Assembly: GCA_030695565.1 (NCBI GenBank) | Contig: JAUYRZ010000060.1 | Location: 62,001 to 126,000, forward strand | DNA from: Archangium sp. | GTDB lineage: Bacteria; Myxococcota; Myxococcia; Myxococcales; Myxococcaceae | Length of the DNA: 64,000 bases | Direction of reading: 5' to 3' | Part shown: piece by piece, positions 1-64,000 of the stretch | How the letters are laid out: each line of letters starts with the position of its first letter | How positions within the stretch are numbered: the stretch's first letter is position 1 | The notes under the pieces: model-generated | Database searches by the model: none | Told to the model about the DNA's origin: nothing | The model's input: only the letters and a program-made list of their open reading frames with translations | Program-made: the position numbers and the translations under genes

Positions 1-2
1 TC

Positions 3-2294
3 TCCTGCCTCACCTGGCGCGCCGCCCCGCCCGAAGACTCCACCGCCAGCTCGCTGCACTTCGGGAGCATCGCCCCGGGCAGCGTGGCCGAAGGCACCAT
101 CACCTTCAGCAACGCCTGCAGCCTCGACATCAACATCAGCCGCATTCGCACCACCGACCCGGTCTTCGTGGTCACCGCGGCCGACCCCACCGACGTCACC
201 CTGCTGAAGGTGCCCGCCTCGACGCGCGCTGCGGATCAGACCTGGGCCGCCGGCACCGGCGTGACGGTGCTCGACTTCCGACCGACCGTGCTCGGCCCCA
301 AGACGGGCCAGCTGATGGCCAGCACGAGCCTCGCTTCGCAGCCTGCGCTCTCCATCAACCTGCGCGGCTTCGGTGGTGGACCTCGCATCGAAGTGCGCCC
401 CTCGCCGGTGTTCGCCATCGGCCGCGTCGGCTTCACCGCGGGCGCTTCACCGGGCACCTTTTCCCAGCGCACCCTGCGGGTGGCCAACGTGGGCAACCGC
501 CCCTCGCCGCCTGATCCGCGCGCGAACCTTCACCTGGGCATGAACGGCCAGGGCACCACCTACTGGTCAGTGCGCGCCATCACCGGCACCGACGTCGAGC
601 TGTGCGTGGGCGACTGGGACGCGGTGGGCAACGCCTGCGCGGGTACGTTGAGCGCGGCGACCTACAACGTGAACGACGGCATCGAAGCGGCCATCGGCGC
701 GGCGTTGAACCTGCCGGTGCGCGTGATTCCCCAGACCGCGGGCCCCAAGGAGTGGGAGCTGACGCTGTACTCCAACGACACGCTCACCCCCGCGGTGACG
801 GTGCGCATCACGGCAGAGGCCATCGACGTCCCGCCTTGCAACTACACGGTGTCCCCCACCGATCTCGCCTTCGGCATCATGGACGTGCCGCAGGTGCGCG
901 ACCTCACCTTCACGCTCACCAACCTGGGCACCGCGCCCACCGAGCTCTGCTACTTCAACGGGCTCGGTCTCTCGCCGACCTCGCATGACACGTTCAGCAT
1001 GCCCGGCGTGATGAGCGACGTGGTGCTCAACCCCGGGCAAAGCCAGGTGGTGACGGTGCGTGCCCAGCCGTTGAGCAGCCCGATGATTCCCACGATGGTC
1101 AGCGGTGAGGCCAGCTTCAACGTCTCCACGCCCGGCGCTTCTCAAGGTGCGGTGCTGCTGTCGGCCACCCTGGCGCCCGCTTGCCTCACGCTCGCGCCCA
1201 GCCCCGTCAACTTTCAAGACACCGAGCTCGAGTGTGGTTCGCCCGAGCGGGCGGTGGTGATCAGCAACACCTGCGCGCAGACGGTCACCCTCAACAGCAC
1301 GGTGCTCACCAACGCCGCCAACGCGCCGGCAGGCTCGGGGTCGTGCACCAACCCCGCGGGCTGCCCGCAGTTCGCCATCACCTCGGCGCCCGTGGGTGGG
1401 CCGCTCGCTCCCGGCGCTTCGCGCACCGTGTTGCTGCGCTACCGCCCGTACCTGGTCGGCCCGGCGACTGGTGAAGTGACCGTCACCATGCAGCAGGGCT
1501 CGATGGCCGTTCCCTACGCGGTGGCGCTCAACGGCAATGGCCGCGCGCGCACCATGGCGGGCTGCGGCGTGACGGCGATGTGCCCGGGCCCGATCACGGT
1601 CAACGCCAACAGCACGGTGACGCTCACCCCGTCGATCATGGCGCCGGGTGCGACGACCTGTAACTGGGCCATCGCCTCGCGCCCCACCACCTCGAGCGGC
1701 AACTTCTCGGCGCCCAACAGCTGCTCCAGCACCACGTACTTCGCCGACGTGGTGGGCACGCACATCGTGAACTTCAACGTCTCTGACGGCCTGGGTGGCA
1801 CCGCGCAGTGCACCACGCCCATCACGGTCAACCCCAACGGCGACCTGTGGATCGAGCTGACCTGGGATCGCCCGAACGACATGGATCTCCACCTGCTCCA
1901 CCCGATGGCCGGGCCGAGCAACTCGGCCACCAGCTGGAACAACTCCGTCTACGACTGCCACTGGCTCAACAAGACGCCCAGCTGGCCGGGCGGCGCCCAG
2001 GCGAGCCCCAGCCTCGATCGCGATGACATCACCGGCCGCGGCCCCGAGAACACTCGCATCAATGCGCCCTCTCGCACGGTCGCGTACACAGTGGGCGTGC
2101 ACATGTACAGCTGGTCGGCCTCGCCCAACGCGGTGACCTCGACCCTCAAGGTGTATTGCGGTGGTCAGCTGATGACGACCAGCACCCGCACCATGAGCGT
2201 CACCAAGCAGATGTGGGTCGCCGGAACGATCAACTTCGGTGCGGGTACGCCCTGCCTCTACTCGCCCATCAACACCACCGTGAACGTGCCCTGA
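3..2294 (+). CDS. Choice-of-anchor-D / HYDIN-like surface protein with DUF2135-like C-terminus (5' end outside window)
   Basis: The reading frame is open to the left edge, so the N-terminus is missing; an internal GTG at 84 is not a convincing start because the residues just before it continue a choice-of-anchor-D repeat (LHFGSIAPGS). Several tandem Ig-like repeats follow, each with an 'F(G)..V..G....T..I.N' strand pattern. They end at about window residue 590, where a segment rich in DLHL, DCHW and W/G motifs resembles DUF2135 (YfaP). No catalytic motif is visible. The repeats are clearly related to those of the protein at 53153-56167, for example PRIEVRPSP here against PRIRVDPNP there. Family knowledge suggests a secreted or outer-surface structural protein; ligand unknown. 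Confidence 0.75.
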   Translation, partial: SCLTWRAAPPEDSTASSLHFGSIAPGSVAEGTITFSNACSLDINISRIRTTDPVFVVTAADPTDVTLLKVPASTRAADQTWAAGTGVTVLDFRPTVLGPKTGQLMASTSLASQPALSINLRGFGGGPRIEVRPSPVFAIGRVGFTAGASPGTFSQRTLRVANVGNRPSPPDPRANLHLGMNGQGTTYWSVRAITGTDVELCVGDWDAVGNACAGTLSAATYNVNDGIEAAIGAALNLPVRVIPQTAGPKEWELTLYSNDTLTPAVTVRITAEAIDVPPCNYTVSPTDLAFGIMDVPQVRDLTFTLTNLGTAPTELCYFNGLGLSPTSHDTFSMPGVMSDVVLNPGQSQVVTVRAQPLSSPMIPTMVSGEASFNVSTPGASQGAVLLSATLAPACLTLAPSPVNFQDTELECGSPERAVVISNTCAQTVTLNSTVLTNAANAPAGSGSCTNPAGCPQFAITSAPVGGPLAPGASRTVLLRYRPYLVGPATGEVTVTMQQGSMAVPYAVALNGNGRARTMAGCGVTAMCPGPITVNANSTVTLTPSIMAPGATTCNWAIASRPTTSSGNFSAPNSCSSTTYFADVVGTHIVNFNVSDGLGGTAQCTTPITVNPNGDLWIELTWDRPNDMDLHLLHPMAGPSNSATSWNNSVYDCHWLNKTPSWPGGAQASPSLDRDDITGRGPENTRINAPSRTVAYTVGVHMYSWSASPNAVTSTLKVYCGGQLMTTSTRTMSVTKQMWVAGTINFGAGTPCLYSPINTTVNVP

Positions 2295-2304
2295 GCCGTC
2301 TGCG

Positions 2305-2886
2305 ATGGCCTGGGTCGCCGCAGTTGCGTTGATGGTGTTCGCCGCCGATCCCGACGAAAGCCGGGGATCGGCGGGCACCAGGCCCGAGCAGGCGCAGTCG
2401 ATGCGCACGCAGACGCGCGCGCGGTTCGGGGTCGGCGGGGGCGTGTCGTTCGGGTTGGCGAACTACTCACCGGCGCTCGGCGTGGGCCTGGCCGCCGATG
2501 CGGGCGCGGTGTTCAACGATCGGTTCTCGGTGTTCGCTCACGTCGAGCTGGGCACCATCGTCATCACCTACATCGGCGCGCTCGGCGTGAACGCGGAGTA
2601 CGCGCTGAACGATCATTTCTCGGTGGGGCTGGGCGCGGCGTTCTCAGCCTGGGGCCCGCTGATCTTCGGCGGCTCGGGGTTCTACGGGCTGACGGTGCCG
2701 GTGCGGGTGAACTTTGCTCCGGCTCAGCGCGCTTCGAATGAGACTCGGCGCAGTGGCTTGTTGATTGGTTTGCAGGTCGCTCCGGGGGTCAGTTTGCAGC
2801 CGACGGAGTTCGTGCAGCTGCGTGCACCGGTGGGGCCTGAAGCTGCGGTCTCGGCCAGCGTGAGTGTCGGGTTCGCGTGGTGGTGA
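2305..2886 (+). CDS. Small exported beta-rich protein, possible outer-membrane barrel
   Basis: The 193-aa product starts at an ATG 10 bp after the previous stop, so it is probably cotranscribed with the surface-protein gene. A short hydrophobic start (MAWVAAVALMVFAA) suggests a signal peptide. The rest is a series of alternating Gly/aromatic strands (GVGGGVSFGLANYSPALGVG, FSVFAHVELG, FSVGLGAAFSAWG) and it ends in FAWW, an aromatic C-terminal residue as in outer-membrane barrels. I recognise no named family. Alternative: a soluble periplasmic beta-sandwich. Confidence 0.55.
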   Translation: MAWVAAVALMVFAADPDESRGSAGTRPEQAQSMRTQTRARFGVGGGVSFGLANYSPALGVGLAADAGAVFNDRFSVFAHVELGTIVITYIGALGVNAEYALNDHFSVGLGAAFSAWGPLIFGGSGFYGLTVPVRVNFAPAQRASNETRRSGLLIGLQVAPGVSLQPTEFVQLRAPVGPEAAVSASVSVGFAWW

Positions 2887-2898
2887 TTCGGTTTGCTC

Positions 2899-3089
2899 GG
2901 TTTCTGGGCCGCTCCGCCTCGGTTTCTGGGTCGCTCCGCCTCGGCGCATCTTCCGCTTCGCTGCAGCTGCGCTCGCCCAGCGTGCCGCTGGGCCGGCTCC
3001 GCTCGGTTTCTGGGTCGCTCCGCCTCGGCGCATCTTCCGCTTCGCTGCAGCTGCGCTCGCCCAGCGTGCCGCTGGGCCGGCTCCGCTCG
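2899..3089. repeat. 84-bp direct tandem repeat (2 full copies plus a partial) between convergent genes
   Basis: Two copies of an 84-bp unit start at 2921 and 3005, essentially identical, preceded at 2899 by a 24-bp partial copy (GGTTTCTGGGCCGCTCCGCC). Each unit holds a perfect hairpin, CCCAGCG-TGC-CGCTGGG. The array fills the gap between a plus-strand stop at 2886 and a minus-strand stop at 3092, so it could act as a two-way terminator. Because 84 is a multiple of three, all forward frames stay open through it, but these reading frames look non-coding. Confidence 0.8.
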
Positions 3090-3091
3090 AG

Positions 3092-4939
3092 CTATTTGTA
3101 GCCCTGCGCCTGCAGCGTGAAGAGCTTCGCGTAGCGGCCCCCCTTGTCGAGCAGCTCGCGGTGACTGCCCAGCTCGGTGAGCTTGCCGCCCTCGAGCACC
3201 GCGATGCGATCGGCCATGCGCACCGTGCTGAAGCGGTGGCTGATGATGATGGCGGTGCGATCTTTCGCCAGCGCGCGGAACCGCTCGAACAGCGCGACCT
3301 CGGCCTCCGCGTCGATGGCCGCGGTGGGCTCGTCGAGAATGAGGATCTCCGCGTCGCGCATGAACGCGCGGGCGATGGCCAGCTTCTGCCACTGCCCACC
3401 CGACAGCTCGTGGCCCTTCTCGAACCAACCACCCAGCATCGTGTCGAACTGTTTGGGCAACGCTTCGATCACCCCACGTGCACCGCCGGCATCCGCCGCG
3501 ACCTCGATCGCCGGCCGGTCTTCCACCTTCGCGGGTTGACCCAGGCCGATGTTCTCCGCTGCGCTGAATTGATAGCGCACGAAGTCCTGAAACACGGCGC
3601 CCACCCGCTCGCGGAGATCCTTCGCGTCGAGATCTCTCAGGTCGATGCCTCCGTACCGAATGGACCCTTCGGTGGGCTCATAGAGCCGGAGCAGCAGCTT
3701 GATGAGCGTCGACTTGCCCGCACCGTTCTCGCCGACCAGGGCCAGCTTCTCGCCGGGCTCCAGCCGCAAGGTCACGTCGCGCAGCGCCCAGTCATCCCGG
3801 TGCTGGTACTTGAAGCTGACGTGATCGAACTCCAGCAGGTGCGGCCCGGGGCCCAGCGTCCTCGCGGGTGAGACGCGCGAGGCCTCAGCGGTGGTGGGCA
3901 GGTCGAAGAAGCGCTGCAGGTTCGAGAGGAAGAGCGCGTCTTCGTAGCTGCCAGCGACCGCGGTGAGCACTGACTCGAAGGCGGCCTGCCCCTGGCGGAA
4001 CACGCCCAGGTAGAGCACCAGATCGCCCACCGTGATGGCGCCTTTCGACGCGCGACCGGCCACCCAGAGGTAGCAGAAGTAGAACGACGCGAGAGAGACG
4101 GCGCCCAGCAACGTTCCGTAGAAGAGGCGCTTGAGGGCGAGCTTGCGATCCTCCGCGAGGAACTTGGCGAACAGCGCGCGGTAGCGGCCCAGGATGAGCG
4201 GGCCCAGCCCGAAGAGCTTCACCTCTTTGACGGTGGAGTCGCGGGTGAGGATCCACTCCAGGTAGTTGAGCTTGCGGCCCTCGGGCGCGCGCCACGAATA
4301 GAGCCGGAAACGTTCGCCCGACATCTTCGTCTCGGCGAGGAACGAAGGCACCGCGGCGGCGAGCAGCACCAGCCCGCTCCACCACGCCACGCTCCACAGC
4401 AGCACCGCGAACGAAGACAACGTCAGCAGCTGACGCACCACGGTGACCGCGTCCATCGCCAGCGCGAGGGGCCGTGACGAGGCCTCGCGCCGGGCGTTCT
4501 GCATGATGTCGTACGTCTCGGAGTCTTCGTAGTGACGCAGCTCGAGCGTGAGTGACTTCTCGAGGATGCGTTCGTTGAGCAGGTTGCCCAGGCTCACGCG
4601 CAGCAGCTCGCGGGAGAGCCCGGAGAGGCGGCCCACCAGCAGCGCCACCAGCGCGAGCAGCAGCTCCCACGAGACGTAGCGCCAGACCAGCGCCTGCGCG
4701 TCGTCGGAGGGCTGCGTCGAGGCCTTCACCACCGCGTCGATGATGAGCTTGCCCACCCAGGCCATCAGCGCGGGCAGCGCCGCCTGCACCAGGGTGAGGA
4801 AGGAGAGCAGCAGCGCGTTGGTGCGCGAGGCCTCCCAGACCAGCGCCAGGGCGCGGGGCAGTTGCTGCAAAAGCTCGCGGGTCGTGAGCTTTCGCTCGGG
4901 GCGGTCGGCCATGAGGGGAGTGCTGATAGCGCGCGGCAT
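3092..4939 (-). CDS. ABC transporter, fused permease and ATPase (exporter type)
   Basis: The 615-aa protein has an N-terminal transmembrane exporter domain (about residues 30-330, several hydrophobic helices) and a C-terminal nucleotide-binding domain. Visible motifs are Walker A GENGAGKST, Q-loop (VFQDF), signature LSGGQ, Walker B LILDEPTAAID and the H-loop ISHR. One polypeptide has one of each domain, so it should work as a homodimer in the inner membrane. A second ATG at 4912 (MADRPERK) could be the true start; neither has a strong ribosome site. Substrate cannot be read from the sequence. The next gene on this strand, a LysR regulator 48 bp upstream, may control it. Confidence 0.85.
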   Translation of the reverse strand: MPRAISTPLMADRPERKLTTRELLQQLPRALALVWEASRTNALLLSFLTLVQAALPALMAWVGKLIIDAVVKASTQPSDDAQALVWRYVSWELLLALVALLVGRLSGLSRELLRVSLGNLLNERILEKSLTLELRHYEDSETYDIMQNARREASSRPLALAMDAVTVVRQLLTLSSFAVLLWSVAWWSGLVLLAAAVPSFLAETKMSGERFRLYSWRAPEGRKLNYLEWILTRDSTVKEVKLFGLGPLILGRYRALFAKFLAEDRKLALKRLFYGTLLGAVSLASFYFCYLWVAGRASKGAITVGDLVLYLGVFRQGQAAFESVLTAVAGSYEDALFLSNLQRFFDLPTTAEASRVSPARTLGPGPHLLEFDHVSFKYQHRDDWALRDVTLRLEPGEKLALVGENGAGKSTLIKLLLRLYEPTEGSIRYGGIDLRDLDAKDLRERVGAVFQDFVRYQFSAAENIGLGQPAKVEDRPAIEVAADAGGARGVIEALPKQFDTMLGGWFEKGHELSGGQWQKLAIARAFMRDAEILILDEPTAAIDAEAEVALFERFRALAKDRTAIIISHRFSTVRMADRIAVLEGGKLTELGSHRELLDKGGRYAKLFTLQAQGYK

Positions 4940-4987
4940 GGCGTATTGCTCGCAGCGGCGACGTGCCTGCCCCTTTGGGCAGCGGGT

Positions 4988-5863
4988 TCATCTTCCCGAG
5001 AGGAGCGCGCGGTCTTCCGTGAGGCAGGCGGCGAGAAAGTCGAGCAGCACCCGCACCCGCGGGACCGCCTTCAGATCGCGGTGCACCGTCAGCCACACCG
5101 GTTCACTCGGCTCATCGGGCATGGGCAGGTGCTGCAGCGTCGGCTCGACGTCACCCAGGTAGCGGGGGAGCACCGCGATGCCGGCCGAAGCCTTCGCAGC
5201 GCCGACCAGCGCGAGGGTCAGGTTGCTCAGGAACCGGGGCTGCACGCCCGACGAGAGTTTGGAGAGCCAGGTGGCTTCCACCACGCCCGGCGTGGCCGTC
5301 AGCAGCGGGTGCTCGGCCAGGTTCTTCACGCCCGTCACCGGGTTGCGCGCGAGGTACGCCTTCGACGCGTAGAGGCCGTGCGTGACGTCGGCCACCCGGC
5401 GCACCACCAGGTTCTCGTGGCGTGACTTGAAGAAGCGCACGGCGATCTGCGCCTGGCGTTTGCCGAGATCGAGCACCTCGCCGCTGGGGAGCAGCTCGAT
5501 GACCAGCTCGGGGTGGCGCTTACCGAAAGCGGCGAGGCGCGGTGAGAGGTAGCTGACCCCGAAGGTCTCGGGAGCGGTGATGCGCACGGTGCCTTCGAGC
5601 GAGTCGCGGTGTTCGTGGGCCTGGCGTTCGACCACGTGCACGGCGTCTTCCACGCCCTGCAGGGATGCGAGCAGCCGGGTGCCGTCGTCGGTGAGCACGT
5701 AGCCGGTGGTGGTGCGGGAGAAGAGCCGGACCCCGAGCGTCGCTTCGGCGGCTTCGATGCGCCGGCCTACGGTGGTGTGGTTGACGCCGAGCTCTTTCGA
5801 CGCGCGGGCGAGGGCGCCGGTGCGGGCGAGGGCCACCACGAAGCGGAGATCATCCCAGTTCAT
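4988..5863 (-). CDS. LysR-family transcriptional regulator
   Basis: The 291-aa protein has an N-terminal winged helix-turn-helix (about residues 1-60, MNWDDLRFVVALARTG, then NHTTVGRRIEAAE) and a C-terminal effector-binding region, the usual LysR layout and length. I chose the ATG at 5863 because it begins the canonical 'MNWDDLR' start; the longer frame to 5902 adds a 13-residue leader unlike the family. The DNA-binding helix with TTVGRRI and the RLFSRTTTGYVLTDDG segment is typical of the subgroup that often regulates a neighbouring oxidoreductase or transporter. No inducer can be inferred. Confidence 0.88.
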   Translation of the reverse strand: MNWDDLRFVVALARTGALARASKELGVNHTTVGRRIEAAEATLGVRLFSRTTTGYVLTDDGTRLLASLQGVEDAVHVVERQAHEHRDSLEGTVRITAPETFGVSYLSPRLAAFGKRHPELVIELLPSGEVLDLGKRQAQIAVRFFKSRHENLVVRRVADVTHGLYASKAYLARNPVTGVKNLAEHPLLTATPGVVEATWLSKLSSGVQPRFLSNLTLALVGAAKASAGIAVLPRYLGDVEPTLQHLPMPDEPSEPVWLTVHRDLKAVPRVRVLLDFLAACLTEDRALLSGR

Positions 5864-5973
5864 TGGTGCATTCTTGCACAGCAGGGCACAGGGGCCGTGC
5901 ACGGAACACCATTCATCCCGCGACCGGCTTCACCAGCGATTTCCACCGAAGGAACCACCGTTCGCACGACCGA

Positions 5974-8247
5974 TCACGGCGCGCGGCGCAGGATGAGGCC
6001 GTCCGGCCCGCCGACCCACACACCCTGCCCTGCGTCCGCCAGCGGACCGGACCACACGGCTTTGAGCGGTTGATCACTGCGAATCGGAAGGTTGACCCAG
6101 CTCGAGCCCACCCGTTGGAAGACACGGGCCTGACGGCGGCCCCCATCGGGGATGTCGCCGCCCACCACGAAGGCGTCGCCGCGATCGGTGACCCAGGCCG
6201 AGAGGAGCTCGCCGTCGAGCGGACCTTCAGAGACGAAACCAGCCGCGCCGTCTTCGCGGTAGAGCGCGCCGTTGAGACCTGCAGCGATGACCAGCGCGCC
6301 GCCATCGCGCAGCCGCCCCGAGGCGATCGAGGTGAAGTCGTCGGTGCCGATCCGCGGCGCAGGCTCGAGCCCCCCATCACTGGCGAGCGTGAACGCGAGG
6401 CCGCGCTGGCCCAACGCCCACGCCCGATTCTCGCCGCCCATCGTGGTGATCAAGTCGCCGCCACCATCGTAGAAGACCGCCAGGGGGACCTGGTTCAAGG
6501 GCGTACCGACGAGCCGGGTGACGTGCGGCAGCGCGCTCGGAGCAGGTGGGGTGCCGTTGGTGATCCACCCGCTGACGCCGCTCTCGATCCACATGCGGCT
6601 GTTGCGGGTGCGAGGCACCGTGGTGCGGGGGTCATTCACCGTCCACGTCATGTTCGTCACGTGGAAGGAGAGGAACGGCGTGTCGTCGCCGAGCAGCCAC
6701 TTGAAGCCCACGAAGTTCGCGCAGGCGACGAACTCCGAGCTGTCGGGCAACACGTGCGAAACCGGGTTCCAGCGCCCCGTGGGAGTGCGCTCCAACGAGA
6801 GTGGCGCACACGCCCCGCCGGTGCAGTTCGGGGTGCCTTGTGAAGCGGCCAACAAGTCGGCGCTCGTGTACCCGCACAGCCCATTGATGTTCAGGTCGCT
6901 GCCTGAGGAGATCGCTTCGAGACCGCCGTCTGCCATCGACAACCGGGCCACCTGCCCCGCGCGGCCTTCGACCATCGGCCCCAGCGCCAGCGGCGCGAGC
7001 GCATTCCACGATTTGCCCAGGCGCGCGACGCGGGTGCCGCCATCGATCACCTGAAGGAAGACGCCGTTCTCACCCGCCGCGAAGAAGTCGTCGCTGGTGA
7101 AGCCGCGCACCACTTTCAGTTCATCGGGCACCCGCGCCACTTCTTCCCAGCCGGCATCGGCGCCACGGCGGAGCACGAGCCCGACGCGCCCCAGGCCCGC
7201 GCCCGCATCAGCCACGCCCGCGATGAAGAAACCCCCGTCGGGTGAGACCCACACCGAGTTGCCTCTGATCAACGGCGGGCGGCTCGCACGATCCCAGAGG
7301 GTGAGTGCCGCACCTGCGTCGCCTTCACGCATCAGCCCCGCGCGCGGTTGGGCGAAACTGTAGGTGCCGAGCGCGTAGAGCCGGCCATCAGGACCTTCGG
7401 CGACGTCGTTGAGATCGATCGGCCCGTCGGTGAGCGCATCGTCGTTCCAGCCTCCCGCGTCCGTGCGTCGAAGGATGTTGTTGTTCTTGCCGACGGCAAC
7501 CGAAGGCTTCGTGGTGCGCGCCCAGACCGCGCGCAGCTGCGGCGTGGAGGGGAAGGCGAGCGGCTCCTGAACCCAGCTCGTGCCGTCGTAGTGAAGGATG
7601 GTGCCTTGCGAGCCCACGATGATGATGTCTTGCGGTGAAGTGCCGTGCACGCCGAGGAAGTCCACGCCTTCACCCACGCCGGGCAGCGGGATGATGGAGT
7701 GGTGTTCGCCGTTCCAGAGCAGCGCCGTGGCGTTGTCTCCCACGAAGTAGACCTCACGCGGGCCAGCGACAAAGGCAGCTCGAATGGTGTTGCCCTGAGG
7801 AAGCGGGTTCTCGAAACACCAGCCTTCTTGCGTGCACAGCCGCGGCGTGTCGCAGCGATTCTGCCGAGCGACGCCGCACTCGGTGCCCGCCGTGCACCCA
7901 CCGCAATAGGTCTCACCACAGCCTGCGTCGAAGTAGCCGCAGAAGGTCGCCGGGCACGCGGTGCAGGCGCTGCCACCGCCACCGCCGGCCGAACCACCAC
8001 CGCCACCACCACCGATCGAGCCTCCACCACCACCGATCGAGCCACCACCGCCACCGATCGAGCCGCCACCGCCACCGGATCCGGAGTCCACGGGCTCCGC
8101 GACCGCGCGGCAGTAGCCATCGCTCCAGCACACGAAGCCAGACTGCAGGCACACCCCGCTCGACTCGCAGCGATAGAGCACTGCCGGATCGAGGTCATCG
8201 CAACCGCTGGCAGCGACGAGCAACACCATGACGGCCCGCTTCACCAT
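5974..8247 (-). CDS. Large lipoprotein with Gly/Ser linker, Cys-rich module and beta-propeller-like repeats
   Basis: The 757-aa protein begins with a lipoprotein signal peptide ending VAASGC (lipid-anchored Cys about residue 16). A short Cys-rich piece follows, then a low-complexity GGGGS linker (about residues 55-92), a second Cys-rich module and a long region with recurring 'AVW.....VAVG...ILRR' and 'VHGTSPQDIIIVGSQGTILH' units, which read as beta-propeller or kelch-like blades. Its start overlaps the end of the gene at 8241-9056 by 7 bp, so it is the last gene of a kinase operon. Probably displayed at the cell surface; no enzymatic motif. Ligand unknown. Confidence 0.75.
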   Translation of the reverse strand: MVKRAVMVLLVAASGCDDLDPAVLYRCESSGVCLQSGFVCWSDGYCRAVAEPVDSGSGGGGGSIGGGGGSIGGGGGSIGGGGGGGSAGGGGGSACTACPATFCGYFDAGCGETYCGGCTAGTECGVARQNRCDTPRLCTQEGWCFENPLPQGNTIRAAFVAGPREVYFVGDNATALLWNGEHHSIIPLPGVGEGVDFLGVHGTSPQDIIIVGSQGTILHYDGTSWVQEPLAFPSTPQLRAVWARTTKPSVAVGKNNNILRRTDAGGWNDDALTDGPIDLNDVAEGPDGRLYALGTYSFAQPRAGLMREGDAGAALTLWDRASRPPLIRGNSVWVSPDGGFFIAGVADAGAGLGRVGLVLRRGADAGWEEVARVPDELKVVRGFTSDDFFAAGENGVFLQVIDGGTRVARLGKSWNALAPLALGPMVEGRAGQVARLSMADGGLEAISSGSDLNINGLCGYTSADLLAASQGTPNCTGGACAPLSLERTPTGRWNPVSHVLPDSSEFVACANFVGFKWLLGDDTPFLSFHVTNMTWTVNDPRTTVPRTRNSRMWIESGVSGWITNGTPPAPSALPHVTRLVGTPLNQVPLAVFYDGGGDLITTMGGENRAWALGQRGLAFTLASDGGLEPAPRIGTDDFTSIASGRLRDGGALVIAAGLNGALYREDGAAGFVSEGPLDGELLSAWVTDRGDAFVVGGDIPDGGRRQARVFQRVGSSWVNLPIRSDQPLKAVWSGPLADAGQGVWVGGPDGLILRRAP

Positions 8248-9056
8248 GTGATCACCGCCGCGGTCCCCAGGGCCAGACCTGCCGCCGCCAGACCGCCCGC
8301 GATGCCGAGCTGAACCCCGCCCGCGGCCGCGCGACGTTGCACTTCAGAGGCAGCGTACGGAGAGCGCTGCACGCCATCGACCTCGGCGGTGCGATACGCC
8401 TCAGCGCGGCCGTTGAGTCCCGACACCAACAGGCCCGTCGCCACGCCCAGCGCGACCACGCCCGCCCCACCGAGCACGAACGAGCTCACGTGCGACTTCG
8501 GCGGAGGTGGAGGCAGCGGCGCGATGATCACCGGCGGGGGCTCCGCACGCACCACCGGCTCAGGCACCTTCACGGGGGGCGGTGCTTCGACCACGGGTCG
8601 ATCGCCCAGACCGAACTGCGTGAGCACGCGCGTCGAGAACGAAGCGAGCTGGTCAGCGGTGACCGTCGCTCCGGGCGCGAGAATGAGCGCCTCCGTCTCG
8701 AGCACCACGCCGTCTTCCACGCGCAACAACTCGAGCGCGATCGAACGATCACGCCCGACCTCACTCAACGACAACGAGATGACGAAGGCCGCCGCGAGCT
8801 GCCGGCCGAGCTCCTTCACACAGGCCTTGCGGCCGTTGCAGGCCGAGGCGTCCTTCAGCCCCAGGCGCGCCAGGCTGGAGCGCGCCGCGTCGGCGTCGAG
8901 CTTGATGGGCACCTTTGCCGAAACGAGGTGCGTCGAGATGGTCTGCGACAGCACCTGCGCGTCGGCAGCACTCAACGAGGTGCGGCGGCCGACCAGCACT
9001 GCCGCAGCGGGGTCGACTGCGCCGAGAGACCACGTGATCAACGCCGCAAAGAGCAT
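8241..9056 (-). CDS. Exported protein with N-terminal signal and C-terminal transmembrane segments, middle gene of kinase operon
   Basis: The 271-aa product starts with a hydrophobic leader (MLFAALITWSLGAVDPAAA), followed by an alpha/beta region (about 20-160) with one pair of cysteines (SACNGRKACVKELG). A Pro-rich stretch (PPPVKVPEPVVRAEPPPV) then leads to two hydrophobic helices at the C-terminus. I do not recognise a named family; the layout resembles myxobacterial proteins encoded beside Ser/Thr kinases. It lies 21 bp downstream of the kinase gene and overlaps the next gene, so all three are probably one transcript. Function not assigned. Confidence 0.7.
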   Translation of the reverse strand: MLFAALITWSLGAVDPAAAVLVGRRTSLSAADAQVLSQTISTHLVSAKVPIKLDADAARSSLARLGLKDASACNGRKACVKELGRQLAAAFVISLSLSEVGRDRSIALELLRVEDGVVLETEALILAPGATVTADQLASFSTRVLTQFGLGDRPVVEAPPPVKVPEPVVRAEPPPVIIAPLPPPPPKSHVSSFVLGGAGVVALGVATGLLVSGLNGRAEAYRTAEVDGVQRSPYAASEVQRRAAAGGVQLGIAGGLAAAGLALGTAAVITW

Positions 9057-9077
9057 CAGGCGAACTCTCTCACGAGA

Positions 9078-10583
9078 TCAGCGACGCAAGAACGTTTGCT
9101 CGAAGGCCTTGAGGCTGTCGGCGAGGCGCTGACGGTCTTCCGCCGTATTCAACATGGTGGCTTCGACCTTGTACTTCCGCAGCAGGGTGAGCGCGGAAGG
9201 GTCGGGATCTTCTCCTTCAGGCGTGGCGCGGGCGAGCGCGGTCTCGAGTGCGGCGACGCGCTTCTTGAGCTCAGGCGCGGTGGGCGGGGTCTTCACTGCG
9301 CGCACCACCTTGGTCGGCGGCGTCGGCTCCACCACAGGTGCGGGCGCGGGCGGCGGCGCGATCACCACGGGCGCAGGCACCGGCGCGACGGGCACCACGG
9401 GCGGATCGACCTTTGGAGCGGGCGTGGCCACCACCGGCTTGACCCGCTCCTCGCCTGAGACGGAGAAGATCGCCGCGATCAAGACCAGGCACACGGCCAC
9501 CAGGCCCGCCACGTACGGCCACCGGCGTTCCTTGAGCGCGCGCTGGCTGACGAACGTGGCGGCGTGAAGATCGACCGACATCTGCGAGAGCGGCTTGAGC
9601 CCATCGGGCGTCATCAACGGCTTGTACGCGCGGCTGACGTACTCGCCCGACACCGGATCCATCGCCTCGTAGCTGGGCGAAGCATCGAGCATGCGCGCGA
9701 TCACGATGAGCTCGGCGCGCACCTCCTCGGCGGTCTGCGGGCGATCTTCGGAATGCTTTTCCAGCAGCCGGCTGATCAATCCCTCCAGCGCTTCCGGACA
9801 CTCGGGAGCGAGCACGCGCGCCTGGGGAATGGGTGAGGAGACGTGCTGCATCAGCACCTCCATCGGCGCGGGCGCGGAGTACGGAAGTTCGCCGGTGACC
9901 AGCTCGTAGGCGATCACCCCCAGCGCATAGAGATCGGTGCGGCCGCTCACGTTCTGCCCACGCGCCTGCTCGGGCGCCATGTAGTTGGGCGTACCGGTGA
10001 CCTGCGCGCGGCTGGTCTGCTCGGTGGTGCCGTCGAGGCTGAGGCCCTTCTTGGCGAGGCCAAAGTCGAGCAGCTTGAGGTAGCGCTCTCCGTCGGCGCT
10101 CAGGCACACGAAGATGTTCGAGGGCTTGAGATCGCGGTGAATGACGCCGGCCCGGTGCGCCGCAGCCAGGGGCGCGCACATGGCGATGAGCAGCGAGATC
10201 GTCTCCGCCAGCGGAAGCCTGCCGTGCGCGTTGAGGTACGCGTCGAGTGGCTGGCCTTCGAGGAACTCCATCACGATGTAGGGACGGCCATCGGGGAGCA
10301 TGCCGAAGCTGAAGATGTCGATGATGTTGCGATGGCGGATCGAGTTCACCGCGACCGCTTCATCCGCCAACCGGCGCACCTGCGTGGCGTCGCCCGCCAT
10401 GTTCGGCTTGAGCACCTTGATGGCCACCCGCTTCTTGATGACGGGTTGCACACCTCTGTACACGACACCCATCCCACCCTCGCCCACCGCTTCCAACACA
10501 TCGTATTCACCCAGCCGCGTACCGATGAGCGGGTCGGTGGTGATCGTCTGTGTGGAATTCGTGCCGCGCATCGGGGGAACCAT
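9078..10583 (-). CDS. Membrane-anchored Hanks-type Ser/Thr protein kinase
   Basis: The protein (501 aa from the chosen ATG at 10583) has a kinase domain at about residues 25-290 with all key motifs: glycine loop GEGGMGVVY, catalytic VAIKVLK lysine, HRDLKPSN loop, DFGLAKKG and the APE motif (YMAPEQARG). A single transmembrane helix (about 388-408, WPYVAGLVAVCLVLIAAIF) separates it from a Pro-rich extracytoplasmic tail ending in a short helical domain. A longer frame reaches 10979 but overlaps the divergent amidohydrolase gene and lacks kinase-like sequence; a second ATG sits at 10571. Kinase followed by two secreted or membrane proteins suggests signal transfer across the inner membrane. Targets unknown. 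Confidence 0.9.
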   Translation of the reverse strand: MVPPMRGTNSTQTITTDPLIGTRLGEYDVLEAVGEGGMGVVYRGVQPVIKKRVAIKVLKPNMAGDATQVRRLADEAVAVNSIRHRNIIDIFSFGMLPDGRPYIVMEFLEGQPLDAYLNAHGRLPLAETISLLIAMCAPLAAAHRAGVIHRDLKPSNIFVCLSADGERYLKLLDFGLAKKGLSLDGTTEQTSRAQVTGTPNYMAPEQARGQNVSGRTDLYALGVIAYELVTGELPYSAPAPMEVLMQHVSSPIPQARVLAPECPEALEGLISRLLEKHSEDRPQTAEEVRAELIVIARMLDASPSYEAMDPVSGEYVSRAYKPLMTPDGLKPLSQMSVDLHAATFVSQRALKERRWPYVAGLVAVCLVLIAAIFSVSGEERVKPVVATPAPKVDPPVVPVAPVPAPVVIAPPPAPAPVVEPTPPTKVVRAVKTPPTAPELKKRVAALETALARATPEGEDPDPSALTLLRKYKVEATMLNTAEDRQRLADSLKAFEQTFLRR

Positions 10584-10662
10584 TGGGGAGCGTACTTGAA
10601 GGGACCCGCGACGCTGCCGCGAAGTGAAACAGCTGTCCATTCGGGGTACTACAGGCGCCACC
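10584..10662. promoter_or_regulatory. Divergent intergenic region between kinase and amidohydrolase genes
   Basis: These 79 bp separate the kinase start (10583, minus) from the amidohydrolase start (10663, plus), so promoters for both operons must lie here or inside the 5' coding ends. I see no clear -35/-10 pair or sigma-54 motif; no operator palindrome stands out. Confidence 0.4.
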
Positions 10663-12129
10663 ATGTTCCTTCGCCTGGTTCCCCTGCTCGTGCTCGCCGG
10701 CTGCGCCACCACGCCCGCTGCGCCGAAGAACCCGCGGCTGATGACGGTGAACGAGCCGCCGCGCGCAGCTGAAGCGCCGCCCTCGAAGCCCGCGCACGCG
10801 CCCACGCTGATTCGCAACGGCACGGTGCTCACCGCCGCCGGCCAGGTCTTCGTGAACGGCCACGTGGTGTTGATCGACGGCCGCATCGCCGAGGTCGGTG
10901 AAGGCGCGGGCTCGCCTCCAGCAGGTGCGCTGATCATCGACGCGAAGGGCGGCTTCATCACGCCGGGGCTCATCGACACGCACTCTCACGTGGGCGTCTA
11001 CGCGTGGCCCGGCACCATCGGCTCGGAAGACGGCAACGAGATGACCAACCCCATCACCGCGCACGTGCGCAGCGAGAGCGCGTTCTGGCCGCAGGATCCG
11101 GCGATCTGGCACGCGCTGTCGGGTGGGGTCACCACCATTCAGATTCTCCCGGGCTCGGGCAACGTCATCGGCGGGCGCAGCTTCGTGGCGCACTTGAAGC
11201 CCGAAGGGTCGGCGCGCGCGATGCGCTACCCCGGCGCGCCTGAAGGTTTGAAGATGGCGTGTGGCGAGAACCCCAAGCGCTACTACGGCGGCCTGCGGCG
11301 TGAGCCCATGTCACGCATGGGCGTGGTGGCGACCCTGCGCAGCTCGTTGCAACGCGCGCTCGAGTACCGACGCGGTCAGCAGAAGTGGCAACGCGATCTC
11401 GAGCTGTGGCGCGCCAAACACACGGCGGAAGAAGGCAAGGCCCCGCCGCCCACCGCCAAGCCCGATGGGAGCCCTGACGATCCACCCGAAGGGCCTGCGC
11501 GCGACTTCGGTCTGGAGACGCTGGTCGAGGTGCTCGAGGGGAAGCTGCTGGTGCATCACCACTGCTACCGCGCCGACGAGATGCACCAGGTGCTCGATGT
11601 GGCGCGTGAGTACGGCTACCAGGTGCGCTCGTTTCACCACGCGGTCGAGGCTTACAAGCTGGCCGACCGGCTCGCGGCGGAGAACGTATCGGTCTCCACC
11701 TGGGTCGACTGGTGGGGCTTCAAGATGGAGTCGCTCGACGGCGTTCCGCAGAACGTGGCGCTGGTGCAGCGCGCGGGCGGGCGGCCGATTCTTCACTCCG
11801 ACTCCGCGGTGGAGATGCGCAGGCTCAATCAAGAAGCCGCCAAGGCGCGCGCGGCAGGTCGGCGGTTCGGGTTGGAGGCCAGTGACGACCAGGTGCTGCG
11901 CTGGGTGACCGCGAACCCCGCCTGGGCGCTGGGCATCGAGGCCGACGTGGGCACGCTGGAGAAAGGCAAACGCGCCGACGTGGTGGTGTGGAACGGGAAT
12001 CCTTTCAGCGTGTACTCGCTGGCGCAGCAGGTGCTGGTCGATGGCAGCGTCGTCTACGACCGCGCCGCGCATCGGGTACCCATCTCTGACTTCGAGCTCG
12101 GGCTGGTCGATGAAAAGGAGCTGCCATGA
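10663..12129 (+). CDS. Amidohydrolase-family lipoprotein (imidazolonepropionase-like)
   Basis: A 488-aa protein with a lipobox at its start (LVLAGCA), hence probably anchored on the periplasmic side. The amidohydrolase TIM-barrel fold is shown by TPGLIDTHSHVG (the first metal-binding HxH pair), LLVHHHCYRADE, VRSFHHAVEAYK and ILHSDSA (the late Asp), plus the C-terminal cap motif GTLEKGKRADVVVWNG. The ATG at 10663 is preferred over an upstream GTG at 10624 because it starts the lipoprotein signal. All expected metal ligands are present, so it should be an active hydrolase of a cyclic amide or peptide-like substrate; the exact substrate is unknown. Its stop overlaps the next start (ATGA). Confidence 0.85.
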   Translation: MFLRLVPLLVLAGCATTPAAPKNPRLMTVNEPPRAAEAPPSKPAHAPTLIRNGTVLTAAGQVFVNGHVVLIDGRIAEVGEGAGSPPAGALIIDAKGGFITPGLIDTHSHVGVYAWPGTIGSEDGNEMTNPITAHVRSESAFWPQDPAIWHALSGGVTTIQILPGSGNVIGGRSFVAHLKPEGSARAMRYPGAPEGLKMACGENPKRYYGGLRREPMSRMGVVATLRSSLQRALEYRRGQQKWQRDLELWRAKHTAEEGKAPPPTAKPDGSPDDPPEGPARDFGLETLVEVLEGKLLVHHHCYRADEMHQVLDVAREYGYQVRSFHHAVEAYKLADRLAAENVSVSTWVDWWGFKMESLDGVPQNVALVQRAGGRPILHSDSAVEMRRLNQEAAKARAAGRRFGLEASDDQVLRWVTANPAWALGIEADVGTLEKGKRADVVVWNGNPFSVYSLAQQVLVDGSVVYDRAAHRVPISDFELGLVDEKELP

Positions 12130-13349
12130 ACGCGGCGCTGGTGGTGAGCGTGGTGCTGAGCGCGCTCTCGATCGAGCACGTGCGCGTCGAGCTGGGTGAT
12201 GGCCGCGTGCTGGAAGACGCGACGGTGGTGATCGACGGGGAGCGCATCGTGTCGGTCGGCACGGGAGCCGGGCCCGCGGGCGCGACGCGCATCGACGGCA
12301 CCGGCAAGACGCTCACGCCGGGCTTCATCGACGTGGCTTCCCCGCTGGGGATCAAAGAGGTCGACCAGGAGCCCTCGACCGTCGACGAGTCACTCGGCGG
12401 CGTGGCGATGGTGCCGGGCTTTCGCGCGGCGGATGGCTTCAATCCCCTCTCGATGCGCATTCCGGTCGCGCGCGAAGAAGGCGTGACCAGCGCGGTGCTG
12501 GCACCGGGCAGCGGCGTGCTCGCAGGGCTGGGGCATTGGGTGCCGCTCACCGGGGCGATGAACTCGATGCCCGATCTGAAGAAGCCGGTCGCGATGTTCG
12601 GAGACGTCGGCTCGGGTGGGGCTTCGTTGTCGGGCGGCGCGCGCGGTGGGCTGTGGCTCAAGCTGCGCGAGGTGGTGGCCGATGCGCGCTGGTATTCGAA
12701 GAACAAGGCCGCGGTGGAGCAGAACCGGTCGCGGGTGTTGTCGTTGTCTGCGCTGCACCTCGAGGCGCTGCTGCCCGTGCTCGAAGGCAAGGTGCCGCTC
12801 GTGCTCGCGGCGAATCGCGCGTCCGACATTCTGGAAGCGGTGCGTTTTGGTCAGGCAGAGAAGATCCGCGTGGTGATCGCCGGTGGCAGTGAAGCGTGGC
12901 TCGTCGCGGCCGAGTTGAAGAAGGCGCAGGTGCCGGTGGTGCTGGTGCCTTCGAATCAGGTACCGGGTTCCTTCGAGCAGCTTCGCGCGCGGGATGATCT
13001 GGCGACGAAGCTCGGTGAAGCGGGCGTCAGCGTGGTGATCGCGTGCAATGACTTTTCCCGGCGGCGGCTGCGGCAGGAGGCGGGCATTGCGGTGAGTTAT
13101 GGGTTTGCTCGCGGGAAGGCGTTGAGCGCGATCACCTTGGAGCCGGCTCGCGCGTTGGGGCTCGAGAAGGAATTGGGATCGATCGAGGTGGGGAAACGCG
13201 CGGATCTGGTCTTGTGGAAAGGCGACCCGCTAGAGCTGTCTTCGGTTGCCGAGAAGGTGTTCATCGGCGGTGTCGAGCAGGTGCTTGCGACGCGGCAGAC
13301 GAGGTTGGTCGAGCGGTATCTCGAGCGGGTGAAAGCAGTGAGGCCCTGA
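12126..13349 (+). CDS. Amidohydrolase-fold protein lacking metal ligands (probable pseudoenzyme partner)
   Basis: The 407-aa protein has the same domain order as the gene just upstream, including an N-terminal leader, TPGFIDVASPLG and the C-terminal cap motif GSIEVGKRADLVLWKG. The catalytic positions are changed: the HxH pair is replaced by VAS, the later His positions read LAANRASD and VIAGGSEAW, and the final region reads VIACNDFS. The four-base ATGA overlap with the active-looking upstream gene implies coupled translation. Inference: a non-catalytic subunit of a heteromeric hydrolase, or an enzyme with a different mechanism. Confidence 0.8.
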   Translation: MNAALVVSVVLSALSIEHVRVELGDGRVLEDATVVIDGERIVSVGTGAGPAGATRIDGTGKTLTPGFIDVASPLGIKEVDQEPSTVDESLGGVAMVPGFRAADGFNPLSMRIPVAREEGVTSAVLAPGSGVLAGLGHWVPLTGAMNSMPDLKKPVAMFGDVGSGGASLSGGARGGLWLKLREVVADARWYSKNKAAVEQNRSRVLSLSALHLEALLPVLEGKVPLVLAANRASDILEAVRFGQAEKIRVVIAGGSEAWLVAAELKKAQVPVVLVPSNQVPGSFEQLRARDDLATKLGEAGVSVVIACNDFSRRRLRQEAGIAVSYGFARGKALSAITLEPARALGLEKELGSIEVGKRADLVLWKGDPLELSSVAEKVFIGGVEQVLATRQTRLVERYLERVKAVRP

Positions 13350-13370
13350 CCCTCTCCCGAAGGGAGAGGG
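13350..13370. terminator. GC-rich hairpin between convergent genes
   Basis: A perfect 9-bp stem (CCCTCTCCC / GGGAGAGGG) with a GAA loop begins right at the stop codon of the plus-strand gene and ends 3 bp before the stop of the minus-strand gene at 13374. No T-run follows, so it may be a repeated palindromic element used as a two-way terminator rather than a classical intrinsic terminator. It belongs to the family listed in the findings. Confidence 0.6.
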
Positions 13371-13373
13371 AAA

Positions 13374-13835
13374 CTAGAATCCCGTGATTCGGATGCTCAG
13401 GCCGATGCGCCCCGCGGCGATCGGCGAGACGCTCAGCACGGGGCCTTTGGTGACCGGCCGCGGCTGCTCGAACAAGTGCATCGCTCCCAGGGAGAGCCCG
13501 ACCAACTGCAGAATGCCGGTCGTGTAGAGCAAGGCTCGATCGCCGCCGCTCATCGTTCCGCTCTGCCCTGCGGTCATCCACGGGCCGAACACCGGCGCCG
13601 CCAGCAACACGCCTTCGCCGCTGAGCGTGTCGCGACTCAGCGAATGCAGCGCCGCTTCGATGTTGATGCGGCTCTGCGGCACGTACCAGGACGAGGTGAT
13701 CAGCCCGACGAAGTCCACCCGCGCGCGCAACACACCCGTTCGGACGGTGGCCTCGGGCAGTTTCCCCGTCATCGGACTTGCGGCAAGCAAAGTGGCCAGT
13801 ACGGCGAACATGGGCCGTTTCAAAGCAGGCGCCAT
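13374..13835 (-). CDS. Small exported protein of unknown function
   Basis: A 153-aa product with a hydrophobic start; an internal ATG at 13811 (MFAVLATLLAASP) looks like the core of a signal peptide. The middle has one hydrophobic helix (LLYTTGILQLVGLSLGAMHL), and the C-terminus is beta-like (GRIGLSIRITGF). No family recognised. It is convergent with the amidohydrolase pair and separated from it by a hairpin. Confidence 0.5.
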   Translation of the reverse strand: MAPALKRPMFAVLATLLAASPMTGKLPEATVRTGVLRARVDFVGLITSSWYVPQSRINIEAALHSLSRDTLSGEGVLLAAPVFGPWMTAGQSGTMSGGDRALLYTTGILQLVGLSLGAMHLFEQPRPVTKGPVLSVSPIAAGRIGLSIRITGF

Positions 13836-14037
13836 GCCGAGAAGGGCCCTTCACAAGAGCTCGAGCCGCGCGCCTTTTCACCTCGCACTGCGGCGTGATG
13901 GCGTGGGTGCAAGGTTCGCGAAGCGCCCATCCAGATCGCGACAACGACGTCGTGCTTCACTCGGTTCTGCCCTGCCCTGAGTCTGGTTTGCCTCGGAAGA
14001 CGTTTGGCATTCTCGGTGCACAGCTGGCCAGACCCTC

Positions 14038-15516
14038 ATGCGAAACCTGCTCGTGTTCACCTCGATCTCCGCCCTGCTCGCCTGCAGTCCCCTCTCGAAC
14101 CGCTGTGAAGCCGACGCCGGTGAAGCCACGCACGAGGTGCAGTTTCGCATCGTGAACCTGGGCCGCGAGACGGTCACGGTCACCCTGGAGGGCGAAGAGA
14201 AGGGCCAGCCGGTGCTCCCAATGCAGTCGCTGGCCAAGACCGGACACGTCACCTTGATCAAACAGCGCGGCACGGTGCAGGCGCGCCAGTTCGCGGCCGA
14301 TGGCACCAAGACGCCCGTCTCGCTGCCCTTCGAGTTCGACACCACCACCGGCGAGCCGGTCAGCTTCGTGGTGGTGGACACCATGCCCAACCGCATCTCC
14401 ATGAACGTGACCGTCGCCAAGCAGACCCAGGGCGCGACGTTCGGAGAGAAGGTCAACGCAGGCCTGGCCTTGGTGGAGTTGGAAGGCGGCGTGGATACCG
14501 ACGGTGACTGCGTGGCCGACTTCGGGGCGCCCGCTGGCACGATGGCCGCCGTGGGACTTCGCGGCGATGGCGATACCTCCAACTGCCCGAACACCGCTGA
14601 TCGCGAGTTCTCCCGGCCCGCTGAGGCCGACGTGGAGGCCACGCCGTACTTCGTGCACGGCAAGAACGGCGAGCTCCAGGTGGCCTGGGTCGGCAGGGTG
14701 AACGCGGGCCTTCACGCGGCGGGCGGTGCGATTGGTCAGGGCGCTTCGTTGCTGGGCGGCGCGTTGCCCGGCGGCGCGGTGATCAGCGCGGCGGTGAGCA
14801 GCTTCTACGTGCTCAACGCAGGTCCCACGCCAGCCACCGTTTCGCTCGAAGGCGTGGAGGTGGCGCGGCTGGTCTCTCCGGGTTCGTTGGTGCGCGTGAC
14901 GCCCAGCTCGGTGTCCTCTGCGATTCGCAGGAGCGTGGATGAAAGTGGCCGGAGCCGCGGCGTGATCGCCGGCATCGTGGTGGGCGCGGTCATCAGCACG
15001 GTGGAGCTCGGTTCGATCGATGAAGAAGACACCCTGTTGGTGATCTCGGAAAACCTGACCAGCTCGGCCACGGTGCTCCGCTCGAAACACGACTCGCGGA
15101 AGAGCGTGCTCAACACCATTCGCCGGACCATTGCGTTCAGCACCACCTCAAACCTGGAGACGAAGGGCTGCGTGGCGGTGCTCCCTACGGACGACACCTG
15201 CGTGATGGGCGCGGCGATCGTGGGCGGTGGTCCGGGCTCCGCTGCGCAGGCTTCGTATGCGGCCACCGGCATGGTGCTCTACCCGCCCGCCACCCCGCCG
15301 GCGCAGGGCACCTCGATGCGCTTCGTGGTGGAGGAGTCGGGCATCGTGGCGCGCCGCTTCGTCTGGGCCAGCCCAGCAGGCCTCACCCCGGTGACAGACA
15401 AGGCACCCGGTGGGTTCGCCATCGTGGGCTCGGGCCCTGGGGTCGATCAGCGCACCTTGTTCTTCGTCGACACCACCGTGAGCCCGTGGGCGGTGCAGGC
15501 TTCGCTCTCGCGTTGA
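14038..15516 (+). CDS. Lipoprotein of unknown function
   Basis: A 492-aa protein with a clear lipobox (SISALLACS). A calcium-site-like piece, DTDGDCVADFG, occurs near residue 156. Two Gly/Ala-rich hydrophobic stretches follow, around residues 230-260 (GAIGQGASLLGGALPGGAVI) and 315-330 (GVIAGIVVGAVISTVE). The C-terminal half is beta-rich. I recognise no named domain. Secreted and lipid-anchored by inference. The ATG is preceded by a 202-bp gap in which I see no gene. Confidence 0.65.
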   Translation: MRNLLVFTSISALLACSPLSNRCEADAGEATHEVQFRIVNLGRETVTVTLEGEEKGQPVLPMQSLAKTGHVTLIKQRGTVQARQFAADGTKTPVSLPFEFDTTTGEPVSFVVVDTMPNRISMNVTVAKQTQGATFGEKVNAGLALVELEGGVDTDGDCVADFGAPAGTMAAVGLRGDGDTSNCPNTADREFSRPAEADVEATPYFVHGKNGELQVAWVGRVNAGLHAAGGAIGQGASLLGGALPGGAVISAAVSSFYVLNAGPTPATVSLEGVEVARLVSPGSLVRVTPSSVSSAIRRSVDESGRSRGVIAGIVVGAVISTVELGSIDEEDTLLVISENLTSSATVLRSKHDSRKSVLNTIRRTIAFSTTSNLETKGCVAVLPTDDTCVMGAAIVGGGPGSAAQASYAATGMVLYPPATPPAQGTSMRFVVEESGIVARRFVWASPAGLTPVTDKAPGGFAIVGSGPGVDQRTLFFVDTTVSPWAVQASLSR

Positions 15517-15549
15517 GAGAGCGAAGTGACGCTGGAGGCCCGCCGCGGG

Positions 15550-16068
15550 TCAATGCAACTGGAGCGACGTCGAGCGAGCGGACAGTCGCGACAGCCCTCG
15601 TGGCGACAGTTCATGAACGAAGCAGTCCCGGCCCATCGCGAGGGCCGGATACCGGGCCTCGAGGTCCTCGACGAGCTGGGAGAGCCCCTCGCGCACCTCT
15701 GGGGGCGTGAAGACGGGAAACAAGGTGCCCTCGAGCGCAGGCCGCAGGCCATCGAGCAGGCGACGGCGGCGCTCACCCGCGTGCTGGCGCCTCGCCAATG
15801 GCCCGAGATCGAACCAGCAGAGGTTCCAGATGCCCGAGAACCCCACTGACTCGCGCAAGGTGATGGGTGCGCTGGCTCCGCTCGGTCGCCGGGAGAAGCC
15901 TGGTTCGAGGCCGGCGCCCGCCACGACGCCGAGAACCTGACGGCTCGACTCACCCTGTGCGCGCGCGAGCAGATCGCGCACCACGCGCACCGCGAGGGGA
16001 ACCTCAGCGGCGCTGCGAACCAGAATCAAGCCGCCCAGGTTCTCGGGGCCATCGCTCAGGGGTTGCAT
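15550..16068 (-). CDS. Unknown 172-aa protein, last gene of the dab operon
   Basis: The start at 16068 (MQPLSDGPENLGG) is chosen because the longer frame to 16185 lies inside the DUF6671 gene. It overlaps that gene by 13 bp, so translation is coupled. The protein is soluble-looking, with no signal peptide or membrane segment. It has a hydrophobic core (LGGLILVRSAAEVPLAVRVV) that could begin an alpha/beta fold, and two cysteines near SGIWNLCWFD and GRDCFVHEL. No family recognised. Its position as fourth gene after dabB-dabA-DUF6671 suggests a role in inorganic-carbon uptake or its control. Confidence 0.6.
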   Translation of the reverse strand: MQPLSDGPENLGGLILVRSAAEVPLAVRVVRDLLARAQGESSRQVLGVVAGAGLEPGFSRRPSGASAPITLRESVGFSGIWNLCWFDLGPLARRQHAGERRRRLLDGLRPALEGTLFPVFTPPEVREGLSQLVEDLEARYPALAMGRDCFVHELSPRGLSRLSARSTSLQLH

Positions 16069-16907
16069 GAGGGGCACCGCGCGGGGTCGGCGAAGCGACC
16101 CGCGTTGAGGTCTCGAATCTCGAAGTGATCCCCCGCGACGCACGCCCACCGTTCGGCCTGGGCCTCGCCCGTTGGAGCTCTGCAATCACGGCAAGGCAGC
16201 CCAACCACCCGTTCGACGGCCCAGTAGCCGGGTCTTCCACACAGGGCGCAGGTGCTCTGTATTCGGCCAATCAGGTTCTGCGTGGCCCTTCGAATCGTGC
16301 CCATTCGGGTCGGGTTCATGTGGGCTCGCAGATCGCTTTCCACGCAGACCACCGACGATCGCGACTGGGCCCGGGCTTCACCGAACGCGGCGTGGAGCGC
16401 GGGCCAGTCGGTCAGTCCCTTGTGAACGCGGGGGTCGTAGTCGTGTTCAGGGCGCACGATCAGCCCGTGCGTGGGAAAGCCGGCCTTTCGTGCGAAGACC
16501 TCAAGGTCATCGCGGGTCGTCAGGCGCTCGTGGAAGTGATGCGACGGGCCTTCGGCCTGGCCGACGATCTCCAGGCCCTGGAGCCGGTCGACCAACACGA
16601 CGACTTCGAGGTTCGACGCGAACAGACCGAAAGCACCGGGATGAAACGACCCTTCGCTTGCGATGCCGAAGTCGAGCGCGAGCAGCTCCATGCCCTTCTT
16701 GGCCTTGTTCCGAGCCGCCTCGAGTTGGTTGCCCTGCCGCACGACCTCGCGACTGAAGCTGCCGAACGTATCGGTGTCGAAACCAGTGGCGAGCTCGAGC
16801 CGAACGTCGAGCGCGTCAGCAAAGAGCGGAGCCATCTCGCGCTCCTTTCCATGCTGGGTCAGGATCGAGAACCGGGCACCGGCATAACAAGTCGGGCCCC
16901 TGGTCAT
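16056..16907 (-). CDS. DUF6671-family protein with C-terminal Cys motifs, coupled to dabA
   Basis: A 283-aa protein starting at ATG 16907, whose last two bases overlap the dabA stop (ATGA). The N-terminal half (MAPLFADALDVRLELATGFD) looks alpha/beta. The C-terminal third holds ESDLRAHMNPTRM, then paired cysteines CALC, CRDC, a single Cys in RWACVAGD, and CPSC, an arrangement suggesting a zinc ribbon. The layout matches DUF6671 as I remember it. The longer frame to 17099 is rejected because it runs inside dabA. Function is unknown; coupling to dabA suggests an accessory or regulatory role in carbon uptake. Confidence 0.7.
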   Translation of the reverse strand: MTRGPTCYAGARFSILTQHGKEREMAPLFADALDVRLELATGFDTDTFGSFSREVVRQGNQLEAARNKAKKGMELLALDFGIASEGSFHPGAFGLFASNLEVVVLVDRLQGLEIVGQAEGPSHHFHERLTTRDDLEVFARKAGFPTHGLIVRPEHDYDPRVHKGLTDWPALHAAFGEARAQSRSSVVCVESDLRAHMNPTRMGTIRRATQNLIGRIQSTCALCGRPGYWAVERVVGLPCRDCRAPTGEAQAERWACVAGDHFEIRDLNAGRFADPARCPSCNP

Positions 16908-19360
16908 CGCGCCAGCGCTGGCTTCCAGCGCCCCTTGCTCAGCGTGGAGACGCTGCGCTCCGCTTCGTCGAGCTGGAAAAGCGACAGCCAGCCATTGGTG
17001 ACGAGCGCGCGGACGTTCGGGTGTTTCTCCAGGACGCCGGTGATCGCCGCGCGGGGCGCCTCGATGAACACGCTGAGCCGGAGCGGGGTGTGCACCCACC
17101 GCTCACCGTCGTGCACCGACTGGAGCGGCAAGCCGATCCGCAGATCTCCTCCGTTCCCCTCGAAGACGCCCAGGTGCCCCCCGACGACGTTGTGCAGCAC
17201 CTTGTTCCCACTGCCGTAGCGCAGGTTGTCGACGGTGGAGGCGTAGTACTGGAGGTTGATCCAGTGCGTGACGACCATGGGCGCCGTCATGATCTGCTCG
17301 AGCACGCCGTAGCCTTCATCTTCCGTGTGCCGATACTCGTGGAGGAACGAGCGCCCCTGAAGGTTCAGGTGCCGGCAGTGCTCCCGAGGCGCGACGATGA
17401 AGGCCGCGTTGTTCACGAGGCCCCATTCGGCTCGCACCTGCGCCCAATCGGTCGTCCGCGATCGCATCGAACGATGGAGCTCGGTGGGCCCTGTGCTCTC
17501 GAGGCCCAGCAGCCCTGCGCGCTCTGAGCGAGCGCGGGCGCCGGCCTCGGCCAGCCAGCCGGCGAGGGTGTCGAGGTCGCCGCGATGCGACGGCGGGCAC
17601 TGGTCGAGCTCGAACAGCTCGACGTCGTCGGTGGTCGTGTCGTGGAGCGCCGCCACGAACCAGGTGCTCTGAGGCACCTCGAGGCCGCGCTGCGCGAGCC
17701 CCGTGCGGACCTCGGGGTCGTTGAGCAGCGCCGCTGCGACCCGCGCGTTCACCTCGCCGGTCTGACCACAACACGCGCCACAATCGAGCCCGGCAGCGTG
17801 CGGGTTGTTGTGGGTCGTGCTCCCGTGACCTGCGAGCAGCACGAGCCGCGCGAAGTCGCGGGTCAAGCTCATGCCACGGAGTATTCCGGCGGCGAGATCG
17901 CAGCGGGCCTGCAGCTCGACGGCGATCAGCCGCGGGTTGCGTGCAGCGTACTCCCCGGGTCCCAGCCCCCCGCTCTCTGCGCGGCGCGGCGCGTTGAGCC
18001 CCAGGCTGTCCCTGATGAGCGCGGCTCCGTAGGTCGGCCCGAGCGCCTCGACGAAGGTGAAGGTCGAGAGGGCATCCCTCTTGAAGGACTGCCACGACGC
18101 GGCGTGGCCGAGCTGGTGCGCTCTGCGCTCCGCAGCGTCAGCGCTCAGGCCCGTGTCGACCGCACGCATGCGCGGGCCGAGCAGACCCGGGAGCTGCGGC
18201 CGAGCCGTGGGCGACCCGAGCGACTGGTATTCCATGGGCACCCCGAAGAAGCCTGCGAAGCCGAGCGTCTGCACCGAAGCCGCGCTGGCCTCGAGAGCGC
18301 GGCGAAAGACCTCCGAGCGCACGTCGATGCAGAACACCGCCTGCACTGCAGGCGCCGCGATCCGGGGGGTGTGAAGACCCGCGGGCAAGGCCCGGAGAAC
18401 CGGCTCTCGCCACGCCATCTCCATCGCGGTCTGGAACACCCAATCATCGGAGCGGCAAGCGGCCGCCGTCGCGTCGATGGGGCCCCAGTGGGCCATCGCG
18501 ACCTTCCAGCGCCGGCTGAGTTCCTCGCCTCCAGCGGCGAGCAGCATCCACTCCCAGCCCAGGCGAATGGCGAGCAGCTCGCAGATGGTGTCGTCGTCGC
18601 GGCCTTCGAGACGCGCCGTCCACCGCCGGTAGGCGCACGAAGACGCCCACCCGTTCTGGTCGAGCAACAGACTCCAGAGGTAGCTCTCGTGATGCTGGGG
18701 TGGAACCTCGAGCGCAGCGAGCGCGGCTTGCGCCAGTTCGCGCGCGGTCGAGGGCAGCTCGCCGGCCCGTACCGCCGCGCCCATCAGCAGCGCTGGGCTG
18801 CGGTCGGCCAGGGCGTGCCTGCGCCAGCTGGCATACAGGCCCCCCCGTCGATCAGGGCCCAGCTGCGCCTGTCCGTCATCGAACCACGCAGCACAGAACT
18901 GGCTGACGTTGTTTGCCACGAACCCCCGCCACGAGACCTCGCGAACCAGGTCTCGTCGTGCATCGACCACGTCGACGACCCGGGCGCGCGTCGATGGCGC
19001 GGGTTCGTCTCGTTCGAGCAGCGCCTTGAGGTCCCCCAGGGAGAGCAACGAATCGGTCTCCTCGAGCGCTGCCTCGAGGTGCTCGTCACGCAGCCGGCCC
19101 TCGCGATACGCCTGCCGGAACCAGGCGCGCGGCATGAGCAACTGCGCACCTGACAGGGCCCTCAGCTTTCCAGCGACCTCGGGGAGCGGCCACTCCACCG
19201 TTCCCCAGAAGGGGTTGACCGCGATGAAACGATCGAGTGGCCAGGTCGGCGCAATCCGCGCGCAGGCGCCCTCCATGGCTTCGTCGAGGTTCGGCTGGGA
19301 CGCAGCGACGGTGCCAGGTGAATGGCGAGTGGGAGCAGCGGAGACGTTCGTGGTGTTCAC
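16904..19360 (-). CDS. dabA: DabA, carbonic-anhydrase-like subunit of the inorganic-carbon uptake complex (DUF2309)
   Basis: An 818-aa protein. In characterised Dab systems DabA binds DabB and converts CO2 to bicarbonate inside the cell, driven by a cation gradient. The active site is intact: CIDVRSE supplies zinc ligand Cys344, Asp346 and Arg348; GHGS gives His512 and LDCGACCG gives Cys527. The 15-residue His-Cys spacing matches the Halothiobacillus enzyme (C351, D353, H524, C539 as I recall). The GTG start at 19360 overlaps the dabB stop (GTGA) and follows GGAGAG by 6 bases; an upstream extension to 20011 lies wholly inside dabB. Downstream it is coupled to the DUF6671 gene. Confidence 0.92.
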   Translation of the reverse strand: MNTTNVSAAPTRHSPGTVAASQPNLDEAMEGACARIAPTWPLDRFIAVNPFWGTVEWPLPEVAGKLRALSGAQLLMPRAWFRQAYREGRLRDEHLEAALEETDSLLSLGDLKALLERDEPAPSTRARVVDVVDARRDLVREVSWRGFVANNVSQFCAAWFDDGQAQLGPDRRGGLYASWRRHALADRSPALLMGAAVRAGELPSTARELAQAALAALEVPPQHHESYLWSLLLDQNGWASSCAYRRWTARLEGRDDDTICELLAIRLGWEWMLLAAGGEELSRRWKVAMAHWGPIDATAAACRSDDWVFQTAMEMAWREPVLRALPAGLHTPRIAAPAVQAVFCIDVRSEVFRRALEASAASVQTLGFAGFFGVPMEYQSLGSPTARPQLPGLLGPRMRAVDTGLSADAAERRAHQLGHAASWQSFKRDALSTFTFVEALGPTYGAALIRDSLGLNAPRRAESGGLGPGEYAARNPRLIAVELQARCDLAAGILRGMSLTRDFARLVLLAGHGSTTHNNPHAAGLDCGACCGQTGEVNARVAAALLNDPEVRTGLAQRGLEVPQSTWFVAALHDTTTDDVELFELDQCPPSHRGDLDTLAGWLAEAGARARSERAGLLGLESTGPTELHRSMRSRTTDWAQVRAEWGLVNNAAFIVAPREHCRHLNLQGRSFLHEYRHTEDEGYGVLEQIMTAPMVVTHWINLQYYASTVDNLRYGSGNKVLHNVVGGHLGVFEGNGGDLRIGLPLQSVHDGERWVHTPLRLSVFIEAPRAAITGVLEKHPNVRALVTNGWLSLFQLDEAERSVSTLSKGRWKPALAR

Positions 19361-20928
19361 GTGTGACTCTCCAGGGTCTCTGAGGCGTAGAGGGGGTCGC
19401 GGCGCGCCGACGGGCGCTGGAGTCGAGGGGGCCAGACTCGAAACGTGAGGCGGGTGAATCGTTCGTCGAGGTAGAGCCCGGCGAAGAGCCAGGGGTAGAG
19501 GGTGCGAGCCAGCCGCCCTTCTGGAAACAGCTGCATGGTGGCCTTCGTCACGAAGAGTCCGACGAAGCCAGCGCAGACGAGCGCCCAGACGAGCGCGTTC
19601 GATGCGGCCAGAGGCACCGGCATCAGCTGCGCGGCCGCGGCATGCCAACCGGCGAAGAGCAGCACGACCCCGGTGCTCCGCGCGAGGGCGGCCACGTTGC
19701 TCGACCCGCGGGCGAGCAAGGGCACCAGGGCCAGCGCCACCAGGAGCGTCAGCCCGGGACCGGAGAAGTCGTTGACCCCTGCGGCCGCGAAGCCGGTCTG
19801 GCGTAAGGCGACAAAGCCGAGGGCCGCGACCCCCAGCGTCACGAAGACCAGCCCCACCAGGCGAGCCGGAGAGGGCGACGCCGGGCGCCGGGTCGCCGAC
19901 CCCAGCAGCCAGCCGTGCACGGCCGTCCCGGCGCTCAGGAAGGCATGGGCCTTGTAGAGCGAGTGTGCGACCAGATGGAGCAGCGCGAGGTGCCACAGGC
20001 CAAGACCGCATTGCACGAGCATGAAGCCCATCTGCGCGATGGTGGACCAGGCGAGCGCGACCTTCACGCTGACCCGCGTCGTCATGACCAGCGCCGCGAC
20101 GATCGCAGAAGAGAGGCCGATGACGACCAGGAGCAGCTGCGCGGGCCCCGCGTGCGCCATCAAGGGTGAGAGGCGGATCAGCACGAAGCCGCCGATGTTC
20201 ACCACGCCTGCGTGCAGCAGCGCGGAGACCGGGGTGGGCGCCTCCATCACCTGCGTCAACCAGCCGTGAAACGGGAGCTGCGCAGACTTGAGCGCCACGG
20301 CGAAGACCACGAGCACCGCAGCGACGTGCATGGAGGGTGAGAGCTCGGGGTGCGCGCTGGCCCAGGCGGCGATGCGGTCGAGCTCGAGGCTGTCTGTGCT
20401 TCGATAGATGAGGCCCAGGCAGGCCAGGAGCAGCGCGTCAGCGAGCCGGCTGACCAGGAACTTCTTGTGAGCCGCGACGCGCGCCGCAGTGCGGTCGCCG
20501 AAGAAGGTCAACAACTGGTGCAGCGCGAGGCTCGTCGCGGTCCACCCCAGGGCCACCACCGCCAGGTTGTTGGCGATGACCAGCGTCGTGACCGCGCTGA
20601 GCGTCAGCAGCAGCCAGCGCAGATACCTGCCCAGGCCTGGATCTCCGTGAAGGTAGGTTCGCGAGTAGCGCACCACGATCGCCCCGAGGGCGGTGACGAG
20701 GATCAGCATCACGCAGGTGACCGCGTCGACCCGCACCCCGAGCCCGGTCACCCCGGTGGCCCCTCGCGTCACGCCGGCCAAGAGCGTGAACAGCAGCGCT
20801 CCCCCCAGGGCCCCGCCACTGGCAAGGCCAGCCCTCAGGGGGGCGAACACCCCCACGAGCGCCAGCAGCGTCGGAAGGGCGCACGCGGTGAGGGGGACGA
20901 CGGAGAACCATGCCTCGACCGTGTTCAT
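19357..20928 (-). CDS. dabB: DabB, NuoL/MrpA-like membrane subunit of the inorganic-carbon uptake complex
   Basis: A 523-aa, strongly hydrophobic protein with about 13 predicted membrane segments and the conserved proton-pumping features of the complex-I antiporter-like family: Lys in KSAQLPFHGW, the EAPTPVSALLHAG motif, and the VKVALAWSTIAQMGFM and HLVAHSLYKAHAFL segments. It is shorter than NuoL and lacks the long C-terminal lateral helix, as expected for DabB. The gene is the first of the operon and is divergent from the LysR gene at 21008. In the complex it is thought to carry the H+ or Na+ that powers DabA. Confidence 0.92.
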   Translation of the reverse strand: MNTVEAWFSVVPLTACALPTLLALVGVFAPLRAGLASGGALGGALLFTLLAGVTRGATGVTGLGVRVDAVTCVMLILVTALGAIVVRYSRTYLHGDPGLGRYLRWLLLTLSAVTTLVIANNLAVVALGWTATSLALHQLLTFFGDRTAARVAAHKKFLVSRLADALLLACLGLIYRSTDSLELDRIAAWASAHPELSPSMHVAAVLVVFAVALKSAQLPFHGWLTQVMEAPTPVSALLHAGVVNIGGFVLIRLSPLMAHAGPAQLLLVVIGLSSAIVAALVMTTRVSVKVALAWSTIAQMGFMLVQCGLGLWHLALLHLVAHSLYKAHAFLSAGTAVHGWLLGSATRRPASPSPARLVGLVFVTLGVAALGFVALRQTGFAAAGVNDFSGPGLTLLVALALVPLLARGSSNVAALARSTGVVLLFAGWHAAAAQLMPVPLAASNALVWALVCAGFVGLFVTKATMQLFPEGRLARTLYPWLFAGLYLDERFTRLTFRVWPPRLQRPSARRDPLYASETLESHT

Positions 20929-21007
20929 GCACCAGCGTGTACCGGCGACGCGTGGTTCTTGAAAAACACATAAACTCGCTCATATCGTTCTGCATTGGAG
21001 AACTGCG
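20929..21007. promoter_or_regulatory. Divergent dabB / LysR regulator control region
   Basis: These 79 bp hold the promoters of both the dab operon (minus) and the LysR gene (plus). A TTGAAA at 20959-20964 and TATCGT at 20983-20988 could be a -35/-10 pair for the LysR gene. The stretch ATAAACTCGCTCATAT (20970-20985) is locally AT-rich and partly dyadic, as LysR T-N11-A type boxes often are. GGAG at 20997-21000 lies 7 bases before the ATG at 21008. Inference: this is the site where the LysR protein senses CO2 limitation. Confidence 0.5.
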
Positions 21008-21931
21008 ATGAACGTCGAGCAGATGAACTTCCACCACCTTCGGTATTTCTGGGCAGTCGCGAAGGACGGCAACCTCACGCGAACGGCGGCACGGCTGCGC
21101 GTCGCCCAATCGGCCCTGTCCTCGCAGATTCAGCAACTCGAGGGGCAGCTGGGCAGTGCCCTGTTCTTCAGAGAGGGCCGACGCCTGGTGCTCACCGAGG
21201 CCGGGAAGATCGTGCTGGCGTCTGCGGAGGAGATCTTCGCGGCGGGCAGCCAGCTGGTGTCGACGCTCGAGCGTGGCCGGCAGCACCAGCAGGTGCTGCG
21301 AATCGGCGCCGTCGCCACGCTGTCACGAAACTTCCAGGAGTCCTTCGTCAGGCCGCTGCTCGAGCAACCCGACGTGCGGCTGTACCTCGAGTCGGGCGTG
21401 CTGGCCGAGCTGCTTCTGAGGCTCGAAGGCCACGCGGTCGATCTCGTGCTGGCGAACCGGCCTCCCGGGCGCGACCTCGCCGGGAAGCTCCGCTGCCGGC
21501 GCATCGCCCGGCAACCGGTCAGCATCGTCGGAGCGAAGCAGAAGAAGGGCTTCCGGTTCCCCAGGGGCATTGGTGACACCCCGATGATCCTTCCCGGCCG
21601 GGAGAGCGACATCCGCTCGGAGTTCGACGCGCTGTGCGAACAACTCGGTGTTCACGTGACGATCCTCGCGGAGGTCGACGACATGGCCACGATGCGTCTG
21701 CTGGCGCGCGACTCCGCGGCGCTGGCGCTGGTGCCATCCATCGTGGTGCGCGACGAACTCCGCGAGGGCACGTTGAGCGAACACTGCGTCGTGCCGGGGC
21801 TCTTCGAAACGTTCTACGCGATCACCGCGCGACGAAAGTTCCAGCACCCACTGCTCAAAGCGATGCTCACGCGAGATGAACACGATCTGCTCGACGCGGA
21901 CCCTCGGGAATACACCCTCAAGAGCGACTGA
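21008..21931 (+). CDS. LysR-family regulator (NhaR/CbbR-like), divergent from the dab operon
   Basis: A 307-aa LysR protein with an N-terminal winged helix (MNFHHLRYFWAVAKDG, NLTRTAARLRVAQSALSSQI) and an effector-binding domain of normal length. The FHHLRYFWAVAKDGNLT start is typical of the NhaR-like branch. ATG 21008 has GGAG upstream; an alternative ATG is at 21023. Known Dab systems often carry a divergent LysR gene, so it probably activates dabBA when CO2 is scarce. That role is inferred from position only. Confidence 0.88.
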   Translation: MNVEQMNFHHLRYFWAVAKDGNLTRTAARLRVAQSALSSQIQQLEGQLGSALFFREGRRLVLTEAGKIVLASAEEIFAAGSQLVSTLERGRQHQQVLRIGAVATLSRNFQESFVRPLLEQPDVRLYLESGVLAELLLRLEGHAVDLVLANRPPGRDLAGKLRCRRIARQPVSIVGAKQKKGFRFPRGIGDTPMILPGRESDIRSEFDALCEQLGVHVTILAEVDDMATMRLLARDSAALALVPSIVVRDELREGTLSEHCVVPGLFETFYAITARRKFQHPLLKAMLTRDEHDLLDADPREYTLKSD

Positions 21932-21988
21932 CCCGTACCTGATGTCGACGCGCGCTTTGATTCTCCAGAGAGCGAGTACGGTGCACGC

Positions 21989-22537
21989 GTGCGTTCGTTG
22001 CTCGAAACCATCGCTCAGTGGGACACCCGGTCGAGTCTGGCACTGCAGTCCCGCCGGGCGCGGCTGCCCAATCTGTTCTTCTCTGCGCTCTCGTGGTCGG
22101 GCGCGGGCGGCGTGTGGTTCGGGCTTGCGGGCGTGCTGATGCTCACCCACGGGCAGGGCCTCGACTTCTTGCCCCGCCAGCTTTCGTTTCTGGTGGCGAT
22201 GACCGCTGCCCTGGCGGCGCTGCTGGTGGGCGGCCTCATCAAACGCATGGTCGGCCGCCGCCGTCCCTTCGCCACCGAGCGCGGCATCGAGGCAGCCATC
22301 TGGGCGCCGGGGCCTCGACGATCTTTTCCCTCCACGCACGCGGCCACCGCGGTCGCGCTCGCCGTCGCGCTCTTCGCGATCGACCACCCGCTCGCCCCCT
22401 GGGTCGCGCTCTGGGCGCTGGGCGTCTCGTTCTCGCGCGTCTGGCTGGGGGTGCACTTCCCCTCCGACGTGGTGTCAGGCGCGGCCCTGGGCATCGGCTT
22501 CGGGCTGTTGCCGTGGGAGCGCCTGGTGCAGTTCTAA
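21989..22537 (+). CDS. PAP2-family membrane phosphatase
   Basis: A 182-aa inner-membrane protein with about five hydrophobic segments and the three phosphatase motifs: KRMVGRRRP, SFPSTHAAT and SRVWLGVHFPSDVV, carrying the catalytic His and the Arg/His/Asp that hold phosphate. The family removes phosphate from lipid phosphates such as phosphatidic acid, undecaprenyl-pyrophosphate or phosphatidylglycerophosphate. GTG at 21989 is the likely start. It may form a unit with the thioesterase gene downstream (48-bp gap). Substrate not determinable. Confidence 0.85.
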   Translation: MRSLLETIAQWDTRSSLALQSRRARLPNLFFSALSWSGAGGVWFGLAGVLMLTHGQGLDFLPRQLSFLVAMTAALAALLVGGLIKRMVGRRRPFATERGIEAAIWAPGPRRSFPSTHAATAVALAVALFAIDHPLAPWVALWALGVSFSRVWLGVHFPSDVVSGAALGIGFGLLPWERLVQF

Positions 22538-22585
22538 AGTCAGAGCTTCTTCACGAACTCCGACGTGAGCGCGTATGAAAGAGGA

Positions 22586-23371
22586 ATGACTGACGCGTTC
22601 TTCGTTCCCGACGGTGATGGCTTCTTTCCCCAGGCGGACGCGACCGGTCCCTGGAGCGCGGAGTACCTGCATGGCGGCCCGCCGTCGGCGTTGGTGACCC
22701 GCGGCTTCGAGCGCGCGTTGCCCGATGATTTTCAGCTGGTGCGGGTGACCTTCGAGCTGCTGCGGCCGGTGCCCTTCGCGAAGCTGACGCTGAAGACCGA
22801 GGTGGCCACGGAGGGCGCCAATGCCCGGCGCGGCACCGCGGTGCTGGAGGCAGATGGCAAGCCGCTCATCCGCGCGCATGCGCTGGCGTTCAAGAAGGTG
22901 CCGATCGAGCTGGAGCTGCCGGTGGAGAAGGGCCCCACCCCGCCCACTTCTCTCGAGCCGTTCGAGTTTGGCTTCTTCCCCTCCGAGGTCGGGTACCAGA
23001 CGTCGATGGAGATGCGCTTCGCGCGCGGCAAGCTGGGCCAGTCGCCCGTCGCGGTGTGGATGCGCATGAAGGTGCCGCTGCTGCCCGACGAGAAGCCGTC
23101 TCCGTTCGTTCGCACCGTGTGCGCGGCAGACTCGGGCAATGGTGTGGCGCAGGTGATGGACTTCTCGAAGTTCACCTTCGTGAACGCCGACTTGAACGTG
23201 TCTTTGCTGCGGCGCCCCAAAGGCGAGTGGATCTGTCTCGAGGCGCACACCACCACCACGAAGGATGGCGTGGGGCTGTCGGACACGCGGCTGTGGGACG
23301 AGAAGGGGCCGTTCGGGCGCGGGTGTCAGAGCTTGCTGGTGCGGCCTCGCGTGGCTCCGGCCGCTGAGTAG
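22586..23371 (+). CDS. Acyl-CoA thioesterase-like protein (double hotdog, TesB-like)
   Basis: A 261-aa soluble protein starting at ATG 22586 (MTDAFFVPDGDGFFP); an alternative GTG lies at 22565. The N-terminal half carries the double-hotdog marker GPWSAEYLHGGPPSALVTR, and the second half repeats the hotdog pattern near DADLNV-like and WICLEAHTTT segments. In family members this fold hydrolyses acyl-CoA thioesters; the acyl preference is not visible. Confidence 0.8.
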   Translation: MTDAFFVPDGDGFFPQADATGPWSAEYLHGGPPSALVTRGFERALPDDFQLVRVTFELLRPVPFAKLTLKTEVATEGANARRGTAVLEADGKPLIRAHALAFKKVPIELELPVEKGPTPPTSLEPFEFGFFPSEVGYQTSMEMRFARGKLGQSPVAVWMRMKVPLLPDEKPSPFVRTVCAADSGNGVAQVMDFSKFTFVNADLNVSLLRRPKGEWICLEAHTTTTKDGVGLSDTRLWDEKGPFGRGCQSLLVRPRVAPAAE

Positions 23372-23425
23372 CCAGAAGAACAGGGTCGCTCGGGGTGCGC
23401 CTTCAGCCCCCCCCAGTCTCCTGCG

Positions 23426-24100
23426 TCACTCCACCGGGCAGGGGTACTCGACCTCGACCTCGGCATCGGCCTTCACTGCGATGGTCTGCACCGGGCCCGC
23501 GACCGTGTTGCCAGCCGCGTCGTAACAATCGAAGCGCACCTTGTGATTGCCGACCTTGGCCTTGATGCCCATCAGCGGCGAGCCGCCCAGCTTCTTTCCG
23601 TCGAGGTACACGTCGGCGGTGTCGGTCGCGCGCAGGTTGAGCATGCCTTCCGCGGGCGGGGCCTTGGGAGCTGCGACGACCGGCTCGGGCTTGGGCGCGA
23701 CGGGCTCAGGCTTCTCAGCCACCGGCTCAGGCTTGGGGGCGACCGGCTCGGGCTTCGCCGCCACGGGCTCGGGCTTGGGGGCCACCGGGGCCGGCTTCGC
23801 GACGACCGGCTCGGGCCTGGCCGCTACGGGCTCAGGCTTCGCAGCGACCGGCTCGGGCTTCGCGGCCACCGGGTCGGGCGCCTTCTCCGCCACAGGTTCA
23901 GCGACGGGCGTCTTCACTGCATCGGGCGTCTTCGGAAGAGCCGCACTCGCCCCCATCTCGGGGAACTGACGAAGCACAATCGGGGGCGCAGTGCGGGAAG
24001 TGACCGCGTACGGCGCGCCTCCGGAGACCACGGCCATGGCGAGCGCACCTGCGCTGCCGAGCCCGAACACCACCACGAAGATCCATTTCACTGCGGCCAC
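23426..24100 (-). CDS. Membrane-anchored protein with (EPVAxKP)n spacer and PEGA-like C-terminal domain
   Basis: A 224-aa product starting at GTG 24100, with an N-terminal membrane helix (WIFVVVFGLGSAGALAMAVV). Roughly residues 65-145 form a Pro/Ala spacer built of about a dozen repeats of a PEPVAAK-type unit. The C-terminal 75 residues form a small domain (LRATDTADVYLDGKKLGGSP, ending CPVE) like a PEGA domain. The Pro-rich arm could span the periplasm, as in TonB-like or peptidoglycan-reaching proteins. Only 78 bp separate it from the divergent DUF481 gene. Confidence 0.7.
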   Translation of the reverse strand: MAAVKWIFVVVFGLGSAGALAMAVVSGGAPYAVTSRTAPPIVLRQFPEMGASAALPKTPDAVKTPVAEPVAEKAPDPVAAKPEPVAAKPEPVAARPEPVVAKPAPVAPKPEPVAAKPEPVAPKPEPVAEKPEPVAPKPEPVVAAPKAPPAEGMLNLRATDTADVYLDGKKLGGSPLMGIKAKVGNHKVRFDCYDAAGNTVAGPVQTIAVKADAEVEVEYPCPVE

Positions 24101-24178
24101 GTCGTCCTCACGTTTCTGTGGATTGGCCCTTGTTCCGTCTTATAGGGGCAACCGCTTCAACCACTCTGGAGACTACAC

Positions 24179-25141
24179 ATGTTTCTGTCGCTCGCGCTCT
24201 CCGCCGTTCTCGCGCAGTCAGATGCGGCCGCCGCCCCGACCGTTCCCGTCGAGATGAGCGCTGCCGACCGCTCGGCCGCCGCCGCTGAAAAGGCCGCCGC
24301 CGCCGCGCAGCTGGCCGCCGAAGCCGCGATGCGCATCGCCGACGCCGTGGCCGGCCCCCTGCCGGGCACCGCCGCCGCCGCCGCCGCCGCCGACAAGAAG
24401 AAGGACGTGTGGATCGGCAACGTGGGGGTGGGCCTGACCTTCATCACCGGCAACAGCCAGACCCTCACGGTGACCGGCAGCGCGGCCGCCGACCGCAAGT
24501 GGGAGAAGTGGGCGCTGGGCATTCGCGCCAACGGCGCTTACGGCCTGGCCAACCCCGACACCAACGCGACGGCCAACTCGTCGATCACCGCGCGCCGCGC
24601 CGTGGGCACCGTGCGCCTCGACCGCACCCTGGGCGACAGCTTCGCCGCGCTCTTCGGCCTGGTGGGCTCCGAGTTCGATCACATGAAGAACATCGAGTCG
24701 CGCTCCATCGGCGAGCTCGGCGCCGGCTTGACCTTCTTCAACAAGAAGGAAGGCGATCTCGAGAAGTTCTACCTGCGCCTCGACCTCGCGATGCGCGCTG
24801 GCTACGAGACCCGCTTCCAGTATTTCCCCGAGCCCGCCACGGTCACCGACTACGGCATCGTCATCCTCGCGCCGCGCGCCGCCATCACCCTGCGCTGGAG
24901 CTTCTCGAAGGACGTGCGCATCACCGAAGAGCTCGAGTTCGTGCCCTTCCTGCTCGCGCCCACGCTGGGCCGCCTGTTGATCAACAACAACACCAAGCTC
25001 AGCGCGCGCCTCACCGAGAACCTCTCGTTGAACACCGCGGTGCTGGTGAACTTCGACTCGATGCCCCCCCAGGGCGCCGACGGCCTGACCCGCAAGGAGA
25101 CCGACGTCGCCTTGACCGTCGGCCTCGAAGCGAACTTCTAG
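24179..25141 (+). CDS. DUF481-family outer-membrane protein
   Basis: A 320-aa protein with a signal sequence (MFLSLALSAVLAQ), then an Ala-rich helical stretch (about 25-75) containing several alanine runs. From residue 75 it has alternating beta strands typical of DUF481 salt-induced outer-membrane proteins (NVGVGLTFITGNSQTLTVTG, LDRTLGDSFAALFGLVG, ending GLEANF with a terminal Phe). CTGGAGAC upstream of ATG 24179 is a good ribosome site. Likely an outer-membrane barrel; physiological role unknown. Confidence 0.82.
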   Translation: MFLSLALSAVLAQSDAAAAPTVPVEMSAADRSAAAAEKAAAAAQLAAEAAMRIADAVAGPLPGTAAAAAAADKKKDVWIGNVGVGLTFITGNSQTLTVTGSAAADRKWEKWALGIRANGAYGLANPDTNATANSSITARRAVGTVRLDRTLGDSFAALFGLVGSEFDHMKNIESRSIGELGAGLTFFNKKEGDLEKFYLRLDLAMRAGYETRFQYFPEPATVTDYGIVILAPRAAITLRWSFSKDVRITEELEFVPFLLAPTLGRLLINNNTKLSARLTENLSLNTAVLVNFDSMPPQGADGLTRKETDVALTVGLEANF

Positions 25142-25268
25142 GAATCCTCCGAAGGAACAGACCCACCGTTCGCGTCGAGCGCAGTCGAGATGCCACTTCT
25201 GCTTCGAACGGGTGGGGTCCTGGAGCCATCGCGACACGGCGGCCCAGAGGGATTGGAGGAGCGTCAGC
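25142..25268. terminator. Interconvergent gap with long imperfect hairpin
   Basis: Between the DUF481 stop and the convergent lipoprotein stop lies an inverted repeat with arms GACCCACCGTTCG (25160-25172) and CGAACGGGTGGGGTC (25205-25219). The centre contains the phrase GTCGAGCGCAGTCGAGATG, which resembles dispersed intergenic repeats of other genomes. Probably a two-way terminator; no gene seen. Confidence 0.5.
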
Positions 25269-27368
25269 TCACAACGAGTACTCCCACGTCTGATCGTTGA
25301 GTGTGCACGACGAGCTGCTCGTCGTCGTACACACTCTTCCACCGAAGACCACCACGGCGTGCCGCCCGGGATCCCACGCGATGGCGCAATTGCCGCGGTA
25401 CTCGGGCCGCCGATTCGACGGGAAATACGAGTCGAGCTGCGCCCATGACGAACCCGACCATTCCCACGTCTCGCTCTGAGCGTTGCTGCCCAGGCCGAGC
25501 ATGACAGTGCGCTGACGCTCAGGGTCGAACACCAACTGCGTGGCGGGGTTCTTCGACGTGCTCGACGCCACGTTCCAACTTCCGTTGAGCACCCGGATGC
25601 CGGAGCCGTCGACCAGCTGCAGGCGATTGCGTACGGGGTCGTAGCCGCTGCTCGCCGTCGCCGCGGCGGTGATGGTGTTGGTGACGGTGCGCACGGTCCA
25701 GGTGGTGCCGTCCCATTCCCACGCGGCGCCGGTGCTCAGGTTGATCACCACCGAGCGCTGGCGCACGGAGTCGTAGACGAGCGTCTGCGACGATTCGCCC
25801 ATGGGGAGCGCCCCGTTCTGCGTCTTGAGCTGCCAACCGGTCGCGTCGAGCTCCCACAGATCGGAGCGCCCCGTGCCGCCGTAGAGCACCACCTTGTTGC
25901 GCAGGCTGTCGAACACCAGGCCGTGGTTCGCGCGTGCGGGCGGTGACGGGCTCAGGCTGAGCTGCACCCACGAGGTCCCATTGCGGACCCAGGTGTCGCC
26001 GCGGAAGTTGCTCGCGTCGAGGCCGCCGAAGAGGACGATGGTGTTGCGGTTGCCGTCGAACACCATCGCCGCACCGGAGCGCGGGGAGGGCGCGGTGGCG
26101 GCGATCTGGCCGAGGTTGACCATGTTCCACTCGGGCGTCGGTGCTCCACCGGCACAGGCGCGCGCGGCGGTGACTCCGCACGCGCCGCAATTGGTGCGGC
26201 TGGTCTGCAGATTCGCGCAGACGTTCTGCACAGGACAATACGTCTCGGAGGTCGAGCCGCAGGCGGGCTGTCCGTTGCGGCACTGGAGCGGCGCCGTGAC
26301 GATCACGCCGCAGGCTCCGCAGTGCCGGGCGTCGGTCTGCAGGTTCACGCACGCGCTTCCGCACAGCGCGGTGTTCGCGGGGCACTGCGGCACGCCGTTC
26401 GTGCACACGCCACCGGTCGGGACGGCGCGGCCGCATTGACCGCAGTGAGTGGCGCTCGTGGCGAGGTTGGCGCAAGCGTTCTGCGCTTCACACAACGTCT
26501 CGCCGCCCGCGCAGCCGCGCGTGTACTGGAGGCAGAAGCCGCCGGTCGGCGTGGGCTCGTTGCAGCCGGAGCAGTCGGTGGCGGTGTTGAAGAGGCGGCA
26601 TTGGTTGTTGCAGACGCCGTAGCCGGTGAGACCGCAGGCGAGGCGCATAGTGACCGATGCGCTGCCGATGTTGCCGGCGACATCGAAGAACTCGGCGCGA
26701 AATTCGCGGTCGAGCCCGGTGATGGGTGCCGAGGTCACTCCGCGGACGGCCTGCATGCCGAGCCAGGTGAGCGCGAAGGTGTAGGCGCCCGGTGCTCCGG
26801 AGGCGGTGAAGACGCCGTAGGTGCCGTTGCTCACGGGGTCGACGAGCCGGCCTCCGACGATGTCCTGCAGGCCGTCGGCGTCGGACACGAGCGCGCTGAA
26901 GGTCGAGGCGCCGGGATCGTTGCGGTGCAGCCGCGGGGGGAGGACTGAGAGTGAGAGGACTCGGGGTGCGCTGCCCGTCGCGGTGCCTCCACCCGTCGCG
27001 GTGCCTCCACCCGTCGCAGTGCCTCCGCCCGTCGCAGTGCCTCCGCCCGTCGCGGTTCCTCCGCCCGTCGCGGTTCCGCCGCCCGTCGCAGCTCCGCCAC
27101 CCGTCGCAGTTCCGCCACCCGTCGCAGTTCCGCCGCCCGTCGCGGTGCCTCCGCCCGGGCCCATCGACTCCGCGCACGCGTTGAAGACGCAGCTCTGCCC
27201 CGCACCACAGGCGTCGCACAGGGTGCCCGCCGTCCCGCAGGCGTTCGAGTCGTCGCCGAATTGGCAGACCCCGCTCGCGTCACAGCAGCCCGCACACGTG
27301 GATGCACAATCCGTCCGCACCTCGCCACAGGCGACCAGCAGCAACACGACCGGCAGAAGGAGTCTCAT
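25269..27368 (-). CDS. Kelch-like lipoprotein with Cys-rich module and (GGGTAT)10 linker
   Basis: A 699-aa protein with lipobox LLLVACG. Order: a 10-Cys module (CASTCAGCCDASGVC...) at about 20-65; a linker of ten GGGTAT-like hexapeptides (about 70-130); an Ig-like domain (about 135-245); a Cys-rich region with CGAC/CGQC units (about 245-410); and a C-terminal kelch-type propeller (recurring MVFDGNRNTIVLFGG, LVFDSLRNKVVLYGG, LVYDSVRQ). The modular build suggests a lipid-anchored, surface-exposed binding protein. It is convergent with the DUF481 gene. Confidence 0.8.
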   Translation of the reverse strand: MRLLLPVVLLLVACGEVRTDCASTCAGCCDASGVCQFGDDSNACGTAGTLCDACGAGQSCVFNACAESMGPGGGTATGGGTATGGGTATGGGAATGGGTATGGGTATGGGTATGGGTATGGGTATGGGTATGSAPRVLSLSVLPPRLHRNDPGASTFSALVSDADGLQDIVGGRLVDPVSNGTYGVFTASGAPGAYTFALTWLGMQAVRGVTSAPITGLDREFRAEFFDVAGNIGSASVTMRLACGLTGYGVCNNQCRLFNTATDCSGCNEPTPTGGFCLQYTRGCAGGETLCEAQNACANLATSATHCGQCGRAVPTGGVCTNGVPQCPANTALCGSACVNLQTDARHCGACGVIVTAPLQCRNGQPACGSTSETYCPVQNVCANLQTSRTNCGACGVTAARACAGGAPTPEWNMVNLGQIAATAPSPRSGAAMVFDGNRNTIVLFGGLDASNFRGDTWVRNGTSWVQLSLSPSPPARANHGLVFDSLRNKVVLYGGTGRSDLWELDATGWQLKTQNGALPMGESSQTLVYDSVRQRSVVINLSTGAAWEWDGTTWTVRTVTNTITAAATASSGYDPVRNRLQLVDGSGIRVLNGSWNVASSTSKNPATQLVFDPERQRTVMLGLGSNAQSETWEWSGSSWAQLDSYFPSNRRPEYRGNCAIAWDPGRHAVVVFGGRVCTTTSSSSCTLNDQTWEYSL
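26972..27155. repeat. 18-bp tandem repeat inside the kelch lipoprotein gene
   Basis: About ten copies of an 18-bp unit (plus-strand form GTCGCGGTGCCTCCACCC and close variants). They encode the flexible Gly/Thr/Ala linker of the 25269-27368 gene on the minus strand. Copies vary by one to three bases; such arrays are prone to length change. Confidence 0.85.
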
Positions 27369-27537
27369 AGACCCATCTGACCCGTGGCCTGGGTGTTGTG
27401 CGAACTCAAATTCAGGAATCAGGGTCTCGTATTCGGGAGGCGCGAAGAGCGAACCCGTCCTCCCTCACACCGCCACAACCCATCGCCGACTTGCGCTCCT
27501 CGAGCCACACCACGCGGCGCACCGGCCGTCGCTTCCT
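27369..27537. other. Gap with no recognised gene
   Basis: 169 bp between the start of the kelch lipoprotein (27368, minus) and the end of the hydroxylase-like gene (27538, minus). It should contain the lipoprotein promoter. I see no confident -10/-35 pair or sigma-54 motif; small frames here look non-coding. Confidence 0.4.
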
Positions 27538-28128
27538 CTAGGAAACCGCTCGCAGCTTCACCGGCGTGCCGGCGGGCATCACGGGGGCGATGCGGCCCTC
27601 TTTCAGGCCCGCCCACATGCGCGAGAGCAGCCCGCCCTTCGCGCCTTCCGGCAACGCGCCGCTCGGATCTTCCGAGTACGGCTTGCGGGTCTTCATCACG
27701 TAGTCGAACCACGGGTGCGTCACGCACCAGTTGGCGTTCTGGTCTTTGCCCATGTGGTGATCCACGTGCCACGGCATGTTCTCGCGCGCCCACGCGGGGT
27801 CGAGGTGGCTCTTCTTGTGAATCCGGTAGTAGCGGAGCATCGAGAACCACACGGTGCCCGCGAAGAACGGCGCCACCGGGAAGAGCGGGAGGGTGGCCAC
27901 CGCACCGAGCGCCAGCGCCAACGCTTCTTTGCCCTGAGGTGACCAGGTGAAGAGGCTGCGCGTGTACTGCGGATCCTTCATGTCGTTCTTGAAGGCCTCG
28001 CGGTGATGCTCGTGCCAGTGAAAGGCCCAGAAGCTCTTCCGGTTCTTTCCCAGCCCGTGAAGCATGTGTTTGTGAAGGAACCACTCCCCAGCGTTCGACG
28101 CGGCCAGACCCAGCGGGATACCCAACAT
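27538..28128 (-). CDS. Fatty-acid hydroxylase / sterol-desaturase-like membrane protein
   Basis: A 196-aa protein with the di-iron His clusters of this family: HKHMLHG near residue 20, HWHEHH near 42 and WHVDHHMGKD near 120. Two hydrophobic helices lie between the second and third clusters. It is at the short end for the family. Family members hydroxylate or desaturate membrane lipids or carotenoids using O2 and iron. Start ATG 28128 has GAGGAGG 7 bases upstream. Sits next to DUF2378 on the same strand (52-bp gap), so the two may be cotranscribed. Substrate unknown. Confidence 0.8.
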   Translation of the reverse strand: MLGIPLGLAASNAGEWFLHKHMLHGLGKNRKSFWAFHWHEHHREAFKNDMKDPQYTRSLFTWSPQGKEALALALGAVATLPLFPVAPFFAGTVWFSMLRYYRIHKKSHLDPAWARENMPWHVDHHMGKDQNANWCVTHPWFDYVMKTRKPYSEDPSGALPEGAKGGLLSRMWAGLKEGRIAPVMPAGTPVKLRAVS

Positions 28129-28180
28129 GATGTGCCTCCTCGTGGTGACGAGGCAGTTATGACCGATTGGTCACTTCATC

Positions 28181-28717
28181 TCAAGCCCACTTCACCTCAT
28201 AGAAGGTGCCCAGGTCTTTGGTCTCCAGCACGGTGACGCTCAGGTCCTTCGCCCCGGCGTGGGCGCAGCCCGACTCGATGAGGCCCAGGTAGAACCCCGG
28301 CCGGGCGGTCCAGTTGATGTGAACCTTGTGGTGGTTGGCGGAGAACGACTCGAAGGTGCCCACGGTGAAGTTGTTGGCGCTGCGGAAGTTGCGGGTGAGG
28401 CGATCGAGGGTGCGGCGGGGGCCGATCACCTTGAGCAGCCCCAACACCGCCGAGCCCATCAGGGTCTTGCCGAAGCCCAGAAAGAAGACGCGGCCGACCT
28501 CGGTGTAGCGCTCCAGCTCGGGCAGATGCGCGAAGCGGCTGGCGGCGGAAGCGTCGAGAATGTCGAGCCAGGCCTGGATGGGATAGGCGGCATCGAAGTG
28601 GTCACCGGTCTTCACCCCGGCCTTCAAGAACGCCGCCCGCTCCTGAGGGGTGTGTGGCGTGAGCGCCCGGTAGATGCCTTCCATCGACTGCGCAAACACC
28701 ACCTTCTCGGAGCTCAT
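28181..28717 (-). CDS. DUF2378 (TIGR02265) family protein
   Basis: A 178-aa soluble protein starting at ATG 28717 (MSSEKVVFAQSMEGIY), preceded by AGAGGT. It matches the DUF2378 pattern: an N-terminal VFAQSMEGI..AL segment, a central helix region (YPIQAWLDILDASAAS, FFLGFGKTLMGSAVLG), then a beta-rich C-terminal half (NNFTVGTFESFSANHHKVHI) ending in YEVKWA. This paralogous family is mostly known from Myxococcus-type genomes and has no firm biochemical role. The longer frame to 28744 begins with a leader that does not fit. Confidence 0.85.
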   Translation of the reverse strand: MSSEKVVFAQSMEGIYRALTPHTPQERAAFLKAGVKTGDHFDAAYPIQAWLDILDASAASRFAHLPELERYTEVGRVFFLGFGKTLMGSAVLGLLKVIGPRRTLDRLTRNFRSANNFTVGTFESFSANHHKVHINWTARPGFYLGLIESGCAHAGAKDLSVTVLETKDLGTFYEVKWA

Positions 28718-28774
28718 GGCGATACCTCTACAGAGATGTCCCACAAAGGTGCACTCGGATCGAGGCTCAGGGGT

Positions 28775-31456
28775 ATGGCGGTCGTGATGCGCCTCCTCCT
28801 GCTCCTCTCGATGCTCGGTTTTGGTGCGGCGTGTTCTTCGCCAGCGCCTGCGAAGTGCAGCCCCAGCAACTGCACCGGGTGTTGTGACCCGGCCACGGAC
28901 GCATGCCTCGGGGGGACGGGCGAGCTCGGCTGCGGCACGGGCGGCCAGGTCTGCGCCCAGTGCGGCACCGACACCTCGTGCAATCTGGGCTTCTGCCTGC
29001 CCCGGGGGAATACGGGCGGCGGCAATGGCTCGGGCGGCGGCACCGGAGGCGGATCGACCGGTGGAGGCGGCGGAGGCACCAGCAGCTGTGGCCCGGCGAG
29101 CTGCGGCGGGTGTTGCGCCAATGGCGTCTGCCTGCCGGGCAACGCGACTTCAGCCTGTGGAAGCGGCGGCCAGGCGTGCAGCGCGTGCACCGGTGGAGCG
29201 TGCTCCGACAACCAGTGCAGCGGGAGCACCTGCAACGCGACCAACTGCCAGGGCTGCTGCAACGGCAACCGCTGCGAGACGGGGCTGACCACCACCACCT
29301 GCGGCTCGGGCGGCGCGACCTGCGACGCGTGTGGCAGTGGCGAGAGCTGCACCGGTGGCCGCTGCAGTGGCGGCACCACCTGCAACGCCGAGAACTGCCC
29401 TGACGGCTGTTGCCAGGGGAACGTCTGCATGGCCGGCAGCAGCACCTCGGCGTGCGGCCAGAGCGGTCAAACCTGCGGCGTGTGCGCGAACAATCAGACC
29501 TGCAGCGCGGGCGTGTGCACCGGCGGCTCGACCTGCAACGCGGCCACCTGCCCCGGCGGGTGCTGCTTGGGCAGCGTGTGTCTGGGCGGAAATGCCCCCA
29601 GCGCGTGTGGCAGCAACGGCAGCACCTGCAACAGCTGTTCGGGCGCCGAGTCTTGCGTGGCGGGCGCCTGCCGCTTCGTCTGCAACGCCAGCACCTGCCC
29701 CAGCGGCTGCTGCGCCAACAACGTCTGCCAGCCCGGAACCGCGAGCGGGGCGTGTGGAACCGGCGGCAGCGAATGCGCCAGCTGCGGCTCGGGTGAGAGC
29801 TGCAACGGCACGCAGTGCATCTCGAGCTGCGGGCCCACCACCTGCCCCGGCGGCTGCTGCCAGGGCAACGTCTGCCAGCCGGGCACCATGCAGGCCGCGT
29901 GTGGAACGGGCGGGGCGACCTGCGGCTCCTGCGGGAGCAACCAGGTGTGCAACGGCACCTCGTGCGTGGCCACCTGCAACGCGAGCACGTGCCCGAGCGG
30001 GTGTTGCCAGGGCGACGTCTGCCAGAGCGGCACCTCGAGCGCGGCGTGTGGCGTTTTCGGCGCTTCGTGCAGCACCTGTTCGGGCGCTCAGACCTGCAGC
30101 GGCGGCAGCTGCTCCGGGGGTGGGCTGACGGGCGATCGCTGCGACAACGCGCCGTTGCTCTCGTTGCCCATTTCCATGAGCCAGACGCTCTCGGGTTTCT
30201 CCAACGACTTCACCTCGGGCAGCACCAACGGGTGCAAGGGCACGCAGGGCATCGACCGGGTGGTGCGGGTGTCGGTGCCGGCGGGTCACCGGTTGACGGT
30301 GACGGTGACGCCCACGGTGAGCACGTTCGATGCCACGGTGAGCCTGGTGACGGGCGCCTCCTCAGCGTGCGTGGGGACGAGCGCAGCGTGCGTCGCCTCG
30401 ATCGACACGGGCAACGCGAACCAGGCCGAGACGGTGACGTGGACGAACACCGGGCTGAACGCGGCGACGATCTTCATCATCGTCGACGACTACAGCGCGA
30501 CCGGCACCAACGGCTCGTACACGCTTTCGGCCAGCTCGGCGGTACCGGCGGCGGGAGAGAACTGCAGCTCGCCCGTGAACGCGGTGAGTGGCACCTCGGT
30601 CTCGCGCACGCCGTCGACCTACGCCGACGACTACCAGGGCGTAGGCACCGGCTGCGTCACGCCGTCGGTGGGGCCTGACTTCGTCCTGGCGTACACGGTG
30701 CCGAACAACCGCAGCCTGACGGTGACGGCGACCCCGGCGAGCGGGCTCGATGTGACGGTGAACTTCGCCACCAGCCTGGCCGCGTGCGGTTCACGGACCT
30801 GCGTGGCGGGTGCGAACGCGGGCGCTGCGGGCGTGACGGAGACGGCCGCGTGGAACAACACCACCGGCTCGACGGTGACGCTGTTCGTGATCATCGACAC
30901 CCCGGCCACTCCGGCGGGGGCGGTGAGCGTGTTGGGCACCGAAGGGGCGATCCTCTCGTGCGGCGCGGCGACCTGCCCGGGCGGCTGCTGCTCCGGCGGC
31001 ACCTGCGTGGCCGGCACGGTCGACTCGGCGTGCGGTACGGGCGGCGCGACCTGTTCGACCTGCAGCTCCCCGGCGCAATGCAACGCGAGCCAGGTCTGCA
31101 GCGCGACCGCGTTGGGAACGGGCTCTCCGTGCACGGCGACTTCGCAGTGCTACCAGCCGCTCCTGGGGTCGGCCGAGTGCCGCACGTCCTGGCCGGGTGG
31201 CGGGTACTGCACGGGGACGTGTTTCCTCACTGAGCAGGTGTGCGGCGGCTTCTTCGCGGGCGCGACGGGCTGGTGCACACCCGGCGGTCAATGCCTGCAG
31301 GACTGCACGTCTCCGGGGTCGGGTCAGTCGACCTGCCGGACCGGGTATGTCTGCGACTACAGCAACGGGGCTGGCAGCCACGGCGTGTGTCTACCGAGGT
31401 GTCAGCAGGTCGCCTGCGCCTCAGGCACCTGCAACGCGTCGGGCTACTGCCGCTGA
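28775..31456 (+). CDS. Large Cys-rich lipoprotein with nine 10-Cys modules and PPC-like domains
   Basis: An 893-aa lipoprotein (lipobox LGFGAAC) starting at ATG 28775. Eight modules of about 42-45 residues follow in a row (about 25-445), each with the pattern C-x4-C-x2/3-CC-x4/6-C-x9-C-x6/7-C-x2-C-x5/6-C-x4-C, joined by short Gly/Thr/Ser links. A GGGTGGG-type linker sits after the first. Two beta-rich domains resembling bacterial pre-peptidase (PPC) domains follow (about 450-720), then a ninth Cys module and a shorter Cys-rich tail. Probably disulfide-stiffened and surface-exposed. Same-module proteins lie at 25269 and 52414. A very long 5' extension to 28259 is non-coding. Confidence 0.85.
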   Translation: MAVVMRLLLLLSMLGFGAACSSPAPAKCSPSNCTGCCDPATDACLGGTGELGCGTGGQVCAQCGTDTSCNLGFCLPRGNTGGGNGSGGGTGGGSTGGGGGGTSSCGPASCGGCCANGVCLPGNATSACGSGGQACSACTGGACSDNQCSGSTCNATNCQGCCNGNRCETGLTTTTCGSGGATCDACGSGESCTGGRCSGGTTCNAENCPDGCCQGNVCMAGSSTSACGQSGQTCGVCANNQTCSAGVCTGGSTCNAATCPGGCCLGSVCLGGNAPSACGSNGSTCNSCSGAESCVAGACRFVCNASTCPSGCCANNVCQPGTASGACGTGGSECASCGSGESCNGTQCISSCGPTTCPGGCCQGNVCQPGTMQAACGTGGATCGSCGSNQVCNGTSCVATCNASTCPSGCCQGDVCQSGTSSAACGVFGASCSTCSGAQTCSGGSCSGGGLTGDRCDNAPLLSLPISMSQTLSGFSNDFTSGSTNGCKGTQGIDRVVRVSVPAGHRLTVTVTPTVSTFDATVSLVTGASSACVGTSAACVASIDTGNANQAETVTWTNTGLNAATIFIIVDDYSATGTNGSYTLSASSAVPAAGENCSSPVNAVSGTSVSRTPSTYADDYQGVGTGCVTPSVGPDFVLAYTVPNNRSLTVTATPASGLDVTVNFATSLAACGSRTCVAGANAGAAGVTETAAWNNTTGSTVTLFVIIDTPATPAGAVSVLGTEGAILSCGAATCPGGCCSGGTCVAGTVDSACGTGGATCSTCSSPAQCNASQVCSATALGTGSPCTATSQCYQPLLGSAECRTSWPGGGYCTGTCFLTEQVCGGFFAGATGWCTPGGQCLQDCTSPGSGQSTCRTGYVCDYSNGAGSHGVCLPRCQQVACASGTCNASGYCR

Positions 31457-31464
31457 CCGGTCGC

Positions 31465-31495
31465 CCTCGCCCTTTGGGAGAGGGCCGGGGCGAGG
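31465..31495. terminator. GC-rich hairpin after Cys-rich lipoprotein gene
   Basis: Stem CCTCGCCC / GGGCGAGG with an inner GGGAGAGGG segment, about 9 bp after the stop at 31456. No T-run. A member of the recurrent hairpin family; probably ends the transcript. Confidence 0.55.
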
Positions 31496-31550
31496 CTTCG
31501 AACAGGATCGTACGCAGCGAGCGAAAATGCGCGTAAGGGAGTCCCAAGAC

Positions 31551-32441
31551 ATGGAAATCCCGGCCTCCCTGCGCGCCCTGCTGCTCTCCAACCACCAGCC
31601 CCTCGGCCTCGCGCTGGGCACCCCGCGCGATCAGCTCAAGAAGCCGGCGTGGTTCCGGCCCAGCTCCGTCGAAAAGTGGAGCTTCGCTCAAGGCAAGCAG
31701 GACGGCATCGAGGCCGTCTGGACCCTCGACCCGAGCTCAGGGCTGCTCTCTGAAGCGCGCGTCATGATCGAGCGCAAGAAGGGAGCGGATGCGCTGGTCG
31801 TCGCCATCCACGAGCTCTTCACGGCGGAGTTCGGCAAACCGCGTCTGCTCAAGCGCAACGAAGAGCGCGCCTGGAACATCGATGCAGGGCTCAAGAGCAC
31901 GCTCTCGGTCAGCGTGCGGATGAGCCCCAACTTCGGCGGCACCATCGTGGTCAACCTCGCGCTGGCCAAGGGCACGCGGATCGCCGCCGTCGAGGTGCCC
32001 CGGCAGACCACGATGAAGGTGCCCAACTCGCTCGACACGCTCCTCGCGAAACACTTCGACGTGACGCTGGGTTCGAAGGCCGAAGAGCAGAGCGACACCG
32101 AGATCGACTTCAAAGACGCGAAAGGCGCCTTCCCCAAGAAGGCCACCCTGCAGCGTGAGGTCGACGGCGGAAAGTTGCAGGCCGTGCGCCTGGAGCTGCC
32201 CGACTTCGCCGAAGAGAAAGAGACGCACGCCGATGCCTACGCCACCTTGCTGGCCTCGCTGACGGCCCGCCTGGGCAAGCCCAAGACCACCAAGAAGCAC
32301 ACCGACTCGTTGAGCCGCCTCGATGCCACGTGGACGCTCGAAGACGGCCACACCATGGAGCTGTCGAGCATCGACTCCTGCACGGCCTCGCAGGACGTGC
32401 CGAACCGGCTGGTCGCCGTGGAATACCGCGCAGCGGAGTAG
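31551..32441 (+). CDS. Soluble protein of unknown function
   Basis: A 296-aa protein starting at ATG 31551 (MEIPASLRALLLSNHQ); an in-frame ATG at 31527 is possible. Alpha/beta-like, no signal peptide and no cysteine clusters. Two similar halves, with 'EAVWTLDPSSGLLSEARVMI' in the first and 'LDATWTLEDGHTMELSSID' in the second, suggest an internal duplication. I do not recognise the family. The gene converges on the CLC transporter, 1 bp apart. Confidence 0.6.
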   Translation: MEIPASLRALLLSNHQPLGLALGTPRDQLKKPAWFRPSSVEKWSFAQGKQDGIEAVWTLDPSSGLLSEARVMIERKKGADALVVAIHELFTAEFGKPRLLKRNEERAWNIDAGLKSTLSVSVRMSPNFGGTIVVNLALAKGTRIAAVEVPRQTTMKVPNSLDTLLAKHFDVTLGSKAEEQSDTEIDFKDAKGAFPKKATLQREVDGGKLQAVRLELPDFAEEKETHADAYATLLASLTARLGKPKTTKKHTDSLSRLDATWTLEDGHTMELSSIDSCTASQDVPNRLVAVEYRAAE

Positions 32442-32442
32442 C

Positions 32443-33675
32443 TCACCTCAGCCGCTGCGGTGAATCGACGGGCTGCCCGCTCTTGCCCGCGACCAGCCGC
32501 TGCGACGAGTAGATGCCGCGGTGGCCGGTGAGCAGATAGGCCACCACGCAGACGATCACCACGTGGGGGAAGATGCCCACCCCCAGCAACTCCACCGCCA
32601 TGATCGACAAGGCGAGCGGCGCGTTCGAGGCGGCAGCGAACACGGCAGCCATGCCCACGCCTGCACCGAGCGGAATGGGAATGCCGAGCAGGGCGGCGAG
32701 CGCGCTGCCCAACGCCGCCCCCACGAAGAACAGCGGAGTCACTTCACCCCCGGGAAAACCCGCGCCCAGGCAGATGGCGGTGAAGACCAGCTTGAGCGCG
32801 AAGACACTCAGCGGCAGCGCGGGCGCCTCGAAGGCTCGCAAGATCGTCGGCACCCCCAGCCCGAGGTAGTCGCTCGAGCCCACCAGCCTCCACAAGCCCA
32901 CCACCACCAGCCCGCCCAGGAACATGCGCAGCGGCAACGAAGGCACGCGCTTCTCGCCCTGCTTCTTGAGGAAGTGCACCAGCTCGACGAACACCACCGT
33001 CACCAGCGCCACCGCGATGGCGAACAACGCCCACTTCCCCAGCAGCGGCAGGCTCAAGGCCACGTGCGGCACCACCGGGTACGAGGCGTGCGTCACCCCC
33101 AGCGCGCGCGTGGTGAGATCGCCCACCACCGCGGCCACCAACGCCGGCACGAGCGCGTCGTACTTGAGCCGCCCGAGCACGATGAACTCGAGGCCGAACA
33201 CGGTGCCCGCGATGGGCGTACCGAAGACCGCGCCGAAGCCGCCCGCCACACCCGCCGCGAGCAATTGCAACCGCAGCTCCCGGCCCACCCGCAGCCGGTG
33301 GGAGATCCAATCCGCGAGGCTCGCGCCCATCTGCACCGCGGTGCCTTCACGCCCCACGCTGGCGCCGAACAGATGCGCGCTGACCGTACCCAGCAGCACC
33401 ATCGGCGCCATGCGCAGCGGCAGCTCGGGCCCGTCATCGTGAATGGTGTCGATGATGAGGTTGTTGCCCGCCTTGATGCGCGCACCGAACCGTTCGTACA
33501 CGAGGCCGATCACCAGGCCCGCCAGCGGCAGCGCGGAGACGAAGCGCTCGTCGTGCACGCGCACATGCGTCACCACGTCGAGCAGGAGCAGGAAGATCGC
33601 AGAGGCGATCCCGCACACCACGCCGACCAGGGCGCCCAGCACCAGCCACTGAGCGAGCACCCGGAAACGAATCAT
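32443..33675 (-). CDS. CLC-family anion transporter, probable fluoride/proton antiporter subtype
   Basis: A 410-aa polytopic membrane protein of the CLC fold. Marker motifs are GREGTAVQMG (gating Glu, canonical GREGP), GGFGAVFGTPIAGTVFGLE and GAGFPGGEVTPLFF. The selectivity-filter position reads AGNNLIIDTIHD instead of GSGIP, and the internal proton-Glu position appears to be Phe (GLEFIV). Fluoride-type CLC proteins lack GSGIP and the inner Glu, so fluoride export is the best guess, but this is inferred. The ATG at 33675 overlaps the stop of the upstream lipoprotein gene (ATGA). The long 5' extension to 34017 is inside that gene. No fluoride riboswitch seen. Confidence 0.85.
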   Translation of the reverse strand: MIRFRVLAQWLVLGALVGVVCGIASAIFLLLLDVVTHVRVHDERFVSALPLAGLVIGLVYERFGARIKAGNNLIIDTIHDDGPELPLRMAPMVLLGTVSAHLFGASVGREGTAVQMGASLADWISHRLRVGRELRLQLLAAGVAGGFGAVFGTPIAGTVFGLEFIVLGRLKYDALVPALVAAVVGDLTTRALGVTHASYPVVPHVALSLPLLGKWALFAIAVALVTVVFVELVHFLKKQGEKRVPSLPLRMFLGGLVVVGLWRLVGSSDYLGLGVPTILRAFEAPALPLSVFALKLVFTAICLGAGFPGGEVTPLFFVGAALGSALAALLGIPIPLGAGVGMAAVFAAASNAPLALSIMAVELLGVGIFPHVVIVCVVAYLLTGHRGIYSSQRLVAGKSGQPVDSPQRLR

Positions 33676-36600
33676 TGAGGCACGAAACGCAGCCCGCCGC
33701 CGCTGGCCACGCTGTTCGCCGCATTGAACGAGTGCAGCATCGCGTCGGTGTGGGTGAGGTTCTCGAGGCCGATGGTCGAGGTGCTGCCCGTCGTCACGTC
33801 GGCCGAGCCGCCATTGGGCGCAAGCGAGCAGTAGTGGAACTCGATGACCCCGGTGCTCTCGAAGAGCTTGGCCTGGAACTGCACCCGCTCCGCGCCCGTA
33901 CCCGCGCCGAGGAAGGACGCTTCGATCCACTCCACCACGAAGGCGCGGCTGGGTGAGACGCCGGTGGTGAGCGACCGCACCCGGGTGAGCGGGCCCGCAG
34001 GTTGGAGGTCGTCCCACAGCGGCGCGACCAGGCCGCTGGGGTTTGCGGCGTTCGGCAGCGCCGTGTTGGTGAAGTCACAGTCAGCAGGGCCCGCGGCGCT
34101 GGTGAAGAGCTGCACGTAACCGTTCATGCAGGCCGAGAAGTGCGTCACCGGCGTGGAGAAGGAGGTCATCGGGAACGGCAACGCGAGGGGCACCGTGCCC
34201 AGGTCGTCGTCGATCACCGGCACGGTGCCGGGCCCCATCAAATCGGGCGCCAGCGAGAGATCGCTGCAGCTCGCGCCGATGCGGGTCAACGAATACGGAG
34301 TGCGCGTCACGCTGATCGAAAAGGTACCGGTGGTGGTGGTGGCCGGCGCGCTGACCGCGAGCACCCAGGTCTTCAGACCCCCAGTCTCGTTCTGCAGCGT
34401 CACCGTCTCTTCACCGAAGCCGGAGACCGCGTTGGCCGAAGCCGCGCACGCAGCCGCGCCGCAGCTGTCGAAGACGCGCAGGCTCACGTCGAAGTTCGTG
34501 GACACCGCAGAGACCTTCACCCGCTCCCCTGCCGCCACGGAGACCCGGTAGTACTTCGTCAGGCCGGTCACCGTGGGCAAGCAGGCGGTGTTCGGCGCTC
34601 CGCCCCCCGTGAGCGTCTCGTTCAACAACGGCACGCCCACCGACATCGCCGTCGAGCCGGCGCAGGTGGCGTTGCTCGCCGACACCGCGACGTTCGCGAG
34701 CACGCTGAAGTCGTTGCTCGCAGTCGGGTTGGTGTTCACCCCGCTCGCGGCGATCACCAGGGTCTGGCTGAAGCCGCTGGTGTTGCTCACCACCACGGCC
34801 TCCGAAGCGAGACCCGGGGCGTCACTCGAAGCCGAGCAGGTGGAGGCCGCGCAGTTGGTCAACACGCGCGCGCCCACGTCGAGACCGTCGACCGCGCCGG
34901 GACTGACGACGGCGTGCAGCGTGCTCCCCGAGGGCACCAGCACCGAGTAGTAGCGCGCGTAGCCCGCCTGCGAGGGCAGGCAGACGTTGTGGAGCGGCAG
35001 GCCACCGGGCAACGCGAGCTCGCCGGCGATGGCCACGCCCGAGGTCAGCGGCGTGGGCGTGTTGCAGAAGGCGTTCGCAGCCGCGGGGGGCGACGCGGTG
35101 GCCGCGTTGATGGAGTACGTGGCGCCCGAGCCGGGGAAGGCGCTGCTCGCCACCACGATGTAGGTCTGCGAGAAGTTGGCCGGGTTGGTGATGCGCACTC
35201 GTTCAGGCGCGATGCCCACCGTGCCGTCAGCGAACGCCGCGCAGGTGTTGAGCGTCGCGCACGAGCTGAAGACGCGCAGGGCCAGGTCGAAGCCGCTGGA
35301 AGAGGCGTTCACCTGCACCGCGCTGCGGGCGGGCACCAGCACCGAGTAGTAGCGCGTGCGACCCACCTGGCCCGGCAGGCAGCTGGTGAGCGCGGCGCCT
35401 CCGGTGTCGATCACCTCGCCGTTGATCGGCATGCCATTGACCGTCAGCGGCGTGGCCAGGGCGCACGAGCTGTTGGCATTGGAGGGAATCGCGATGACCT
35501 CTGCCAGAATCTCGAACGAGGCGTTCACGCCGCTGGTCGTCGCGCTCACCGAAATGATCAGCGTCTGCGTCCCGAAGCCGCGGTTGTCGAAGGTGAGCGT
35601 CTGGGTTCCCGAACCCTGCACCACGTCGGTGCAGCTGGTGGCGGTGCAGGCGCTCAGCAACCGGGTGGTCAGGCTGGCCGTCGTCGACGTGACGGAGACC
35701 ACCGCGCGCTGATTGGGGGAGAGCGTCACGCGGTAGAACAGCTGGCCTCCGCCGGGCGAACACGCCGTGCTGGGAACCCCGCCCTGCGAAGAGTTCTCCC
35801 CGCGCAAGACGATGCCCGGGTTGAGCGGCGTGGGCGCGGTGCAGATCGCGTTCGGTGCGCTGCTCACCGTGGCCGACAGGCTGTACGCCCCGCCCGTCGC
35901 GTTGCCGCCCCATTCTTTGACGAGCACCGAGTAGGTGCCCGGTTGCAGCATCAAGCTCACCCGGCTGCGCGTGCCGATGCCGGGCGTGTCGTCGTTGCAG
36001 GCGAGATCGGTGGTCGCCGTGCAGCTCGAGCGCACCACGAGCACCGTGTCGAGCATGCCGCCGGTCTCCAGGATGACGGAGCTGGCGGTGGTGAGGGTGA
36101 ACGTCCACAGATCTTCGGTGCGGTTGGATTGGGTGGAGCAGGTCGGCAGCGGGAAACGCGCCGGGCCGGCCGTCAGCGTTCCCATCACGGTGGTGTTCGG
36201 GGTGAGTACGCCGACCGGCAAGGCGGGGCAGCCACCACCACAGCTGCCGCCCGTGCAGAGCTGGCCGGTGGGGCACACGGTGGTGCACGAGCCGCAGGTG
36301 GTGAGCGCGTTCAAGTCGGCTTCACAGCCGTTGTTCAGGTTGCCGTCGCAGTTCGCGAATCCCGGCCGGCACTGCGTTCCGCAGGTCGACAGGGTGCAGG
36401 TGGCCATGGTGTTGGCGCCGCCCGAAGGACAGGCGTTCGAACAGCTGCCGCAGGTCGCCGCCGAAGAGAGGTTCGCTTCGCAGCCGGTGCCGGGGAACAG
36501 GTCGCAGTCGGCGAACCCGGGGCTGCACTGCGCACCACAGAGGCCCATCACGCAGCTGGCGGTCTGGTTGGGGCCGGTGCGGCAGCGGTTGTTGCAGGAG

Positions 36601-37226
36601 CCACAGCTTGAGGGAGCGGAGAGATCGCCCTCGCACCCGTTGGCGGCGACGAAGTCACAGTTGCCGAAGCCGGGCGCGCAGGTGAGCCCGCACACGCCCA
36701 TGGTGCAGGCGGCGGCCGCGTTCAGGCCTGAGGGGCACGCGTTGCGGCACGAACCACACGTCGCGGGGTCGGAGAGGTCGGCCTCGCAGCCGTTCATCGG
36801 GTTGAAGTCGCAGTCGGCGAAGCCGGGCGCGCATTGAAAGGTGCAGGTGCCTCCGGAGCAGGCCGCCGCCGCGTTCGGGCCTCGCGGGCACTGGCGCAAG
36901 CAGCTGCCACAGTTGTTCACGTCGGCGCTCACGTCGATGCAGCCGTTGACGCAGAACGCCTGGCCGGGCTGGCACATCGAGCCGCCACCGCCGCCGAGAC
37001 CCCCCCCTGATCCGCCGCCTCCGCCGAGACCACCACCTGCTCCGCCGCCGCCACCTGATCCACCACCGACTCCGCCGTCTCTCAGCAGGTTCACGCACCC
37101 CAGCGCGGTACAGGTCTGGCCGGGAGCGCAGTCAGTCGCGGTCTCGCAAATGGTGCCCGTTCTTCCGCAACCGGCCGCCAGCAACGCGACCCCCAAAGCA
37201 GCCAACCCAAGCGCGGAAGTCTTCAT
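33672..37226 (-). CDS. Very large Cys-rich and PPC-domain lipoprotein, translationally coupled to the CLC gene
   Basis: A 1184-aa protein with lipobox LLAAGCG and Gly-rich linkers (about 50-85). Five to six EGF-like units follow (about 85-315), each with a core like CGSCRNACPSGLNAAAACT and FADCDFNPMNGCEADL. Then come roughly five beta-rich repeats (about 325-1000) each starting 'NAxCxxxTPLxxG', typical of PPC or nidogen-like domains, and a C-terminal region with DCDF, TGVIEFHYC and HTDAMLHSF motifs. Secreted and lipid-anchored by inference. Its stop overlaps the CLC start. Confidence 0.85.
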   Translation of the reverse strand: MKTSALGLAALGVALLAAGCGRTGTICETATDCAPGQTCTALGCVNLLRDGGVGGGSGGGGGAGGGLGGGGGSGGGLGGGGGSMCQPGQAFCVNGCIDVSADVNNCGSCLRQCPRGPNAAAACSGGTCTFQCAPGFADCDFNPMNGCEADLSDPATCGSCRNACPSGLNAAAACTMGVCGLTCAPGFGNCDFVAANGCEGDLSAPSSCGSCNNRCRTGPNQTASCVMGLCGAQCSPGFADCDLFPGTGCEANLSSAATCGSCSNACPSGGANTMATCTLSTCGTQCRPGFANCDGNLNNGCEADLNALTTCGSCTTVCPTGQLCTGGSCGGGCPALPVGVLTPNTTVMGTLTAGPARFPLPTCSTQSNRTEDLWTFTLTTASSVILETGGMLDTVLVVRSSCTATTDLACNDDTPGIGTRSRVSLMLQPGTYSVLVKEWGGNATGGAYSLSATVSSAPNAICTAPTPLNPGIVLRGENSSQGGVPSTACSPGGGQLFYRVTLSPNQRAVVSVTSTTASLTTRLLSACTATSCTDVVQGSGTQTLTFDNRGFGTQTLIISVSATTSGVNASFEILAEVIAIPSNANSSCALATPLTVNGMPINGEVIDTGGAALTSCLPGQVGRTRYYSVLVPARSAVQVNASSSGFDLALRVFSSCATLNTCAAFADGTVGIAPERVRITNPANFSQTYIVVASSAFPGSGATYSINAATASPPAAANAFCNTPTPLTSGVAIAGELALPGGLPLHNVCLPSQAGYARYYSVLVPSGSTLHAVVSPGAVDGLDVGARVLTNCAASTCSASSDAPGLASEAVVVSNTSGFSQTLVIAASGVNTNPTASNDFSVLANVAVSASNATCAGSTAMSVGVPLLNETLTGGGAPNTACLPTVTGLTKYYRVSVAAGERVKVSAVSTNFDVSLRVFDSCGAAACAASANAVSGFGEETVTLQNETGGLKTWVLAVSAPATTTTGTFSISVTRTPYSLTRIGASCSDLSLAPDLMGPGTVPVIDDDLGTVPLALPFPMTSFSTPVTHFSACMNGYVQLFTSAAGPADCDFTNTALPNAANPSGLVAPLWDDLQPAGPLTRVRSLTTGVSPSRAFVVEWIEASFLGAGTGAERVQFQAKLFESTGVIEFHYCSLAPNGGSADVTTGSTSTIGLENLTHTDAMLHSFNAANSVASGGGLRFVPQ

Positions 37227-37359
37227 GCGCGGTGATCATTAGCACGCGTACTGACGAGCGAATCTTCTCGGCCAGAAATCCTGTTCCGCCCTGAACCCTC
37301 TCCCGAAGGCGAGGCAGCTGATGTTGCGCGAGACCCCAGCGCTGAGCAGAGTCAGGCAC
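37227..37359. other. Gap between divergent lipoprotein and GNAT genes
   Basis: 133 bp with starts on both sides, so it must hold promoters in both directions. A partial hairpin of the CCCTCTCCC family lies at 37296-37314 (CCCTCTCCCGAAGGCGAGG). I see no confident promoter boxes. Confidence 0.4.
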
Positions 37360-37656
37360 ATGACGACCCCTCTCGAGATCCAGAGAACGGAAGAAGGTCA
37401 CCGCGGCGCCTGGTTCAGCGAGCGCGGCGGAGAACGCGTGGCCGAGATGACCTTCACGCGCGTCAACCCCGGCCTGGTGATCATCGATCACACCGAGGTG
37501 GCCGATTCGCTGAAAGGTCAAGGCGCCGGCCGGCAGCTGCTCGACGCCGCCGTGAAGTGGGCACGAGAGACGAAGACGAAGTTCATCCCCGTGTGTCCGT
37601 ACGCCAAGGCGCAGTTCGACAAGGACCCGTCCATCCGCGACGTGCTCTCCACCTGA
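37360..37656 (+). CDS. Small GNAT-like N-acetyltransferase (YjdJ/Yjdj-type)
   Basis: A 98-aa protein starting at ATG 37360, about the length of the minimal GCN5-related N-acyltransferase family (PF14542). Family marks visible: a beta-strand 'VAEMTFTRVNPGLVIIDHTEV', the acetyl-CoA loop ADSLKGQGAGRQLLDAA and the end KFIPVCPYAKAQF. Likely acetylates a small molecule or protein; the target is not known. An ATG at 37321 gives a leader with no family similarity. Confidence 0.85.
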   Translation: MTTPLEIQRTEEGHRGAWFSERGGERVAEMTFTRVNPGLVIIDHTEVADSLKGQGAGRQLLDAAVKWARETKTKFIPVCPYAKAQFDKDPSIRDVLST

Positions 37657-37670
37657 ACGACGCTCAGCGC

Positions 37671-39653
37671 GTGCACCCCACCCTGCTCACCCTCGTCCCC
37701 GCTTCGCTGCAGTCCGCGGTGGAGGCGATGCTCGCCGCGCCGCCGAGCGCCTTGATCGAGCCGGCGGAGCTGAACGCGAACGAGCAGACGCAGGTGGTCG
37801 CCTTGTGTGTTTTGGCCGCGACCTCGCCTGAGCTTTCGCCGGTCTTGAACGCGGGGTTGAGCTGGCTCTCCACCCGGTTGATGGAGCTGAGCGAAGAGGA
37901 TCAAGGCCGCTACTGGCACCTGCGTGGCGTCGCCGCCGCCCGGGAGCGTGACTTCTTGCGCGCGACGGTCTCGATGAACCGCGCGCTCACCCTGTCTTCT
38001 CCCCGCTACCGCCCGCGGGTGCACGACTCGTTTGGGCGGCTGCTCCAGTCGCAGGGCCTGGTGGAGGAAGCGCGCGTCGAGTACCGCACCGCCCTCGCGC
38101 GGCGTGAAGCCGATGGCGATGAAGAAGGCGCGGCGCTCACGTGGGGCAACCTCGCGCGGCTCGAGCTGGAGAACGGCAACTGGCTCTCGGCGCGCGATGC
38201 GTTTCAGAAAGACCACGACATCGTGCTGCGCAAGAGCCCCCACGCGCTGCGGCTGCGGGCCCAACTGCTCACGCACCTCGGTGAGTGCGAGCGAGGCCTG
38301 GGCAACCACAAGGGCGCACTCTCGTACTTCGAGCGCGCGCGGCAGACCGCGGAGCAAGCAGGCGACACCTTCGGCCAGGTGATCGCCACCGTGAACCAGG
38401 CCCGTGAGCTGGTGCACCTGCGGCCCGGTGCCGCCGGCCCGATGCTCGCCTCGGTGGAAGCGCACATCGCCACGGTGCCACCGGCGCAGCGCATGACGCT
38501 GCTCGCGCTACTGGAGGTCACCCGCGCCGAACACGCCGCGATGGAACAACGCACCCTCGACGCCGAAGCCGCCTTCGTGCGCGCGCTCGACGCGGTGGAG
38601 CGCTCCACCCTGGTCAGCCCCATCGAACACGCGTTGATCGCCCGCTCGGCGGCGCGGTTTCAGACCGAGGTCTTCGGCGGCGGCCGCAACGTGGAGTACC
38701 TGCAACGCGCGCTGCGCCTGCTCGACGCGACTTCAGCCACGGCCCTGCGCGCTGACGTGGAGAACGAGCTGCGCCGCGCGAGCAACGACGCGTGGACGTT
38801 GCACGTGGTCAGCCGATTCCTCGGCCGCAGCGCGGTGGAGCTGGCGATGCGCGAGGCAGGCCAGGCCGGTTTCCGCGGCCAACGCGTGGAGCTCGCCGTG
38901 CTGTTCGCGGATCTGCGTGGTTTCACCTCGGCCGCGGAGGGACTGGCACCCGGAGAATTGGTCGACGCGCTCAACCAGATCCTCTCGCGCATGGCTGCTT
39001 GCGTGGAGACCATGGGCGGGCTGGTCGACAAGTTCGTGGGCGACGCGGTGATGGCGCTCTTCGGTGTCGAGGTCACTCCGGCCGTCGCGGCGCGCGAGGC
39101 GGTGCGTTCTGCGCTGTTGATGCAAGCCGAGCTGGAGCGACTCAACCGGCACGCGGGCAAGCTGGGCACGTTGCAGATGGGCGTGGGCATTCACTTCGGC
39201 CCGTCGGTGCTCGGGCTCATCGGCAGCGCGCAGCACCGCAGCTACACCGCGCTGGGTGACACGGTGAACTTCGCCTCACGGCTCGAGGGCATGACCAAAC
39301 AACTGGGCGCGACGGTGTTGGTCAGTGGGGCGGTGGTGCAGCACCTGAACGCGGGCGACTTCGTGCTCCGGCCGCTGGGCCGCTATGCCCCCAAAGGCGC
39401 CGTGGTGCCCATCGAGTGTTTCGACGTGATGGGTGAAGCGCGCGACGCGGCCACCACCGGGAGCCTGCTGGAAGAACTCGCGTGTTCGAAACGGGCGGCT
39501 GACGCGGCGCATGAAGGAAGACTCGAGGCTGCGATGACGGCGTTGAACGATGCGTTGGCGCTGTCGAAAGGCACGAATCGCGAAACAGGTTACCGATTGC
39601 GCCTCACTGCGCTCGAGGCCGGCGAAGCCGTGATCCGCCTCTCCGAAAAGTAG
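37671..39653 (+). CDS. Class III adenylate/guanylate cyclase with N-terminal TPR-like domain
   Basis: A 660-aa soluble protein starting at GTG 37671, only 14 bp after the GNAT stop; the upstream extension to 37557 overlaps that gene. Residues 1-390 form helical TPR-like repeats (for example GNLARLELENGNWLSARDAF, LTHLGECERGLGNHKGAL). The C-terminal cyclase domain has both metal Asp residues (FADLRGFT, Asp414; VGDAVMALFG, Asp458), the substrate Lys454 and the NFASR transition-state region (GDTVNFASRLEG), so it should be active. Probably makes cAMP; purine preference cannot be settled. The next gene is a Ser/Thr kinase 67 bp on. Confidence 0.88.
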   Translation: MHPTLLTLVPASLQSAVEAMLAAPPSALIEPAELNANEQTQVVALCVLAATSPELSPVLNAGLSWLSTRLMELSEEDQGRYWHLRGVAAARERDFLRATVSMNRALTLSSPRYRPRVHDSFGRLLQSQGLVEEARVEYRTALARREADGDEEGAALTWGNLARLELENGNWLSARDAFQKDHDIVLRKSPHALRLRAQLLTHLGECERGLGNHKGALSYFERARQTAEQAGDTFGQVIATVNQARELVHLRPGAAGPMLASVEAHIATVPPAQRMTLLALLEVTRAEHAAMEQRTLDAEAAFVRALDAVERSTLVSPIEHALIARSAARFQTEVFGGGRNVEYLQRALRLLDATSATALRADVENELRRASNDAWTLHVVSRFLGRSAVELAMREAGQAGFRGQRVELAVLFADLRGFTSAAEGLAPGELVDALNQILSRMAACVETMGGLVDKFVGDAVMALFGVEVTPAVAAREAVRSALLMQAELERLNRHAGKLGTLQMGVGIHFGPSVLGLIGSAQHRSYTALGDTVNFASRLEGMTKQLGATVLVSGAVVQHLNAGDFVLRPLGRYAPKGAVVPIECFDVMGEARDAATTGSLLEELACSKRAADAAHEGRLEAAMTALNDALALSKGTNRETGYRLRLTALEAGEAVIRLSEK

Positions 39654-39662
39654 GACCTCGCG

Positions 39663-39678
39663 CGGCCCGCAAGTTGCT
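39663..39678 (+). promoter_or_regulatory. Sigma-54-like promoter upstream of kinase-TPR-gltS genes
   Basis: CGGCCCGCAAGTTGCT matches the sigma-54 consensus TGGCACG-N4-TTGCW at 10 of 12 positions, with GG and GC ten bases apart as required. It lies 43 bp before the ATG at 39721, placing transcription near 39690. It is the only element in this 67-bp gap, after the cyclase stop. Confidence 0.55.
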
Positions 39679-39720
39679 CATCCCCCTGAGTGAACCGCAC
39701 CTTCACCAGGGAGGTCCCGC

Positions 39721-41073
39721 ATGTCCGAGCACCTCGCTGATGCGTACGATGTGACGAGCGAAGCATCCGCATCGCCGGACGCACAAACTGCGTCGCTCCC
39801 CAGTGGCACCCTCATCGGGGCCTGGGTGATCGAAGCGGAGATCGGCGCCGGCTCGATGGGCCAGGTCTACCGCGCCCGCCACCAACGCCTCGGCCGCCAT
39901 GTGGCGCTCAAGGTGCTGCGCGACGAGCTGCTCGACAACGCCGACCTGGTCGAGCGCTTCCTGCAGGAGGGCCGCGCGGTCAACCAGATCAACCACGAGC
40001 ACATCGTCGAAGTGCACGACTACTTCGAAGAGCGCGATCCCCGCCGGGTGTACTGCGTCATGGAGTACCTCCAGGGCCAGAGCCTCGCGCAGCGCCTGGC
40101 CCACCACGCCTCGTCGATCGAGAGCATCCGTTCGATGGCGAGACAGATGGCCTCGGCCCTGGGCGCCTCGCACGCCGCGGGTGTGGTGCACCGCGATCTC
40201 AAGCCCGACAACATCTTCCTGGTCACCCGGGGCGACCGCGACGACTGGGTCAAGGTGCTCGACTTCGGCGTGGCCAAGTGTGTGGAGCCCTTGAACGGGC
40301 AACCGCTCGTGCAGACGGTGCAAGGCGCGGTGATGGGCACGCCCCGCTACATGGCGCCCGAGCAGGTGTCGGGGCTCGACGTCGACGCGCGCACCGACGT
40401 CTATGCGCTGGGCAACATTCTCTACGAGCTGATCGCCGGCCAGCCTCCGTTCGATGGCGCGTCATTCGGTCAGCTCGCTGCGGCGATCATCAAGGATCCG
40501 CTGCCTCCGCTGCCGACGCACACCGCCCGCCAGGAGCCGGTGCCGGCTGATCTCGCCGCCTTGATCGCCGCGTGCCTGGCGAAGGCGCCGGAGGATCGGC
40601 CCGGGAGCATGGCGGTGGTCGAAGCCGCGCTCGCCGCCGAAGCGGCTCCGATTCTGCTGACCCGGGTGCGCCGCCGCCCGCGCGTGGGAGGCATGGGTCT
40701 GGTGGCGGCCGCACTCGCGTTGGCCCTGGTCTTCGCGCTGCGGCCCGATGCGGCCACCGCCGTCGCCGTACCGCAGGTCGTTGCGATCGCCCCGCCCGAA
40801 GAAGTCACCTTGTGGATCGAGACGCAGCCCGCAGGAGCGATCGTCTCGCGCGGTGATTCAGGTGAACCGCTGGGCACCACGCCGCTCGAGGTGAAGCTGC
40901 TGCGAGATCCGTCGACGCTGCCCCTGCGCATCGAGCTGGCCGGCTACGCGCCGCTGGAGCGCCAGGTGTCGAAGGAGAGCAGCCAGCGGCTCGAGCTCAA
41001 TCTGCAGGAGCTGCGCAAGACGACGACGCGGACTTCAGGAGGGCTGCTCAGTGGCGTGCGCGACCCGTACTAG
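39721..41073 (+). CDS. Ser/Thr protein kinase with PEGA-like tail
   Basis: A 450-aa protein with a kinase domain at about residues 30-300: glycine loop GAGSMGQVY, VALKVLRDE Lys, HRDLKPDN, DFGVAKC and YMAPEQV. A single membrane helix follows (about 318-338, GLVAAALALALVFAL). The C-terminal part (about 350-430) has PEGA-like sequence (LWIETQPAGAIVSRGDSGEP, GTTPLEVKLL). Start ATG 39721 has a strong GGGAGG site. Its 3' end overlaps the next gene by 23 bp. Likely senses something at the membrane; the substrates may be the coupled TPR protein or the transporter downstream. Confidence 0.9.
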   Translation: MSEHLADAYDVTSEASASPDAQTASLPSGTLIGAWVIEAEIGAGSMGQVYRARHQRLGRHVALKVLRDELLDNADLVERFLQEGRAVNQINHEHIVEVHDYFEERDPRRVYCVMEYLQGQSLAQRLAHHASSIESIRSMARQMASALGASHAAGVVHRDLKPDNIFLVTRGDRDDWVKVLDFGVAKCVEPLNGQPLVQTVQGAVMGTPRYMAPEQVSGLDVDARTDVYALGNILYELIAGQPPFDGASFGQLAAAIIKDPLPPLPTHTARQEPVPADLAALIAACLAKAPEDRPGSMAVVEAALAAEAAPILLTRVRRRPRVGGMGLVAAALALALVFALRPDAATAVAVPQVVAIAPPEEVTLWIETQPAGAIVSRGDSGEPLGTTPLEVKLLRDPSTLPLRIELAGYAPLERQVSKESSQRLELNLQELRKTTTRTSGGLLSGVRDPY

Positions 41074-41593
41074 CGCGGCGTTCGGGCTGTGCGCGGCCCT
41101 CGTCTTCGCAGACCCCGCGCGCGCCCAGAGCCCGGAGAATGAAGCGAAGCTCGCCGCGCTCGCGGGCAAGAAGGCGTTCGAACAAGGTGACTACGCGACG
41201 GCGATCCGAAAGTACGAAGCCGCGCAACAGCTCAAGCCCGCGCCACTGCTGCTCTTCAACCTCGCGCAGAGCCATCGTTTCGCAGGTCACGTGGAGCTGG
41301 CCACCCGGTACTTCCGCGGCTACCTCACCACCAACCCTCCGCCAGTGCAGGCCCGGGCGATCGAAGCGTTGATCGAACGGCTCCAGGCGCAACGCCTGCT
41401 GGAGGTCTTCAACGAACGCATGGTGCTCGAGAAGACGCGGCTGGCCCTGGCCGAGAAGCAGTTCGCGCTGGGCCTGTGTTCCGAGCTGCCGCCCGAGCCG
41501 CCGGTGACCAGCCGCTGGTGGTTCTGGACCATCATCGGCGCCGCGGCGGTGGGCACCGCGGTCACCGTGGCCGTCGCTGCCGCTCACCCTTGA
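41051..41593 (+). CDS. Small exported TPR-type protein coupled to the kinase
   Basis: A 180-aa product starting at GTG 41051, inside the end of the kinase gene (23-bp overlap). It has a signal peptide (AALVFADPARAQS), then a TPR motif (KKAFEQGDYATAIRKYEAAQ, LLFNLAQSHRFAGHVELATR) and a C-terminal hydrophobic segment (WWFWTIIGAAAVGTAVTVAV). The arrangement kinase plus TPR protein with terminal membrane anchor recurs in myxobacteria. Probably acts outside the inner membrane as part of the kinase system. Confidence 0.75.
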   Translation: MACATRTSAAFGLCAALVFADPARAQSPENEAKLAALAGKKAFEQGDYATAIRKYEAAQQLKPAPLLLFNLAQSHRFAGHVELATRYFRGYLTTNPPPVQARAIEALIERLQAQRLLEVFNERMVLEKTRLALAEKQFALGLCSELPPEPPVTSRWWFWTIIGAAAVGTAVTVAVAAAHP

Positions 41594-41611
41594 GCCGGTG
41601 AACATGCTCAG

Positions 41612-42850
41612 GTGCGCGAGCGGATGCTCGAGCTCGACGCGATTCAGACGCTGGGTTTTGCCGCCGTCGTGCTGGCCTTCGGGTACGTGGTGCGGGCCCG
41701 CATCGCGCCGCTGGCGAGGCTCAACATTCCCGCGCCGGTGATCGGTGGCTTGCTGGTCTCGGTGTTCAGCGCGGTCTGCCGTCTGTGGGACTACACGCCG
41801 CTCAAGCTCGACACGACGTGGCAGTCGCCGCTGATGATCGCCTTCTTCACCACCGTCGGCTTCGGAGCGAGCTTCGGCCTGCTCAAGCGCGGCGGCCCGC
41901 AGGTCGGAGCGCTGCTCGCCCTCTGTTCGGTCTTCATCGTGGTGCAGAACGTGGTGGGTGCAGGGCTGGCGATGCTGCTGGGGCAACACCCGTTGCTCGG
42001 CGTGCTGGTCGGCTCGGTCACGCTCGCGGGTGGGCCGGCGACGGGGGCCGCGTTCGCGCCGCTCTTCGAAGAAGCGGGCATCGCGGCCGCGGGCACGGTG
42101 GCGCTCGCTTCGGCCATGGGCGGCATCGTGCTCGGAGGCCTGCTCGGTGGACCGCTGGGCACCTGGCTCATCGAACGGCACCAGCTCAGCAGGGCAGGCG
42201 GCGTCGCAGTGAAGTCCCATCCCGCTGCGCACGTGGTGGAAGAGGCGCTCGAGCAGCCGGTGCGTGCGGCGCCGAAGGGTGAAGACTCCGAGGCGTTCGG
42301 CTTGATGCAGACGGTCGGCATCATCCTGGTGGCGATGTGGCTGGGCTCGTTCTTGAGCGCCTGGCTCAAGTCGCTCGGCGTGACCTTGCCTGCGTACATC
42401 GGCGCGATGGTGGTCGCGGTGGTGGTGCGCAACGTCGATGAGAAGACCCGGTGGCTCAAGCTCTCGCAGCGTCTGATCGATGACGTGGGCACCGTGGCGT
42501 TGGCGTTCTTCCTGGTGCAGGCGCTGATGACGCTCAAGCTCTGGGAGCTGCGTCACCTCGCGTTGCCGCTGCTGGTGCTGTTGGTGGTGCAGACGTTGAT
42601 CGTCGCAGCGGCCACGCCGTTGCTGGTCTTCAAGTTGATGGGCAAGGACTACGACGCCGCGGTGATGGGCGCAGGGTTCGTCGGGTTCATGCTCGGCACC
42701 ACGGCCAACGCGATGGCGAACATGGAATCGCTGGCCGAGAAGTACGGCGTCGCGCCCAGAGCTTTCCTCGTCGTGCCGATGGTGGGAGCGTTCTTCATCG
42801 ACGTGGTGAACAACCTGGCCATCACCGCCGCGATCAACCTGTTGAAGTAG
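41612..42850 (+). CDS. gltS: Sodium/glutamate symporter-like membrane protein (GltS family)
   Basis: A 412-aa polytopic membrane protein with about 10-11 hydrophobic segments and two repeats typical of GltS, including 'NIPAPVIGGLLVSV' and 'LAGGPATGAAFAPLFEEAG' in the first half, and 'FGLMQTVGIILVAMW' and 'GFMLGTTANAMANM' in the second. Family members import L-glutamate with Na+. GTG 41612 and ATG 41624 are both plausible starts. It starts 18 bp after the TPR gene stop, so it seems part of the kinase operon. Confidence 0.85.
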   Translation: MRERMLELDAIQTLGFAAVVLAFGYVVRARIAPLARLNIPAPVIGGLLVSVFSAVCRLWDYTPLKLDTTWQSPLMIAFFTTVGFGASFGLLKRGGPQVGALLALCSVFIVVQNVVGAGLAMLLGQHPLLGVLVGSVTLAGGPATGAAFAPLFEEAGIAAAGTVALASAMGGIVLGGLLGGPLGTWLIERHQLSRAGGVAVKSHPAAHVVEEALEQPVRAAPKGEDSEAFGLMQTVGIILVAMWLGSFLSAWLKSLGVTLPAYIGAMVVAVVVRNVDEKTRWLKLSQRLIDDVGTVALAFFLVQALMTLKLWELRHLALPLLVLLVVQTLIVAAATPLLVFKLMGKDYDAAVMGAGFVGFMLGTTANAMANMESLAEKYGVAPRAFLVVPMVGAFFIDVVNNLAITAAINLLK

Positions 42851-42887
42851 CGGCAAAGACCCGCGAGTTCCACAAGCGCCAAAAGCT

Positions 42888-42922
42888 CCCTCTCCCCGAA
42901 GAGGAGAGGGTTGGGGAGAGGG
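42888..42922. terminator. GC-rich hairpin after gltS
   Basis: A perfect 10-bp stem CCCTCTCCCC / GGGGAGAGGG with a 15-base loop, 38 bp after the gltS stop and ahead of the next start at 42931. Same family as other gene-end hairpins. No T-run; probably ends or attenuates the transcript. Confidence 0.6.
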
Positions 42923-42930
42923 CAGACGCG

Positions 42931-44007
42931 ATGCGACTCAAGATTTCGCCGACCCAGTCGATGCCGGCCGCCCTCGCGCTCGCGCGCCTCCTCAAAATCA
43001 CCCCAAGAGAAGCGCTGAAGCTTCTCGCCGAACCCAGAATTCTCCCTGCCGAGCTCGATGACGCAGCCGCGCAAACCCTGAGTCAGCACGGGATCAGCGC
43101 CACGCCGGTCACCGTCCCCCCGACGACGAGCCGCTGCGCAACACACCCGAGCCTCACCGGCGAAGCTCCCTGCGAAGACTGCCGCACGCTGGTCTGCCCA
43201 CTCTGTCTTCCGCATTGCCGCACCTGCAGTGCACGCAGATCGACCGCAACACGCTGGAAACGAGTGCGAGTCGCCGTGCTGCTGACTGTCTTGCTGAGCC
43301 TCGGCACCTGGGGAGCGCTGCGCCAGCGCAAGCTCGCCCAACGCAACGCCTGGCTCAAACCGATCCGGGTCTCGGTGGTGCTGGCGAGCGCCGAGCCGAT
43401 CGACACGACGGTCACCACCGCCTGGAGCGACGGGCTCGCCTCACTCAACGAGTGGTTCACCGCCGAAGCAGAACGACTCGGTCTTCAGCTCCCGAACCCG
43501 ATCCACTTCGAGCTCGCCCCCACGACGGTGCTCGCCGAAGTGCCATCGCCGCCCGCTGAAGGCTCCGGTGAGTGGCTGCGCGACTCGCAAGAAGCGATCA
43601 GCCTCCGCTCGACGTTGAAGACGATCGCCGAGCGAGGACAAGCGGTGGGTGTCTTCGACCTGCAGCTCCTCATCGCGCTGCGGTCCGCCAACGGAGGCGC
43701 GCATCAAGTCGAAGGCCTCGGAGAAGCCGGCGGCACCATCGGCCTGGTCGAAGGCACCATCGGCGACACCGCGCTCACGCTGGAGCTGGTCGCAGCTGCG
43801 CACGAAGTCCTGCACTGCCTCGGCGCGAAAGATGGCTACGACGCGCAGGGCCACGCGCTTCCCCGGGGAATCATCGAACCCGGCTTCGCCGAGGTGATGG
43901 TGGGCGAAGTACCCCTGGGCCCGAACCAGGGACGCATTCCCAAATCACTGAGCGAAGTGCGGGTGGGTGAAGAGACCGCGCGAGAAATCGGCTGGAGCCC
44001 GCCATGA
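42931..44007 (+). CDS. Membrane metalloprotease of metzincin type with N-terminal Cys-rich zinc module
   Basis: A 358-aa protein. Residues 1-60 are an alpha/beta piece (LLKITPREALKLLAE) that looks like ribosomal-L7/L12-type domains. Residues 67-100 hold a B-box-like Cys/His module (CATHPSLTG..PCEDC..CPLCLPHCRTC). A membrane helix follows (about 112-127, VAVLLTVLLSLGTWGAL). The C-terminal catalytic-like region has HEVLHCLGAKD (His291, Glu292, His295, Asp301), the HExxHxxGxxD pattern of metzincins such as snapalysin. The zinc module probably faces the cytoplasm. Its stop overlaps the next gene (ATGA). Confidence 0.75.
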   Translation: MRLKISPTQSMPAALALARLLKITPREALKLLAEPRILPAELDDAAAQTLSQHGISATPVTVPPTTSRCATHPSLTGEAPCEDCRTLVCPLCLPHCRTCSARRSTATRWKRVRVAVLLTVLLSLGTWGALRQRKLAQRNAWLKPIRVSVVLASAEPIDTTVTTAWSDGLASLNEWFTAEAERLGLQLPNPIHFELAPTTVLAEVPSPPAEGSGEWLRDSQEAISLRSTLKTIAERGQAVGVFDLQLLIALRSANGGAHQVEGLGEAGGTIGLVEGTIGDTALTLELVAAAHEVLHCLGAKDGYDAQGHALPRGIIEPGFAEVMVGEVPLGPNQGRIPKSLSEVRVGEETAREIGWSPP

Positions 44008-44501
44008 AGACGAGCACGATCCTCGCCACGTTGCTGTTCCTTTCTTGCGGCAGCTCCTACGGCGGGCCGCGCTGCCGGGGCATCACGCTGAACACCGACC
44101 CCGCGACGCTTCCGCTGGGACCGAGGTCACCCGCGAGCGCCGGCTCGCTCAACCCGGCTTCGCCGTACCTCACGTACGTGCCCGAGCTGCCGTGTTGCCT
44201 GAACAATCCCGAGTACCGGGACGAGACGAGCTGCAGCGCGGTGGACTGCGACGCGCTCATTGAGCGGCTCACGTTCGCGCGGGTCGAAGGGCCCTTCGCC
44301 AACGAGCCCTGCGGCCGGCCCGAGTCACCGGGTGGCTCGACGTGCACGGTCCACCTGGATGAAGATCGAAGATCGTCGCGGTCAACGTCTTCTGCGCGGA
44401 CTGATGGACTGATCGATGAATGTCACCGCGCTCAATGCCTTCAGTCTCAGGTTTCATGCGTACCTGAGTCAGCACCATCCACGGCTCGCCGCGCTCTGTG
44501 A
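44004..44501 (+). CDS. Lipoprotein of unknown function with a probable 3' frameshift
   Basis: The literal frame gives 165 aa with lipobox LFLSCGS and several cysteines (for example PELPCCLNNPEY, CSAVDCDALIERL). Up to about 44360 codon use is normal, but the last 40 residues use rare-looking codons and overlap the next gene by 86 bp. One base out of frame, the sequence reads KIVAVNVFCAD followed by a stop at 44402-44404, with every codon ending in G or C. A one-base deletion near 44361-44372, where GAAGATC is repeated, would explain this. If corrected, the gene ends 11 bp before the next ATG. Function unknown. Confidence 0.65.
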   Translation: MKTSTILATLLFLSCGSSYGGPRCRGITLNTDPATLPLGPRSPASAGSLNPASPYLTYVPELPCCLNNPEYRDETSCSAVDCDALIERLTFARVEGPFANEPCGRPESPGGSTCTVHLDEDRRSSRSTSSARTDGLIDECHRAQCLQSQVSCVPESAPSTARRAL

Positions 44502-44838
44502 GGTCGATGACTCACACTCGTGGGAGCCCGGCGCGCTGCGGTTGGTGCTGGCAGACAACCTGACCATGTCCACACACCGAGACGAGCTCACCGTCTTCTT
44601 CGGGCCGACGCACGTTCATCTCGAAGACTTCGGTGCTGCGGTCGAACTCCTCGAGCGGATCGAGAACGAAGACGTGCTCGCAGTCGAGTGGCTCGATGGT
44701 TCGTCGTCGCTTTGCTCCGCGCTGAGTGACCGCGCCGATCCGCTCGTGGCGCCCGATTTGATCAACGGCACGCCCACCAGGATCAGCCTCACTTCATCCC
44801 GGGGCACCTATGACGCTGACCACGTTTGGCGGTATTGA
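44416..44838 (+). CDS. Small soluble protein of unknown function
   Basis: A 140-aa protein with no signal peptide, starting at ATG 44416. Mixed alpha/beta, with the segment DELTVFFGPTHVHLEDFG in the middle and acidic helices around it. The shape and the 'ELTVFFG..H.H' pattern remind me of small immunity-like proteins, but I cannot name a family. It sits between two small lipoprotein genes. Confidence 0.55.
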   Translation: MNVTALNAFSLRFHAYLSQHHPRLAALCEVDDSHSWEPGALRLVLADNLTMSTHRDELTVFFGPTHVHLEDFGAAVELLERIENEDVLAVEWLDGSSSLCSALSDRADPLVAPDLINGTPTRISLTSSRGTYDADHVWRY

Positions 44839-44844
44839 GGGCCC

Positions 44845-45213
44845 ATGCGAACCGCTGCCCTGATCGGTTCACTCGCTTTCGTCTCCTGCAGCGGAGAGAT
44901 GACAGCAGAGCTGAAGACGACCCTCGTCGACCTTGGCGGCGAGGTGAGCCTTGAACTGATCAATGACAGCCTCGAAGAGGCCCGGTGGTGGCCATGCGAC
45001 CAGGCATGGTTCATCGAACTCGAAGACGGCTCTCGCGAGCGCGATCCCACGCGCCCGTACTGCAACCTGGAAAGGAGCCTGCACTTCGGCGCGAACGACA
45101 TCCGCCTCACCGCCCCGGATCGATCGGGACAATTCTTCGTCGTCCTGACAGTGACGCAGGGCCGCACGAGCGTCGAAGTGCCTGTGGGTCCCATCGACGT
45201 CGGGGCACGCTGA
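44845..45213 (+). CDS. Small lipoprotein of unknown function
   Basis: A 122-aa protein with lipobox SLAFVSCS, starting 6 bp after the previous stop. The rest is beta-rich (LGGEVSLELINDS, GQFFVVLTVTQG) with two further cysteines, like a small Ig-type domain. Function unknown; probably the last gene of the run from 42931. Confidence 0.6.
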   Translation: MRTAALIGSLAFVSCSGEMTAELKTTLVDLGGEVSLELINDSLEEARWWPCDQAWFIELEDGSRERDPTRPYCNLERSLHFGANDIRLTAPDRSGQFFVVLTVTQGRTSVEVPVGPIDVGAR

Positions 45214-45274
45214 ACCCCGCTCACTCGAGCCCGACGGCACCAAGCCGATCTTCAAGTTGTGTATTCATTTTCTC

Positions 45275-45480
45275 TCAGTCCAGGTCGCGTTGACCCAAGG
45301 CCTTCGCTACCTCGAGGAACTCGTCACTGAGCGCCGTACCGGCCACCGCGCGTGAAAGCGTCAACGCGCCCACCATCAACGCCAACGTCCCCACGGCCCG
45401 TTGCCGATTCGCGGCGCCTTTGCCCCCGAGCACCCGCTCGAGGCCCAGCAACCACGCGCCTTCGAACGGGGACGGTGAGT
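45275..45480 (-). pseudogene. Remnant of a TetR-family regulator (C-terminal part only)
   Basis: On the minus strand a frame without a usable start codon reads GLERVLGGKGAANRQRAVG, then TLALMVGALTLSRAVAGTA and LSDEFLEVAKAL, ending at the stop at 45275-45277. This is the characteristic C-terminal helix pair of TetR regulators. No helix-turn-helix segment lies upstream in any frame. The 5' boundary is around 45480, where similarity stops and Cys-rich sequence on the other strand begins. A truncated, probably dead gene. Confidence 0.6.
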
Positions 45481-45511
45481 GCTTGGTGGCGACCGGGCCG
45501 CAGTGACCTGA

Positions 45512-45819
45512 ACGGTCGAAGATTGCCAGGGCTCGGTCGGTTCGCGCTCGAGCGTCACGTGCGATGACCGCACCCGCTGCGGCTTCACTGCGGGAGAAAC
45601 GAGCAGCGTGACCTGCCGAGGCGCCGCCGTGTGCGTGTGAGTCTGGCGGCGGAGAGCAGCTTCACCTGCGAAGATTTCTCCACCTGCGCGGCCGGGTGCG
45701 CCGGAAGTTGCGCGGTCACCTGCCGGGGCGACGCGTCGTGCTCCTGCTGCGTGCTCACCTGCCCCTCGGGCGCGCCGGTCAGTCGCAACGACGGCCGGGT
45801 GGCCTGCGGCACCTGCTGA
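45512..45819 (+). pseudogene. Remnant of a Cys-rich secreted protein gene, frameshifted
   Basis: From 45512 a plus-strand frame reads SSVTCDDRTRCGFTAGETS, then SSVTCRGAAVCV and a stop at 45638. One base later the pattern continues as SLAAESSFTCEDFSTC, then CAVTCRGDASCSC and a final stop at 45819. The two halves share the same Cys spacing, so they are one gene broken by a one-base shift. There is no start codon or signal peptide, and an in-frame stop at 45509 lies just upstream. It abuts the TetR remnant on the opposite strand. Confidence 0.6.
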
Positions 45820-45850
45820 GCATGGTCCACGCCTTGCTTCATTTGCGCGC

Positions 45851-46309
45851 ATGAAAGACGCCGGCGAAGACGAGGTCCGCAAGGAGTTCGAGACGTGGTT
45901 CCGCGCCGCCACTTTCCGGGATCTCGACGGCCTCATGACGAAGATCGCCGATGACGCGGTGTCGTACGAGCACGAGACACCGCTCCAGCATCACGGCGCG
46001 TCGGCCATTCGCGAGGTCTGCCGCAAAGGTTTCGCCCTCGCGCGTGGTCAGTTCAAATGGAACGTGCCTGACCTGCGCATCATCGTGCGCGGCGACATCG
46101 CGGTGACCTGGGGCCTCAATCGCATGCAGTTCCAGGCGCCCGGTGAAGAGAGCGTCGTCACCTGGTCACGCGGCACCCGCGTGTTCCAGAAAATCGCCGG
46201 CACGTGGAAGCTGATTCACCAGCACGTCTCGTTTCCGTACGATCCCGAGACCGGCCAGGCGAGCGCGTCGCTTTCTCCTGAAACGTCAGCCGTTGCGAAT
46301 CGCGGGTGA
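45851..46309 (+). CDS. SnoaL-like (NTF2-fold) protein
   Basis: A 152-aa soluble protein with the NTF2/SnoaL layout: an N-terminal helix pair (EVRKEFETWFRAATFRDLD), the 'SYEHETPLQHHGASAIREVC' segment and a beta-sheet half (DIAVTWGLNRMQF, SRGTRVFQKIAGTWKLIHQH). Family members range from ketosteroid-isomerase-like enzymes to small ligand binders; no catalytic set can be named here. Its 3' end overlaps the convergent sensor kinase gene by 24 bp. Confidence 0.8.
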   Translation: MKDAGEDEVRKEFETWFRAATFRDLDGLMTKIADDAVSYEHETPLQHHGASAIREVCRKGFALARGQFKWNVPDLRIIVRGDIAVTWGLNRMQFQAPGEESVVTWSRGTRVFQKIAGTWKLIHQHVSFPYDPETGQASASLSPETSAVANRG

Positions 46310-48121
46310 AGGTCGCGGGGGCGTGAGGCTGCCCGAGCGCGTCTCAGTGGTCGGGGGAAAACGCACCGTGAAGGTGGTGCCCTCACCTTCATCGTTTCGC
46401 CGCGCGGTGATCTCCCCCATGTGCGCGTCGACGATGCGTTTGACCACCGCCAGGCCCAGGCCCGTACCGGTGGCCTTGGTGGTGAAGAAGGGCTGAAACA
46501 TCTTCTCCGCCGCACGCTGGGTGAGGCCGACCCCTTCGTCTTGCACGCGCACGGTGAGCCAGGGCACGCCGTTGACCTGCTCCACCGTGGCGCGCACCGT
46601 CACCGTTCCACCCCGCGGCATGGCCTGCGCTGCGTTGACGATCAGGTTCACCAGCGCCTGCTTGAGCAGGTGCGCGTCGAGCGGAAATGCGGGCAGCTCG
46701 CGGGGGAACTCGGTCAACACGCGCACGTTGGAGTGCAGCGTCGACTGGGCCGCCGTATCGACCGCGCTGGCGATGATCGGCTCGACCGCCATCGGCTTCT
46801 TCACCAGCTCGTAGGGACGCACGAAGTCGAGCAGGTCACCCACGATGCGGTTCAACCGATCGGCTTCTTCGCCGACCATGTTGAGCAACATCTCGGAGTC
46901 ACCGGTCGGCCGGAGCAGGCGCTTCAAGGTGGTCAACGAGTTGAAGATGACGCCCAGGGGATTTCGCACCTCGTGCGCCATCACCGCCGCCAGCTCGCCC
47001 AGCGCCGCCAGCCGTTCGTGGCGCACCAGCTCCTGCTGCGTGCGGGCCAGCTCGTCGTACGAGGTCTTCAGATCGCCGTAGAGCCGGTTCGCTTCGTCGT
47101 AGAGCCGCGCGCGCTCCAGCTGCGAGGCCATCTGCACGCCGAGAATCTCCGCCGAGTGGATGTCGTGCTGCGAGTACGGCACGTCGCGGTTGCGGGCCAG
47201 GGAGAGCAGGCCCACCGGCTTGCCTTCGATGGCCAGCGGCACGATCGCCATGTGCACCAGGCCTTCGGCCACCAGCATCTCGGAGCCGTGGGGAAGATCC
47301 TTCGCGGCCATCGCCAGGGGCGCGCGCGCCAGCTCGTTGTCGGGAGCGATGCGGAAGCGGCGGTAGACCTCCACCAGCGGCCCGTCGTAGCGCCAGGGCT
47401 CGCCGACCAGCAGGTACTCACCCGACTCCAGGTCGTAGCGGTGCAACATGCCGCAGTCGCTCTCGGTGGTCCGGCAGACCGTCTCCAGCGCCCGGCGGCA
47501 CAACACGCTCGAGTCGGCGCGGGGGCCCGACACCGCCAGCTCGTGCACCAGCTCCATCTCGGCCGTGCGGCGCTCGAGCTGCTCGAACCCCTCCGACACC
47601 TCGATGGCCGAACCCAGCTGCAGCGCGAACAAACGAATGCTCGCCAGATCGGCGGCGCCCACATCATCGTGCATCAACACCAGCGCGCCCCACTGCGAGC
47701 GGCGCACGTGCAGCGGAGCGATCACCCCCACGTCGGGGGCCTGGAGCAACGCCGCTTCGGGTGCGGGCCGGCCCTGCGCCTGGCCGTAGGCGCGAATCTT
47801 CTCGCGGAAGCCCGGCACCAGCGCGGGCATCGCCTGGGCCGTCACCTGGCGGAACGCGCCGCCCGTCGAGAGCGGCTGCCGATCGCCGGGCACCAGCGCC
47901 GCCTTGAGCGTCTTGTGGTGGGCTTTCGCAGTCAGATACCGAATGGAAAAGCCCGCGTCGTCGAGGGCGATGATCGCCACTTCGAAGCCGAATTTCTCCA
48001 GCCCCTGGCCCGCCGCCGGGAGCAGTTCGATCATGAAACGGGTGCGCTGAACCTCGAGCGCGGTCTCCGTCAAGGCTCGGAGCAGGCCGTCGCCGTGTAA
48101 AAGCGCTTTCGAAGTGGACAT
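46286..48121 (-). CDS. GAF-domain sensor histidine kinase (orphan)
   Basis: A 611-aa cytoplasmic protein from ATG 48121 (MSTSKALLHG; another ATG at 48148). Two GAF-like sensor domains (about 30-190 and 205-340) precede a coiled stretch and the histidine-kinase core: H-box AHEVRNPLGVIFNSL with the phospho-accepting His, N-box NLIVNAAQAM, G1 DEGVGL, F-box FQPFFTTK and G2 GTGLGLAVV. No transmembrane segment or receiver domain and no response regulator next door, so the partner must be elsewhere. Senses an intracellular small molecule by inference. Confidence 0.9.
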   Translation of the reverse strand: MSTSKALLHGDGLLRALTETALEVQRTRFMIELLPAAGQGLEKFGFEVAIIALDDAGFSIRYLTAKAHHKTLKAALVPGDRQPLSTGGAFRQVTAQAMPALVPGFREKIRAYGQAQGRPAPEAALLQAPDVGVIAPLHVRRSQWGALVLMHDDVGAADLASIRLFALQLGSAIEVSEGFEQLERRTAEMELVHELAVSGPRADSSVLCRRALETVCRTTESDCGMLHRYDLESGEYLLVGEPWRYDGPLVEVYRRFRIAPDNELARAPLAMAAKDLPHGSEMLVAEGLVHMAIVPLAIEGKPVGLLSLARNRDVPYSQHDIHSAEILGVQMASQLERARLYDEANRLYGDLKTSYDELARTQQELVRHERLAALGELAAVMAHEVRNPLGVIFNSLTTLKRLLRPTGDSEMLLNMVGEEADRLNRIVGDLLDFVRPYELVKKPMAVEPIIASAVDTAAQSTLHSNVRVLTEFPRELPAFPLDAHLLKQALVNLIVNAAQAMPRGGTVTVRATVEQVNGVPWLTVRVQDEGVGLTQRAAEKMFQPFFTTKATGTGLGLAVVKRIVDAHMGEITARRNDEGEGTTFTVRFPPTTETRSGSLTPPRPSPAIRNG

Positions 48122-48223
48122 CGACGCTCCCGAATTGGTCCCTGTCACTCTCAGGACTCAAGAAAACTACTCTAAAAACAGGGATTTACGAAACCTTCAG
48201 GTGTGAACGGGGGATAACACCGC
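48122..48223. promoter_or_regulatory. Divergent region between sensor kinase and VWA gene
   Basis: 102 bp, locally AT-rich (CTACTCTAAAAACAGGGATT near 48166-48185). A plausible -10 for the plus-strand VWA gene is within this stretch and ACGGGGGAT precedes its ATG at 48224. I cannot assign the boxes firmly. Confidence 0.4.
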
Positions 48224-50368
48224 ATGCGCAGCCTGATCGCCATCGTCGCCCTCGCCGCTTCTTCCGCTCTGGCTGCTCCCTGCGTCGAGCTGCCTGTCCT
48301 CTTCATCGTGCAGGACAAGTCGGGCTCGATGAACTTCGCCCCTGATGGCACCACGGCCTCCACCACCAATCCCTCCAAGTGGAGCATTGCCCGCCAGGTG
48401 GTGCCGGCGCTCGCCAGCAACTTCAATAACCGCTTCCGCTTCGGCGCAGCGATGTACCCCCAGAGCACGACCACCTTCAACTGCACCACGGGCACGGTGG
48501 TCACGCCCATCGCCGACACCACCACGGGCATCACCAGCGCGTACAACACCGCGGTCCCCGGTGGCGGTACGCCGACGGCGGCCTCGCTCCTCGCCGTGCG
48601 GTCCCACCTGCTGGGCCAGGGCCTCACCACGCCGGCGTACGTGCTGTTGATCACCGACGGTCTGCCCAACTGCAACACCAGCCTCGACCCGAACGCCTGC
48701 TCGCCCACCACGCCTGGCTGCGGCCCCACGCCCGCGACCAGCACCTGCGCGCTGGGCTCGAAAGACTGCCTCGACAACAACGCCACCGTCTCGGCGGCGC
48801 AGCAGCTCTTCGCCGCGAACATCAAGGTGTTCGTGGTCGGCTTCGACAACGCCCTGACGGCCGGCAACAACAAGGCCGTGCTCGACGCGATCGCTTCGGC
48901 GGGCGGCACGGGCTCGGCGTACGTGGCCAACAGCCAGGCGCAGCTCACCTCGACGCTCAACACCATCGCGGCCAGCACGGCCACCTGCTGCAAAGACGTG
49001 TGCACGGCGGGCGCGGCGGTGTGCAGCGGCACGGGCGCCCGTTCGGTCTGCCAGATGGACACGGCGATCGGCTGCACCACCTGGACGACGCAGCAGTGCA
49101 ACACCGGCAGCACCTGCAGCAACGGCAGCTGCCAGGCCTGCACCAACACCTGCACGGCGGGCGCGGTGCGGTGCGCCAACGGTGATGCGCAGCAGTGCGT
49201 GGCCAACGCCCAGGGCTGCACCTCGTGGCAGACCGCTGAAGTCTGCGGCTACGGCGAGGTGTGCGCCGGCGGCAGCTGCAACTCCTGCCAGGGCTGTGCG
49301 ATGGGCGCTTCGCGCTGCACCGCGACCGGCGTCGAGACTTGCGAGTGGAGCGTGCTCTCCGGGTGTACGCAGTGGAGCGCGCGGGCCTGCGCCTCGGGCA
49401 GCACCTGCCAGGCGGGCAGCTGCACCAGCTGCAACACCACCTGCACCGCGGGCGCTCAGCGCTGCGCCGGCAACACCGTGCAGAGCTGCGTGGCGAACGC
49501 GGCGGGCTGCACCTCGTGGCAGAACGGCCAGACCTGCACCAACTTCTGCAGCGGCGGCGCGTGCGGCACCTGCGGCACCACCTGCACGGCGGGCCAGACC
49601 CGCTGCCAGGGCGCCTCGGGCGTGGAGACCTGCATCGTCGACGCGAACAACTGCCCCGCGTGGGGACCCACTCAGCAGTGCGCGCCCAACAACTTCTGCG
49701 AGAGCGGCGTGTGCAACATGTGCGCGACCAGCTGCACGCAGGGCAGCAAGCGCTGCGGTGCGAACGGCGCGACCGAAGAGTGCCGGCTCGACCCGATGGG
49801 CTGCACGGCGTTCGTGGCGACCGGTCAGTGCGACGTGGGCGCGGGTGAACGCTGCGACACGGGCGTGTGCATTCCCCCCTGTCAGAACGCGTGCACGCCG
49901 GGCGCAGGCCAGTGCCGCAACGGCCGCCCGGAGTCCTGCCAGCAAGGCCCCACGGGCTGCTTCATCTGGCGCGACGAGCCGGTGTGCGGAATGGATCAGC
50001 AGTGCGTGTCGGGCACGTGCCGCACGGTCTGTGCGAGCGACGAGTTCGAGACCTGCCCCCAGGGTGAAGTCTGCACGGGCCTGACGGAGGGCCGCTTCTG
50101 CCTGCCGGTCGATCCCGATGGCGGCACCGGTGGCGGCCTGGGTGGCGGCGCCGGTGGTGGTTCAGGCGGCGGCACGGGTGGCCTCGATGCGGGAAGCGGC
50201 ACGGGTGGTGGCAGCAACTCGAACGGCAGCGGTGAAGAGACCACGCCCGGTGGCCCCAGCCGCATCGGCGCCGTCGCGATGGGCTGCAACTGCAACTCGG
50301 TCGACGCAGGGTTGTTGCCGCTGCTCGCCCTGGGTTTGACGCTGCTGCGCCGCCGCAGCCGCAAGTAA
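48224..50368 (+). CDS. VWA-domain surface protein with Cys-rich repeats and MYXO-CTERM-like sorting tail
   Basis: A 714-aa protein with a signal peptide (LIAIVALAASSALAAP). Residues 22-255 are a von Willebrand A domain with MIDAS motif DKSGSMNF and later TDG. Residues 255-600 are Cys-rich repeats of about 40 residues with a 'C..TCTAGA.RC.G...Q.C' core and Trp in each. A Gly-rich linker then leads to the C-terminal tail: a Cys pair GCNCNS, a hydrophobic helix (GLLPLLALGLTLL) and RRRSRK. This matches MYXO-CTERM sorting signals, where the Cys motif directs processing and cell-surface anchoring, as in Myxococcus TraA. Role may be adhesion or cell-cell contact. Confidence 0.85.
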   Translation: MRSLIAIVALAASSALAAPCVELPVLFIVQDKSGSMNFAPDGTTASTTNPSKWSIARQVVPALASNFNNRFRFGAAMYPQSTTTFNCTTGTVVTPIADTTTGITSAYNTAVPGGGTPTAASLLAVRSHLLGQGLTTPAYVLLITDGLPNCNTSLDPNACSPTTPGCGPTPATSTCALGSKDCLDNNATVSAAQQLFAANIKVFVVGFDNALTAGNNKAVLDAIASAGGTGSAYVANSQAQLTSTLNTIAASTATCCKDVCTAGAAVCSGTGARSVCQMDTAIGCTTWTTQQCNTGSTCSNGSCQACTNTCTAGAVRCANGDAQQCVANAQGCTSWQTAEVCGYGEVCAGGSCNSCQGCAMGASRCTATGVETCEWSVLSGCTQWSARACASGSTCQAGSCTSCNTTCTAGAQRCAGNTVQSCVANAAGCTSWQNGQTCTNFCSGGACGTCGTTCTAGQTRCQGASGVETCIVDANNCPAWGPTQQCAPNNFCESGVCNMCATSCTQGSKRCGANGATEECRLDPMGCTAFVATGQCDVGAGERCDTGVCIPPCQNACTPGAGQCRNGRPESCQQGPTGCFIWRDEPVCGMDQQCVSGTCRTVCASDEFETCPQGEVCTGLTEGRFCLPVDPDGGTGGGLGGGAGGGSGGGTGGLDAGSGTGGGSNSNGSGEETTPGGPSRIGAVAMGCNCNSVDAGLLPLLALGLTLLRRRSRK

Positions 50369-50378
50369 GCTGCGGGGC

Positions 50379-50777
50379 ATGGCCAAGCCCGGATTCGAGT
50401 CCGTCGCGCAGTACATCGCAGCGTTGCCCGGGCCGACGCAAACTGCGCTCAAGCAGGTGCGCGCCGTCATTCGCAAGGCGATGCCCCAAGGCGCGGAAGA
50501 AGTGATCAGCTACCAGATCCCCGCGTTCCGCCTTCCGGGCGGCGTGGTGATCTTCTTCGCCGGGTGGAAGGAGCACGTGTCGATCTACCCGGCGACGGGG
50601 CTGGTCGATGAGGTGCTCGGCGACAAGCTCGCTCCGTATCGCCAGAGCAAGGGCACGCTGCGTTTCCCGTTGTCTGAACCGCTTCCGCTCAAGTTGATCG
50701 AGCGCGTGGCGAAGCTCAAGGCGAAGGAGCACCACGCGCGCGTGAAGGCGAAGACCCAGTCCAGGAAGAAGTCATAG
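50379..50777 (+). CDS. DUF1801 family protein
   Basis: A 132-aa soluble protein with the DUF1801 pattern: FESVAQYIAALPGPTQTAL, then AEEVISYQIPAFRLPGGVVI, WKEHVSIYP and the Lys-rich tail (KAKEHHARVKAKTQSRKKS). Members fold like frataxin-type iron chaperones (for example YdhG), but the role here is not established. The gap after it, 50778-50989, shows no gene. Confidence 0.85.
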   Translation: MAKPGFESVAQYIAALPGPTQTALKQVRAVIRKAMPQGAEEVISYQIPAFRLPGGVVIFFAGWKEHVSIYPATGLVDEVLGDKLAPYRQSKGTLRFPLSEPLPLKLIERVAKLKAKEHHARVKAKTQSRKKS

Positions 50778-50989
50778 AGAAGGCGGCGGTTCCAGGTGCG
50801 CGCTCGACTCGAACGGGCCTCTCCTCGAGCCTGGCTTCGACGCAAGTCACAGGCGTACGCTGGTCGCGAGCGTCGCCTGGATGCATCGAGTGGCGACCCT
50901 CAACGTCTTCGCCCGAAGCCCAGAGGCCTGTGCGCGACGAGCAAGCGCCTGACCCGCAACGCCCCACGCGCCCTCAGGGCTTTGGCCGT
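50778..50989. other. Gap without recognised gene
   Basis: 212 bp between convergent stops of the DUF1801 and DUF2243 genes. I see no gene, clear hairpin with T-run or conserved motif. Confidence 0.4.
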
Positions 50990-51499
50990 TCAGTGCACCC
51001 GCTGCGGAGCGCGCGGAAGCGCCCGCGGTGCCGTGTCAGCCCGCCCGCGCCAGATGAGGGCCCAGCCACCGATCACCAACACCGCGCCGAAGATCAGAAA
51101 CCCCACGTCCCACCCGAACTCGTTCACGCCCGGGTGCACGTGATGCAGTCGCAGCAGGTGGTGATCGATCACCCCCTCGACGAGGTTGAACGAGCCGAAC
51201 CCCAGCGCCAACGAGCCCCCGAAGGTGCGCGTCGACCACGGCACGTTGCTGCGCTGCCCCGCGCGCCAGAGCAGGGCGATGCCCATCGCGGTGATCACCC
51301 AGGTGAAGGCGTGAAACAGCCCGTCAAACACCATGTTGTATTTGATGGCCACCACGTCGACCGGCGCGACCACGCTCGAGAGCATGTGGTGCCACTGCAG
51401 AATCTGGTGGAGCACGATGCCGTCGAGAAACCCGCCCATCCCGATACCGAGGAGCGCTCCCGGCGCGATCAACCCGCCGCGATGGAGACGTTCACTCAT
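50990..51499 (-). CDS. DUF2243 family membrane protein
   Basis: A 169-aa inner-membrane protein with about four helices and the His-rich pattern of DUF2243: GIGMGGFLDGIVLHQILQWH, then WVITAMGIALLW, and EGVIDHHLLRLHHVHPG. Family role unknown, although the conserved His pairs could bind metal or heme. Start ATG 51499 lies inside the end of the small gene at 51492-51728 (8-bp overlap), so the two are coupled. Confidence 0.85.
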   Translation of the reverse strand: MSERLHRGGLIAPGALLGIGMGGFLDGIVLHQILQWHHMLSSVVAPVDVVAIKYNMVFDGLFHAFTWVITAMGIALLWRAGQRSNVPWSTRTFGGSLALGFGSFNLVEGVIDHHLLRLHHVHPGVNEFGWDVGFLIFGAVLVIGGWALIWRGRADTAPRALPRAPQRVH

Positions 51500-51728
51500 G
51501 TTCGGGTCTCCCGGTGTCGGTCGGCTCGATGCCGAGCCGATAGAGCCACGCGCACATGACGCTCAACACCAGCAGCGGCGTGGCGATCAACACCAGGTTC
51601 ATCCAGAAACGGTGATCGAAGACGGTCGCCTGAACCAACCGGGCCGACTCGCAATCGGGGCACGCCCCCGCGGCACGGGCCCACATGCTCAACGCCAGCA
51701 CCACGACCCCGATGGCTCGAAACGGCAT
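51492..51728 (-). CDS. Small membrane protein coupled to DUF2243
   Basis: A 78-aa protein starting at ATG 51728 (MPFRAIGVVVLALSMWARAAG), with a signal-like leader, a CPDC motif just after it, and a second hydrophobic helix (MNLVLIATPLLVLSVMCAWL). It overlaps the DUF2243 start by 8 bp. It is short but has coding-like composition. The leader and CPDC suggest an exported, possibly redox-active or metal-binding site. No family recognised. Confidence 0.6.
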   Translation of the reverse strand: MPFRAIGVVVLALSMWARAAGACPDCESARLVQATVFDHRFWMNLVLIATPLLVLSVMCAWLYRLGIEPTDTGRPEHE

Positions 51729-51848
51729 GCGCGTGAAGGATGCAGCCCTCAGGCCAGCCTGGCGCCGGAGGCCACGGCACAACGGGCTCCGCAAACGTTG
51801 CACGCGCTTCGTCGTGACATGGCGCCCTCGACGCCGCAGGATGAAGGC

Positions 51849-52409
51849 ATGACGTTGTCGCTCGTGGTGCTGCTGGCGCTCTCGCAAACCGGACAGCCGC
51901 CCGCTGACGTGCCGGCCGTGCCCCTGGTTCCCGTCGCGCCCGGGTCGGAAGAAGCGCCGGCCGTTCCTGAACCCGCGCCGCGTGCGCCTCCGTCGGTGCT
52001 GGCCCGATCTCTGCTGGCCACGGGCGGCGGCACCCTCGCCGGCGGGGTCAGCCTGGGCATCGCGTTGTTGCTGGTCGGCAACAACCCCAACTTCGATCCC
52101 ACCTTCGCCACCGCCGCGCTCGCCTCGTTGATGATCACCGGCGTCGCCTTCGCGATTCACGAGGCGATGGGCGGCCGGGGGGAGATCACCTTGAGCTTCC
52201 TGCTCACCGCGCTGGTGATGGCCGGCGCCGGTGGGCTCTCGGCGGCCCTCGGCAACGGAGACCGCGTGCTGGCGCCGGTGCTCGCGGCCGCGATCGGCTC
52301 ACTGCCCGCGGCTGCGGCGGCCGTGTTCGGGCTGGAGGCCACCTCGCCCAAGCCGAAGACCCGTGTCGCGATCGCGTTCGGGCCCACCGGGTTCTACGGC
52401 ACGTTCTGA
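51849..52409 (+). CDS. Exported protein with Gly/Ala-rich membrane segments, unknown function
   Basis: A 186-aa protein starting at ATG 51849 with a signal leader (MTLSLVVLLALSQTG), a Pro-rich stretch (about 20-48) and four hydrophobic segments (for example GGTLAGGVSLGIALLLVG, LSFLLTALVMAGAGGLSAAL). It ends in GFYGTF. A longer frame from 51333 is non-coding. No family recognised. Confidence 0.65.
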   Translation: MTLSLVVLLALSQTGQPPADVPAVPLVPVAPGSEEAPAVPEPAPRAPPSVLARSLLATGGGTLAGGVSLGIALLLVGNNPNFDPTFATAALASLMITGVAFAIHEAMGGRGEITLSFLLTALVMAGAGGLSAALGNGDRVLAPVLAAAIGSLPAAAAAVFGLEATSPKPKTRVAIAFGPTGFYGTF

Positions 52410-52413
52410 CGCC

Positions 52414-53079
52414 TCACTGGCAGGTGCCGCCCAGGCACTGCTGGGTTGAGGCACACACCGCACACGGCTCGCCGCCCAGGCCGCAGGCCATCGCGCTCGA
52501 GGCCATGCACACCTTGTCGGGTTGGCAGCAGCCGAAGCGGCAGTTGGTCAGGTCGCATCGCGTGAACACACACCGCCCCGCCTGACACGCCTGATCCGTG
52601 CCGCACGCGATGCACACGCCGCCATCGGAGCCGCACGTGGTGTCGCTGGTGCCGCTGCGGCACGCACCCAGCGGATCGAGACACCCGCTGCACGCGCCCG
52701 CCACGCAGGTACCACGCTCGCAGCGTTGATCGGCCTGGCACACCCCGCAGAACGCCCTGACCGGCCCACACGCGTCGATGCCGTTGTTGGGCGCGCAGCT
52801 GCCGTCGGCGTTGCAACACGACATCACGCAGGTGCACTGCAGCGGGCCCGCATCGGTCACGCCCGCATCGACCACCGGGAGTGCTTCACACCTCGCCGCC
52901 GCGCACCTTTCCTGGCTGGTGCAGCGCGTGCAGACCTCGCCGTTGATGCCGCACTCGAGCCGCGCGGTGCCTTCGACACACTCGGTCTCCGAGGCGCAGC
53001 AGCCGTCACAGGTCGAGCGGTTGCACAGCCGCGGGCAAGCGCACAACCACACCACCAGAAACCAGAGGCTCCACCGCAT
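52414..53079 (-). CDS. Small Cys-rich lipoprotein with three 10-Cys modules
   Basis: A 221-aa protein starting at ATG 53079 with a leader (MRWSLWFLVVWLCACP), probably a lipoprotein signal. It carries three modules of the C-x3/4-C-x2/3-CC type found at 28775 and 25269 (CNRSTCDGCCASETEC, CTCVMSCCNADGSC and CDLTNCRFGCCQPDKVC). Between the second and third lies a shorter CSGCLDPLGAC unit. Secreted and lipid-anchored by inference. The longer frame to 53217 has no family support. Divergent from the 53153 gene. Confidence 0.75.
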   Translation of the reverse strand: MRWSLWFLVVWLCACPRLCNRSTCDGCCASETECVEGTARLECGINGEVCTRCTSQERCAAARCEALPVVDAGVTDAGPLQCTCVMSCCNADGSCAPNNGIDACGPVRAFCGVCQADQRCERGTCVAGACSGCLDPLGACRSGTSDTTCGSDGGVCIACGTDQACQAGRCVFTRCDLTNCRFGCCQPDKVCMASSAMACGLGGEPCAVCASTQQCLGGTCQ

Positions 53080-53129
53080 GAGGAGGGGGACTCTGACAGC
53101 GACTTCGGGCGCGGCCAACGGGCCGTTTG

Positions 53130-53144
53130 ATCCTGTGTCAGGAT
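53130..53144. promoter_or_regulatory. Short perfect palindrome ahead of the choice-of-anchor-D gene
   Basis: ATCCTG-TGT-CAGGAT, a perfect 6-bp inverted repeat, ends 8 bases before the ATG at 53153. It could be an operator or a hairpin that covers the start. Weak on its own. Confidence 0.35.
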
Positions 53145-53152
53145 GGCCAGCA

Positions 53153-56100
53153 ATGCGTCGGCTCGCCCTCGTCGTGCTCACCCTGGCGGTCTCCGGCTGC
53201 AAGTGCGGCGGCGGCACCCTTTCTTCCCGTTTCGGTGAGCTCGTGGTCGTTCAGCTCGGCGCCACCGGCCGCGAGGTGATCTCGCGCGACGCCACCCTCA
53301 CCCTGCCCTCCGCCTTCATGGAGACGCTCGGAGCGGGTGAAGTGCCCGTGCGGAACGTGGGGCTGGAGGAGATCTCGATTCTCTCCGTCACCCGGCTGGA
53401 GGGCGACGCCTCACTTTCGCTCGACGACGCGGTGGGCCTGGTGATCGGCGCCGATCAAGACGCCGTGCTGCCCGTGCGTTTCTCGCCGTTGCAGGCCACC
53501 GACGCGACGCTGCGCGACCTCACCCATCGCGCGAAGTTCTCCCTCGCCCTCTCGGGCGCTCGCGAAGGAGAAGCCGAGGTGCTCATCGAGCTCATCGCGC
53601 TCGCCGTCGCCCGCGACTGCTTCGTGCCCTCGGTGATCGACTTCGGCCAGGTGCCGCTGCAGCAGGCGGTGGTGAGCCCGCTGGTGCTGGAGAACGGCCG
53701 GGCGCTCGCCGCCTCGACCACGTGGAGCGCGGTGACGGGCGCCGACGCGAGCGCCTTCTTCTTCGAAACCACCAGCCCCCTCGAGGTGCCCGCCAACGGC
53801 CGGGTCGAAGTGCCGGTGCGTTTTTCGCCCCTCGAAGAACGCGCGTACGAAGCCACCATCACCGTTCAGCGGGGCGCGGCGTGCCCGGCAGCGCAGGTGC
53901 GGCTCATCGGAGAAGGCAGCAACCAGGCCCTCTCGTGGACTCCGGCGCGCCTCGACTTCGGCCGGCTGCCCCTGGGCGTGTCGCTCACCAAGACCGTCAC
54001 GGTGGTGAACAACGCCAACGTGGCGCTCTCCTTGATCAGCGCGGTGGGCACGGCCGACTTCGTGATCGAACCGGGTGCCCCCACCTCGCTCGCCCCGCGG
54101 TCCAGCACCACGTTGCAGGTGACCTGCGCGCCTCGAGTGCTGGGCCCCTTGAGCGCCCTGCTGGCGCTCGACGTGGGCACCGTGCCCCTCACCCCGGCGC
54201 GCGTTCCGTTGAGCTGCGTCGGCGGCGGGCCGCGCATTCGAGTCGATCCCAACCCCATTCAGTTCGGGCAGGTGCCGCTCAACAGCACCGGCACCGCCGT
54301 CACCCGGCGCCGGCTGCTGGTGCAGAACGTGGGCACCGCCCCGCCGGCCCCGGGCGATGCCACCAACAACCTCGTGCTCGGGCGCGCCGGCACGTTGCCG
54401 TGGTTTGCCATCGTGCCGAAGAACCCCCTCACCCGCGTCGACGAGTTCACCGTCGCCTTGCGCGGCAGCTACGACAACGCCATCGGCCTGCCCGCGGTGG
54501 CGGGAAGAAACTTCGCCGAGTTCGAGGTGTCGATCGCGCCGAGCTCCGCGGGGGTGCGCGAAGCAGACCTGCTGGTCTATTCGAACGATCAGACGGAGCC
54601 CGCGGCCCGCATCGCGCTCACCGCGGTGCCCCGGCTGCCCGAGAGGTGTTCGCTCACCGTCTCACCCGAAGGCGCCGACTTCGGCGCGTCACCACGCGGC
54701 GCCGTGCTCAACCGGATCATCAGCCTCACCAACGCGCCCGACGCCCAGGGCGCTTCGTGTCTGGTCAGCGGCATCGAGATGGCACCGGGCTCCGATCTCG
54801 CGTTCCTGGTGTCGGATCCCCTCGCCTCCAGCATCCTCATTCCGCGGGGGCAGACCCGCGGCGTGCGCGTGCAGGCCGCGGTGCCGGGCGACGCGAACGT
54901 GGGCGACTACCTGCGCGGGGCCCTCCGCTTCAGCGTCAGCGGTGAAGCGGCGCCCCGCTCCATTCCCGTCGATCTCAAGGTGAGCCGGTGCCTGGTGGTC
55001 GACCCGCCGTTGATCGACGTCGGGCTGGTGCAGCAGAACTGCACCTCAGGCGCGAAGACCATCACCCTCTACAACGTGTGCGGCGTGCCCATCACCATCA
55101 CCGGCCACTCCACGCCTTCGTTGCCCTTCCGCGTCACCAGCTCGCCGCTGGGCGCAGGCCCGGTCGTCCTGGATTCCGCCGACCAGCTGCGCATTCAGAT
55201 CGCCGCCGCGCCCGCCACGGTGGGCAACTTCAGCGACGTGCTTCGCATCGACACCGAAGAGGCGGGCGTGCCCTACTCCGAAGGCGTGGCGTTGCGCGTG
55301 GTGGCCGACCCCGACGGCATCCAGCAGGAGACCTTCACGCAGGGCAACGCCGAGGTCGACATTCTGCTGGTCATCGATGACTCCTGTTCGATGGGCGAAG
55401 AGCAGGCCGCGCTCGCCACCAACTTCGCTGCGTTCATGAGCTCGGCGGCCACCAGCAACGGCAACTGGCACATCGGCGTCACCACCACCGACATCTTCAC
55501 CAAGAAGGGCGTGCTCGAGCGCACCAGCACCAACCCCGCCACCCTCACCCCCACCACCCCGAACGTGGCCTCCTTGTTCGCCCAGAAGGTGCAAGTGGGC
55601 ACCACCGGGGCCGGCTACGAGCAGGCGTTGGCCGCGATGTCGCTGGCCATCACCAACCCCAACCGCACCGGGGCGAACGCCGGCTTCCTGAGAACCGACG
55701 CCGCGCTGGCGGTGGTGATCGTCACCGACGCCGTCGAGCAGAGCCCCAACAGCGTGGGCTCGTACCTGGCCACCTTGCGCGCGGCGAAGGGCAACCGGTC
55801 AGAGCTGGTGTCGGTCTCGGTGGTGGGCCCGTTCACGCCGCCCAGCGCCACCTGTTTCACCGAAGGCACGGTCGACCCTTCCCGCTTTCAGGCCGCCATC
55901 ACCTCGACGGGCGGCGTGCGCTCCGACATCTGCACGCAAGATTGGGCGACCGATCTGCAGACCATCAGCCGCTCGGTCTTCGGCGCCCGCAGGGTCTTCG
56001 AGCTGACCAGCACCGCGCGCGGCACCGACATGGCGGTGACCGTCGATGGCGTGCTGCTGCCTGGGTCGGGCTGGCGTTTCGACTCCATCAGCAACGCCGT

Positions 56101-56167
56101 GGTGCTCGACACCGCACCGCCGCCCGGCGCCGTCATCGGCGTGAGCTACCGCACCGCCTGCTTCTGA
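53153..56167 (+). CDS. Choice-of-anchor-D lipoprotein with C-terminal VWA domain
   Basis: A 1004-aa protein starting at ATG 53153 with lipobox LAVSGCK. Residues 30-720 hold tandem choice-of-anchor-D/Ig-like repeats ('DFG.VPL', 'SLTNAPD' type cores). Residues 725-1004 hold a VWA-like domain: MIDAS-type DDSCSMGEEQ, then VVIVTDAVEQ. The tail ends RTACF. The repeats are paralogous to the partial protein at the left edge, but the C-terminal domains differ (VWA here, DUF2135-like there). Family knowledge suggests a cell-surface adhesive or scaffold protein. The extension upstream of 53153 is non-coding. Confidence 0.85.
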   Translation: MRRLALVVLTLAVSGCKCGGGTLSSRFGELVVVQLGATGREVISRDATLTLPSAFMETLGAGEVPVRNVGLEEISILSVTRLEGDASLSLDDAVGLVIGADQDAVLPVRFSPLQATDATLRDLTHRAKFSLALSGAREGEAEVLIELIALAVARDCFVPSVIDFGQVPLQQAVVSPLVLENGRALAASTTWSAVTGADASAFFFETTSPLEVPANGRVEVPVRFSPLEERAYEATITVQRGAACPAAQVRLIGEGSNQALSWTPARLDFGRLPLGVSLTKTVTVVNNANVALSLISAVGTADFVIEPGAPTSLAPRSSTTLQVTCAPRVLGPLSALLALDVGTVPLTPARVPLSCVGGGPRIRVDPNPIQFGQVPLNSTGTAVTRRRLLVQNVGTAPPAPGDATNNLVLGRAGTLPWFAIVPKNPLTRVDEFTVALRGSYDNAIGLPAVAGRNFAEFEVSIAPSSAGVREADLLVYSNDQTEPAARIALTAVPRLPERCSLTVSPEGADFGASPRGAVLNRIISLTNAPDAQGASCLVSGIEMAPGSDLAFLVSDPLASSILIPRGQTRGVRVQAAVPGDANVGDYLRGALRFSVSGEAAPRSIPVDLKVSRCLVVDPPLIDVGLVQQNCTSGAKTITLYNVCGVPITITGHSTPSLPFRVTSSPLGAGPVVLDSADQLRIQIAAAPATVGNFSDVLRIDTEEAGVPYSEGVALRVVADPDGIQQETFTQGNAEVDILLVIDDSCSMGEEQAALATNFAAFMSSAATSNGNWHIGVTTTDIFTKKGVLERTSTNPATLTPTTPNVASLFAQKVQVGTTGAGYEQALAAMSLAITNPNRTGANAGFLRTDAALAVVIVTDAVEQSPNSVGSYLATLRAAKGNRSELVSVSVVGPFTPPSATCFTEGTVDPSRFQAAITSTGGVRSDICTQDWATDLQTISRSVFGARRVFELTSTARGTDMAVTVDGVLLPGSGWRFDSISNAVVLDTAPPPGAVIGVSYRTACF

Positions 56168-56211
56168 AGCGTCTCCCCCGCCACGCCTTGCGCGGCGACT
56201 TGACCATGATT

Positions 56212-56228
56212 AGAGTCTAGTCGACTCT
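56212..56228. promoter_or_regulatory. Palindrome upstream of the SPFH gene
   Basis: AGAGTC-TAGTC-GACTCT, a 6-bp inverted repeat with a 5-base spacer, lies directly before the ribosome site TAAGGAGG (56229-56236) and the GTG at 56241. A possible -35 (TTGACC, 56200-56205) lies upstream. It could be an operator for the SPFH gene pair. Confidence 0.4.
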
Positions 56229-56240
56229 TAAGGAGGTCAT

Positions 56241-57194
56241 GTGATCCGCTATCTCAAGACGACGCCCACGCAGTACGTGATGTTGTTCAAGTCTGGCCAG
56301 GTGAAGCGCGAAGGCGCGGGGCTGTCGTTCTTCTACTGGGAGCCCACTTCGACCGTGGTGATCGTGCCGCTCTCGAGCGCCGACGTGCCGTTTGCCTTTC
56401 AAGAGTCGACGGCCGACTTCCAGACCATCACCGTGCAGGGGCAGCTCACCTGGCGGGTGGCCGACGCGAAGAAGCTGGCGGGCCTGCTCGACCATTCGGT
56501 GACGCAGCGCGGGCAGTGGAAGAGCGACGATCCCCGCAAGCTCGAGGAGCGGCTGGTGCACACCGCGCAGCTGCTGACCCAGAGCGTGGTGGGCAAGCTC
56601 TCGTTGACCCAGGCGCTGGGCAGCAGCGAGCGCCTGGCCGCCACCGTGTTGGCCGGCCTGCGCGCCTCGGAGGCGGTGCAGTTGCTCGGCGTCGAGCTGC
56701 TCTCGGTCGCCGTGCTCGCGGTCAGGCCGACGCCGGAGATGGCGCGTGCGCTCGAGGCCGAAGCGCGTGAGGGCCTGCAGCGTAAGAGTGACGAGGCGAT
56801 CTACGAGCGGCGCACCGCGGCGGTCGAGTCGGAGCGACGGGTGAAGGAGTCGGAGCTGCAGACCGAGGTGATGGTCGAGCAGAAGCGCCGCCACATTCGT
56901 GAGACGAAGATGGCCGCCGACATCGCGATGGAAAAGGAGCGCGAGGCGCTGGTGGAGCAGATGGCCTCGAACGACAAGAAGGCGGCGGACGCGGCGGCGT
57001 GGGCGCTCACCAAACAGCTCGAGCCCCTGCGCACCATGGACTGGAAGATTCTCTCGGCGATGCAGGCAGGCGGTGGTGACCCCGGCAACAACATCGCCGT
57101 CGCGTTCCGCGAGCTGGCCGAAAACGCGGGGCGAATCGGCGAGCTCAACATCAGCCCGGATCTGCTCCGCTCCCTGATGCCGTCAAAGAAGTGA
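56241..57194 (+). CDS. SPFH (band-7/flotillin-like) domain protein
   Basis: A 317-aa protein starting at GTG 56241, with TAAGGAGG 4 bases ahead. Residues 1-180 are an SPFH domain (YVMLFKSGQVKREGAGLSFF, VTQRGQWK, VGKLSLTQALGSS). A long charged coiled-coil follows (about 180-260, ESERRVKESELQTEVMVEQK), then a short C-terminal domain. SPFH proteins oligomerise on membranes. The next gene on the same strand, 53 bp on, is the NAD-kinase-like gene at 57248. This pairing is, as I recall, found in other phyla. Confidence 0.85.
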   Translation: MIRYLKTTPTQYVMLFKSGQVKREGAGLSFFYWEPTSTVVIVPLSSADVPFAFQESTADFQTITVQGQLTWRVADAKKLAGLLDHSVTQRGQWKSDDPRKLEERLVHTAQLLTQSVVGKLSLTQALGSSERLAATVLAGLRASEAVQLLGVELLSVAVLAVRPTPEMARALEAEAREGLQRKSDEAIYERRTAAVESERRVKESELQTEVMVEQKRRHIRETKMAADIAMEKEREALVEQMASNDKKAADAAAWALTKQLEPLRTMDWKILSAMQAGGGDPGNNIAVAFRELAENAGRIGELNISPDLLRSLMPSKK

Positions 57195-57209
57195 ATCAGC
57201 TGTTCCCCG

Positions 57210-57222
57210 CTCCCTTCGGGAG
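57210..57222. terminator. Hairpin between SPFH and NAD-kinase-like genes
   Basis: CTCCC-TTC-GGGAG stem-loop followed by AGGGTCAGGGTGAGGG, in the 53-bp gap. A member of the recurrent gene-end hairpin family. Since the downstream gene is on the same strand it may lower read-through rather than end the transcript. Confidence 0.5.
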
Positions 57223-57247
57223 AGGGTCAGGGTGAGGGCCGAACGTC

Positions 57248-58201
57248 ATGGAAAAGCTGATCCTGATCACACGTAAGACGCGCCTCGAAGCGCTCACCGA
57301 ACGCTTCAACACGCAAGCCCAGGCGAAGTTCTACCTGACGCAAGCGGGGCTCGATTTCGACGACTACGCGAAGGAGCACGATCACTACCGCCGTGCGCTC
57401 GAAAAGACGCAGCAAGCGATGCAGCTGGGCATGCCCATCCAGACCCTGGAGCGATCGCTGGTGCCCACCTACCTCTTCGCGCCCAGCGACGTGGTGGTGG
57501 TGCTCGGCCAGGACGGCACGGTGGCGAACACCGCGAAGTACATCGGTCACTGCCCGCTGCTGGGCGTGAACCCGGACCCCGAACGGTTCGACGGCGTGCT
57601 GCTGCCTTTCCGGGTTGACGGTCTGCGCCGCGGGCTGGAAACGACGCTCGCGAAGAAGGCGGTGGTGAAAGAAGTGACGCTGGCCGAAGCCGTTCTCTCT
57701 GATGGCCAGAAGCTGCTCGCCTTCAACGATCTCTTCATCGGCGCGCGCACGCACGTGTCGGCGCACTACCGGCTGACGGTGAAGAACGGCCCGGCGAAGG
57801 GGAAGACCAGGGAGGCGGGACCCCGTGGCGAGCGGCAGTCTTCGAGCGGAATCATCGTCTCGACCGGCGCGGGCTCGACGGGATGGTTGTCATCGGTGTG
57901 CAACATGGCCTCGGGCATGTCGCGCCAGCTCGGGGGCAGCGCGCTCGAGCCGATTCACCTCGAGTGGGATGCGCGGCAGCTCTACTTCGTGGTGCGCGAG
58001 CCGTTCATCTCGAAGAGCTCGGGAGCGACGTACACGGCCGGCTACATCAATGAAGGTGCGCCGCTCGAGTTGGAGTCGTTGATGCCCAGCGGTGGCGTGA
58101 TCTTCAGCGACGGGATGGAAGACGACGCGTTGTCCTTCACCTCTGGCCTCGTCGCGCGCATCGGGCCGTCGCAGCAACGGGCTCGCCTGGTGATGAACTA
58201 A
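57248..58201 (+). CDS. NAD-kinase-like / 'sugar kinase' family protein, SPFH partner
   Basis: A 317-aa soluble protein whose fold resembles NAD/diacylglycerol kinases. The Gly-rich loop reads VVVVLGQDGTVANTAKYI (GQDG instead of GGDG), followed by NPDPERFDGVLLPF, a NDLFIGART segment and IIVSTGAGSTGW. GQDG is, from memory, normal in this subfamily, which is often found beside an SPFH gene. The start MEKLILITRKTRLEALTERF is also a family feature. It may be a kinase with an unknown substrate or a non-catalytic binder. Its stop overlaps the end of the convergent SUKH-like gene by 4 bp. Confidence 0.8.
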   Translation: MEKLILITRKTRLEALTERFNTQAQAKFYLTQAGLDFDDYAKEHDHYRRALEKTQQAMQLGMPIQTLERSLVPTYLFAPSDVVVVLGQDGTVANTAKYIGHCPLLGVNPDPERFDGVLLPFRVDGLRRGLETTLAKKAVVKEVTLAEAVLSDGQKLLAFNDLFIGARTHVSAHYRLTVKNGPAKGKTREAGPRGERQSSSGIIVSTGAGSTGWLSSVCNMASGMSRQLGGSALEPIHLEWDARQLYFVVREPFISKSSGATYTAGYINEGAPLELESLMPSGGVIFSDGMEDDALSFTSGLVARIGPSQQRARLVMN

Positions 58202-58773
58202 AACGCCAACTCGAACACTTCGTACTCGCGCGAGGTCTCGAGCCGCGTGTCGACGCGCTCACCCAGCTGCTCCATCGCATCGACCAGGTGCATCGGGCTC
58301 AGCCCGCTTCCCAGCGCCGAAGGGAGCAGCCGCTCTTCGACCAGCAACGGCCGGTGCATCACCTGCCAACTGCGCGCGAGGTGCTGGGCAGCGCCGCCGG
58401 CGATCATCTGCTCGGCCCATACGTCGAGGTCAGGCGCGAACGGGCTCAGCCGTTCATCGACGGGATCGAAGCGCACCACCGCGCCGTCCGAATCCACCGC
58501 GAACTGCCGCAGCACCGCGTCCATCGCGAAGAAGGTGAGCCGACGATCGAGATCGAACCACCGGCGCCAGCCTTCGTTCGAGTTCCAGGCCTTGAGCCCC
58601 GGCAACGAGCCGCACACTTCAGCCGGCAGCACCAACAGCGCGTCATCGAGCGCGCGAAAGCCATTCTTGAGCTGGTACAGCCGGGCCAGCTCCGGGCTCA
58701 GTTTCAATCCCGCTGAAGGGCCCGAGAGACGGCCCAGCGCAGGCGAGGAGCGGTTCACGAGGAAGGAGAGCAC
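58198..58773 (-). CDS. SMI1/KNR4-like (SUKH-type) protein
   Basis: About 191 aa from GTG 58773 (VLSFLVNRSSPALG); a TTG at 58791 is possible. It has the SUKH signature order: LSPELARLYQLKNGF, the 'LPGLKAWNSNEGWRRW' segment, and 'FFAMDAVLRQFAV..DGAVVRF' near residue 95. Many SUKH proteins are toxin-immunity proteins, but others are housekeeping, and no toxin gene is adjacent. No signal peptide, so it acts in the cytoplasm. Confidence 0.65.
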   Translation of the reverse strand: MLSFLVNRSSPALGRLSGPSAGLKLSPELARLYQLKNGFRALDDALLVLPAEVCGSLPGLKAWNSNEGWRRWFDLDRRLTFFAMDAVLRQFAVDSDGAVVRFDPVDERLSPFAPDLDVWAEQMIAGGAAQHLARSWQVMHRPLLVEERLLPSALGSGLSPMHLVDAMEQLGERVDTRLETSREYEVFELAF

Positions 58774-58791
58774 GGCACCCCGCCTTTCCAA

Positions 58792-58894
58792 CTCCCGTGC
58801 CGCAAGTCGTTGAGCGGACTTAGAAGTTGGTCTGCTGTCAGCGGGCAGGACATTGGAGTCAGGCCCTCAGGGATCTAGCGGTACATTCGCGCCC
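58792..58894. promoter_or_regulatory. Divergent gap between SUKH-like and PuuD genes
   Basis: About 100 bp holding promoters for both directions. I see only short partial palindromes (AGTTGG near 58825). No confident promoter boxes. Confidence 0.35.
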
Positions 58895-60118
58895 GTGACT
58901 GTCCACGAGTTCCTCGATCTCCTCATCCGTTGGGTTCACCTGATTGCCGGCATCATGTGGATCGGCAACTCGATGCTCTTCAACTGGCTCGACCGCAACC
59001 TGGAGAAGGCGGCCGGCCGCGAGAACGAGGTCGGGTACGAAGGAAAGATGTGGATGGTCCACTCCGGTGGCTTCTACGAGGTGGAGAAGCGCCAGCTCTC
59101 ACCGGGGCAGATGCCGAAGACGCTGCACTGGTTCAAGTGGCAGAACTTCAGCGCCTGGGCTTCGGGCATCGCGCTGTTGATCGTCGTCTATTACCTGAAC
59201 GGCGGCGCGTACCTCATCGACCCTTCGGTGCGCGCGCTGGGGTTGCCGCAGGCGATCGCGCTCTCGGTGCTCTCGCTGGTGCTGCCCTTCACCGTCTACC
59301 ACTTCATGTGGCGCACCATCGGCAAGTCGGCGCCCACCGTCGCGGGCCTGGTGTCGATCGGCGCGCTGCTCACCGTCACCTACGCGCTCACGCAGATGTT
59401 CTCGGGGCGCGCCGCGTACCTGCACGTCGGCGTGCTGCTGGGTACGGTGATGACCGGCAACGTGTGGATGGTGATCGTGCCCAGTCAGCGCAAGCTCGTC
59501 GCCGCGACCGAGTCGGGCCAGGAGCAGGACTACGCGCTCAACCAGCGCGCCAAGCAGCGCAGCATTCACAACAACTACATGACGTTCCCGTTGCTCTTCA
59601 TCATGTTGAGCAACCACTTCCCCGGCACCTACAGCCACCCGCTGAACTGGCTCGTGCTCTTCGTGTTGATGTTCGGGGGCGCGGGCGTTCGGCACTTCAT
59701 GAACATCCGCTACTCGCTCAAGAGTACGGCCGCGTGGTTGGGGCCAATCGTGGCGATTCTGGTGGTGTCCACCGCGCTGCTCTTCGGGCTCACTGCGCGG
59801 CCCGCCGTCGCCACGCCGCCGCCCAGCACCACCGCGCTGACGCCCGACAAACCGAAGGTCGCCTTCGCGCAGGTCAACACCATCATTCAGGCGCGCTGCA
59901 CGAGCTGTCACTCGGCCAAGCCCACCGAGCCGATGTTCCCGGTGGCCCCGACGGGCGTGATGTTCGACTCGCCTGAGCAGATCGTCATCCTCGCGCCGCG
60001 CATCAAGGATCGCGCGGTGGTGACGCGCACGATGCCGTTCATCAACAAGACGGGCATGGCCGATGACGAGCGTGAGCTGCTCGGCCGCTGGGTCGATGAG
60101 GGCGCACACGGCCCTTGA
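58895..60118 (+). CDS. puuD: Urate hydroxylase PuuD-like protein (membrane domain plus cytochrome c)
   Basis: A 407-aa protein with about eight membrane helices (for example RWVHLIAGIMWIGNSMLF, NFSAWASGIALLIVVYYL) followed by a periplasmic cytochrome c domain with the heme motif CTSCH (near residue 338). This is the PuuD architecture, where urate is oxidised to 5-hydroxyisourate without H2O2. GTG 58895 (MTVHEFLDLL) is preferred over a TTG at 58853. The membrane domain has PuuD signatures such as WMVHSGGFYEVEK. No other purine-breakdown gene is in the window. Electrons probably go to the respiratory chain. Confidence 0.88.
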   Translation: MTVHEFLDLLIRWVHLIAGIMWIGNSMLFNWLDRNLEKAAGRENEVGYEGKMWMVHSGGFYEVEKRQLSPGQMPKTLHWFKWQNFSAWASGIALLIVVYYLNGGAYLIDPSVRALGLPQAIALSVLSLVLPFTVYHFMWRTIGKSAPTVAGLVSIGALLTVTYALTQMFSGRAAYLHVGVLLGTVMTGNVWMVIVPSQRKLVAATESGQEQDYALNQRAKQRSIHNNYMTFPLLFIMLSNHFPGTYSHPLNWLVLFVLMFGGAGVRHFMNIRYSLKSTAAWLGPIVAILVVSTALLFGLTARPAVATPPPSTTALTPDKPKVAFAQVNTIIQARCTSCHSAKPTEPMFPVAPTGVMFDSPEQIVILAPRIKDRAVVTRTMPFINKTGMADDERELLGRWVDEGAHGP

Positions 60119-60137
60119 GTTCACACCCTCCAGAAAC

Positions 60138-60162
60138 GCCCTCTCCCCGAGGGGAAGAGGGC
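60138..60162. terminator. Hairpin between PuuD and kinase genes
   Basis: GCCCTCTCCCC / GGGGAAGAGGGC, an imperfect stem of about 11 bp with a GA loop, 19 bp after the PuuD stop and 10 bp before the kinase ATG. A member of the recurrent family. Confidence 0.55.
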
Positions 60163-60172
60163 TGATCCTCAC

Positions 60173-62020
60173 ATGAGCGACGAGCTCGACTCCCTTCTGC
60201 AGACTCTCAAAGGAGAAGCGCACACCCTCGTGCGAAGCCCCAGCTCCACGGTGGCGCCTCCGCAAGACGGGCTGATCGGCCGCCGGGCTTTCGAAGTGCT
60301 CAAGGGTCTGCTCTTCGATCCCAACGCGCTCATCGACGAAGGACCGCTCGGTCAAGGCGGCATGGGCGTGGTGCGGCTCGCCCGCCAGGTCGCGCTCGAT
60401 CGCCACGTCGCGGTGAAGTTCCTCCGGCCCGAGCACCGCACTGCCGCTGACGTGGAAGCGTTGCTCTCCGAAGCGTGGTTGGCGGGCGCGTTGGAGCACC
60501 CGAACATTCTCCCGGTGTACTCGGTGGGCCTCGACGATCACGGCCAGCCCGTCATCGTGATGAAGCGCATCGAGGGCCGCACCTGGACCACGCTGCTGCG
60601 CGATCCCGCCGCGATGGCCGCGCACGCACCCGGCAAACCGCCGCTCGACGAACACCTGCGGATCCTCCAGCAAATCTGCAACGCCGTGCACTTCGCTCAC
60701 GCACGCGGCGTGGTGCACCGCGACCTCAAGCCGGACAACGTGATGGTCGGCTCGTTCGGTGAGGTCTATGTGGTCGACTGGGGCATCGCCACGCATCCCG
60801 GGCCGTGCACCCAGCTCGCAGGCACGCCCGCGTACATGGCCCCTGAGATGCTCGGTGGCACGGGCGCGTGCATCACGGCGCAGACCGACGTCTATCTGCT
60901 GGGTTCGATGCTCTACGAGGTGCTCACCGGCCGCGCGCCGCATCGGGGCGACACGCCGAACGCGCTCGTCTCGCAGGTGTTGCGCTCCAGTCCACCGCCG
61001 CCCGAGAACGCACCGGAAGAGCTGGTGGCCCTCGCGCTGCGCTGCATGAAGCCGAAGGCCGAAGACCGGCCCGAGAACGCGCTGGAGGTGCGCCGGCAGC
61101 TGGAAGCCTTCGTGGAACACCAGGGTTCTCTGGCGCTCGCCACACAATCCGAGCGGCGGGCCGCCGAGCTGGTGGCGCTGCTCGCGACGCCCTCACCCGA
61201 CGCCGCCCGGGTCTACGCGCTCTTCTCCGAATGCCGCTTCGGCTTTCAGCAGGCCCTCGCTGCGTGGCCACGAAACACCCGCGCACGTGCAGGCCTCGAA
61301 GGGGCGCTCAAGGCGATGGCGCGCTTCGAGCTGCAACAGGGCTCGGTGAAAGCGGCGCGCGCGTTGTTGCATGAACTCGGCGCGGTGGACCCTTCATTGG
61401 AAGCAGAGCTCGCCCGAGCGACGAAGCAGGAGGAACAGCAGGCCCTCGAGCTCGCCCGGCTGCAGGGCCTGGAGAAGACGCACGATCCGCTCACGGGAAG
61501 CTCGTCTCGGCTGGTGGTGAGTCTGTTCCTGGGGCTGGTGTGGATCGTCTCGCCGCTGCTGGGTCACCTGCACTTCCACGTGTTGCCGCGCAACGAGACC
61601 ATCTCCTCGGCGCCGCTCGCGTTGTTGTCCGCGGTCATCATCATCGTGGTGGCGATTCGCTCGAAGGAGAGCCGCACCCGGCTCAACCGCCAGCTGCTGT
61701 CGATGGTGCTGTTCGGGATGCTGGTGCAGGCCACCTTCGTCACTGTTTTCTATTTCGCGGGGGGCGATCTCGGCGAGCGCTCCGTGCCAGTGCTCATGGG
61801 CTTCTGGTTCGTGGTCAGCGGTGCGATCACCGTGGGACTGCTTCCGTCTGCGTGGCCCATTCCACTCGGGTATCTGGCAGGAGCGCTCGGGGCCTTGATG
61901 TTTCCCGAGCTGCGTTTTGCGTTCTCGGCGCTGGGCAACTTCGTCTTCGCGGTGAGCGCCTTCTTCATCTTCCGGCGAGAAGGTCTGCGCGAACGAGAAC
62001 GCGACGCGCTGAAAGCCTGA
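60173..62020 (+). CDS. Ser/Thr protein kinase with multi-pass C-terminal membrane domain
   Basis: A 615-aa protein. Kinase domain at about residues 50-310: glycine loop GQGGMGVVR, VAVKFLRPE Lys, HRDLKPDN, and VVDWGIA where most kinases have DFG. The DWG form is also found in other myxobacterial kinases from memory and does not by itself mean inactivity. YMAPEML marks the APE region. Residues 320-440 are helical (KAMARFELQQGSVKAARALL, LARATKQEEQQALELARLQG) and the last 160 residues hold about six membrane helices. The ATG 60173 is 54 bp after the PuuD stop. Possibly senses membrane state. Confidence 0.9.
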   Translation: MSDELDSLLQTLKGEAHTLVRSPSSTVAPPQDGLIGRRAFEVLKGLLFDPNALIDEGPLGQGGMGVVRLARQVALDRHVAVKFLRPEHRTAADVEALLSEAWLAGALEHPNILPVYSVGLDDHGQPVIVMKRIEGRTWTTLLRDPAAMAAHAPGKPPLDEHLRILQQICNAVHFAHARGVVHRDLKPDNVMVGSFGEVYVVDWGIATHPGPCTQLAGTPAYMAPEMLGGTGACITAQTDVYLLGSMLYEVLTGRAPHRGDTPNALVSQVLRSSPPPPENAPEELVALALRCMKPKAEDRPENALEVRRQLEAFVEHQGSLALATQSERRAAELVALLATPSPDAARVYALFSECRFGFQQALAAWPRNTRARAGLEGALKAMARFELQQGSVKAARALLHELGAVDPSLEAELARATKQEEQQALELARLQGLEKTHDPLTGSSSRLVVSLFLGLVWIVSPLLGHLHFHVLPRNETISSAPLALLSAVIIIVVAIRSKESRTRLNRQLLSMVLFGMLVQATFVTVFYFAGGDLGERSVPVLMGFWFVVSGAITVGLLPSAWPIPLGYLAGALGALMFPELRFAFSALGNFVFAVSAFFIFRREGLRERERDALKA

Positions 62021-62128
62021 GGGCTGTTACGGATACTTCATCGAGAGCCCGTTTCGAGCACCCCGCGCACCAGCCCTGTACGTAAACCAGCAACACAGGC
62101 ATCTCGATGGAGTATCCGTAACAAGCCC
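62021..62128. repeat. 108-bp element with ~30-bp near-perfect inverted ends
   Basis: The left arm GTTACGGATACTTCATCGAG (within 62021-62049) and the reverse complement of the right arm GTTACGGATACTCCATCGAG (within 62098-62128) match except for one base; flanking GGGCT/GGGCTT bases extend the match to about 30 bp. The arms enclose a 48-bp loop. It begins directly after the kinase stop and before the next gene at 62267. It could be a MITE-like insertion, a dyad regulatory site or a long RNA hairpin that ends the kinase transcript. No direct repeat of target-site type is obvious. Confidence 0.75.
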
Positions 62129-62266
62129 CACTTGCCTCAGGTGCGCATCCACGCCCGAAGCGGAGAGGCCAGCGCGCGATTGCCGCTGAGCGCCGACCAG
62201 AAACGCCGCCTCCATTCAGTGCGTCTTTCCTGCACTCGCTCCTGCCTCCGCGGGTGAGGCGAGCGC
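62129..62266. other. Gap upstream of MlaD-like gene
   Basis: 138 bp after the dyad element with no gene I can support; it should hold the promoter of the 62267 gene. No clear boxes seen. Confidence 0.35.
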
Positions 62267-63046
62267 GTGGACGCCCGTGTTCTCCCTCTCGTGTTGGTGC
62301 TGGGCTGCGCGAAGCCGCCGCTTCACGCCGTGCTCGAGCAAGCAGAGGGACTGACGAAAGGCAGCCGGGTCTACGCGGCCGGCGTCCTGGTGGGGGAAGT
62401 CGAGTCAGTCCGCCTCGAAGGCGCGCAGGCAGACGTCAGCTTCAACCTGCGCGAGGGGAACACGCTGTCGCTGCGCGTCGATGCCTGCGCGATGAGCCTG
62501 CCGGAAGACGGCGGCACCTTGTTGCTGCTGTTCCCCGGGAAAGAGTTGGAGCGGCTGTCAGCGACCGTGCCTGCGTGTGAGTTGAGTGCGCACCGGTTGA
62601 TCGCGCTCAAGCAGCTGGCGAGTTCGGGGGGCGGAGCGTTGAGTCAGGCGATCCGCCGGTACTTCGCAGAGCTCGGGAAGTCGGCGCCGCCAGTCGAGGG
62701 GCCGAAGGCGTGCGGGGCGTTGGAGGTGAGCCGGCTGCGCATCGAAGAGGTTGGCGCGGTGCCTCTCTTGTTGCCTTCAGGGGGCAAACGGTTGTGGTTG
62801 GCGGTGGAGAATCGCGGAGAGAGCCCGGCATCGTTGGAGACGGCCACGTTTCTCGATTCGCGCGGCACGATCGCCCAGGTGCGTGTGCCTGAACCGGCCG
62901 ATCTCTTCACCTCGGTCACGATTCCTGCGGGCGCACGGCGGGAAGTGAGCGCGGTCTTCGAAGGCTCGAAGGCGAATCAGGTCAGCGCCGTGGAGGTGAA
63001 GGCTTCGTTCGACGATGCAGGATGCAGTGTTCGCTGGCGGCTCTAG
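62267..63046 (+). CDS. MlaD/MCE-domain-like lipoprotein
   Basis: A 259-aa protein starting at GTG 62267 with lipobox LVLVLGCAK. Residues 28-105 resemble an MCE domain (AEGLTKGSRVYAAGVLVGEV then VRLEGAQADVSF), the fold found in MlaD-type lipid transfer proteins. The second half is beta-rich (LRIEEVGAVPLLLPSGG, VSAVFEGSKANQVSAVEVKA). Inference: a periplasmic, lipid-anchored protein that may bind lipid, but it has no neighbouring Mla permease or ATPase genes. Confidence 0.65.
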   Translation: MDARVLPLVLVLGCAKPPLHAVLEQAEGLTKGSRVYAAGVLVGEVESVRLEGAQADVSFNLREGNTLSLRVDACAMSLPEDGGTLLLLFPGKELERLSATVPACELSAHRLIALKQLASSGGGALSQAIRRYFAELGKSAPPVEGPKACGALEVSRLRIEEVGAVPLLLPSGGKRLWLAVENRGESPASLETATFLDSRGTIAQVRVPEPADLFTSVTIPAGARREVSAVFEGSKANQVSAVEVKASFDDAGCSVRWRL

Positions 63047-63051
63047 CGGGG

Positions 63052-63093
63052 CCCCTCTCCCCGACCCTCTCCCCGCTGCGCAGGGCGAGGGAG
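63052..63093. terminator. Hairpins between convergent MlaD-like and hydrolase genes
   Basis: Two CCCTCTCCCC units and one GGGCGAGGG unit overlap here (for example CCCTCTCCCCGCTGCGCAGG) between the stop at 63046 and the minus-strand stop at 63099. Probably a two-way terminator. Confidence 0.5.
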
Positions 63094-63098
63094 AACGG

Positions 63099-64000
63099 CT
63101 AGCGACCGCCGTCTGCGTAATCACCCGCGGGCCAATGGCTCACCGTCGCCACGCCCGCGGCACCCGCGATCTCGTCGGCCTTCGCCTGCGTCATCAACGC
63201 CAGCGACGCCTCCGAGCCCTTCAACTTCGCGTTGAAGAACGCGACCGCGAAGTGATTGATCAACGGCTGCGCGATTCTAGCCGGAGGGGCCGACGGACCG
63301 CACCCATCCTCGAGCACCTCGCGCACGTCAGCGCCGGGAATGTCGAGGTTCACCTGGTCCACGATCGACGCGAGGTCGAAAGCGCACAAATCAGAGAACG
63401 TGAAATGGCCGCCCTTCGTGATGTCGAGCATCCACAACGGGTCGCGCATCACCAGCAACGTGGGCTCGATGTTGGTGTCCCACTCCAGCGTCTTGTCGTC
63501 ATGCGCCGCCTGGAGGTGCACGGGAATGTCGAGGATCACCGGCCGGGGGAGCCCAATCCACGCGAGGTTCGCATCGACCGGAGCCTGCGGCACGATCGCC
63601 TTCACCCGTTTGTCCATCGCCGCCACGCGCAACGACGTGAGCGCACCGAACGAGTGCCCGGTGACGCCGATCTTCTCGAGGTCGATGAGCCCGAAGAGCG
63701 GATCCTCCTCCTTCAAGCGGCTGAGGCGGTTGAGCAGGTACGTCACGTCGACGGGCCGCGTCTCCACGCCGACGGCCACGTTCTGCAGCTGGCCGCGCAC
63801 CACGTCGAACAGGGTGCCGCCTTCGTGATCCGTCGAGGCCACGATGTAGCCGTGCGAAGCGAGCAACACCGTGAGGTACGTCGACTGCCACCGAATCGCG
63901 GCCTGGCCGTGGCTGAAGATGATCAACGGGAACTTGCCGTGCTTCGTCGCCGGCTGCGCATCACGCACGGCCGCGGTCTGCAGCAGCGGGATGACGCCCT
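63099..64000 (-). CDS. Alpha/beta hydrolase, PAF-acetylhydrolase/dienelactone-hydrolase-like (5' end outside window)
   Basis: The frame stays open to the right edge (residues GVIPLLQTAAVRD precede the first in-window GTG at 63968), so the gene continues beyond the window. The visible ~300 residues have the fold markers FSHGQAA (oxyanion side), the nucleophile motif GHSFGA with Ser, DITKGGHFTF (likely catalytic His), and a middle Asp-rich segment. The layout fits PAF-acetylhydrolase II-like or dienelactone-hydrolase-like enzymes. Substrate unknown. A signal peptide, if any, lies outside the window. Confidence 0.75.
   Translation of the reverse strand, partial: GVIPLLQTAAVRDAQPATKHGKFPLIIFSHGQAAIRWQSTYLTVLLASHGYIVASTDHEGGTLFDVVRGQLQNVAVGVETRPVDVTYLLNRLSRLKEEDPLFGLIDLEKIGVTGHSFGALTSLRVAAMDKRVKAIVPQAPVDANLAWIGLPRPVILDIPVHLQAAHDDKTLEWDTNIEPTLLVMRDPLWMLDITKGGHFTFSDLCAFDLASIVDQVNLDIPGADVREVLEDGCGPSAPPARIAQPLINHFAVAFFNAKLKGSEASLALMTQAKADEIAGAAGVATVSHWPAGDYADGGR

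What the first reader, a model, noticed from the sequence alone, without database searches (positions are those of the whole stretch)
42931..44007. Membrane metzincin-like protease with B-box-like zinc module
Seen: HEVLHCLGAKD (Asp as third ligand, as in snapalysin), one membrane helix and an N-terminal Cys/His module after an L7/L12-like piece. I know of no characterised protein with this order. Inference: a protease outside the membrane linked to a zinc-binding cytoplasmic domain.
Basis: partly seen in the sequence, partly recalled or inferred. Interest (0 to 1): 0.5.

Follow-up and report, generated by a model that had tools for sequence, protein, structure and literature searches.

The report
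Membrane-tethered metzincin protease with zinc module
This myxobacterial gene encodes a membrane-anchored zinc protease, predicted to fold like the animal ADAM and snake-venom enzymes, from a bacterial family not found in the curated protein libraries searched, here with an N-terminal metal-binding module in front of the membrane helix.

Summary
ORF 42931-44007 (+, 358 aa) has an N-terminal domain with the ribosomal L7/L12 C-terminal-domain fold, an eight-ligand Cys/His module resembling a B-box, one membrane helix, and a catalytic domain with HEVLHCLGAKDGY and a Met-turn. An AlphaFold2 model (pLDDT 88.5) of residues 140-358 matches adamalysin/reprolysin metzincins (Z 13.7). Relatives occur in Myxococcota, Beta-/Gammaproteobacteria and a Desulfobulbaceae bin; in a 79-row alignment both His, the Glu, Gly, Asp, Tyr and Met are invariant. 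No Pfam family and no NCBIfam family above cut-off covers them; the closest profile, M6, matches only the motif. The catalytic core is the constant part. The N-terminus varies: L7/L12-like plus B-box-like in 15 of 20 Myxococcota relatives read, a different CPxC ribbon in 3 of 80 scanned loci, mostly short tails elsewhere. Most likely this is a periplasm-facing, inner-membrane-anchored peptidase whose cytoplasmic module senses or docks something. Fold and metal-ligand set are well supported by prediction and conservation; activity, topology, substrate and regulation are inferred. No conserved gene neighbour was found. It is a new family of a known kind (metzincins with an Asp third ligand), not a new chemistry.

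The parts
42931..44007 (+). whole gene, 358 aa, membrane-anchored metzincin-like protein
   Evidence: ORF; relatives at 40-46% over nearly full length in 5 relative genomes; codon-position GC 0.70/0.53/0.77
42931..43110 (+). residues 1-60, L7/L12 C-terminal-domain-like fold (beta-alpha-alpha-beta-alpha-beta)
   Evidence: AF2 models; VIA-align to 1ctf Z 7.6, rmsd 1.8, 60 residues; ClpS about Z 6.5; hhalign to myxobacterial L7/L12 prob 52.9, E 1.4e-4 over 43 columns
43135..43227 (+). residues 69-99, B-box-like Cys/His module CxxHx8CxxCx4CxxCx3CxxC, eight potential ligands (two zinc sites inferred)
   Evidence: sequence; C69 H72 C81 C84 C89 C92 C96 invariant in the N-terminal alignment of 7; module present in 15 of 20 Myxococcota relatives read; Pfam zf-B_box 10.6 bits, below cut-off 24.1
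43264..43323 (+). residues 112-131, predicted single membrane helix
   Evidence: hydropathy 1.83 at residue 112, the highest 19-residue window of the protein; model helix 97-139
43348..44004 (+). residues 140-358, metzincin (adamalysin/reprolysin-like) catalytic domain
   Evidence: VIA-align 6x5x Z 13.7, rmsd 3.6, 172 residues; Foldseek 1dth E 1.2e-5
43801..43839 (+). HEVLHCLGAKDGY: predicted zinc ligands H291, H295, D301, general base E292, Tyr303 two residues after the Asp
   Evidence: 79 of 79 rows; Asp third ligand and a Tyr two residues after it described for other metzincins in PMC12237041 (passages)
43888..43908 (+). AEVMVGE: Met-turn, Met323 (residues 320-326)
   Evidence: Met 79 of 79, preceding Glu (E321) 78 of 79
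43882..43887 (+). point (between P317 and A320) where the window protein lacks the roughly 8-residue PxxPQ stretch nearly invariant in relatives
   Evidence: alignments; one relative, L100, also has a shortened loop here

Best explanation
It is a single-pass, N-in inner-membrane protein whose C-terminal domain is a zinc peptidase of the metzincin clan facing the periplasm. H291, H295 and D301 hold the catalytic zinc, E292 activates water, Tyr303 may act as the transition-state tyrosine described for other metzincins, and Met323 forms the Met-turn under the metal. It most likely cleaves exposed segments of envelope or periplasmic proteins near the membrane surface (quality control, or shedding/processing of anchored proteins). 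The cytoplasmic L7/L12-like plus zinc module most likely serves as a docking or sensing unit that positions or regulates the enzyme: it is optional in the family, and another zinc ribbon takes its place elsewhere. Shown by prediction and conservation: fold, ligand set, membrane helix, varying N-terminal modules. Inferred: activity, topology, substrate class, regulation.
For: Model pLDDT 88.5; 366 of 1000 aligned PDB chains reach Z>=5 and 167 reach Z>=8, and the 50 listed entries are all adamalysin/reprolysin/ADAM type. HExxHxxGxxDxY and Met in 79 of 79 rows and in the 30 loci checked from profile searches. Core profile finds 21 of 156 Myxococcota genomes, each with one copy, one copy in 6 of 6 other genomes or records, and 4 of 299 genomes of the phylum of G179, one of them G179 itself. 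dN/dS 0.03-0.29 in 5 close pairs. L7/L12-like fold. Module pattern in 15 of 20; CPxC ribbons in 3 of 80 loci. B-box-like modules precede membrane regions in other myxobacterial proteins and occur in mycobacterial rhomboid proteases (PMC2989971, section 9).
Against: No activity data and no characterised close relative. Charge rule does not settle topology for the window protein (+6 N side, +5 C side). No conserved neighbour that would name a substrate or partner. The window protein departs from consensus near the site: G302 where 75 of 79 have Lys, and a missing PxxPQ stretch before the Met-turn. Model coordinates could not be read, so zinc-site geometry was not measured.
Confidence: 0.7

Rival explanations
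1. It is a divergent, membrane-tethered member of peptidase family M6 (immune inhibitor A / thuringilysin type), not a separate family.
For: NCBIfam TIGR03296 (M6 domain) matches 55 of 79 members at E<=0.1, best 1.1e-5; hhalign of the family with myxobacterial M6-like proteins prob 93.9, E 1.6e-7; both carry HExxHxxGxxDxYD.
Against: Where positions were printed, the matches cover 22-40 residues around the motif at 12.8-17.1 bits against a cut-off of 110.8; the hhalign match is 35 columns; Met-turn surroundings differ. The PDB rows listed are adamalysins, though absence of M6 from 50 rows excludes nothing.
Confidence: 0.12
2. It has the metzincin fold and metal site but no proteolytic role: a scaffold or metal sensor.
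For: A metal site alone proves no catalysis; substituted zincins occur in other families (PMC3650047, abstract and passages).
Against: The general base Glu292 is invariant in 79 of 79, as are Tyr303 and the Met-turn methionine; inactive zincins typically lose such residues (general knowledge).
Confidence: 0.1
3. Inverted topology: catalytic domain in the cytoplasm and Cys/His module outside.
For: Arginines flank the window protein's helix almost equally on both sides; 16 of 79 rows have the more positive C-side.
Against: 49 of 79 have the more positive N-side; most relatives seem to have only a short N-tail before the helix (read by eye, output partly cut); an L7/L12-like domain and reduced-Cys ligands suit the cytoplasm (general knowledge).
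Confidence: 0.1
4. The window copy is a decaying paralogue of an active family.
For: Missing PxxPQ stretch and G302; no match in any of the 5 genus-mates searched.
Against: Open over its full length with all ligands and all eight Cys/His kept; the loop is also shortened in L100.
Confidence: 0.1

Closest known systems
Adamalysins/reprolysins and ADAM sheddases (MEROPS M12B)
   Same: predicted catalytic-domain fold (Z 13.7); HExxHxxGxx plus Met-turn; ADAMs are also membrane-anchored
   Different: third ligand Asp, not His; 10-16% identity in the listed alignments; anchor at the N-terminus, not C-terminal (ADAM topology recalled); no disintegrin or other animal modules; no Pfam reprolysin match except one member at E 0.0016
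Snapalysin (M7)
   Same: Asp third ligand (PMC12237041 passages)
   Different: snapalysins are very small (PMC3890501 passages) and secreted (recalled); profile hits only in 2 of 79 at best E 0.012 (Pfam) and 0.0067 (NCBIfam)
M6 immune inhibitor A / thuringilysins
   Same: Asp ligand (PMC12237041 passages) and GxxDxYD motif
   Different: match limited to the motif, far below cut-off
Igalysins (M64) and CLCA/CLCA_X
   Same: Asp in the zinc motif; Tyr two residues after it in M64 and CLCA (PMC12237041 passages; PMC3650047 section 8)
   Different: motifs HExxHxxxGxxD and HExxHxxxD differ in spacing
Mini-zincins M94 / PF06262 (Acel_2062)
   Same: HExxHxxGxxD (PMC3890501 passages)
   Different: no Met-turn, and the motif lies at the C-terminus
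Mycobacterial rhomboid Rv0110 type
   Same: B-box-like module in a membrane protease; the same two Pfam names, Siva and zf-B_box, appear as weak hits (PMC2989971 section 9)
   Different: rhomboid with 7 membrane helices, an intramembrane serine protease (class recalled)

Membership tests
Metzincin clan (MA(M)) | HExxHxxG/NxxH/D zinc motif | tested here: met
   79 of 79 rows
Metzincin clan (MA(M)) | Met-turn methionine after the third ligand | tested here: met
   M323 in 79 of 79
Metzincin clan (MA(M)) | common catalytic-domain fold | tested here: met
   predicted model, Z 13.7 to 6x5x over 172 residues; a prediction, not a solved structure
Metzincin clan (MA(M)) | catalytic zinc bound and proteolysis | not testable with these tools
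   needs protein
Reprolysin/adamalysin (M12B) | third ligand His (HExxHxxGxxH) | tested here: not met
   Asp in 79 of 79
Reprolysin/adamalysin (M12B) | Pfam reprolysin profile match | tested here: not met
   only 1 of 79 matched Reprolysin_4, at E 0.0016
M6 (TIGR03296) | score over 110.8 bits across the domain | tested here: not met
   10 members scanned singly: 6 hits at 12.8-17.1 bits, 4 without a hit
Snapalysin (M7) | profile match | tested here: not met
   2 of 79 in each library, best E 0.012 and 0.0067, none convincing
Mini-zincin M94 | no Met-turn, motif at C-terminus | tested here: not met
   Met-turn methionine present, 57 residues follow the Asp
Ribosomal L7/L12 C-terminal domain | fold | tested here: met
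   1ctf Z 7.6, rmsd 1.8, 60 residues; Z under 8 alone is modest, Foldseek E 0.39 for 1ctf
Ribosomal L7/L12 C-terminal domain | Pfam PF00542 match | tested here: not met
   none at E<=1 in P0001; not among the 17 families listed for A2 at E<=0.1
B-box zinc finger (PF00643) | score over 24.1 bits | tested here: not met
   10.6 bits, 12.0 in L010; 1 of 79 at E 0.026
B-box zinc finger (PF00643) | Cys/His spacing for two zinc sites | tested here: inconclusive
   eight conserved ligands; metal content untested

The most novel reading that the evidence does not exclude
A new bacterial metzincin family (adamalysin fold with an Asp ligand) works as a transmembrane signalling sheddase: exchangeable cytoplasmic zinc modules, among them a ribosomal-stalk/ClpS-like domain joined to a B-box-like module, sense the cytoplasm and switch an external protease on or off.
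Probability: 0.25. Interest if true: 0.65.

Novelty: new variant of a known kind. Interest (0 to 1): 0.45.

Why it matters
ADAM-type fold enzymes tethered at a membrane are best known from animals. A single-copy family of such enzymes in Myxococcota and Proteobacteria (an Acinetobacter baumannii copy is annotated 'hypothetical protein'), without a Pfam model and with differing cytoplasmic zinc modules, offers a simple system to ask how a cytoplasmic module could control an envelope protease. It would also add a case of Asp as third ligand in an adamalysin-like fold.

Tried and rejected
Snapalysin, M6, M64, CLCA_X and M94 membership: compared and not accepted (see Membership tests and Closest known systems; M64 and CLCA_X only by published motif spacing). 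Sequence search of solved structures found nothing usable with the single protein or the profile. Absence of snapalysin, M6 or M64 chains among the 50 VIA rows is not evidence. Gene neighbours: all-against-all comparison of ORFs in 93 loci gave antisense shadows, broad superfamilies (ABC, GGDEF-like, named by eye) and close-genus synteny; of eight window neighbours only a kinase and a histidine kinase had hits near relatives, at scattered positions; gltS and the overlapping downstream ORF had none. Rfam: nothing in the window. Phage and plasmid collections: hits only in Acinetobacter records that look like chromosome by gene content, so a mobile-element link is not claimed. Literature searches (eight searches of the open-access library) listed no paper that I recognised as being on this family; most subscription papers are not held. 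Papers: passages of PMC3890501, PMC12237041, PMC9304148, PMC3650047 (plus its section 8) and PMC2989971 (plus its section 9) were read; others only in listings.

Rows dropped: of 80 loci, L028 (cut at the contig end) and L083 (masked bases) were left out of A2; A2 is 78 loci plus the window protein. One search found 489 relatives but kept the best 80. In one search, 20 of the 21 Myxococcota genomes were read (G155 was not fetched). dN/dS was computed for five chosen close pairs only. The flank-charge count uses all 79 rows.

Full report
What is there. The ORF at 42931-44007 (+) starts with ATG and encodes 358 residues. Pfam and NCBIfam find nothing above cut-off; the best Pfam names are Siva (11.9 bits) and zf-B_box (10.6 bits, cut-off 24.1) over the Cys/His stretch. 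The genome looks myxobacterial: the nearest named relatives are Archangium, Pyxidicoccus and a Myxococcaceae bin. Upstream on the same strand lies a sodium/glutamate symporter gene (gltS); the next ORF downstream overlaps the stop by four bases.

A real family. A single-protein search of 60 related genomes found matches in 9 including the window's own, eight of them over the catalytic part; the ninth (G018) is only the Cys/His module. An alignment of eight (A1) then found 489 relatives in the species-genome collection, of which the best 80 were kept: Myxococcota, Beta- and Gammaproteobacteria and one Desulfobulbaceae bin. The 79-row alignment A2 has invariant H291, E292, H295, G298, A299, D301, Y303, P311, G313 and M323. 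The search patterns lay over the HExxH and Met-turn regions, so I checked 30 loci found by profile searches (some are repeat fetches, one or more the window gene, five were genomes chosen through): all keep HExxHxxGxxDxY and a Met-turn methionine (28 by strict expression, two with EWM by eye). With the A2 profile the core occurs in 21 of 156 Myxococcota genomes, one copy each, and in 4 of 299 genomes drawn from the phylum of G179, one of which is G179 itself. With the A1 profile 73 of 117 genomes of the order matched, but by query range only 13 of these are the protease; the rest are the Cys/His or L7/L12-like module. Five close pairs give dN/dS 0.03-0.29.

Fold and metal site. AlphaFold2 with A2 gives pLDDT 88.5. 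Foldseek against the PDB gives snake-venom metalloproteinases, ADAMs and TACE as best matches (1dth E 1.2e-5); VIA-align gives Z 13.7, rmsd 3.6 over 172 residues with 6x5x for residues 140-358, and the 50 listed entries are all of this type. The motif HEVLHCLGAKDGY and the AEVM Met-turn lie in this domain. Asp as third ligand is rare in metzincins and is named for snapalysins, thuringilysins and igalysins; in igalysin IgAse a tyrosine two residues after the Asp is proposed as a switch (PMC12237041, passages). The family here has the same D-x-Y spacing in 79 of 79. I could not read model coordinates, so ligand distances are not measured.

Relation to M6. TIGR03296 (M6 domain) rings in 55 of 79 members, but weakly: where positions were printed, matches cover 22-40 residues around the motif at 12.8-17.1 bits, cut-off 110.8. 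A profile comparison with myxobacterial M6-like proteins is significant (prob 93.9) but over 35 columns. I read this as motif-level kinship within the clan, not membership.

The N-terminus. Residues 1-60 are modelled as beta-alpha-alpha-beta-alpha-beta and align best with the L7/L12 C-terminal domain (1ctf, Z 7.6, rmsd 1.8, 60 residues), with the related-looking ClpS fold next at about Z 6.5. Foldseek E-values are weak (0.1-0.4), and hhalign with true L7/L12 gives prob 53, E 1.4e-4. Residues 69-99 hold seven Cys and one His in a B-box-like order. The module is present in 15 of 20 Myxococcota relatives read, including G145, whose catalytic motif follows the proteobacterial pattern by eye. It is absent in G016, G090, G067, G078 and G139. 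Among the 80 named loci it is in six (L010-L015), and three others (L084, L087, L088) carry a different CPxC...CPxCG ribbon before the same helix; L020 and L035 have a second hydrophobic stretch instead (read by eye). In a quick tree L015 falls in another Myxococcota subclade than the window and the Archangium rows, so the module is probably old in Myxococcota and lost several times (inference). The Cys/His module also precedes membrane regions in many unrelated myxobacterial proteins, and mycobacterial rhomboid proteases show the same weak B-box and Siva hits (PMC2989971, section 9).

Topology. One membrane helix, residues about 112-131. Net charge in the 15 flanking residues favours an N-in orientation in 49 of 79 rows, is equal in 14 and opposite in 16; for the window protein it is +6 against +5, undecided.

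Peculiarities of the window copy. It has Gly at 302 where 75 of 79 have Lys, lacks about eight residues (PxxPQ) before the Met-turn and four in the N-terminal domain. None of five genus-mates has a match. L100 has a similar shortened loop. These may mean relaxed or altered function of this copy.

How it works, most likely. A membrane-tethered metzincin peptidase outside the cytoplasmic membrane, acting on envelope proteins close to the membrane, with a varying cytoplasmic zinc module for docking or sensing. Class of enzyme: well supported. Everything about substrate and control: inference; no conserved neighbour was found.

Verdict. A new family of a known kind with an unusual architecture; interest moderate.

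Noticed in passing
window 48224-50368 (+): 714-aa ORF that looks like a von Willebrand-type domain followed by many Cys-rich repeats and a C-terminal GCNC-helix-RRR tail resembling a MYXO-CTERM sorting signal (recalled; no search made).
   Followed up: no
window 44004-44501 (+): ORF overlapping the protease stop codon by four bases, with a signal-peptide-like start; no Pfam or NCBIfam match and no homologue near the relatives compared. It overlaps the next ORF (44416-44838) and its codon-position GC is odd, so it may be frameshifted.
   Followed up: partly
G000:C126:25596-26045 and G000:C105:99356-99625: Tandem L7/L12-type domains in non-ribosomal-looking ORFs of the window's own genome; L198 is another protein with an L7/L12-like N-terminus.
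   Followed up: no
L084, L087, L088: A separate CPxC...CPxCG zinc ribbon joined to the same membrane protease in gammaproteobacterial bins: apparent independent gain of an N-terminal zinc module.
   Followed up: partly
records CP035931.1 and CAKLQH020000005.1: Database entries called plasmid and phage whose gene content next to the homologue (topA, uup, slyX, ribosomal protein genes) looks like Acinetobacter chromosome.
   Followed up: partly
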